Notes under the pieces: model-generated
Seen by the model: only the letters and a program-made list of their open reading frames with translations
Databases searched by the model: none
What the model was told of the DNA's origin: nothing
In this document: one piece after another, positions 1-42,206 of the stretch
Position numbering within the stretch: position 1 is the stretch's first letter
Layout: every line of letters starts with the position of its first letter
Assembly (NCBI GenBank): GCA_025201805.1
Contig: MU619358.1
Coordinates: 1-42,206, forward strand
DNA from: Parasitella parasitica
Lineage: Eukaryota > Mucoromycota > Mucoromycetes > Mucorales > Mucoraceae
DNA: 42,206 nt
Direction: 5' to 3'
Program-made: the position numbers and the translations under genes

Positions 1-103
1 TAGTACTGTATACGTGGCGCTAATCCCTAAGGATACCCCCTATATACCACAACTTTAGTAATTCGTAAAAACACCATTATTTTATTATATAAGATTAGTG
101 AAC

Positions 104-386
104 ATGGCACCTACTGCCAGGAGAACAATTGCACCAAAGAAGGGGAGGTAATGCAACAAAGTGAATCTGGATAAATTCAAATCCCGCTAGATTATACATT
201 CATTTCACCACTTTATCAAGAGTTATATTATAAGGAAATGTGATTTTTCAGAGCTTTTCCTGCCTCTTGAGTATATTGTTCATTGCTTATCATTTTATTT
301 TTCTAAAAAACGTTAAAAATCGAGGCAACAAAGTATATTTTCGAAGGAGTATGTTACAGCCTAAATTGCAGTTAAAATTCAGATAA
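104..386 (+). CDS. Possible small two-exon membrane protein (weak)
   Basis: A start codon at 104 opens a short basic exon (MAPTARRTIAPKKG) that ends at a GTAATG donor at 148. A TTTTTCAGAG acceptor lies at about 246-253. Using the second AG of that tandem acceptor joins in phase to a hydrophobic stretch (SFSCLLSILFIAYHFIFL) and a basic tail, with a stop at 384-386, giving about 58 residues with one membrane segment. I do not recognise the family. Using the first AG gives an early stop. The model rests only on splice-like signals and one hydrophobic run, so chance is a real alternative. Nothing else is visible between 1 and 843 except a possible but out-of-phase first exon of the next gene at 695-704. 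Confidence 0.2.
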
Positions 387-843
387 AATATCATCATTTA
401 GGGATACATCAGATATATTGATAAATCTGAAGCAACATCATTACAGAAAACGAACAGCATATTGAAGAATAGCACAAGAGACAAGTTTCTGGCTTTTTAC
501 TATCCAAGCAATTGTGTATTTCAGACGAACTCAAGTGTTGGAGAGTTACTACATACACCCTTTACTTGGTAAAAGTACGATTGCTTTAAAAAAAAATTAT
601 TGCTTCTCTTTTTACTTTTTTTACTATCGAAACATATTTGATTTAAAAATTGGAGTTTTCCTTTAGGTTTATTCATTATAGAAAAAGGTAAAAAATGGAG
701 CAAGGTAAGTAACTCAAATGATTGATCTTTTACGAGATGGGGACTCATCAAGCAAACACGTACTACTTTTATTGTTTTGTGCTTAGAGGTATAACTAAAC
801 GACATTACCGGATTAAATTGAATGAATAACATGAGTGTGATAG

Positions 844-3800
844 TTGTATTACTTGATAGCAAAGTTTCTGGCATCAGGTCCTTGCAAAGATGCTGCACGT
901 GTGCTTGAAAATGAGTTGAAACAGAACCGTGAGCTTTTACCACACACAATCACCTATGAAGGCAAACAAGTTCCAATGACAATGGATCGACTGGTGAGAC
1001 ATTACTTACAGTACAGAAAACGAACATACAGCTAATTTCTTACTTCCAGTCAAGAGAGTATCCGAATGTTAGTAACAATTACCTGCTGGAGTTACTAGGT
1101 CGATTTTTGAGCCATTTTAAAGAGTCAGGAGATCCAACTATACTTCGAGTCAGTGCATTACGACATGGAGATAAATCACTTTTGACAATGCTATCAGCAT
1201 TTGTGCCCCATGAAGAAGTGGAACGTTGTAACTATTTGACCATGTCTCCAGCTCAGTTAGAAAAGCTCTCTACACGTAAGAGTTTTATTCTTTTGTTTAA
1301 CAATGTGAAAGTATGATATCCATCAATTTCGTTAGATCGTATGCTGATTGCAAGGGAAATGGGTGCTACAGTCATGAAAAAGAATGAAATGCCTACATCC
1401 CTGTCAACGTTTTACAGAGAGGTAAACATTGAAGCAATAGATACAAGGACAGATATTTATGCATTTCCTTTTTTGCAGCGTGTAACTATATCAGGACATC
1501 GTAATCCAGTGTATTCAGTTGTATTCGACAAGACGAACCGCAGATTATTTACTGGAAGCGACGATTTTCTTGTCAAAGTATGGTGCGTTAGAACAGGGCA
1601 TCTTATTCACACAATGCGGGGTCATCAAAACGTAATTACAGACATTGCTATCAACCAAGAGAATACGCTGATCGCCACTGCTTCCACTGACGGCTGCGTG
1701 CGTGTATGGACAATGGACGAATATAAACCTATCATGTGTTTACGGCCTAATGCGACAACCATCAAACCATTTACAACTGTCAAATTTTCGCCATCGCCGA
1801 AAGCAGAAACTCGTTACTTGATGGCAACAAACGAAGATGGATTTGTTAGACTGTGGAGATGGGATCGTGACACTCTACAGTTTTTTGATATTGATTCCCC
1901 TATTACATTCAGTTGTCGATTTAGAGCAAAGGACAGACTTAGATGCTCCTCATTCAACTATACAGGCACTAAATTTACAGTTGCCGGTGATGATGGCTTT
2001 GTCTATGTATTTTCAACGGTGCAGGTGCAAACATCACATGAGGGGGTTACGTCCCATGTTGATTTATCAAGCCAAGATAGACCTGTAGGCAGAGGAAGAA
2101 AAAAGTTTGCAAATGCTCTTTTCCCTGACAAAAATAGCCATTTAGAGCCACAGGCTGTCGTATCTATTGGTACATTGGAGGGGCATATGGGCAGTGTTAC
2201 TGATTTGACCTACAGTCATGATGGACAACGTATATTAAGTGGATGCCAGGACGGCACAGCACGTATTTGGAAATTCGATAAACAGCAAAGGCAATGGAGT
2301 TCTGTTATACGTAAGCTGAATTATCAATTTGATGATGCCCTAGCCATGCTAACCTACTTTTTTTTTTTGATACAACAAAGTAAGTTTAAAGGAGCCAATT
2401 AGTGTTGGTACCAAGATTGTAAAGCCCTCAACTCTAGGTTCCACAGTGATGAGCAGAACAGCATCTATGAATTGTCAAAATGGATTAACCAACACAGCAT
2501 CTACATCGACTGCAACTGAGGAATATGGGACTTTGATGCCTAATTTTGACGACAATGATCTCAATGCCATGGAGCCTACGGCAATGGCTATTGACGTGAC
2601 GGAGTCTTCGACCGCAAATGATGTAAACGCATCCCTTGACCCACCAAAAGTTTCCATGATTGCTTGGAGCGCAGACGATAGATGGTGTTTTGTAGCATCA
2701 AATTACGGCGAGATCAGGGTGTATTATGCTTACAGTGGAGAGATGGCGTGCGTTCTAAAGGGGCATGAAGGAGAGATATATGCGCTTGATAACCACCCAC
2801 TAGATTCCTCCACAATATTGTCTGCCGGCTATGACGGCAATGTTATACTTTGGGATGTACAGAAGAAAAAGGTGATCAACTGCACCAAACATGAAGGCAG
2901 AACGTTTACAGACTGCAAATTCTCAAAAGACGGTATGAAATACGCCATCACAGATGAGGAAGGTCATTGTACGTTATTCGGTATCGGCGGATTGGACAAA
3001 GATTACGAGCAAGTGAGAAGTTGGGAGAGAGGACAGTATTTCATGTCTGATTACCAAGCCTTACGACATTACGCCGATGGCTCCTTTGTGGACGAGCCAA
3101 CACAACAATTACCCTACGCTTTGCCGTTCTCACCGATTATTGACCTACAAGGGGTGGCATACCCAAACCAAAGAAGACTTGGTTATGGACGCAGCATTCC
3201 TACTACATCAGAAACATTTGAACTTGAGGACATCAAACGTTCTGCATGCTACAACCAAGAAGAAGAGGAGATTCGCACCATGAAATTGATTGTTTTACCT
3301 TCACTCGATCGTGCTACTGTTGCAAAAAAGAGACGGGAGTATGTACGATTTGATGATGAGGAGGAGGGTGATTTGGCTTCTGCTGCCAACATCCAGTTCC
3401 AATTTCCCCCTCCTGTACTGCCAGCATTGCTACCAGATGACTCAGCAGACGAAGATTACCATGATGATGAACCAGGAAATGCAGCTTACGCATCCAGTGT
3501 AAACAGCAGTGATGATGAACGCGGATCTGATGAATTTATCACTCAGGATATTGAGGATACTCATCACAGCGAGGATGAGAACGACGAAGAAGGTCCAGTG
3601 ACCCGTAGCCGTGCAGGACAAATACCCATGAGAGTGCCTCGTACTACATCTAGCAGCGCTTCTATTCGTCGAACCAACAATACCCGTAGACGTGGACGTG
3701 GACGTGGTGGAGGAGGAGGTATCGGAAGAGGTAGAGGCAGGGGTGGATCTCGTGCAACTCGTAAGCGTAACCGTGAAGCATCTGACGATGAAGAGGATCA

Positions 3801-5647
3801 GCCTGTACGAGCTAGAACAAGACGAAGAGTTGCTGAAATACCCTCCTATGTTGAAAGTGATTATGAGAGTGAAGACGAGGAAGAAGAGCTTGTCAATGTT
3901 GATAATGACGAAAGTGATGCGCAAGTTAGCGATAATTCAGAAGCAGGTCCTTCGAATAGAGCAAATTGCAACACGAATACTGGTGCTACCGCTGTCGCAT
4001 CTGCTTCCTCTTCATTCTCTACTTCTTCGAGTCGATCTGAACATTTTGAGCCCGAAGATCGCAAAGGAAAGAGAAAGCTTCGTTCTGCGGGATATATGGA
4101 CGATGACGACTTTGCTGATACATCTTACCAACAGCGACCGTATTACAACAACAACAATATTCCAAGCAATAGCAGTGGCATTGCCTCTGCGTCAACGCAC
4201 ACCGGTCGAGCCACAAGAAGTCGAGCCAACTTGCCAGACCTGCCAGTCATTCAAGAACCCCATATTACAATTCACAAGCCAGTAGTAGCGCCCCCCGCCA
4301 CAACAAAATCAATTAGTAAACGAGCTGTCAAAGTACGTGATGGCCCTCGTCAACTGACAGAGGAAGAAATCAAGGAGCATGAACCAATCCCTTGGATCAC
4401 AAACACTGAGCGAACGCTGGCAAAATACTTGCCTCAAGTAGGTGATATAGTTACTATATTGACAGAAGGCCACAAACAATATCTGAGAAAATCGGAAATG
4501 AGGCATCATTTCGATGAGAAGCATGGCGTAATTGACAAGCACAACCCAGTTTTATTTGCCAGAGTTACCAGTATCAGCTGGCTAGTTGGACCGCCTGCTT
4601 ATTGTAAAATGAAGCTGAACATGTTGGAACTTACAAACTTACAGAGTGTCCTTCAAGGACAGGAAGATCCAGTGTGGTCATCCATGCAGCAAGATGAAAT
4701 CATTGAATATACGGATGAAGACGGAAGCCCTGAATTTGTTGTGCTTTGGGAGCGATTTTTGGCATCAATGAACGTATTTTTGACGCTGCAAGTGGGTCAA
4801 AAAGTAGATGCTATTTATGACGAGGGGCAATACACTGGAACAGTGTCTAGCGTAAACAATCAAGGACAATACTGGAGGCGGGCTAACCTGCCTAGTCCTT
4901 GGGCTTTCTATCATGTCATTTGGGACGATGCCTCTTCAAATGCTGAAGATTTATCACCGTGGGAATTAGTCCCAACAGGCGAAGATTTCCGTACTCGATA
5001 CGATGTGGGATCCTCACTTACATCATCGCAGGTCAAACGAGCCAGAGAAACTTTAGAATGGCTTGCCAATGTTGATGATTTCTTTTTATATGTGCATCAA
5101 GTCAACTACTATGACTATCCACCTTATTTATCATTGATTGCCTATCCCATCTGCTTGGACACCGTCAGAGAGAGATTAAACAATGGCTTTTATCGTACCG
5201 TTGACGTGAGTCTATGTGGACAGCATCAAACTGTATGTGTGAATAACAGTCTTTTTTTGCGTAGGGATTAATTGACGATGTGGAATTGATCAAGAAAAAT
5301 GCAATGAAATACAATGCTGAGTCATCAGCAGCTCACAAGAATTCTATCCGATTAGCACATTTCTTCAAGACGCGTATCTTGAGTAAGTCTTATATATAGT
5401 AACCAGATAAGGATATGCTTATTCATTTGTTTTTATTACAGAGCCGTCAATGCCTTTGGCATTGTCGAGAGGTGGTGGGAGAAAAAAAATGGTTGTTGAA
5501 GAATCGGATGAAGATTACGATAATAATGTTGAAGAGCAAACGTATGAATCAGAAGAAGAGCCAAGAATATCTAGAAAAGAACGAGACTTCTCAGAGGAAG
5601 AAGACTTTGTAGATGATGATGACGACGAAGATGATTACTATGAATAG
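844..5647 (+). CDS. BRWD/PHIP-like WD40, crypto-Tudor and bromodomain protein
   Basis: Probable nuclear chromatin reader of the BRWD/PHIP (WDR9) family. Exons: 844-993, 1050-1275, 1336-1421, 1479-2310, 2381-5205, 5265-5382, 5442-5647, all in phase, about 1480 residues from 844. Visible in order: the family's N-terminal helical region (LIAKFLASGPCKDAARVL); WD40 repeats in two blocks, about residues 155-430 and 518-640, with GH...W spacing; a long acidic region with an RG-rich patch near residue 868 (RRGRGRGGGGGIGRGRGRGG); a PHIP-type crypto-Tudor region near 1086-1300; one bromodomain near 1313-1412 with the acetyl-lysine-type Asn in AMKYNAES; and an acidic tail. Animal members have two bromodomains; this one resembles the first, next to crypto-Tudor. 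The true start codon is unresolved: the first in-frame codon at 844 is TTG after an AG acceptor, and no upstream exon joins in phase. The intron at 1422-1478 is 57 nt, in phase and stop-free. Confidence 0.88.
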
Positions 5648-5689
5648 CTTGGCGCTTAAATACACTTGCATATTGCAGATTACAAATGT

Positions 5690-6067
5690 TTAAGGTGTTA
5701 TGAGTTGCCATTTCTTGAATATTTCTAGACTCATTGATAGTGGTTTTAAAGATAAAAAAGAAACAGTATTACCGACTTGATGTACACTCAATGCATGAAA
5801 TTTATCTATTAACCATTGGCATACATTGCTTTGAACATGAATAAGCACTATTGAATGGTATGTTTGCCTGTTCATATAGCATTGTTCAAGGCGGTACAAA
5901 ACTTTGCGAGAATCCAACAATGCATATATGTAAAATTTCGTAAGCAACGAAAGGGGATGGGCAAAGTCTTGTATCTGTCCACAAATGGTGTAATGCATTT
6001 TATTTCGTTTAATTAAGTGTCCCTGTGCGTCCACTCGATGTATTTCTGTTTCTTTCATAAATTTCAA
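5690..6067 (-). CDS. Orphan 125-residue ORF, possible gene fragment
   Basis: The frame from an ATG at 6067 runs to a stop at 5690, 43 bp past the convergent BRWD-like stop codon. The composition looks like a real protein (for example QIQDFAHPLSLLTKFYIYAL, then VLYRLEQCYMNRQTYHSIVL) rather than low-complexity shadow. Near the 3' end a GTAATA donor and a CTCTAG-like acceptor about 48 nt apart mark a possible in-phase intron. I do not recognise the family. Any upstream exons would have to lie under the isomerase pseudogene on the other strand, so this may be a 5'-truncated relic rather than a working gene. Confidence 0.3.
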   Translation of the reverse strand: MKFMKETEIHRVDAQGHLIKRNKMHYTICGQIQDFAHPLSLLTKFYIYALLDSRKVLYRLEQCYMNRQTYHSIVLIHVQSNVCQWLIDKFHALSVHQVGNTVSFLSLKPLSMSLEIFKKWQLITP

Positions 6068-6081
6068 GCAAACCTTTTTAC

Positions 6082-6901
6082 AACGTGTCTAAGGAGCTCA
6101 TTGAGAGTGGCAAGAGACAAGCAGCTTACAGGGCTATTGACGAACACATCTCTCCTGATAAGCAAGTGGTTGACATTAGCTCTGGCTCTACCGTTGTCTA
6201 TTGATCCTTCAAAAAACATGAGTTGAAACATACTACGTATGTGCCTACCAGTTTCCAAAGCAAGCTACTTATTCTCGATAACGGGCTAATTGGGACCCAT
6301 TGAACAGTAAGTAGTGTACTTGGTTACAGTCTATGCCTGTGTGCGACAGTTTGAACCGTTCTCTAGAAAATAAATTTACGACGTGCTTGATGCAACTAAT
6401 GGTGGGGTTGACGAAGTTGATGATGAATTGAATGCAGTTAAGGGAGCGCATGTAAATTCCAAGAAAAGCTAAAAGCAGAGGCAGTTAAAAAGTTCATTCT
6501 TGTCGCAAGTTTGTGTATTTTATGTCACGTCTATAGACTCATTTCACTCAATATCATTTAGGTACGCAACGGACGCAGGGCGTCCCTATTGAAGTTGTAC
6601 CACTGTCTATAGAACTGTCATAAAGAAGATCAAAAATGAGTTGCCTATTAAGCCCAACAATGTAAATCTTTGAATGGCTGTCAACAAAGCAGTGCCCGTT
6701 GTTACAGACAATGGCAATTTTGTCGTTGATGCTGATTTTGGTCAAATACAGAATCCTGCTAGCCTATTGAGAGAAATCAAACTGCTGACTGGAGTATATA
6801 AAATAGGTCTCTTATATCGAATAGCTGCTAAGGCTTATCTTAGTGAAGAGGATGGGAGCGTCAATGTACTGAAGAAACATTTAAAAAGAAAGTTTATTTA
6901 G
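6082..6901 (+). pseudogene. Decayed ribose-5-phosphate isomerase (RPI/RKI1 type)
   Basis: The intact enzyme interconverts ribose-5-phosphate and ribulose-5-phosphate in the pentose phosphate pathway. Family blocks appear in order but in shifting frames: KRQAAYRAIDEHI then SSGSTVVY (family GxGSGSTVVY, here followed by a TGA); VPTSFQSKLLIL; GGVDEVDDELNAVKG (family DGADEVD); KKFILVA; TQGVPIEVVPL; and NKAVPVVTDNGNFVVDADFG ending in EIKLLTGV and AYLSEEDGSV. Several stops and frameshifts separate them, and the lysine-containing GGGAC region is damaged. Intron relics (TAAGTAG...CTCTAG near 6310-6364, and a second before 6561) suggest a DNA-level copy, not a processed one. The last block stays open to 6901 and overlaps the RIB7 stop codon by 8 bp, tail-to-tail. 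A functional copy presumably exists elsewhere. Confidence 0.88.
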
Positions 6902-7756
6902 TTGCTGCCATAACGCTATCTTTACCCATGATTTGATATTTAATGTTTTTAAGCGTTGGCATATCATTATTGTCTTTAATGGCTGAAACTCCATCAGAGC
7001 CTATAAACATGGGCCCTGTAGTGATAATAAGCTGATCCCATTCATCCTTGAGACAGGATTGAATAATTTGCGATCCTCCTTCTATCATGAGCTTTTCGAT
7101 ACCGTTCGATTTTAGTACTCTAAATACCTCTTTGAAGGGCAAACGACCTGGAAAAGGTAAGCATACAATGTTGTATAGAGGCAGTATGTCTACAGTACTA
7201 ACCATTTGCAGATGCCTTGACAGGAATAATCTTTACGCCTGCATTTTCTAGTACTGATTTCTCGTCATTCTGCACATCAATATACTTTTCAGAAACAATC
7301 AACCATGGCTGCTTGCCTGTTCCATTTGCATAGTTTTTTACAAGCTTGCAATCTGGCGATAGTCTCAGTGAAGGATCTAATACAATCGGTTGAGGCTGCT
7401 TAATGCTGGTTTCTGATGCTGACAAATATCGCGCTTTATAAATAGTGAAAAAGAGCAAACTTAGCCTTCCTCTCAAATCGAAATCACGAACGCTAGACTT
7501 TACCATTGAGTTGAGGATCATCTATTAATGCAGTACCAATACCAACTAGGATACCATCGTGAAGTATACGCAAACGATGCGTCATGGCCATACTCTCCTT
7601 TCCACTGATAAGCACTTGTTGTCCTTGCTTGGCTATCTTTCCATCCAAACTTTGGGCAAAAGTTAGGGTGACGAATGGACGATCATCTGGTAGCGAGATG
7701 TTGCAGTATAATTGATCCAGAAAGTCTCCAGCTTGTTTGTATACAGTCTCGTCCAT
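6894..7756 (-). CDS. RIB7: 2,5-diamino-6-ribosylamino-pyrimidinone 5'-phosphate reductase
   Basis: Riboflavin pathway enzyme that reduces the ribosyl side chain of the GTP-derived pyrimidine using NADPH. Three exons in phase: 7756-7504, 7433-7203, 7147-6894, giving 245 residues, the size of yeast Rib7 (about 244). RibD C-terminal domain features are visible: RPFVTLTFAQSLDGKIA at the N-terminus, GILVGIGTALIDDPQLN, PQPIVLDPSLRLSPDCKLV, and IEKLMIEGGSQIIQSCL for the nucleotide-binding end. Introns are 70 and 55 nt with GTAAAG/AAG and GTTAGT/CAG borders. The start ATG at 7756 precedes the conserved block by about 25 residues, as usual. The 231 bp between this start and the H1 stop (7757-7987) must hold its promoter. 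The 3' end overlaps the isomerase pseudogene. Confidence 0.92.
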
Positions 7757-7987
7757 GTTTTTGGTGAATGAGAATAACCTGCACTACTGCTGCTCCAGGC
7801 GGCGATGATTTTCATTTAAATTCAGGTCAAGTAGCACAATATGTTTGCTTGATTGGCAGATTAGCATTTTCAATACATCATGCCCAAAGGTATATCAATT
7901 CAATGTATTGCTGTATATCCCATTAGATTGTGTCGTAAACGCGTTTATTCATTTGAAAATGTAAATCCCAAAATAAATTATAATGAT

Positions 7988-8644
7988 TTAAGCCTTGGAA
8001 GCAGGAGATACCTTCTTCTTTACCACCTTTTTGGCAGGTGATTTAGCTGTCTTTTTTATGGGGACAGCTTTCTTTGACAAGCTAGTTGTCGACTTCTTCA
8101 CAGGAGCAACCGTCTTCTTTTCAGCAGGAACCTTCGCCTTTTTCCCGGCTCCATCTGTTTTCTTTTCCGCAGGAGCACTTCCCTTCTTTTCAGGCTTAAC
8201 AAGCTTAATAGTACCAGATAAGCCTTTTGATTTTACCAAGTATTAATTAAGCCCCTTTTAACACCCCTCATTGCATCTTACCTTTGGGAAGAGAAAATAC
8301 ATTCTTTGCAGTTCCACGTCGAATTGCACCAGAGATTTGTGAGTCAAAATGGGCACCTGGCGATACTTTGAAGTTTGCAAGAATGTATTTCTTGATAGCA
8401 GGACGAGAGCTACCCTTGCGCTCTTTGAGATTAGAGACTGCAGCTGTGCATCGTATTTGTAAACATGCGAGTTTTTTTGCGACTGACATATGGATTACTT
8501 ACCAATAATCATGCTTTCGTACTGTGATTTTCACAACGAATTCGCATCAATACGTGCGGCGAATATATTTTTAAAACATGATGAACTTACGGAAGGATGT
8601 TCTGCCAACTTTTTTGCTTTTAATTTTGTTTCAGCGTTCGTCAT
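7988..8644 (-). CDS. Linker histone H1
   Basis: Binds linker DNA at nucleosomes and compacts chromatin. Four exons in phase: 8644-8591, 8521-8503 (only 19 nt), 8443-8282, 8223-7988, giving 156 residues. The globular winged-helix (H15) domain spans about residues 16-80, with HPSYESMI, LKERKGSSRPAIKKYILANF and FDSQISGAIRRGTAKNVFSL all matching the H1/H5 pattern. The C-terminal tail (about 75 residues) is Lys/Ala/Pro-rich, with repeated PAEKK and SPAKK-like units as expected for H1. The ATG at 8644 gives the usual short N-terminal tail; an upstream in-frame stretch is a translation of the GA-rich microsatellite and is not used. Confidence 0.93.
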
Positions 8645-8663
8645 TTTGTTAATAATATTGAAG

Positions 8664-8707
8664 AGAAAGACAGAAAGAAAGACAGAAAGAAAGACAGAAA
8701 AAAAAAG
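8664..8707. repeat. GA-rich microsatellite (12-nt unit GAAAGAAAGACA)
   Basis: About three tandem copies of GAAAGAAAGACA ending in a run of A, 20 bp upstream of the histone H1 start. On the H1 strand it reads as a CT-rich tract, like the pyrimidine tracts ahead of other genes in this window. Confidence 0.7.
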
Positions 8708-9337
8708 TGAAAACTTAGCTTTTTCAGGCAATTTTTGATCTCGCATTAGTCACCAATCAATGCTCATGCGTCAAGGGAAAAATGTTGCTAACTTATGCAG
8801 CTTCTCACAGCTGAAAAATAAAGGAGGCCATACATTTATGGAGCTACCAGCTGTAAAGAATGTATATCTTATTTGCAACAGTTTGACCTCTGTTTACACT
8901 GCTTATCTCTTTGGCGTCAGATACGCTTTATACTGAACAGAAATGAACAAAATGCTCCAGGGATTTTACTTGATTAAATCGTATGACTGGACAATAGAGA
9001 TTAAGCATTAAATGTTTAATACTGACATTTGTGATATGGCACAAAGAGCAAATGTTGGCAACCTTGAGAGAGTAAGCAGATTTAATTTTAAGGAAGTTAA
9101 ATAATCATTTGTTTCATTATACTCTGTAAGCAAATTAAGTTTTGCAATTCAAAAAAGACCATATATTCTCTTAATTTATAGATTAGCAACAACGATGAGC
9201 AAAGACAATGAAGCCAAGTAGCCCATTCGTATATATATGTGCCTATTGCAACTTTCCTGGAACTAATAATTCCAAAAATCCCTCAATTGAAAGAAGATGA
9301 CACCAATTTTCACTCGACTTGCTTTATCCAGGAAAAA
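8708..9337. other. Divergent intergenic region, H1 / coiled-coil gene
   Basis: About 630 bp without a supported gene. It must contain the promoters of H1 (leftward) and of the coiled-coil gene (rightward). On the H1 strand there is a TATAAAG near 8925-8933, far from the H1 start. I see no repeat or RNA gene. Confidence 0.4.
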
Positions 9338-11427
9338 ATGTCTGTTTTTTCCACTTTTATGCATCTCAACTGTGTGCTTCCCAACGACTTTTTCGCTGTT
9401 GGTTATTTGTGAGTATTTCCAAGTCTAATGCTTAAAGTGCTATATTAATCACCATGTAAAGTTTTTAGTCTTTTTGTAGTCAATGAACGAAAGTATCATG
9501 GTATGTTGAAACATAGACCACATGAACTCAAATATGCTAACAATAGGTCATTATTTAGCAATCAAAGGCGAAATGGAATCCAACGAAAAGGCGCACGGCG
9601 AAATTGTTACCAATCTCATGAAAAGACTTGATGCGTTTCAGGACGAAAAGAGAAGCATGCTCGATGATTTAAATGAACAAAAAGTAACCTATTTGAAGAC
9701 CAATAACCTTCAGTTCAATCATCTATTCAACAATATGCGCATTTTCGAAGACCAAATCAAAACCAAAAATTCAACCATTGATAATATTGTTACTAATTTG
9801 AACTCCCTCTATGAATCACTTGCCAGCATCAGGCGTGAGAGCAGCCAAAATAATCAGACTGACATGGGTGTCTCAACTGTGGTAGATGAAAAATTGATTG
9901 AAGATTACCAAAGGCTCAGTTATCAAGTCAATTCTCTTGAAACTACTACTGTTCAGCTAATCGCCACAGTCGATAAACTTCATGCTGAAAACGACGTTGT
10001 AATAGCCTACAAAAAACTAAACCAAAACATCAGGGAACACGAACCTGCCTTGAGCACGCAAGTCCTCGAATTGAAGGCTCAGATTGAGCGACTAAACAAA
10101 ACTGTCTTTGGTCAAAATTTTCCAGTTACAGCAATCTTTGGAGGCGAGTGCAGCAGAACTAAATCCGGACAATCTAAATTCAAGAGGACAATCCGTAAAA
10201 GCTTCAGCAGTATGATCCATCACAAAGCTAACAATAATTTGGGTACCATGGTGTCAATCCTAAAGTGCAACCTTACTACCGGCGAAACTCAAGCTCAACC
10301 TTACAGCCGTCATTTGCCAGATCCCAGCGGCATTATCAGAACAAATAATAGTAATCATGACAATAGCAGCGCTAGCAGTAGTGGCAAAGCAATCACTTCA
10401 ACGATCAAAGCCACTTCGACATCCACAGTTACTGAAGCCTACGAAACAGCTGCAACCACTGCAACCTCAATACCCATATTAGAATCTAGGATCGATGAAT
10501 TGTGCTCCAGCCAGGCTAAGATGAATGATCAAATAAAGTATTTGATCGTTAAATTGGATAACCTCCCAACCAAATCAAAGAAATCGACTACGACCACCAC
10601 CATACGTGATTCCCTCAGTTTTGGCAAGTCCAAAAGAAACTCCAATTCCAGCGATGAGCAAATTGACGCTATTCGTAAACATCTTGATAGCCTTCATAGA
10701 GAGTTTAATGGAGCAAAAGGGAGATACAGAGACAACATTCTAATGATACAAGATGAACTAGCCAAATCGAAGGAAAAACAAAAACTTCAAGAGGAATCAG
10801 CCGAGCACTATAGAAAGAAACATGTTAAATTTTCTAACTATGCCCAAAACAATATCCACACTCTCAGTGACACTAGTACAAGACAGCAGGCTTTGCTCGA
10901 TTCACTTGCATCAACTCTCGAACAGCTTGAGAGTGTGTTGACTAAAGATTTTCAGTGCTTATTCCCCAATAAGCAACAGTGTGGAACAGAAGAGCAGAAG
11001 CACTCATCTATGAAGTTTATTGACAGACTGTGCGCTTCGTTGATCTATGACAGAGCTATTCTGGAAAGCAACTGCGAACGGCTGAAAACTCTGACAAGCA
11101 AGCTTGACTCAGCAAGTGGTTTCAAAAAAGTGGTGGACGGGCTTCTCCATGAACAAGTGGAACTAGACGATAAAGTCAAGTTGGAACTGCAGCAAGTGGA
11201 AGAAATCAAAGTCAAATGTGCAGCGCAGGCTTCCAAGGCTGCTTTGATCTTGGCAGAAAAAAAGGGTCATTTCTTACATCAGGTATATACATCCACAAAT
11301 TTATCCACTGGTAAGAGCTCCACGCTAATTCTCATTTTGGCAGTAGTATATGGAATTTCACGAAAAAGCGATCGAATTAAACATCAAAATCATGTGTGTA
11401 TGTCCAGAACAAACAGTTCCTTTATAG
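9338..11427 (+). CDS. Coiled-coil protein of unknown function
   Basis: Proposed exons: 9338-9408, 9469-9500, 9559-11282, 11347-11427, in phase, 635 residues. A second acceptor 12 nt earlier (exon from 9547) also keeps the frame. The N-terminus has a short hydrophobic stretch (NDFFAVGYFLFVV). Residues about 40-190 and 370-600 are rich in Leu/Glu/Lys/Gln heptad-like runs (for example HGEIVTNLMKRLDAF and VDGLLHEQVELDDKVKLELQ). They are separated by a Ser/Thr-rich linker (near TSTSTVTEAYETAATTATSI) preceded by basic KFKRTIRKSFSSMIHH. The last intron must use the second AG of CAGTAG, because the first gives an immediate stop. I do not recognise a catalytic domain. A cytoskeletal, tethering or kinetochore-type scaffold is possible but is only a guess from the coiled coils. 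Confidence 0.72.
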
Positions 11428-11903
11428 AAACGGTGACTACTGAGATATAGCTGCTTTTGTGGTATTATAAATAAAAAATTAAATTACATAATATTCAAGC
11501 GGAAAATTGCAAGAGCACAATCACTTGGAATTGCTAGTATGAAAAGTGCTATTAAATTCTAATGACCTATCTAGGTTGATACAGAATTCAAAGGCTGATA
11601 GAAAACATTTAACAAAAATATGCCATGTTATATATAAGACTTATTTTTGGAGATATTGGCGCAAGTTGTAATGACAACATATTTCTGAGCTTGAATTCAC
11701 CACTGTGAATATAGGTCTATAGCAGTGAAGCACCTACTTCAATTGAGGAGCAAAACATGAACTCCATAAGCAATCTGGTTATGTATAAACATAAATCAAT
11801 AGCCAAGATGCTGTAAAATATGACTTCAAAAGCTATTTTTATGTAGCTTTATGATTTGATTAAAATAAATGCCACCTAATCATGACCATTACCTTTTTCC
11901 CCG

Positions 11904-12095
11904 CTTAAAAGCATAATCTACAATCTCTGATATCTTTACAAACTGTTGAGCGATAGAGATGCAACGTTCAGCCAAAATATTTATTTTTTGGAGCACTTTA
12001 CAACAACATATCCGAGTTTTATGCACCTCTGGCCATTTTTCAGATTTTGCTATGTTTGGACCCCAAACCTCATATTCCAATTTCTGTTTTCAACT
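11904..12095. repeat. Dispersed repeat, copy 1
   Basis: Matches 41651-41840 in the same orientation over about 190 bp. Shared blocks include CTTAAAAGCATAAT, CTGATATCTTTA, CAACATATCCGAGT, CACCTCTGG and TTTTTCAGATTTTG. Similarity looks around three quarters by eye. No coding potential, terminal repeat or target duplication is visible. It lies about 500 bp before the assembly gap. Confidence 0.75.
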
Positions 12096-12594
12096 TTGGG
12101 TCAACCTTCAGGGTCATTTTTAGGCACGGATTTGGGGTCCAAGCCAAGTATACATCCAAGTAATGGTATGATAACTGTACCTCACCACGTCTTCCAATTC
12201 TCGATATCTATCTTTGTTGTCGAGATATTGCCAAAACGAGATTTTGCAGATCTTGCAGATTTTACAGCATATGTTCCTATAACAAGTACCAAATTTTGCA
12301 ATTAAATCATGTTCAAGTTCCTAAGTAAAGTAATAAAGCACGTTTTGGTACATCTACTGGTAATAAACATGTCGTATTCAAGCTTGAATTCGACAAGCTT
12401 GAGCCAGTTTTGTCTTTTTATGTTAAACTTTGACCCCCTATTTCTCAATAAACCATTATGGTAACTTGGCCTGAGTAATTACTGAAATATTTTTAAAACT
12501 TGGTTCTCTCCTAGTTGTATTAGTGTTAGATAGATATGTCGAAAAAAATATTTTTTTAAATGTTTTTAGCAGAGGCTTCATTTATTTTTATAAA

Positions 12595-13054
12595 NNNNNN
12601 NNNNNNNNNNNNNNNNNNNNNNNNNNNNNNNNNNNNNNNNNNNNNNNNNNNNNNNNNNNNNNNNNNNNNNNNNNNNNNNNNNNNNNNNNNNNNNNNNNNN
12701 NNNNNNNNNNNNNNNNNNNNNNNNNNNNNNNNNNNNNNNNNNNNNNNNNNNNNNNNNNNNNNNNNNNNNNNNNNNNNNNNNNNNNNNNNNNNNNNNNNNN
12801 NNNNNNNNNNNNNNNNNNNNNNNNNNNNNNNNNNNNNNNNNNNNNNNNNNNNNNNNNNNNNNNNNNNNNNNNNNNNNNNNNNNNNNNNNNNNNNNNNNNN
12901 NNNNNNNNNNNNNNNNNNNNNNNNNNNNNNNNNNNNNNNNNNNNNNNNNNNNNNNNNNNNNNNNNNNNNNNNNNNNNNNNNNNNNNNNNNNNNNNNNNNN
13001 NNNNNNNNNNNNNNNNNNNNNNNNNNNNNNNNNNNNNNNNNNNNNNNNNNNNNN
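12595..13054. other. Assembly gap (460 N)
   Basis: Unbroken run of unknown bases. Translations across it have no meaning. The exact true length is unknown. Confidence 0.99.
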
Positions 13055-14142
13055 GTTCTTGAGATATCTAGCAATGAACTATCCAAAAAAAAGCTCGAAT
13101 TTGGTTTGAGCCAAATGGACACACAATGCTGAGATTCAATCTACAGCCTTTTTTTTTTTTTTTGCTGTAAATGAGTGCAACATCTATTTTTAAATAAAAA
13201 GCAAAGCAAGATTCTAATAGGTAACTTGCGTATGTCTCAATATAAATCGATAGCCTGTATACTGCATAATACGGACTCAAAAACCATTGTAAGGACTGGT
13301 CCATGTATGTCATTTACAAATGTGTCAGAAACATCGATGTTAGAATACCGTACTTGATTATGTAAAATCAAATACAGACAAACTTGCATAACTGACAGAC
13401 AGACAATTTCCAACAACGAATATAAATAGAGTAGAAATGTCTAACCTTTGCACGTTATCCTATTTCAAAAATAAAGAAGGAATTAAATTGTATCTATTGT
13501 TGTTTTTACACTTTTTATTACAATAATCTTCGAAAGGAGATGTCATATCAATAACATGCCATAGAGCTTGTAGCAAGATCAAAGGGCTAAAGCCAATATG
13601 CGTGGTAAATCAGGGATTTACACCGCATGCTCTACATATAAATCTTGATTACAGTTGTGTATGATGATGTTAGCATATAATGTTAGTTTATATAAATACA
13701 TCCTCTGGATGTGCTTATAAAAGTGTAACTCTTGGCAGATTCATTTTACTGACTTATTTTAACATAAAAGGAGATTTTAGGGTAATTTTTTAATTATACA
13801 AGTCTCATGCTTTATGCTGCAATGCTCGAGTTTATAAGCTTTGCCTAATCAAAAAATAGGAACACTTTGATTTAAAAAATTAGAAACAGCGTATCACATA
13901 TGTAGAGTAAATCAGGGTAAAACAAATCAACTAACACTTTTTAATATAATACAATTTTTTTTTTGAAAGTTTGCAATGCTAATATTTAAAAAGAAAGAGA
14001 GATAGAGCAAATAGTAAGAGCGTTAAGTGTTATCGATTGCAGTGCCAATTAAATAGTTAATAGATGAAAGTAAAATGTAAATGATAATTGATTTGGTGTT
14101 TGTGTGTGTGAACAGTGCGTTTTATGCTGACAGAAAAGCCAT

Positions 14143-14753
14143 CTAATCTTCCATTTCCATCTTTTCGACCTTTTCTTTCTCTGCTTTGATGGCTTGAATT
14201 TTCTTTTTTGATTCGAGAGGAGCCAATTCGATATTTTGATTGACTACACGGATGTCTTCCTTCTTCTCCTTGTCCTTGTTACCAGCCATACGGTTCTTGT
14301 AGAATGCACGTTCACGTTTAGCACGAATTTCTTGCACACGCTTCATAGCCATGATGGTAGTTGCCATCATATTGCGATCATATCTAACAGGCACATTTCG
14401 ACGTTTTTCAAATTCAAAAGTGGAATCCTAACCAAACAATATGAATCAGTGTCCATATCTTTTTGACTACATCCACTAAAATCTTCTCCATGGAAACTTA
14501 CAATGACCATTTCCTTTCCACTGGCCTTTCTAAAGGCCTTGGTCCATCGAACTTTCCGAGGATTACGCTTCATTTTGAAATTTTTATGACATTTGGATCT
14601 GCAAAAACGGAAAGTCTGGTAATGAGCTTGAGTTAATATCATTAGAATTAATGGTTAACTATAAAGTCTTACTTTGCTGTCATTACGAACAAACATGGTA
14701 CCATGACCAGGATAGCAAGGCCCTGAACAGAAATAACAGCGGGTAATGTGCAT
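14143..14753 (-). CDS. RLP24: 60S ribosome-biogenesis protein RLP24 (L24e family)
   Basis: Nuclear pre-60S assembly factor that holds the site later taken by ribosomal protein L24 and recruits the AAA ATPase Drg1/Afg2. Three exons in phase: 14753-14673, 14615-14502, 14427-14143, giving 159 residues. The L24e zinc-finger pattern is clear: [20 protein letters not shown], then [20 protein letters not shown], with CxxC and CxxxC ligands. The RLP24-specific continuation follows: [17 protein letters not shown], then [15 protein letters not shown] and [14 protein letters not shown]. The family usually starts MRIE-; here it starts MHITR-, from the only ATG just upstream. The tail is shorter than in yeast (199 residues) and close to animal RSL24D1 length. 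Confidence 0.95.
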
Positions 14754-14985
14754 TTGAAGAGAGTGTGCTTAGTTATTGCGGTGAGAAAGACAGTTTGTTT
14801 ATGTCTGTATAAAAAAAATCTTGGGAATGAGCCACTGCAATATGCTTTGCTTGTGATGGCGTGACAGATAATACTCTCGCCTCTGTTATGCATTGTAATA
14901 ATGGTCTTCTCCTTGATTTTCTTGGAATAGACCTCGGCTGGATCTTTATATAGTTATTGCCTTGCTACAACAAAACATAACACAC

Positions 14986-15071
14986 ATGGCATCAAGGAGC
15001 TATAATAAGTTCATGAAATTGTTCGGGAGGAATGACTCAACGTGGAAACGTTTCTTTCGCCCTGTAGACAC
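14986..15071 (+). other. Possible first exon of an unidentified small gene
   Basis: An ATG at 14986 opens MASRSYNKFMKLFGRNDS and continues basic/aromatic to a GTAAGA donor at 15072. A TATATAG-like box sits about 40 bp upstream. It would be divergent from RLP24. No continuing exon can be placed with confidence further right: frames to 16324 are broken and AT-rich. It may be a truncated gene or a chance frame. A leftward 78-residue frame at 15382-15618 is also unrecognised. Confidence 0.2.
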
Positions 15072-16261
15072 GTAAGATCAATTCATTATCAACGTATGGT
15101 GTATATTTATATAAAAAACCGGCAAATAAAGCCAAGATTTTCTTCATGTATACAACACAAACCGGCTTGCTTCAACCTTAAAAATTACTGCAATCTCGGG
15201 ATTTTCCGCTCACTTTAAAGCAGTGGCAGCATGCACAAAATTTTTAGATAGAACAGCATCATCGGTAGATGTGCAAGTGTCAATAATTTTTTATGTTTCG
15301 AAAGTATTACGATAGGGGGGGGGGGGACAATACAATTGAGCACATCTAAAGCATCTTTCACTTATGCCTTACCGCCTATGCTTATGAAACTTTGATTATG
15401 CTTGTGTTGTATTTATATATTTTTGAAAACTTATCAGCTTTTTTGATCGATGAAATATTAATTATGTTTTCGTCTTGGCCATATCTAAAAGATAGCTTTG
15501 GATTAGCAGATGTTACTTCTATTGATTCCCCTGATAGTATAGTATGATATTGCCTCAACTCCCCTATTTGGCTAGTTAGTTGTGCAGTACGTACGAACCC
15601 TGTTTTCCCGTAAGTCATGCTATTATCAGGAGAGGAAGGCTTGATCTAATAATTCGGTTGCCAAGTCGCAGCAAATAACCAATCGCTATACGTGTAAAAC
15701 GCTGATAATACAAGACGGTGGTATTAAAGAGTGATATCATTCGTAAAAAGTAGGTCCTTTGATTCAACAAACAAACAAAAAAGCAAACAAATAAACAACA
15801 CAACTGAAATAATGATTCACAGGATCTTCGTTGCTTTTAGCACATAATAATACAAAAAGCATGCTCATGTAAGAAGCAACCCCTGACACCAATACATCCA
15901 TGATCTATTCCTGTTTGATGTTGTGTAAACATATGTATTTTTTTTTCGACATAGAAAGTTTAACGGTACGTGTATATATATAAATTCATGATAGGGAGCT
16001 TTTTCATTTTTAATAATAACAAGCGATACTTAAACATTACCATGTCCTATATATACTTATATTTTAATACTTTAGACTTTTTCTTTCATAGTTGCATACA
16101 ATTTTATTAAATCGGCAGGCATAAGGATATTGACATCCGGGTCCTTTTTTCAATATCATTCTATTATATTGAGTTTGCTAGCATGTTTTTTACCGGAATT
16201 CCTGATCGCCTACATTATGTATAATAAATTTATATATATTGCAACTTGTTGTCTTGAGTAC
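15072..16261. other. Intergenic region with no supported gene
   Basis: AT-rich. It contains a 12-base G run at 15315-15326, which is unusual in this composition, an AACCGGC motif twice (near 15118 and 15160), and no RNA gene that I can see. Confidence 0.4.
15315..15326. repeat. Poly-G homopolymer (12 G)
   Basis: Twelve consecutive G in AT-rich sequence, preceded by GATA. Prone to slippage and sequencing error, so its exact length is uncertain. Confidence 0.9.
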
Positions 16262-16308
16262 TTTTCTCTTTTCCTTTTCTCTCTCTCTCTCTCTTTCTTT
16301 GTTTTTTC
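16262..16308 (+). promoter_or_regulatory. CT-rich leader tract of the RasGEF gene
   Basis: A pyrimidine-only stretch including six to seven CT repeats ends about 17 bp before the RasGEF ATG. Pyrimidine tracts in this position are common in fungal promoters and leaders, and similar tracts precede the shugoshin-like and glycosyltransferase genes here. Confidence 0.45.
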
Positions 16309-16324
16309 TATTTTATACAAAAAA

Positions 16325-19300
16325 ATGAATGAAGCAGCACGTGTTATACTGACCAAGTTTACGCTGGTTGATCCGACTACATCAGCATTTTCAGCATATC
16401 AGCAGAGCGCAGAGGTATATGGAAAAGTTTGCACCTAGCAATCTAATCATTAAGTTAAATCTTTATTAGATTCGGCAACTTTGGAAACTCATTGAATCTT
16501 CGATTAGTACAATACTATCAGTAACATCAAACAAATTCTCAGTAACCGATCCCTTTGATGCTTCGTCACAGCTAATCAGTATTTTAAGTGCATCTACATT
16601 GCTATCATCCATACTGCATGCTATTATAGCAACCCAAAAACGCATACAAAAGTCGGATGACAATATTGAAAGCGTAATAAAAAAAGAGATGCAAGTGATA
16701 TTGTACCATATCCAAATACTGAAACAAGATTTAAATCAATCAATGATACGAGCAGAGGTACGGTGTATAGACTAAAGGAAAAAAAACTACTACAGCAACG
16801 ACCTCATATACACTAATCGTAATTGCGTTTACAGTCTGCTCAAGAAGCCATTATTTATCACACAGATATTTTAATAGACTCACTAGTAGCCTACACGCTG
16901 TCTCCATCTAATGCGCAATTTCAAGTGCACCCTTACAAAGGCATGTTATTTTCATTAATTACATACTATGGGCATAGAGAGGAAGAGGGAAAAGAAACCT
17001 TTGTCTATATTTCAGGAACAAAACATATGCACCTACATAAAAAGGGGGAAAGAGAGATTAGAACGAGCAGTGCAGCGCACAGAGACAAATTGTATTGAGC
17101 AGGACAACTAATTTCATTTTTCTTCTTTCAACACAGTTTTATCCTGCTCTTCTTCGATTTCAACTGTTTTTACACCCCACAACAAAAATCTACAGCCTTC
17201 TTCTTCGATAGCTAGTTTTTACAGGACTGAATATACTGCTCCATCGTTAGATGATATTTCTGAATCATCATCAAAGACATTAGTAGATTCCCATCAATAC
17301 AACCAATTCTCTAGTAAAAACACCACGACTTTCAAGTAAGCCATTTGTTTCTATGTCTGTACCATACGTATCACTCATGTATTTAATTCTTGATAGGGAC
17401 ATAGTACACACAGACACAGGCAAGTGCATAGATCACACACATTTCAATGTAATGTGTGCTTATTTCTTTATTCATTTTATATATTAGTCGGCAAAAAATT
17501 CATGCGAAGCATTCACTCTCTCAAGGCTCGTCCATCATTCCCCATGACCCTCCTGCCGCATCGGCAAACGGTAGTACCGATGGATCCCGAGCAACCGCCG
17601 AAAAAGAAGCGCATATTTTATGATCGAATCAACGAAGAAGATTCGTACCACAGCGACGAAAGTCTGTGGGACGACACTAGTTCCAACTATTCATCTACAG
17701 CTGGCTCTACCGTCGTTAATGAAGCTGCAAACACGAGCAGCAACACGGCAACAATACGATCACTGTTTGCTACCAGCAACACATCTACTGCGAACAAATC
17801 ATCCAAAAGAGCCTCCAAAGGTCTAAGAGAGTTGTTTCAGTCGTCGTCTCATCTCAAAGGTCAAGCACAGCATGCAACGAAAAAGAAGCGAGAAAGCATC
17901 AGTGCGCTATTTACTAGCAACACTAACAAAAAACAGGTAAAAAGTCACTTGAGCGTGTGTGTGGGTGCATACATATCACATCACTACCATAGCTAACAAA
18001 TCCATTAAACTCCTTAAATATCCTATTCTGTAATAGTCATCAACGAAAGATGCGGAAAACCAACAAATCCAGGGCTCTCTTTACTCTTCCTCATCTACAG
18101 CTACATCCATCTCAACCTGTTCGACAGAAAGTATGAGCCAGCATTTCGAATCTGTGCCAATGGGCCCAGATATGGATGATAAACAGGACGCTCGACCCCA
18201 TTTAATACCTCCTTTTGCTAAAAAGATCAACATCCAGTGGTCAATGGAGGAGGAGGATGTGTCCAAAAATTGGAAGAGTCAACGAGAACTATACAGAGTA
18301 GAGTCCATTCATCAGCAAGAGCAGGAGGACGACGAAGAGGATGACAGCGAAGAGTTGCACGCATTGAAGCAAGAAAAGAGCAGAAAAAGAAGGAGCAATG
18401 GATCTCTTGTGCCTTTGCCTGTGAAGGCATTGCTATCAGAGCCAATGACAAGAGAAAACTCTCCATTGCCTCCCTTGCCTACAGTGGAGAATTTCTTGAC
18501 AATTATGAATGCGCCTACTTCGCCAGACTCTTCTTATTTTTCTGCGCGATCTATATCGTCAAATTCATCTTCACAGTCGACTTTAAACTCCATCCTTTTG
18601 GACGACGTTACTGAGGGATTAGCGAGCACACATATCATGGAGTCATGTCTTTCATCAGATACCCAAACTAGCAGTGAAGCAAATAGTATGGAGCCATCAA
18701 CCCAGTCCTCTTCCTCATCGCCTCCACCAGTTCCTCCCAAGGACCGCGAACTACAACACATGCTGATATTGGATCCTCAAGACAGCTCGACCATAAACAT
18801 AAAAAAAAAGCAAGAAAAAAGGAGTGGTGCCAACATGAATCCAGAACCACTAAAAAGGACCCATAGCACCAAAAAGAAAAAGACCAAATCGATCACAGAG
18901 ATGAGAGTTACCACAAGTGGCATTTCTAATGACCACCATGCAATCTTTGCACCCAAATCAGCCGATACGGCATCTTCCTTCAGACCTCCTATTCCGCCTC
19001 GTCGAAGCAGCATGCCTTTACCGCCCCCAAAGGTCAGCTCAAATGACACAGTGCCTCCACTGCCGACAGATGCAAAGAAAAAGGCCGATGCATACAATAG
19101 AAGACCGTCTATGGCTATATTGGACGATGCTAACTCTTGGACCTCATTTCTAGGTCTAAAAAAAGAAGATGCGGCAACCAATAATGCAAGTATTTGATGT
19201 TAACAAACATATATGCATATGTATTAAAAAAACATACACATTTCAAATCATATAGACGGTAAAGCGAGCCAAATTGGGAAGATCGTTAGGTACAGATGAA

Positions 19301-20965
19301 TCTGGAATAAACAGAGATTTACCATGTACTTATACATTGCATTACGTAGGGGCAACGCCAAAAAAACCAAAGAAAACCGACAGCAACAACCTGCTTAAAG
19401 TAACTGAAAATGGACAAGTAGTCCTGCTGTATGAAATGGTGCATGGGAAACTCCAGGTCATTGCCGGAACATCAGATAGGCTCTTTGAAAAGCTGGCTGA
19501 CGAAGCAGCACAGGATATGGAATACGTGGACACCTATCTAATGAATTACTCCAGCTTCACCACACCCATCAGCCTACTTAATCAATTGATAGGTCGATTT
19601 CATCTCGGTCCTTTGCCTGGCGAGTACGAATATTTCAAGAAATGGCAGCATTCGATTCAGTCCAAAGTGCTGACTGTCATCGATCGCTGGATTATACTGC
19701 AATATCAGGACTTCAAATACGACTTGGATTTGCAGAAAAAACTAAATCTGTTTCTATTCAACAACGACACTGTATTATTACAACAATTTAAGCAACAAGT
19801 AGAAAAGATCCAGTACAATCTGAAAGTCCAGATACAACAGTTTTCAAATCACCAGCATCATGTATCAATGATCACTTCGAGCAGTAACGTCTCGGCTCCA
19901 CCTTCAAATGCGTTCAACTTCCACTTTCCATTTGGCAGCAACAGCAATTCGCTGCCCCCTGTACATACAAATAACGCCAGTGCTCGCAGACCTTCCAATA
20001 GTGTAATTTCAGAATTGCCAACAAAAATTCACGATTCTAGTCCAATCAAAACTACTCTCCACACATCACTTGTATCGCTCGAGTCCAGAGACATTGCTCG
20101 TTATTTGACGCTGGCTGATTTCTATTTATTTAAATCAATCCAATCTCGCGAGCTGCTGAGTAACAATAGTAGTAACAAGAGCGACATAAATTATACTGAA
20201 TTAATGACGAAAAGAGCTAATATGGTATGTTGTACATGTTTATATGCATCTTTTAAATGCTAACTATGTTGTAGCTGAGCCATTGGGTTGTACATGAAAT
20301 CTGCAGTATCTCGTACCTGAAGCCAAAGCGAAGTTTATTGAAAAAGTTTATTGAAATTGCCAAGGTTTGTACAAGTCTACAAGTGCATGTATATGTATCT
20401 GTTTTGTATTAACCAAGGTTTTGTCAATTTTATCATATAGCTCTGCTTGGAGTTCAACAACTTTCATACATGTATGGTGATTACTATGGGGCTTGCCAGC
20501 GCACCCAAACTCAAAGAGGTGTGGGAAACACTATCGAACCGAGATACCAACACCTTTACATCACTACAAAAACTAATGGACGTCAGTATGAACATGCGTT
20601 ACTATCGACAGAAAATACAATTAGCTAAAGCACCATCTATACCATTCTTACCTGTGGTGCTCAAAGACCAAACGTTTTTTCGAGAAAACTCGACATTTCT
20701 CATCTCCCATCCTCACCTCATCAATTTTGCAAAGTTTACGTCGATACGACAATTTGTAGATAAAACCAAAGCACTGACAAAAGAGAATTACTATTTTGCG
20801 AATGATTTGACTCGATATCCGTTCTTTCCCATTAGCACGACTACAACAACTACAGTGCAAGCTCAGCAAGAAGGCTCCTTGGATTGCATTGCGGATTGGG
20901 TCGAAAACAGATTGAGCCAAGTCCAATCTTGTTATCTTCACTGTGATTTATTGTCTAAATTATAA
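16325..20965 (+). CDS. Ras guanine-nucleotide exchange factor (RasGEFN plus CDC25 domain)
   Basis: Activates Ras-type GTPases by GDP release. Ten exons in phase: 16325-16414, 16470-16757, 16835-16940, 17137-17335, 17397-17419, 17488-17936, 18037-19185, 19256-20224, 20275-20364, 20441-20965, giving 1295 residues. The first 770 residues are mostly disordered, with a basic PPKKKRIFYDR patch and SH3-ligand-like prolines (PPPVPPKDRE, PPIPPRRSSMPLPPPK). RasGEF N-terminal domain about 813-940 (VLLYEMVHGKLQVIAGTSDR to FTTPISLLNQLIGRF). CDC25 domain about 1039-1295: DIARYLTLADFYLFKSI, LSHWVVHEIC, RSLLKKFIEIAK, LCLEFNNFHTCMVITMGL, and IPFLPVVLKDQTFFRE. Three introns must begin with GC to keep the frame (16941, 17420, 19186). 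The 16941 donor is the least certain. The stop is 35 bp from the convergent shugoshin-like gene. Confidence 0.9.
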
Positions 20966-21000
20966 TATGTATACATATATATATTTTTTTACATATATAT

Positions 21001-21387
21001 TCATTCATTTCCAAATGTGTGTGGATCTCCTTTTCTTAATTTGCATTTTGTGCTCGGTAAAAGATAGCTGATAGTTTTGTTGCTACAGCTTCGTTTGGAG
21101 TGTGCTTCATTGATATTGTCTTGTTTAGCTTTGGGTATATTTTCTCGCTGTGTTTTCGCTGCATCAAATGTGCGTTTCTTTGGAGTAATCACTTTTCTTT
21201 TCAGTTTGGATTTTTTTACCTTATCCATGCGTAACTGAATGTTCTCTTGCTGTAGTTGTGTTACCACACTTTCCAGCATCGATATCCTTTCGTTAAGCCG
21301 TATATTTGTTTTGATAATGTCCACATTTTGCTCATGGTATTTTGTCAGTAGGCTAGATCCTGTCGTTGGTATATTCATTTTGCTCAT
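21001..21387 (-). CDS. Shugoshin-like protein, very short (128 residues)
   Basis: Shugoshins protect centromeric cohesin by recruiting PP2A and the passenger complex. This single-exon ORF has both hallmarks. The N-terminal coiled coil, about residues 15-55, has the family's spacing (HEQNVDIIKTNIRLNERI, then LQQENIQLRM, compare the NxELAKxN...LxxEN.xLR pattern). The extreme C-terminus has a basic motif (NKTISYLLPSTKCKLRKGDP) like the shugoshin C-terminal SYxxPSLxxKLR(K/R) motif. The middle is a short basic linker (KRKVITPKKRTFD). Known shugoshins usually have several hundred residues, so this is close to minimal. No upstream exon is needed. Assignment is by motif pattern only; a generic coiled-coil protein is the alternative. 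Confidence 0.68.
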   Translation of the reverse strand: MSKMNIPTTGSSLLTKYHEQNVDIIKTNIRLNERISMLESVVTQLQQENIQLRMDKVKKSKLKRKVITPKKRTFDAAKTQRENIPKAKQDNINEAHSKRSCSNKTISYLLPSTKCKLRKGDPHTFGNE

Positions 21388-21643
21388 GTAAAAAGAGGAA
21401 CAGAGAGAGAGAGAGAGAAAAAGATAATATCGGCGCTTCTAGGGCAGTCTATACATCGAAAAGCTTGATTGGTGTGCTCTTTCCCTCTTTGAGCACTTGA
21501 GTATATAAGTTTCGTGTAATCATGGTGCAACCTCATCCCTTCTTCTCTCTCTTCTCCTCTTTTTATTTTTATTTTTATTTTTTTATTCTTTATTTTTTAC
21601 TATTAATACCCTCTCATTTCTGCTTTGCTGAGCAACGGGAAAG
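21388..21643. promoter_or_regulatory. Bidirectional promoter, shugoshin-like / glycosyltransferase
   Basis: The 256 bp between two divergent start codons carry a CT tract on each coding strand: (AG)n at about 21400-21420, read as CT on the shugoshin strand, and TTCTCTCTCTTCTCC at about 21540-21555 on the other. A TATATAA box lies at 21502-21508, 136 bp before the rightward ATG. Confidence 0.5.
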
Positions 21644-22926
21644 ATGCAGCAGCCTGTAAACGCCAATAAATACATTAGATATGGGCTAGTAGTTGGTGTG
21701 CTATTCACAATCTTGTTTGTCTATCAAATCGAATTCAGTAATCCTGTACTGAAAACCAACAAAACCTCGGCTGATTACTTGATGAATGATCAGACACAAC
21801 AGCAACATCATTTCCAGAACATAACGGAAATGTCACCGAGAAACAGCTCTGTTGACGCTTTATGCAATTGTCCAGCTCTTTTATCCAATGTCTCGTTTGT
21901 TCGACATGGCGAAAATTTGCCCATACTAGTGCCTGAAGATCTCTCTGTGATGCAGCTGGATGTGCTGGATAAATTGGAGCTTAATAAGCACAGTGACAGC
22001 ACTGTTGTAGTTACTGTAGCTGGCTATGGTATGCGACAAGAATTATACAACTGGATCCATTACATGCAGACAGTCAAAGAAAAAAAATACGTTGTGTTTT
22101 GCACAGATGCCAAATTATACATGCATCTAATTGTGGCTGGACATGAAGAGAGAGCAGCATTAATACCCGAAGATTGGTTCATTCATAGTCTGGACTTATT
22201 TCGAGACACAAAGCTATCCATTTTGGACGATGACCCCCGCTTATCTCATGTGAAAACCTGGATTTTGCAAAGATTGGTCTATTCATCTATCAATGCTTTA
22301 ATGCTCGATGTTAATCAATTCATGGTACACAGACGCACGAGAGAATACATACAGACTCTATTGCATATACGAGGAGATACTCAAATCATTGCTACACAAG
22401 ATGGCTTAGATCAGCGCACAATAAACACAGGATTGCTGCTGATTCGCGGTAATGCACCGGCAGCTAAACGAATCTTGGCCAATACTCTCCAGATCCAAGA
22501 ACAGCAGCCCAGCCTGAATCAGCAGGAAGCATTCAATCAGGCAATGGATCAGATGGAGCTCCATGTAAAGACTGGAATGACGGTATTACTAGACATTATC
22601 CATTTTCCAAACGGTCTCAATTACTTTGAACATAATCTTCCTGGATCCAAAGGTATTAAGCCTTATATTATTCACGCAAATCATAAGGTATAGTTTACAT
22701 ATATAGACTTGATACATGATGAAAGATGTCAACTATTATGCACAACTTGTAGTTTGGCCAAGAAAGAAGAGACTTGCTGAAAGAGAGTGGCTTTTGGAAA
22801 GTGAGTGAAGATTATGTGGATGGAGTCAGTCGTCAAGTAGAAGAAATTCTAAAGCGAACGAACCAGTTGACAGGACAAGACGACTTTCAAAAAGCAGAGC
22901 CACCAGAGGAAGCCCTCCATAAATAA
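21644..22926 (+). CDS. Type II membrane nucleotide-diphospho-sugar transferase
   Basis: Likely Golgi glycosyltransferase of the Nucleotid_trans type. Two exons, 21644-22687 and 22753-22926, give 405 residues. A short basic N-terminus is followed by one signal-anchor segment (about residues 12-30, YGLVVGVLFTILFVYQI) and a lumenal domain. Family-like blocks are VVVTVAGYGMRQELYNWIHY, KKYVVFCTDAKLYMHL, the acceptor-side motif around MLDVNQFMVHR (about residues 220-230), TQDGLDQRTINTGLLLIRGN, and YIIHANHK near the C-terminus. The metal-binding DxD position reads D-V-N, so the second acid is replaced by Asn. The sugar donor and acceptor cannot be read from the sequence. An Asn/Ser-rich stem (NITEMSPRNSS) has possible N-glycosylation sites. 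Confidence 0.78.
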
Positions 22927-23190
22927 AACCTAACACTGCTTTGCCATTTTGGGTTCCTGAATTTATGATATGTTTGCTAGTTTTTATATGAAATAATGTG
23001 TGCGTGTCCATCTTGGGATTATTCATAGTATTGTTTTGCCGCATTATCAATTCGTTTTTATAGTAACAATGCTTTCAATTGCACAATTTTCATCTTGGGC
23101 AGATTTATCAGCTGAAGAGTCTTTATTCTTGTGCATCTATACTTTTGTTTTTGCTGTTTATGATGATTAAAATTCATAATGACTTATATC
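22927..23190. other. Intergenic region downstream of the glycosyltransferase
   Basis: No gene visible. AT-rich 3' flank, the left edge of the accessory island that runs to about 27169. Confidence 0.4.
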
Positions 23191-23520
23191 TCATGTTAGA
23201 TAAACACCCATACATATAATTGGACCTGATCTGTATAATACAGCTTGCTCCTTCGTGGCTGAAAACCCTTTAAAAACATATCCTTCCATGTTCAAAAAGA
23301 CGGAAATTTCTTGCATGATGGGTATTTGTTGTTGTTGACCTCTTCTTGATAAAACAGGGCTGGAATAAAGATTAGAGCCTTGCCCAACGTATTTTGTTAA
23401 AATACTCCTTATGTTTGCAAAAGCATTGACATCCCTATTCTAGTACATTGAATAGGTAAAACACGCTACACCAATAGAATGAATATGACTTCTGAGTTTT
23501 TCTTCGATTTTGTCTCTCAT
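23191..23520 (-). pseudogene. Possible TnpB/Fanzor-like C-terminal remnant (fragmentary)
   Basis: On the minus strand an open stretch begins NRDVNAFANIRSILTKYV, directly after a TAG at 23442-23440. In TnpB and Fanzor nucleases the last RuvC aspartate sits in W-(N/D)-R-D-(V/I)-N-A-A-x-N-I, so the TAG stands where the Trp codon is expected. The stretch then runs to a TGA at 23191-23193 with a tail (SNLYSSPVLSRRGQQQ) of the length seen after that motif. Upstream sequence to 23520 is open but shows no clear zinc ribbon. Only one motif supports this call, helped by two better remnants within 3 kb. Confidence 0.42.
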
Positions 23521-24731
23521 AATCGAGTCCAGTTCTCTCAGAATATACTTACTATAGATATTGTAATATTGGGCGATCAATTGTTGTATAACAATGATTT
23601 GTGAGAGCATTGAAGTGACAGATCGATTTGATAGATTGTGCTAACAGTATTGTCATTTTCGTTTGTCGTTACTGCGTGCGTCTGCAGAACAGTGTAATTG
23701 TTGTCTTGAAACTTCAGTACAAAGAAATTCAGTTGCTTATTGCTTGGACCTGACAGATTTTTCATGCAACTGTGGTATCTTTCGAGTCCGTATTTGTAAT
23801 TTGCATTAATGTTGCTTTATCATTGTACCTTGTACGGTTTGTAAGGGAAAAGGACCGTTTTCTACTTGTAATTAGATTTTTGATGTTATACTTAGAGAAC
23901 GAGAAGTGGGCTCTTGTGGAAGCTGTGTATCAGAAGGAGCAGAGTGTTTCTATCTTACTTTCCTAGTTCATTTATTATAGCAATCAATGTCAGTAGGTGT
24001 AACACCGTCAAAATCTCTGTTGTCGTACCTCTGTCTATTTAGGGTCTATTATCGTTCCTTTGGTGCCTTTATTTCTGCTTGATGTCGCTAGCGACTCTTC
24101 GTCCACTCCATCAATATACCTGGCCAGTCCACTGCCCTCTTGTCATTCCTGCTTAACTGCTTCACCCGTATGATGATGATGATTTTGAAGGGGCTTTATA
24201 TAGAAATATACCGATCCATTAGATATGCCAAGAGTGTTTTCGCTTGTGTCTACTTCTAACTTGCGCCGGAAGTACATATCTATCAACTGTAAATCCTTTG
24301 CTACTATTGTAAAGACAAAATCTGGTACAACATATGAAAATAAGAGACTAAGTTTGCACAAGCGATACTCTTTGTAAAAAATACTAGTATACGATATCTA
24401 CTTGTACACTTGCCTCGTCTATTCCAGCTTTGCAGCTATCAACCTGCGCCTTTTTGATTCAATGAATACCAAGGAAGACAGAGAACCGATGATAAAACGG
24501 TAATTATACTTAACAATGGGATAAAAAGTACAAAAAGATGAAAAGAAAGAACATTAAAAAGAACAGAAAGCAGCAAAAGAAAAAGCATAAATTCAGGACA
24601 ATAACAAAAGATAAAGGGTTTGTTCAACTAAAACAGGGCACATGTATTAACAGTGTGATCTAGCGCTTTGGTAAAACTAATAAAACCTGGCAAAGTGGCT
24701 GAACAAGGGTACATTCAAAAATTCAGATGCC
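23521..24731. other. Accessory-island filler, no supported gene
   Basis: Contains unrecognised short frames (a 62-residue one at 23577-23765 and a 72-residue one at 24143-24361, both leftward) and a lysine-rich rightward stretch at 24535-24640 that might be an older part of the nuclease remnant that follows. No terminal repeats identified. Confidence 0.35.
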
Positions 24732-25135
24732 ATGCCTCTCATTGTTTTTGGTGATGCTATGAAAAATAAAGATACGGTAGCAATCAAGGACCACGCTTCT
24801 GGTGTCACTGGAGTGCTTCAAAGAGTGTCTCAACTGAGGTCGAGAACCTGTGGGTCTTTGGTAGTAGATATCAGAATTGTTACTATATTTCAAATTTGAA
24901 GAAGTTTCTATTCCCAACATTTCGGTGTGCAACGGCTGCAAAAACAAAGAGCTAAAGCCGATAGAACTGCCCAAACAGAAACATTTTCAAGGTATATTAG
25001 TTTGCAAACTCTGCCATATACTTTGGGATCCAGATATAAAATGCCTGAAAAAACATACTTTCGGTTTGGGAGGGAAGACCTTTGGTCTCCAAAAGAGAAA
25101 TCGCGGTGGAGAGGGTTTTGTTCACTTCATCCTAA
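24732..25135 (+). pseudogene. Fanzor-like (TnpB-related) nuclease pseudogene, C-terminal part
   Basis: Fanzors are eukaryotic RNA-guided nucleases related to IS200/605 TnpB. From 24732 the frame reads MPLIVFGDAMKNKD then HASGVTGVLQRVSQLRSR and SLVVDI, matching the beta-strand and GD region before RuvC-II. A frameshift then leads to EEVSIPNISVCNGCKNKELK, the RuvC-II Glu region and first zinc-ribbon CxxC. VCKLCHILWDPDI follows, the second CxxC and the RuvC-III position (family W-D-R-D-(I/V)-N-A). One extra A after that, if ignored, restores INA-(stop)-KNILSVWEGRPLVSKRE. At least two frameshifts, an internal stop and R-to-P in the RuvC-III motif show that it is dead. The layout parallels the copy at 25699-26660 on the other strand, but the sequences are clearly diverged. 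Confidence 0.72.
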
Positions 25136-25537
25136 AAAAAAAATTCCACTTGTCTCAATCTCAAATTTAAAAATAAATCGTTTTGGACCAAAATTCTGAA
25201 AAAAAGGAAAAGCAGACAGATCCATCATATAATCATTTGCATGGCCTTAAATGATAATATATGCAATCTCTACAAGCTATTTTTCATATTATGCATTCAA
25301 TAGATATAGGGGTAGGAAATCCCTCCTTTGGCAGATTTGAACCTGTCACTACAAGAAACAAACATATTTGTGGGATCGAATGCTAGGTTTCAATTGATAT
25401 ATAATTAGATTATTCTTACACAAAATCCAATAGTTATTGGCGCGCAATTCAATTAAATTTCCACCATGGCTCGCAACAAGTCAGTAATGGCATAATATTG
25501 ACGCGTGTTATATGTGTATAATGGTTTCATACATTAA
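25136..25537. other. Spacer between two nuclease remnants
   Basis: No gene. Left flank of the inverted-repeat element, ending in the TAA target duplication at 25535-25537. A GGTTCAAATC-like stretch near 25338 (minus strand) resembles a tRNA T-arm but does not extend into a tRNA. Confidence 0.4.
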
Positions 25538-25558
25538 GAGCATCTCCAACGGAGGTGC
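25538..25558. repeat. Left terminal inverted repeat
   Basis: 21 bp, preceded by TAA at 25535-25537. One mismatch to the right TIR at position 18 (G versus A). Internally palindromic: GCATCTCC, 3-nt loop, GGAGGTGC. Confidence 0.85.
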
Positions 25559-25698
25559 TAATTTTAAAAGAAAATTGGTGAGAGGGTGATACTTTCTTTT
25601 TTTTTTGGACAATTTTACTCACCTTTAATGGTGTATAGGATAAACCGAATACCCATGGTGTATCAAAGAGTAATATCAATGACACACAATGCTTGCAA

Positions 25699-26660
25699 TT
25701 ATTCTTTTGATTCAGAACGCTGGAATGGTGAAAGACGAGCGTCGTTGTTTCTTGCTGCATGTAAAAATATGTTAAGGATGTTTTTTGCAGCCACTATATC
25801 GCGATTTCAAATAATATTACAAGCGGTTTCTTGACACTGTAATACAGAACGTACTCTTCGCTTTGCTGATCGTTGCACAACGTTTTCAACATTTCTTTTT
25901 TTGCAGTTGTTGCAGACTTGACTGGTGAGGTATTCGTCTACCATTTGGACTGTAACACCACAATTTTCTTTACATTTTTGAAGAGCTTTTATGATAGTCT
26001 TTTTAGGTCCAGAACTTTTGCCTCTCATGGTAGGTGAAAACCTTCCATCTCCATAGGCAATGATGGTTTTATTTGCCTTCACTGATCCATCAAGTGGTGG
26101 AGGGCGAGAGTAAGAATTGTTGTTTCTCGTTGTTGTCTTCACATTGGTAAACACACCCGTACGATATTTGATGCTATCATGAGTAAACATCTTGACTATT
26201 TCGCTGAAAGCTTTTTGCTTCTTTCTATAACATCTAAACTTTAATTTTGAAGACCTATTCCATTTGGTTAACACATTTTTAAAATATGTATAAGAGTTTG
26301 CTACACTTACCTAAGGCCTCTGTTATAAAATTCATACATTATATCGTATGATTCAATACGCTTTATGCAAGCAATCAAGAATTTTGAAACTTCTCTGGTT
26401 TTTAATGAATCCAGTTCTGTTATCATTCTATGAGTGTTTGTGTGCTTCGCTTGATGAATCTTTCGAATGTGAGCTGCATCATTAAACCCACACAAGTGAT
26501 AATACTCCTTTTGACCTAGTGATCTCACTCTACCAGCTTGGTCAACTATAGTAGGAACCGTGCTAATTCCAGGGTCTACCACCCACACTTGGCACCCATT
26601 GTCAATATCTGTTTTCAGGTCAGATGGCTTTACGGGAAGAGAGTCTTTCTTTTTTTTTTG
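25699..26660 (-). pseudogene. Fanzor-like (OMEGA/TnpB-related) nuclease, 5'-truncated, one internal stop
   Basis: Read leftward from an in-phase acceptor (TTACAG before 26660). The first exon, to 26311, contains VWVVDPGISTVPTIV (RuvC-I Asp in DPG). A 77-nt GT-AG intron (26310-26234) joins it to CYRKKQKAFSEIVKMF. Next come TIIAYGDGRFSPTMRG, then VQMVDEYLTSQVCNNCKKRN with the RuvC-II Glu and first zinc pair, and VLQCQETAC with the second pair. A TGA at 25809-25807 replaces the expected Trp, and the frame continues NRDIVAAKNILNIF (RuvC-III Asp) to a stop at 25699. About 290 residues remain, against roughly 500-700 for full-length Fanzors: the N-terminal REC/wedge half is missing. All three catalytic acids and the splice sites survive, so decay looks recent. 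Confidence 0.85.
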
Positions 26661-27148
26661 CTGTAATTATTGAGAAGAGAAAAGAAACTGAATAACCATC
26701 CGTGTAGATAGCATTCCTAATATAATTTGATAAGTTCTAAGGCATTACTAAATTAAAACTATATGAACTTGCTTAAAGATCTTCTTTCCATTGTATAAAG
26801 TTTAACTAACTATACAAACTTTATTAACATTTTCTAAAATGGCCAGCATTTCTGTCCTGAATGCTCATATTAATGTTAGAAGTGTGAGGTTTATAGTATG
26901 AGATATATAAATGTGGGTTGAATAAAAGTAGTGAGCACCAGCTCCTATTTTGAAAGTAGAACGACTTTGCATAAAGAAGAAAAGATAAGAGTAAAATAGT
27001 AAAAGAGAATACAATGGATTCAAGAGCCAAGGGAGTAATTCAAAGAGCTTCAGAGACAAAAAAGCAATGCAACAATAAGCAAGCAGAGACAATTACCAAA
27101 AAAGCAGACAAAACATTTCCGGGTTGAAAAAAAAAGGTGCTTTAAATG
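26661..27148. other. Element interior without recognisable coding
   Basis: About 490 bp between the RuvC half and the right TIR. The N-terminal half of the nuclease would be expected here but is not recognisable in any frame. A hydrophobic leftward frame (26824-27030) is low-complexity and not convincing. A non-coding guide RNA, usually encoded near the nuclease 3' end in TnpB elements, cannot be seen by eye. Confidence 0.4.
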
Positions 27149-27169
27149 GCATCTCCGTTGGAGATGCTC
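27149..27169. repeat. Right terminal inverted repeat
   Basis: 21 bp, followed by TAA at 27170-27172. Perfectly palindromic core: GCATCTCC, GTT loop, GGAGATGC. Confidence 0.85.
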
Positions 27170-27243
27170 TAATTGACTCAAAAAATAGATACGAACCCCG
27201 TTCCGTGGATGATTGCTATATCGCCCTATCAAAGTGCAAATGC

Positions 27244-27251
27244 TATAAATA
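27244..27251 (+). promoter_or_regulatory. TATA box of UAP1
   Basis: TATAAATA, 58 bp before the UAP1 ATG and 75 bp after the end of the inverted-repeat element. The insertion therefore leaves the core promoter intact but replaces the sequence directly upstream. Confidence 0.55.
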
Positions 27252-27308
27252 CTAGAAAACTTTTTCAATGATATATAATCATCTCTTTGTTTACAAACCC
27301 TCATTATC

Positions 27309-28826
27309 ATGACCATTGCTTCGCCATTACCTCTCTCTGATATCGAAATCAAAGCACTGAAAGCCCGTTTTGAAAATGCAGGCCAAGGGCATGTCTTCAA
27401 ATTTTTCAATGACATCTCTCAAGTGGAACAAATTGAATTTTTGAATCAAATCGTCAGCATTGATGTCGATAATTTGAACGCCATCTATGACAAAGCTATT
27501 GAGGGTGCTGCTGCTTCCTCAAATTGCCAGAAAAATGACTTGCAGCCTTTGTCTCAGGATGTGTTTGATTCTGTATTGAAACAAAATGCGTCTACGTTGA
27601 AGGAATGGGAGTTGACCGGTCTCGAGGCAATTGCTCAGGGAAAGGTAGCTGTTATACTAATGGCTGGTGGCCAAGGCACTCGTCTTGGTTCCTCAGCTCC
27701 CAAGGGCTGTTATGACATCAATTTGCCATCCGGCAAGACACTCTTCCAGTTACAAGCTGAGCGTATCTTGAAAGTGCAGCAGTTGGCTCACCAGCATCGT
27801 AGAGAGCAAGACCCTGCTGAAACCATCATCCCTTGGTACATCATGACCTCTGGCCCTACCAATAAGCCCACATTCGATTACTTCAAAGAGAACAGCTTTT
27901 TTGGTCTCAAGCAAGAGAATGTGGTCTTCTTTGAACAAGGAGTTCTTCCCTGTCTGACAATGGATGGTAAAATTATCCTGGAATCCAAGGGCAAGATTGC
28001 AGTTGCTCCTGACGGTAATGGTGGTATATACAAGGCTATCCAAGATAGAGGCGTTATTCAGTCATTAAAGGAACGTGGTATTGAGTACTCTCATTGCTAC
28101 TGTGTTGATAACTGCTTGGCCCGCGTTGCCGATCCTATTTTTATTGGTTACAGTATCTCAAAGGGCACTGACTGTGGTGTTAAGGTAGTTGGTAAGGCTG
28201 CACCAGAAGAACCTGTCGGCGTTGTCTGTGTCCGTAATGGCAAATATGGCGTTGTTGAGTACTCTGAAATCTCTGATGAAACAGCTCATGAACGCCATAT
28301 CGATGGTTCATTAAAGTACGGTGCTGCCAACATTGCCAACCACTTCTTTTCCACTGCATTCCTGGAACGCGTCCCATCTTTCCAAGGTGAACTGGAATAT
28401 CATATCGCCAAGAAGAAGATCAAGTACATTGATCTTGAAACAGGTGAGCAGATTACTCCCAAAGCCAATTCTGGGATGAAACTCGAATGTTTTGTATTCG
28501 ATGTCTTCCCCTATGCCCAAAATATGTCTGTTCTCGAAGTGGATCGCGTTGAAGAATTCTCTCCTTTGAAGAATGCTCCTGGCACTGGTGTCGACTGTCC
28601 TGAGACTTCTCGTCGCGATATCGTCTCTCAACATGTTCGCTTCATTAAAAAAGCCGGTGGCAAGGTTGCTGGTATTAATATGGAAGATTGTGAAAAGCTC
28701 TTGTTTGAGATTTCCCCATCTGTTTCGTATTCTGGTGAAGGTTTAGAACATATCGTCCGCGGAAAAACTGTCAGAGCCCCTGCTACTATAGAATCATTGC
28801 AAGACTTGATTCGTGCTATTTGCTAG
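27309..28826 (+). CDS. UAP1: UDP-N-acetylglucosamine pyrophosphorylase
   Basis: Makes UDP-GlcNAc from UTP and GlcNAc-1-phosphate, the precursor for chitin, N-glycans and GPI anchors. Cytosolic, 505 residues in one exon, close to human and yeast length. The uridylyltransferase signature is at about residues 117-133 (LMAGGQGTRLGSSAPKG). Further family blocks are PWYIMTSGPTNKPTFDYF, VVFFEQGVLPCLTMDGKI, APDGNGGIYKAI, CYCVDNCLARVADPIFIGY, VGVVCVRNGKYGVVEYSEI, and GMKLECFVFDVFPYA near the C-terminal third. It is the only long intronless gene here with a TATA box at a regular distance. Codon use is more regular (many TCC, GCC, AAG) than in its neighbours, which suggests high expression. The 3' flank has CT-rich and T-rich tracts. 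Confidence 0.97.
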   Translation: MTIASPLPLSDIEIKALKARFENAGQGHVFKFFNDISQVEQIEFLNQIVSIDVDNLNAIYDKAIEGAAASSNCQKNDLQPLSQDVFDSVLKQNASTLKEWELTGLEAIAQGKVAVILMAGGQGTRLGSSAPKGCYDINLPSGKTLFQLQAERILKVQQLAHQHRREQDPAETIIPWYIMTSGPTNKPTFDYFKENSFFGLKQENVVFFEQGVLPCLTMDGKIILESKGKIAVAPDGNGGIYKAIQDRGVIQSLKERGIEYSHCYCVDNCLARVADPIFIGYSISKGTDCGVKVVGKAAPEEPVGVVCVRNGKYGVVEYSEISDETAHERHIDGSLKYGAANIANHFFSTAFLERVPSFQGELEYHIAKKKIKYIDLETGEQITPKANSGMKLECFVFDVFPYAQNMSVLEVDRVEEFSPLKNAPGTGVDCPETSRRDIVSQHVRFIKKAGGKVAGINMEDCEKLLFEISPSVSYSGEGLEHIVRGKTVRAPATIESLQDLIRAIC

Positions 28827-29607
28827 CTACTTTACTTTTGTCTCTCTCACTTTCCTTTTCAAACTCCCACTCCCACTCTCTCTAATGTTTTGCTTTGTAG
28901 CCTATATTCCAGTTTTCTATTTTTCATCATTGTTTAATATCTCATGACATTTTACTCATTTTACCTTGCTCTTTTCTTAATAAATTTCTTCTTGCCCATA
29001 AAAAATAATAATATATTTGTTTGTGATTTTGATTAACTTTGTAAAAATCTATGTAATTTGCATATAAGTTTGGATCATCAGCGATTTCCAAGGACCTTTC
29101 ACTTGTGATTTATTAAATAATTAACCACTATTTAACGTACAATACTGCTCCTCCCAGTTTGTATATTTAACAAGTATAAACATACCAATATTCTATATCA
29201 ATAAATCATTGTTCAATTTGATTAATTACTGTATTACAACTTTGAGCATTGCGTTCATGCATGGAAGCCCATGGAACTATATATAGTGTTTAGAGAGCTA
29301 GTCTTATTCTTAAAATTGATGAACAAAGACTGGGTTAAAGTCTTTTTATCAATATTAAATATAATGACATTTCGAAATTAAGATGATTAAACAAAATAAC
29401 CGGCTTTTATTGATTATACATTTATACTCTTCAGGCTATTAATGGCTAATGTTTTGATTCGCTGCTCTCATGTGAAACGAGTATGCAAATCATGCTGAAT
29501 CTTGTTCATATGCGCATTAAATTTATTGGTGCAACATCGTCCACAGAGTGCCACCAAGATTATAAATTGTGGTATATCTTCAATAATTTGCGTTTATTAC
29601 CAAAGAT
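28827..29607. other. Convergent intergenic region
   Basis: 780 bp between the UAP1 stop and the convergent GS-like stop. AT-rich, several poly-A-signal-like AATAAA motifs (for example near 28979 and 29201). No gene or repeat visible. Confidence 0.45.
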
Positions 29608-31236
29608 TTAAACAAGCTCCATATAACGCTTCAATTCGTAATCAGTTACGGCATTTTGCCATAAATTCCATTCATGTTTTCTAGTGCTAACATAGTGGTC
29701 GACAAACTCGTCGCCCAACACTTTACGTGCAACCGAATCCTTTTTGTCCATCTCCACAGTCGCTTCTTGAAGAGTACGTGCCAATCTTTCATTGCCTGTT
29801 TGGTCACCAGCAGTTTGGCTAGGGCCTGTCGGGAGTGCTTGCTTTGTTTCAATGCCCCAATAACCACACTTAAGAACAGCGGCTAAGGCTAAATGAGGAT
29901 TGATATCTGCTCCTGATACTCTCTGTAAACAAACAATTAGATAATATATATACCACACGCAGCATGCATTAAGCCTATCTTTACCATTTCCATCCGAGTT
30001 GAACTTGCAGATGTGCTGGGTGGCGCTATTACACGCACAGCACTATGACGCGAATCCATACCCCACGAGACACTCACAGGAGCCCAATAGTTTTCGACTA
30101 GGCGTTTATAACTATATATATATAGAGCACACAATATATCAAAAATCTAATGAAAGATACTGAACAAACAAAGCTTACCTATTCACTGTTGGTGCCAAGA
30201 TGGCGAGTATGCTGGGTAAACCTCTCAGCACACCGGCCAAAAACCAGACAGCATTTTTGGTCAAGTTGGGTATATTATCGCTAGGTTCACCGATGGCAAA
30301 CACATTCTCGCCTTCTCTATTTTTTAAGCTAAAATGCAAATGACCTGAGCAACCTGGTTGATCACCATAAGGCTTTGCCATGAAAGAAGGCATGACATTA
30401 TGCTTTAGACCAATTTGCTTCATGCTAGTTTTGAAAAGTGTGCCACGGTCACCCATTTCTTTCGCCTCCTGATACAAGATGGCTGCTTCAAATACACCAG
30501 GGCCTGTTTCTGTATGCCAACTCTCAATATCCACGTTGAATTGCTTAAGCCAGTCAAAGGCATTGTAGTAAAAGTCTTGGTTGTGCAAAGGCCTTAAAAC
30601 TGAATAACCGCACATGCCCAATGTCAGCGGAGTGAGCTGGCTATGGCCCTTTTTGCTCAAGCTTTCAGTCGATTCTAAACAAACGGGTTACTATACTACC
30701 TTCATGCATGCTATGTAAACACTATACCTTTAAAACAAAAAAATTCAAATTCGACACCACAATAAGGCGATAAGCCAATCTCATGGAATTGGTCAACAGC
30801 ACTCTTTAGCAGATTGCGAGGACAACAGTAGAGAGGTTTGTTTGTAACAGGATGAAAGAGACTTACGAAAAAGAATGGTATATTATCCTCCCATGGTATA
30901 CGGCGATACGAGGACAAATCAACCTTGGCAATCAAATCAAAGTACTGGCAATCTTTACCAGCGAATTCGCTAGGTGTTGTGTAATTTTTATCTTGAATGT
31001 CCCAACCAAATATAACAGAACAGAATCCTGAAAGATATTGGTATGAGTAACTCAGGATGTGCTATTTAAAAACGTAACCTACCAAAACCACTTTTTGCAA
31101 CGTGTAAGAACTTGTCCTTGTGCATCACTTTGCCCCGTAATAGCCCATCAATGTCGACAGCAGCTACTTTGACTTTTGTATCGTTTGTGAGACTTTCTTC
31201 AATGTTGTCAAGCGTTAAAATCGATTGATTAGTCAT
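29608..31236 (-). CDS. Glutamine-synthetase-like protein (GS class I fold, FluG/lengsin type)
   Basis: Five exons in phase: 31236-31083, 31027-30728, 30674-30179, 30111-29985, 29922-29608, giving 463 residues. The glutamine synthetase beta-grasp and catalytic domains are visible: AAVDIDGLLRGKVMHKDKF at the N-terminus, SPYCGVEFEFF (metal Glu), TETGPGVFEAAILYQEAKEM (metal Glus), GDQPGCSGHLHFSL (metal His), NSYKRLV formed across the exon 3-4 junction, and SADINPHLALAA-type sequence (here VSGADINPHLALAA). This class includes the C-terminal half of fungal FluG and animal lengsin as well as gamma-glutamyl-amine ligases, so ammonia-glutamate ligase activity should not be assumed. It lacks the amidohydrolase half of FluG. 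The start ATG at 31236 is the first in frame and precedes the conserved block closely. Confidence 0.9.
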
Positions 31237-31584
31237 TTTTTGTGATGAATAAGGAAGAAAAAGAAAGAGAATATATTAAATGTTCAGAATATTTATGCAC
31301 TCTCTTAACATAGCTCTATACACAGAAATGCTGAGCTGCAATGTTCCTAGCTGCTAAATATCGTCATCCTCCTTCTAGCGCTCAAATTAGGCAAATTTGT
31401 GATTACGCACTTGGCAGATGTTATGAGAGGGCCCCCACCCCTTCGACTGCTACACAATAGAGTAGTACGAGCTGGTTAATTTGGTGGGCCACGTCAAATT
31501 AGGTATAAAAATCTCTCGTCTTTCGTTTTTATCATCCTCTTGTTTATTTATTCTACTATATACTTACATTTACCTACTGTTGAC
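31237..31584. promoter_or_regulatory. Bidirectional promoter, GS-like / cytochrome b5
   Basis: 348 bp between divergent start codons. A TATAAAA box at 31504-31510 lies 75 bp before the cytochrome b5 ATG. A GC-richer patch (GGGCCCCCACCCC near 31430) stands out from the AT-rich background and could bind regulators. Confidence 0.5.
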
Positions 31585-32337
31585 ATGTCTGCTGCCACCA
31601 CGACCGAGACTATTTATTCCTTGGATGATGTTTCCAAGCACAACACCAAGAGTGACTTATGGATGACTATTCATAACAAAGTGTATAATATTACTGATTT
31701 CGTTTTGGAGGTAAGTATATATGTATATAAAAAATAAGAAAATGAACCGAGATCAATGAGCTCACCCATGGTCTTTTTTTCTTTGTGTGCTTTATCAGCA
31801 TCCTGGAGGTAAGTGCTTTTTCAACAGATAAACGCCTCACACGTAAGACTAAGAAAAAAAAAACTGGGGTAATATAAACAATTAGGTGAAGAAGTTTTGC
31901 TTGATGAAGCAGGTAAATAAGATTGACAGAAAAAAATAACATAGGGACTCAAGTTGGAAACGATAGGAAAGGATGCTACCGAGTCTTTTGAAGATATTGG
32001 TCATTCAGATGAAGCTCGTGAGATCTTGGAAAAGTATTTGATCGGTACCTTGGATGAAGCTGTAAGTGCACCCATTTTCAAATGGATAAAAACATGTTGG
32101 AAAGCTGATAACGTTCAAATAGTCTCAAAAGAAAACCCACAACTTTAATGTTATTCGTGCCGGTGAACTTCCTGAAGAGAGAAAGAGCTCTGGATCGTAA
32201 GTTTTTGGCTGTTGGCGTATCAGCGTATACAGATGATACTCATTACATGTCATAGATTCCTTCGTGTTATTTTACCTGCTCTTGCTGTTGTAGGTGTGAT
32301 TGCCTACAAGTTTATCCTCGCTCCTCAACGTCAATAA
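31585..32337 (+). CDS. Cytochrome b5, tail-anchored
   Basis: Haem electron carrier on the ER surface serving desaturases, hydroxylases and sterol enzymes. Six exons in phase: 31585-31710, 31799-31808 (10 nt), 31886-31912 (27 nt), 31967-32061, 32123-32196, 32256-32337, giving 137 residues. The haem domain spans about residues 8-85: [37 protein letters not shown] (first haem His in HPGG, assembled from three exons), and [20 protein letters not shown] (second haem His). A hydrophobic C-terminal anchor follows ([20 protein letters not shown]) with the short tail LAPQRQ. The correct acceptor for exon 4 is the later AG at 31966; an earlier one inserts residues that break the GKDAT core. Confidence 0.95.
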
Positions 32338-32512
32338 GTAAGAAACAAGCCTAAATAAAAACACTATTTGCTAAGGCCGATCAATTGGATTGCATATTAT
32401 AAACAAATCAATTTCAAATAACCTTGAAATGCACATTTGCATATATATATTGCACATCTCCTTCTGTGTCTTTAGCTTTGCTTTTTCTTCTTGTTCTTTT
32501 TATCTTTTTGGA

Positions 32513-34012
32513 ATGGGGGCATTTGTAAAACAGCAACCATATAGTACATCATCGTACCAGATTATCTTGCACCAACTTGGATTTCTACTTACAGGGTTAT
32601 GTACGACATTGGGTGTACAATGGTTATTTTATAGAGGAGCTGCTAGTAAGTTTTTTTTGCTGTAAAAAGTGTCTACATCTGTTGATAAAAATGCAAGCTT
32701 CGATGAGCCTACTGCCTCAATTGTCCTCGTATACAGGCATGTTACTTGTTGGGCTATTTGTGCCTGTTCTTCTGAAGAAAAAAGAACAGATGGCACTGCA
32801 ATATAAGTTGATTCTTTCAGAGGAAGAAGCAGACTGCCATTTATTTAAAGACCATGTAATGTAATATTACTACCCCTGATCCCGTTGCTGGGCTAATCAT
32901 TCCCATCTCCTTAGTTAATATCGTCCAAATTGGATTCAAATGCCATAGTAGAGACAGGACATCAAGATCAACAAAGTGATTTAAGGCTACCAATACCTGC
33001 TTTCATGAAAGAGGAAGGCCCAATTCCACATTTTTCAATCATTAAACTAGCATCCTTGGATATAATCGCTAGTTTTGCATTGACTATTGGGTTTTCGATC
33101 ATTGGCAGTGGAATGTATCAAGTTATTTACAGCAGCGTTGTAATTTGGTGTGCAATTTTCACTTGGTTTTTCATGGGCAGAGCATTGTCTCATATGCAGT
33201 GGCTAGCTATTATCGGCACAAGTATTGGATTAGGAATTAGTTCGCTAGATAGCATTCAAGGATCGCCACTACAGGAAGATGCCTTTGCCGCACCAACAAC
33301 AACGGTATCGGACCAAGATGGTAATACTATTAGTACATATTGGACGAAAGATAAAGAATGTGTACTTACTACATTTCAGATATATCAAGAAACTCATTAT
33401 TCAATGGCACCTTAATGACATTGGGAGGCACACTGGTATCAGGTACAAAACACTGGCGAAAAATTTACGATTTTTACTTGGACTGATTAGACGTGAAACT
33501 ATTTTTTTTGTTTGTATTTTAGCGTGCATCTATGTGTATGCTGATAACATTCTCTCTAAAAGTGATAGACAGCCTTTGCCTGCAAGAGTGTGCTGTTGGA
33601 TAGGCGTTTACACATCCCTTTTTACTTGGCTATGGATTTCTGTATATACGTTGCCTCAATTTAACGACATTATCCATGTGGATGCAGACATATCTACTGC
33701 AAAAGTGGCTTTTATGTATTTTATGGTTACAATCGCAAATGCATTGCACTCTTGGAGCTATTATGAGTTGATTGAGCGCACTGGAAATGTTGCTACAGGC
33801 ATTTTACAAGGAATACGTGCTATACTAGTATATTCAATTAGTCACGTTTGGTACTGTCAAGAGGATTCAGCACAATGTGAGTCTTTTGCATGTCTTGTGG
33901 AAGTAATAATCAATAACTAACGATATGACAAATAGGTTTCACGACTTCCAAAGGATGCGGATCAATTATTGTTATCGGTTGTGTCCTGATTTTCACATTA
34001 GGTAAAAAATGA
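32513..34012 (+). CDS. SLC35-type (SLC35F6-like) drug/metabolite-superfamily transporter
   Basis: Polytopic membrane protein of the nucleotide-sugar-transporter-like group. Six exons in phase: 32513-32645, 32698-32855, 32915-33320, 33380-33442, 33523-33876, 33936-34012, giving 396 residues with about nine to ten hydrophobic segments. Recognisable parts: a first helix (LGFLLTGLCTTLGVQWLFY), a hydrophilic cytosolic stretch (about 95-145), then ASLDIIASFALTIGFSIIGS, MYQVIYSSVVIWCAIFTWFF, MGRALSHMQWLAIIGTSIGL (the GR.L...W.gi...GL pattern of SLC35F6), and ELIERTGNVATGILQGIRAI in the second half. The substrate cannot be read from the sequence. It starts 175 bp after the cytochrome b5 stop. Confidence 0.8.
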
Positions 34013-34804
34013 GATATGCCCTAATACTCTTGAAACAAAAGACACAGCTAAATCATTTAGTTTTGAGGAAAACGTCCTTTAATAAAATTTACTTGCTTAA
34101 CCCAATACATGAAAGAACGTTTGTTTGTTCAAAAGTGAAAATGTGCAGCCGATTGGAGACTCTGGGTGGTGAACTCGATCGATTTTCAATAAACCAATCA
34201 ATCACCCAACGTACTATGATGACCATGGAGGTTTTCCATATGCATTAGTCTTGCACGTTCGCAATAGAAGTTCAGGCAAACACAAGACGAAAGAAAAACT
34301 CTTTCTTCAAGTGTACACGAAAATCAAAATCACCCTGGGATAGGTCGTTCATGTCCCGAAGCAAAAGTTCTACCACATTTGCGCTTACATGGGTTGAAAA
34401 CACTAGGGATAAATTTTGAATATCCTATTCAATTCTTAGTACCACCAAATTGTGGTTGACTCGTGCTTGTATTAGTGGTAATAACTATATATGAACATGG
34501 AATTAGAGGAATTAAAATAGGCTTTACAATGATAGGAATAATCTGATAAAATGATTACAAGACATGGAGGAAAAACAGGTATCTCATACAAGTAGATGGT
34601 TCTTGCCTAAATAAACGAAACAGCCTATGAAAACGGCTGGGAGAATCTTCCCCCAGGTTTTTCAAATTGTCCAAGGGGTGAGATCAACAGGATGTCTCGC
34701 GGGAACAATAGAAAACTCTAATCCTTATATAAATGGCGGTTAATCCTTTTCAAGTTTCCCTCTCTTTTTTTCTCGCTTTCAACTAAATTATTACCGATAC
34801 CTTC
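34013..34804. other. Intergenic region, no supported gene
   Basis: About 790 bp. Short open stretches with no family resemblance. It contains the promoter of the next gene. A CT-rich TTCCCTCTCTTTTTTTCTC tract ends about 30 bp before the proposed ATG. Confidence 0.4.
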
Positions 34805-35694
34805 ATGTGGATGGAAACAACAGAAAATACTACATACGGTACTTGTCATATACAAATTGAATGTAAAACAATTTCCTAATGCTTTGAAAAACATGTTTAG
34901 AGAAGAACCAAATTCGACCAAAAATCCAGCAACAAGCACCCGAAGTATTCGATTGCTATCTGGAAGATGATGACACTGCTACAGACACGGGCAGAACTAT
35001 GAGCAGCATCGCAGACAGCCAATTTCACCACCATGAATCTCCATCCATTATTGATAATGCTGAGGAAGCATCCACTTCACACTTTGAAAGCTTCATGAAA
35101 GACCCTGATAATAGTCGTGTATCCAGGTATCAAAATACTTATTTTATGGATGGTGGGAACCGTTTTATTTCTGTAAGTTCTAGGTAAAACATGATTTTTC
35201 TCACATTCATATTTATCACTGTTATTTAGTTGCCAACATTGGGTAACACAAGCACCAAGGCAGCATCTCATATTTCAAGAATATTTGAGGATTGGCTCCA
35301 AAATAAACTTTATTACCAGAGTGCAAATGATGGGCTTGAAAGACTGCCGATCTTGGAAGATTCTGTAGAATTGCTTGCTGAAGATGTTGTCAACAAGTTG
35401 AAATCACGAAACTCGATTCGAGGTTTATCAGGTCTTTCTCGTATTCTGATCAAGATTAGAACGGGCCATGTCTATACCTATCATCAATTAGAAGATGGCC
35501 AACCACTTATCACCGCTGATATGGAGGATTTCTTTCAACAATTTCCATTATTTGTCGAGATCATCATTTATACAATGCCAAAAGAGTCTGATCAGTCATC
35601 TGATGATGTGCAGCTTTTATTAGCGGTTGAAAATATCACGGTCAATCCATCTGATCCTTATCAAATCAAGGAAGATATACAACTGATTGCTTAA
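34805..35694 (+). CDS. Hypothetical protein, 256 residues
   Basis: Three exons in phase: 34805-34838, 34901-35172, 35230-35694. The first exon is short (MWMETTENTTY) and supported only by its GT donor, its phase and the CT tract upstream. The N-terminal 100 residues are acidic and Ser/His-rich (CYLEDDDTATDTG, QFHHHESPSI), probably disordered. The C-terminal 150 look folded: ASHISRIFEDWLQNKLYYQS, ELLAEDVVNKLKSR, GLSRILIKIRTGHVYTYHQL and MEDFFQQFPLFVEIIIYTMP, with mixed helix and strand character. I do not recognise the family. The last exon's long, regular frame and clean splice borders make a real gene likely. Confidence 0.65.
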
Positions 35695-36264
35695 TAAGTT
35701 TTTTTTATAGGTCAGCATGATAAATACCCTCCTTCTCCCCTTTTTTGGTTGAAATAACATCAACCTTTCTGTATATACCGCTCAAGTCGTAAATTTCTTT
35801 GACAGATCAACTAATTTTTGTCTGACCTCCCTATATATTTGATATAAATTAATTTGCCACAGATGTAATTATGATTAATAGCATCATCTAATGAAATAAA
35901 CGTGTAAAAGCTTAAATTTATTTTAACAAAAAGAGGCTGCAATACACATATATATTCTATATTATGGAGAATACCCATTACTATCTGATCTACAAAAAAA
36001 AAAGAGTGTACATGAGAACACATGTGTATGCGCGATAATTTTACCCAAAGCATTTATCCAATTGTATTTTGACATATGTATATCATATACACCGTCGATC
36101 TTACTGTACACATTATTAATTTTATTAACCATTAAAAATACAATGCAGTAATTGTGTGGAAATTATTTTCATTGAGAAGAGTTACCAGAAAAGTTATTTA
36201 TTCGAATAAAGCATCTCGCACGTTTTAATTGATAATTTTCAGCCAATAAATAATAGTCGTACAA
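35695..36264. other. Convergent intergenic region
   Basis: 570 bp, strongly AT-rich, between two convergent stop codons. Holds AATAAA-like motifs on both strands. No gene visible. Confidence 0.45.
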
Positions 36265-38884
36265 TTACAATCTAGCAGACTTGATGTATTCCAGGTTGTT
36301 TCCGCGATGAAGGATTTGCAATACCAAATTCTACAGGAAGGTTATTGTTAGTGTTTGTAATGCAATAGATTAATACCGAGCTCTTACTCCAAGTTTTGCT
36401 TTTTCTTCCTCGTCATTGACAGGGTTCTTTTGTACAGCATCCCATAAGGCTTCATAAGCACGACCATCTTGCTTACCCAAAGCTGAGTTGAGTTCTCTAT
36501 CAGTAAAGCCAAAGCTATCTGTCAATGGTACAGCGTTATTAGAGATCTTGTTGATAGATTCACGATATTTTTCGTTTAATTTGCTTAGATCAGAAGGATG
36601 AATAGTAGCCGTAGACAAAAATGTGGCCAAGGATGAATAGCCCAAAGTTGACAAACAAAACTAGGAAAAATATTCATTCACAATAAGCATGAAAGCCCTA
36701 ATTGCTTTGAAATAAAAACCAACTTACCAGGTCTGAAATAGACTTCAATGTTGAAGCCAAGCCAGCATATTCGGAAGCTTCAACGGATTTTACCTTGGTA
36801 ATCAAACTCTTCAAGATCAGATATTCAGCATGAGCAAGATTGATTGCCCAGCATTCCATATTCAAATCAGACCATTCTCTTCCATCTTGTAATTGCTGGC
36901 CGAGGTCAGCAACAAGACGAGCAGAGCGTATACTGAAAAGCTTCAGTTGTATCTCAGGATCCAAAATTTGTTGGCCAACGTTGTCGAACTGGAATACCTG
37001 ATCCGTGCCCTCTGCTAAAGTATAGAGATACTCGGCAGTATTAGACGTAACTGACTTTCCTTGAACAACATGTTGTAGTTGCTTGAGCAAGAAACGGGCC
37101 ACCTGTTGTGCCAGTACAAAGTTATCGCCCTCATAAGTGTTGGAAGGGACGAATGTAGCAAACAAATCAGCAACACCGCTGAAAATAGAGTAGCCATGAC
37201 CACCCATGGCTTTACGACATTCTTCAATACCATCAGTAGAACGGCGAGTACTCCAACTTTTGAGAGCGCATGACGTAGCATGGATTTCAGGCAATAATTT
37301 GGCATTATTTGACTCAAGTTGGGTCATAAGCTGATTGAATTGAGCATACAGTCCTTCACCAGCTACAATGAGAGCATAGGCAGTGGCCAGAAGAGGCATC
37401 AAGCGGTGCTGAACAGATGAATAAGAGATGACTTGAGATTCCAGTGTATTACTATCGGCTTTGAAGCTGGGAGGATTATGGAATTGGCGACGGACAGTAC
37501 AATAGCGAATGGCAATGGTGGTTGCTTTGGCCAATTTCCAACCAGCATCGGTAACAATGTCAACACGAAGCTTTACCATACTGCCATAAGAAAGTTTATT
37601 ATGGACAGGTGGAGTATACTTGCCGTCTTTTGTCACTTGGGCAAATTTCATGAGCATATTTTCTCGAGGGATACGAACATGGTCAAATAGAGCATCTATT
37701 TAAATTTGAATTTAGTAAGAGACAAGTGTGTCTCAGATACCAACTTACATCCATTATCTGTAGTGGCAAACCCGCCATACGCTTTTGGGCCAATGTCACC
37801 TACTCGAACACCTTTGCAAGGCTTCAAATCGACTATGGGATTTTAAAAAGTTGTTACCATATATACTAGCAAAATAATAGCTCTCATGATTCTTACTTGG
37901 TGATCTAATGGGAACAATAAATAAATGAGGACCGTGTGATTTTCCATCAATCATTAATTGAGCCTAATATATTCAACCGAAATGTTTTCATACAACATGT
38001 CTTCAAATAAAGCTAAGTAATATTACCTGTACTACGGCATGCGTACTGGCGACGCCTAAACCTCCAATCCACCACTTGGCAGCCTATATCTAATTTTTAA
38101 TAATCCTAAAGTAAGTGTTCATACTAAAAATTACAGTTAAATCTGGGCTATGAATGATGAATTCGTCAGACTGTAGATCATAAACAGCTATAGTGTTCAA
38201 GCCCAAGACATTGGAACCATGGCTATTTAGCGTTAGCAACTAAATTCACATCAATTATATAATATGCATTCACCTTAATTCAGTCTGTGCATAGCAACCT
38301 ATAATTGCATGTCGTTTGGATGCATTGTACCACTTTTCAACCTGGTCAGCAGTTCCTTGAGATTTAACGACAGGCATAAAAGCTACTCACTGCAAGATCA
38401 GCATTTTGGTAAACAAAGATTAACGAGTTGTTAACGTATACCTGAATAATGAAGAGCAAGCTACAGCAAATGATCAATACCATGGAAATAGCATAATTTA
38501 ACAATACTCACTGGTGTCAACATTTCAATCTGTCTGAACAAAGTAGCAAACTCTTCATCGCCCAAATTCTTTTCTTCTATCAAGTCAATCAAACGCTTTG
38601 AAATTAGCAAAGATTGATATAATTGCTATGCAAAGCGATTAGAATATGGTACTTTTTGGGAATTATAGCAATAATATATATACTTCTTGACGGCTTTGAA
38701 ATGGCATCTTGGATTTATCAAACAATGGCTCTTGTTCTGCTAATGCTCTCACTTGATTCAGCTTTTCGACAGCCTTGGGACCACCGCGAAGTAAATAAAG
38801 CATGGATTTACTGGAGAAATCTGCCTTTTTACGAGCATATTCAATGTCTGCATTCATTTGGATCAAGTGTTTATTCTCTGCCAT
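36265..38884 (-). CDS. POX1: Peroxisomal acyl-CoA oxidase
   Basis: First step of peroxisomal fatty-acid beta-oxidation: acyl-CoA to trans-2-enoyl-CoA with FAD and release of H2O2. Eleven exons in phase: 38884-38684, 38625-38512, 38460-38442 (19 nt), 38382-38274, 38222-38135, 38083-38027, 37963-37897, 37832-37749, 37695-36728, 36660-36388, 36330-36265, giving 681 residues, the family size. Visible: CYAQTELSHGSNV and FIIHSPDLTAAKWWIGGLGV (acyl-CoA dehydrogenase middle domain), DIGPKAYGGFATTDNGYALF, HVRIPRENMLMKFAQV, ECRKAMGGHGYS, and SNTYEGDNFVLAQQVARFLL with the catalytic Glu in YEGDN. The C-terminus is SARL, a PTS1-like peroxisomal signal (ARL), reached only if the last intron uses the GTAAGA donor at 36387. 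The gene symbol is by family, not strict orthology. Confidence 0.95.
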
Positions 38885-38945
38885 TTCTAGTATGATTTGA
38901 CGATATGAAAAGAAGAATAGAGAGAAGAAGGCTTCGAGTACCTCA

Positions 38946-38968
38946 ATTTATAAGAAATCAAATTGGCC
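38946..38968 (-). promoter_or_regulatory. TATA and CCAAT boxes of acyl-CoA oxidase
   Basis: On the minus strand TATAAAT (38952-38946) is 61 bp before the ATG, with CCAAT just upstream (near 38968-38964). The interval 38885-39226 also carries the 3' flank of DGAT1. Confidence 0.5.
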
Positions 38969-39226
38969 GTTTCCTTTGTATCACATGACATGTGTAATTC
39001 ATTCCACAACTTTATGCTGTTATATTGTAGGAAACCCAACTTAATATGATACCTTATGATAATCATTGTAGTTCTTAGAACGTGTACAAGACATTGTGTC
39101 AGCTAAGAAAATTCGAAAAAAAAAAGAAAATAATTTAATACGGTTTTTATAGAGTTACGTGATAACTTTTCACACGAAATAGTTTAAATGAAAGAAGAAT
39201 AAGGTTTTTCCCATTAGAAATAGTAT

Positions 39227-40887
39227 TTAGGCAGTGCTTGCGTTTGAGTCAAACTTATGTGTTGCCGTCCATTGATAATAGTACAGTAAAGCTATTGTAG
39301 GTTGGCCAATCACACAAAATACGATCCTATTATGAGATTAATTAATAATTAAAAAACCAACAGACATGCCACATTTTAAAAACTCACCAGAATATAGTGT
39401 TGCCAAGCGATGTACCTTTGCCTCTCCATTTTTCAATGCCATGTGTAATGGCAATCAATGGTATTTGACCTAGCATCCCCCAGAATGCAAAGCCGGTGAT
39501 TTGATGAGTTGGAATACCTACAAATACTTCATGCAATACCGCAGAAATCAAAAACACCAATAGCTGACATACTGCTGGTGGAACGCCACGGTGCACAGCA
39601 GGGATATAAACGTGGCGTTTGAAGAAAAGGTACACAGGTCTGTTCCAAAGACGCCAATAGGTTGCCAAATTACCAGAATTCCACCACGCTAAATAAAAGG
39701 TACGATCACCAAATCTCAAAACTTCCGCTAAGGCATTCAAGAAAGCGTGAAAGAAAGCATAAAACATGAGCAACCAAATGACGACGGCTGATGTGGATAA
39801 TTTCAGTACACGCTCGACAATAGTAACAAATTTCCTGTCTTCTAAAGCTTGAATTGAATTGGCCAACGTAGGCTTCGCATACTGCTCCGTTAACACATAC
39901 ATCATGACAAGACATGTAATCAGTTCGCCAACACGTTTAAAGAAAAATGTCTTGCGAAACTTTTGAGAGCGAGGATATGATGGCTGATAGCATAAGGTAG
40001 GAGCAAAGAAAAAATACAAGAGGTTTTTGGCATTGACATTGTTTGGATAAGCAGAAGCTTCGGTGTAAAACTCTTCGGATTTCCCCTGTACAAAAGCCTG
40101 GCGCAATTCTTGATTGACGAGTGCAAATGATGTCAGTTTCAAGAAGGCGATTAAGCAAATAATGATAACACCCGAACCAACTATCGGAAAAGAAGATGAA
40201 TGAGTGCAGGGCCCTCCTTCACAAGATTACATTAGATTGGCCTTACCCAAAGGATGATAGATTTGTGTATAAGCAAGATAAGAGGGAAAGGTCAACAGAA
40301 ACACAAGATGAGAAACGTGTGTTACTGCGACAACTCTTTCAAGAATAGTCAGCTTCTTCACAAAATCAGGTTTGGCATCTTTGGCAGCGACAGCTAATTT
40401 ACCCATTCCATACTCCACAATTAGAGATATCACTAGACTAAGAGGGACACATAACCAAGCCAGCAAGAAGAGGCCGATGTCTCGAACGGGTATATGACTA
40501 TGATGAGGGACTCCAATTAAAAGGCCATATTTCATATAATTTTCAATGATTAGTCTAATATTGCTTGCGCCCAATACAAGCACTTTGATACAGAAAGGAT
40601 CAGTACATCTAGCAAATAACCCCTTACATAAACTTACTGCCTAATCTTAGAAAACCACTGTAGTTTTCTGGTGGTGCCTCTTTTGACAACACAGAAGCTT
40701 TGGTTATTGTGTGAATTGGCAAAGTATGAGAAAAGCCAGCATATCCCTTCTTTTTGTCTTCCTTCTCCTCTGTAATTGTCGATACTCTTTTGCTTGTGAT
40801 GTGCAAGTCTCTCCTCTGTCTTGAGTCGGACTGATCATCCTCGCTGTCTGTTACTACCTTCAAAGGTCTTTTCCTAACACTTGCCAT
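39227..40887 (-). CDS. DGAT1: Diacylglycerol O-acyltransferase 1 (MBOAT family)
   Basis: ER enzyme making triacylglycerol from diacylglycerol and acyl-CoA; sterol O-acyltransferases (ARE) are close relatives. Four exons in phase: 40887-40638, 40582-40247, 40180-39388, 39326-39227, giving 492 residues. A hydrophilic N-terminus of about 80 residues with basic and acidic clusters is followed by eight or so membrane segments. Family blocks: LVLGASNIRLIIENYMKYG, YFFFAPTLCYQPSYPRS (acyl-CoA binding region), EVLRFGDRTFYLAWWNS, TYWRLWNRPVYLFFKRHVYI, FLISAVLHEVFVGIP with the catalytic His, and FAFWGMLGQIPL. The FYxDWWN motif reads FYLAWWN, with Ala for the usual Asp. The start ATG at 40887 is the first in frame; TTG upstream is not needed. 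DGAT1 rather than sterol acyltransferase is favoured by the YFxxAPTLCYQ block. Confidence 0.9.
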
Positions 40888-41998
40888 GATTATAAACAAC
40901 AAAAGAGAAAGAGAGAAACGCTCTGACAATATTGCCTATTTATTTGAAACGCCGTGTTGTGTGTCCATGGTAAACAGATCCTTATCACATGCTTATTCGA
41001 TACTCGTTATTTTTTCCCTTTTTTCATGACATATAGACATGAAACTTGTTTAGAAACCAGAAATGTAACATAATTTTGTATGTTAATATCTCTTAATCAT
41101 CTTGATCCATGTTGTTTTATGCGTCTACGATATATCCATATAGAGCTATGATGCCAACAAGAAGCATGTGTGAACGAGCTGTTGACTCCGGTTGAATGCA
41201 ATAGTTGCAGGGTCGTTGTTGCTTTTGATACTTGCACATATATTTTTCTTGAATTGAGATGTATCGCATATTTAAAAATTAGTAATATAAAAATGTTCTT
41301 GCATAGTCTTGCAATCTACATAGTTGGATGCAGAATTCATCTGTTGCAAAAAAATAATTAGTATATAAGTTTGATTTATTTATTACTTTCTTGATATCAT
41401 TTAGCAATGAAGGTTCCCTTACCTGCTTAGGTCCAGAAAGAGACACACTGCTGAAATTGAATTCACAGCCTACATAGTCACTGTGTATAATACAATGTGG
41501 CACCATCTCTTTTCAACCAAAGAGCAAGACATGATTGCAACAGGCAGCACGGAAATGTCTTGATACAAATTAATAGTTAAGATTCTGAAATCCATTTTTT
41601 CATAGCTTCATTTTTGGCTCAACTTACCCCCCACACAATCTAAACCATTCCTTAAAAGCATAATTTAACTCCCTGATATCTTTATAAGATATTAAGCGAT
41701 AGGGACACAATCTTCAGCCAAAATCTACTTTTTTGCATCTTCCCACAACATATCCGAGTCTCATTCACCTCTGGTTATTTTTCAGATTTTGATCTGTTTG
41801 GACTCAAAACCTCAAACTCGATTTTCACTTTTCCACTATTGTTTGTCGTACCTATAACAATCTCAGTTGCCTCCGCTTCGGCTTCCAATGTGGTAAATGC
41901 TCTCAGAGCCACGCTTTATTTTTCATATATATAGTAATAATAAATTTGAATCCCTTTCTTCCCTATATCTTTCAAAGCCGCGCATCGTGGAACAAACT
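40888..41998. other. Divergent intergenic region with a repeat copy
   Basis: About 1.1 kb between the DGAT1 start (leftward) and the next gene (rightward). Contains the second copy of the dispersed repeat (41651-41840) and a TATATATAG at about 41926-41934, 65 bp before the rightward ATG. No other gene is supported. Confidence 0.45.
41651..41840. repeat. Dispersed repeat, copy 2
   Basis: Same orientation as 11904-12095, sharing CTTAAAAGCATAAT, CTGATATCTTTA, CAACATATCCGAGT, CACCTCTGG and TTTTTCAGATTTTG in the same order and spacing. Ends about 160 bp before the next start codon. No coding potential. Confidence 0.75.
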
Positions 41999-42206
41999 AT
42001 GAGTGATATCAATGATGATCAAACAACAAAATACCTTACTACTACCGAGGCATTTGAATTATTTAAGCGCCTCCAACTGGAAGAGCGACAACAAAGAGAA
42101 GAAAGGGTACATGGCTCAGAATTGCCATTGGACATATCACAATATCTTGATAGCACGCCAGCATATGAACTCAAGGAGGAATTTAAACAATTTAAAAGAC
42201 AGGTTG
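41999..42206 (+). CDS. Start of an unidentified gene, cut by the window edge
   Basis: ATG at 41999, open to the end of the window (69 codons). Reads MSDINDDQTTKYLTTTEAFE and continues charged and probably helical (LFKRLQLEERQQREERV, then YELKEEFKQFKRQV). A TATA-like box about 65 bp upstream and a clean open frame suggest a real first exon. The family cannot be named from this fragment. Confidence 0.5.
   Translation, partial: MSDINDDQTTKYLTTTEAFELFKRLQLEERQQREERVHGSELPLDISQYLDSTPAYELKEEFKQFKRQV

Follow-up and report, generated by a model that had tools for sequence, protein, structure and literature searches.

Remnant of a putative Fanzor gene in a multicopy transposon family of Parasitella parasitica

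The window, i.e. the whole 42,206-nt stretch of Parasitella parasitica DNA analysed here (contig label C122 in the 30.7-Mb assembly), carries a 1632-bp transposon at 25538-27169 that bears part of a putative Fanzor gene. This copy is very probably a defective member of a multicopy family of cut-and-paste transposons, of which the long form would have carried a Fanzor1-type gene, and which underwent internal deletion, spread and decayed.

Ends, target sites and superfamily

The element is bounded by terminal inverted repeats of 21 bp, the left one on the plus strand (25538..25558) and the right one on the minus strand (27149..27169), which are identical at 20 of 21 positions. TAA lies directly outside both (25535..25537 and 27170..27172, plus strand). 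Repeats and duplication are thus as the preliminary description had given them. Each repeat is in addition self-complementary and can form a hairpin, which reads GAGCATCTCC-AAC-GGAGGTGC at the left end.

A whole-genome search for the ends had been proposed as a way of finding full-length relatives. The end pattern GAGCATCTCCAACRGAG, with at most one mismatch, occurs at 49 sites (28 forward, 21 reverse), and the reversed pattern used as a control occurs nowhere in the 30.7-Mb genome. This is far beyond chance. Exact hairpin sites number 24, against none in the control.

Flanking triplets were compared in 18 two-ended elements, made up of 14 Fanzor copies and four further elements (L061-L064). 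Identical TWA triplets stand on both sides of 11 of them (7 of the 14 Fanzor copies and all four of L061-L064). In four Fanzor copies (L009, L019, L025 and L030) the triplet is TAA at one border but TTA at the opposite one, and three elements show neither pattern. Triplet identity alone is a weak sign for the Fanzor copies, since a free middle base would match in half of the pairs by chance; the presence of TWA at both ends in 15 of the 18 elements is the stronger sign.

A TWA target duplication is typical of PIF/Harbinger transposons, and the window copy, flanked by TAA on both sides, has one. Typical Harbinger elements are described with 2- or 3-bp duplications (PMC3627910). The element had been introduced as non-autonomous and Harbinger-like. 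The first half of that label agrees with the paired ends, the TWA duplications and the lack of a visible transposase between them, but the name Harbinger is a best guess, taken from the duplications alone. The genome has three matches to the Harbinger transposase profile PF13359, and the stretches around them contain no pair of the element's ends at up to five mismatches; no transposase associated with these ends was found in this way, though a further copy may exist.

It is possible, though clearly the less probable reading, that the ends come from a different superfamily whose target duplications are short and AT-rich (TTAA, for instance). The four copies with mixed TAA and TTA would suit such an origin, and in two of them (L019 and L030) either border can be taken as TTAA; that no Harbinger transposase found carries these ends points the same way. 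Against it stand the identical TWA triplets of 11 of the 18 elements, including all four of L061-L064, whose flanks exclude a 4-bp TTAA duplication. PIF/Harbinger is therefore kept here as the best guess.

Organization of the gene remnant

Minus-strand frames read from stop to stop contain DPG, DEY, TSxxC-xx-C...C-xxxx-C and NRD in the order known from TnpB and Fanzor proteins, so that the claim of a leftward frame with these motifs is borne out. The exon 1 remnant (26311..26666, minus strand) holds the putative RuvC-I motif (DPG). Exon 2 (25699..26254, minus strand) holds RuvC-II (DEY), the C4 zinc ribbon and RuvC-III (NRD), and ends with the natural stop codon of the gene at 25699-25701 on the same strand. 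The two are separated by a probable 56-nt intron (26255..26310, minus strand; GTAAGT...AATAG). A working-looking intron of 77 nt, ending at 26234, had been proposed earlier, but it would excise a block, (S)SKLKF, that is protein-coding in relatives. The 56-nt intron probably reads better, because it preserves both this block and the frame.

From the Asp of DPG to the TS dipeptide, the spacing amounts to 197 residues with the 56-nt intron and to 190 residues with the 77-nt intron. The published Fanzor motif is D-X(125,275)-[TS][TS]XX-[C4 zinc finger]-X(5,50)-RD (PMC3627910). The window remnant agrees with it, its spacing lying within 125-275, and a premature TGA interrupts the part between zinc finger and NRD.

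This TGA (25807-25809, minus strand, inside exon 2) stands where relatives have W ahead of NRD or SRD. In the alignment of 32 loci, 21 of the 22 complete codons at this place are TGG and only the window has TGA (six loci are unaligned there, three are gapped and the alignment of L039 ends inside the codon). The reported replacement of a conserved Trp before the RuvC-III Asp by a single stop is thus correct, and the TGA is late, as it is found in the window copy only and the sisters that can be read have TGG.

Two further lesions precede RuvC-I. An upstream coding remnant (NLSNYIRNAIYTDGYSVSF...; 26620..26736, minus strand) lies in a different frame from the RuvC-I stretch at 26307-26666, and the copy L012 reads both stretches in one frame of 142 aa; the window copy therefore carries a frameshift. 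In addition, the N-terminal half of the gene is absent from it. The copy is accordingly not one stop away from being intact, as had been said of its RuvC half. Judged from its sequence, the window copy retains only part of a Fanzor gene and encodes no working full-length nuclease; with half of the protein gone, it would be unable to act as one.

Identity of the encoded protein

The most direct evidence comes from the profile PF07282 (Cas12f1-like TNB). A genome search that read through stops gave 41.8 bits at 25777-25977, against a cut-off of 26.3. The piece of the window protein before the stop, taken alone, scores 20.8 bits and is under that cut-off. A related exon of L056 (C25), which has no stop, reaches 28.3 bits. 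In the genome as a whole there are 36 matches to this profile, 32 of them above the cut-off. The relatives P0021 (Thamnidium) and P0020 (Rhizopus) carry the same domain in precomputed annotation.

The PDB was also searched with A3, a C-terminal profile that combines five sequences (parts of P0021 and P0020, exons from L056 and from L060, and the piece from the window). At E values up to 10 this profile gave four matches, led by the Guillardia Fanzor1 (1.1e-4) and the Spizellomyces Fanzor (0.0012); PpFz1, the solved Fanzor1 of the same species, is absent from the four. With P0021 alone as the query, the Guillardia Fanzor1 is matched at an E value of 0.018. All but one of the five sequences in A3 also match PHROG 506, which is named transposase. 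Other searches gave less: the whole-protein profile A1 met only unrelated PDB entries and no Fanzor, pairwise PDB searches with the window piece and with P0012 returned no Fanzor, and NCBIfam gave nothing for three window pieces.

The Fanzor-like nature of the gene, for which a search against Fanzor and TnpB profiles had been suggested, is thus supported by the PF07282 score and by the Guillardia and Spizellomyces Fanzors ranking first with A3. As for the subtype, the PDB entries that match best bear the name Fanzor1 or Fanzor, and the element does not resemble IS607; this would suit Fanzor1 rather than Fanzor2, as a matter of best matches and not of a tree.

More distant Fanzor-like loci are present on C25, C158, C64, C33, C77, C39, C12 and others, and several of the 36 PF07282 matches lie outside the window family. 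In PDB comparisons, C33 finds the Spizellomyces Fanzor at 8.8e-6, C77 finds LaTranC at 1.7e-4, and C64 reaches PpFz1 at E 0.56 only. C64, C33 and C77 were considered as the gene of PpFz1, and the PDB comparison identifies none of them as such.

To the right of the element lies a gene similar to UDP-sugar pyrophosphorylases (PF01704, 175.1 bits; window 27170-28826). As the right end of the element is about 140 bp upstream of its first in-frame Met, the insertion is in the likely promoter region of this gene.

Copies, shared deletions and decay

A DNA search of the genome with the element gave 49 matches, and 40 candidates were scored. All 31 stretches taken from the genome match the element, which makes at least 32 loci together with the window. 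Among the copies that have both ends, L016 is the longest, with 3655 bp and free of N. Aligned to it, the window copy runs from the left end to position 1226 and resumes at 2986. About 1.76 kb is thus missing, and TGTA is common to both sides of the junction (26792..26795 in the window). The sequence beyond the junction (26796..27148, minus strand) is what remains of the element's 5' part.

The same junction is found in L009, L010, L012 and L013, which form a class of five with the window. The 1-kb flanks of these copies show no mutual similarity (the left border of L010 being approximate), so the shortened form must have reached separate sites. Because its junction is common to four copies at unrelated sites, the N-terminal half was lost before the window copy inserted. 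Three further junctions are common to four, three and two copies, respectively, and the four classes comprise 14 of the 32 loci. The window copy has the characteristics of a non-autonomous deletion derivative: the ends of longer copies, an internal deletion and no transposase.

All parts of the element have diverged to about the same extent. Against the column majority, each of seven parts (ends, exons, the longer intron first proposed, and non-coding sequence) shows an identity of 0.965-0.981, and third codon positions show no excess of changes. Relative to the majority codon, pN/pS is 1.10 in exon 1 (113 versus 27 changes, with 10 stops) and 0.73 in exon 2 (203 versus 76 changes, 6 of the 203 being stops). 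After dispersal the copies decayed, and selection on the protein is not evident, although the value for exon 2 leaves room for weak past constraint.

The preliminary description had pictured a near-intact RuvC half, spoiled by one recent stop, in a non-autonomous Harbinger element whose nuclease might be intact in sister copies. The TGA restricted to the window, with TGG in 21 of the 22 complete codons, and the presence of DPG, DEY, the zinc ribbon and NRD agree with this. This reading is nevertheless very unlikely, given that the N-terminal half went with a junction common to five copies and that a frameshift lies ahead of RuvC-I. The whole of the missing region (1759 bases) is moreover present in only one of the 32 loci, L016, the others covering from 0 to 1000 of it, and L016 has broken frames, the longest of 236, 192 and 164 aa. 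Sisters without this stop do exist. Long runs of N interrupt seven of the 32 loci, and intact copies may be hidden there or among further loci. The shared deletion followed by dispersal and decay remains the preferred reading.

In several copies the stretch before the Fanzor end had seemed to hold exceptionally long frames, as if for mosaic proteins; these proved to be N runs read as open. In the window itself, 460 N at 12595-13054 may mark an assembly gap or withheld sequence. Inspection by eye also suggests a Tc1-like transposase frame within the Fanzor copy L036 (C2:169469-176920).

Short relatives and the mover

Three short elements of 625-637 bp (L062-L064) have the same ends and TAA on both sides. 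They have about 110 bp in common with the long copies at the right end (89-93% identity) and 24-44 bp at the left. Because so little is common at the left end, they lack the part in which a guide RNA may be sought (see below). L061 (C89) has the same ends too, and was tried as an autonomous partner because a DDE_3 frame (PF13358, 93.4 bits) lies inside it; it was ruled out, the ends enclosing a nested Tc1/mariner-type element (L061:613-2302) with the DDE_3 frame in two pieces. That the family is moved by a Tc1/mariner transposase of this kind is hardly credible, since the transposase gene of L061 belongs to a separate element nested there, which is flanked by TA and bounded by inverted repeats of 71 bp that are 99% complementary, and the part around this element matches L062-L064.

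Proposed history and candidate guide RNA

In the history that we propose, the long form would have carried the Fanzor1-type RNA-guided nuclease gene, the only cargo seen. In an ancestor, an internal deletion at 4 bp of microhomology removed the N-terminal half of the gene, as the junction common to several copies shows. The shortened element was carried to several unrelated TWA sites, presumably by a transposase acting in trans; the insertions themselves are observed. Afterwards the copies decayed under no detectable selection on the protein, apart from the weak constraint possible in exon 2.

The 3' non-coding end on the gene side (25538..25698, minus strand) is a candidate for the 3' part of a guide (omega/re) RNA. 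The last 100 nt of the left end fold with -19 kcal/mol (z -3.48), and none of 200 shuffles folds as well. Rfam gave no match above chance for this region, with two miRNA matches at chance level. Across the copies, conservation of the 3' non-coding part does not exceed that of the other parts of the element, a result that does not favour the view that they still maintain a guide RNA.

By analogy with the Fanzors studied so far, the guide RNA of the long form may have ended in the 3' hairpin end and run on into the flank. In insect-virus Fanzor1 elements, reRNAs extend about 15 nt past the target-site duplication, and the terminal inverted repeat and the duplication are predicted parts of the scaffold (PMC10711439). 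Each hairpin end here could be the last stem of such an RNA. The 3' side of the gene faces the left end, so the flank read on the gene strand would give TTA followed by the guide, which for the window copy would lie left of 25538. After excision, the rejoined site would again show TTA and the guide sequence. The nuclease of the long form, if it acts like the Fanzors studied, would then cut the empty site left by excision and so favour retention of the element.

One may go further and suppose that a Fanzor was captured by a TWA-duplicating transposon of the Harbinger type, that the self-complementary end served both as transposase site in DNA and as last stem of the guide RNA, and that defective copies at many sites supplied a nuclease in trans with guides from their own flanks. 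We regard this as rather improbable. Of the deletion copies mapped, 12 of 14 reach to within about 45 bp of the left (gene 3') end, so they could keep supplying guides.

Comparison with known Fanzor elements

Fanzor1 genes were described by Bao and Jurka in 2013 in fungal transposon families (SPu-1, ROr, PBl, MCi), including those of Mucorales (PMC3627910). Mucorales families that lack a transposase and have MuDR-like ends are reported there, as is an unclassified family with a Harbinger transposase (PMC3627910). The window family resembles these in that its Fanzor gene lies in a DNA transposon which has inverted ends and makes short duplications of its target. The lack of a transposase is likewise a trait of several of those families, and deletion derivatives are described in that paper for algal copies (PMC3627910). 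It differs in its duplications, which are of TA, 9 bp, 11-12 bp or 6 bp in the families described and of TWA here, and in its hairpin ends (PMC3627910). In comparison, MCi-5 encodes a Harbinger transposase and has no obvious inverted ends, whereas inverted ends are present here (PMC3627910).

Parasitella parasitica, a mycoparasite, is also the source of PpFz1, a Fanzor1 with a solved structure (PDB 9cf0), an FRI domain and an ATN TAM (PMC11423790). The window gene comes from the same species and is, judged by its best matches, probably a Fanzor1 too. Since PpFz1 is missing from the PDB matches of profile A3, the window family is another Fanzor family.

The SfAV element is non-autonomous and encodes only a Fanzor1, as here; its host is an insect virus and its reRNA was measured by sequencing, whereas the guide RNA of the window element is a fold prediction (PMC10711439). 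With PIF/Harbinger transposons the window element has the 3-bp TWA duplication in common, and it is set apart by its self-complementary ends and by the failure to find a transposase that goes with them.

No description of a Fanzor family with TWA duplications and hairpin ends was found in the literature covered, supplementary files and most subscription papers lying outside it. The window copy itself is dead. Shortened copies that lack half of the nuclease have still reached new sites, so spreading does not require the nuclease in cis, a point relevant to the role that Fanzors play for the transposons carrying them. Fanzor-bearing elements in Mucorales have been known since 2013; to these is added a family with TWA duplications and hairpin ends, in the species of the solved PpFz1.
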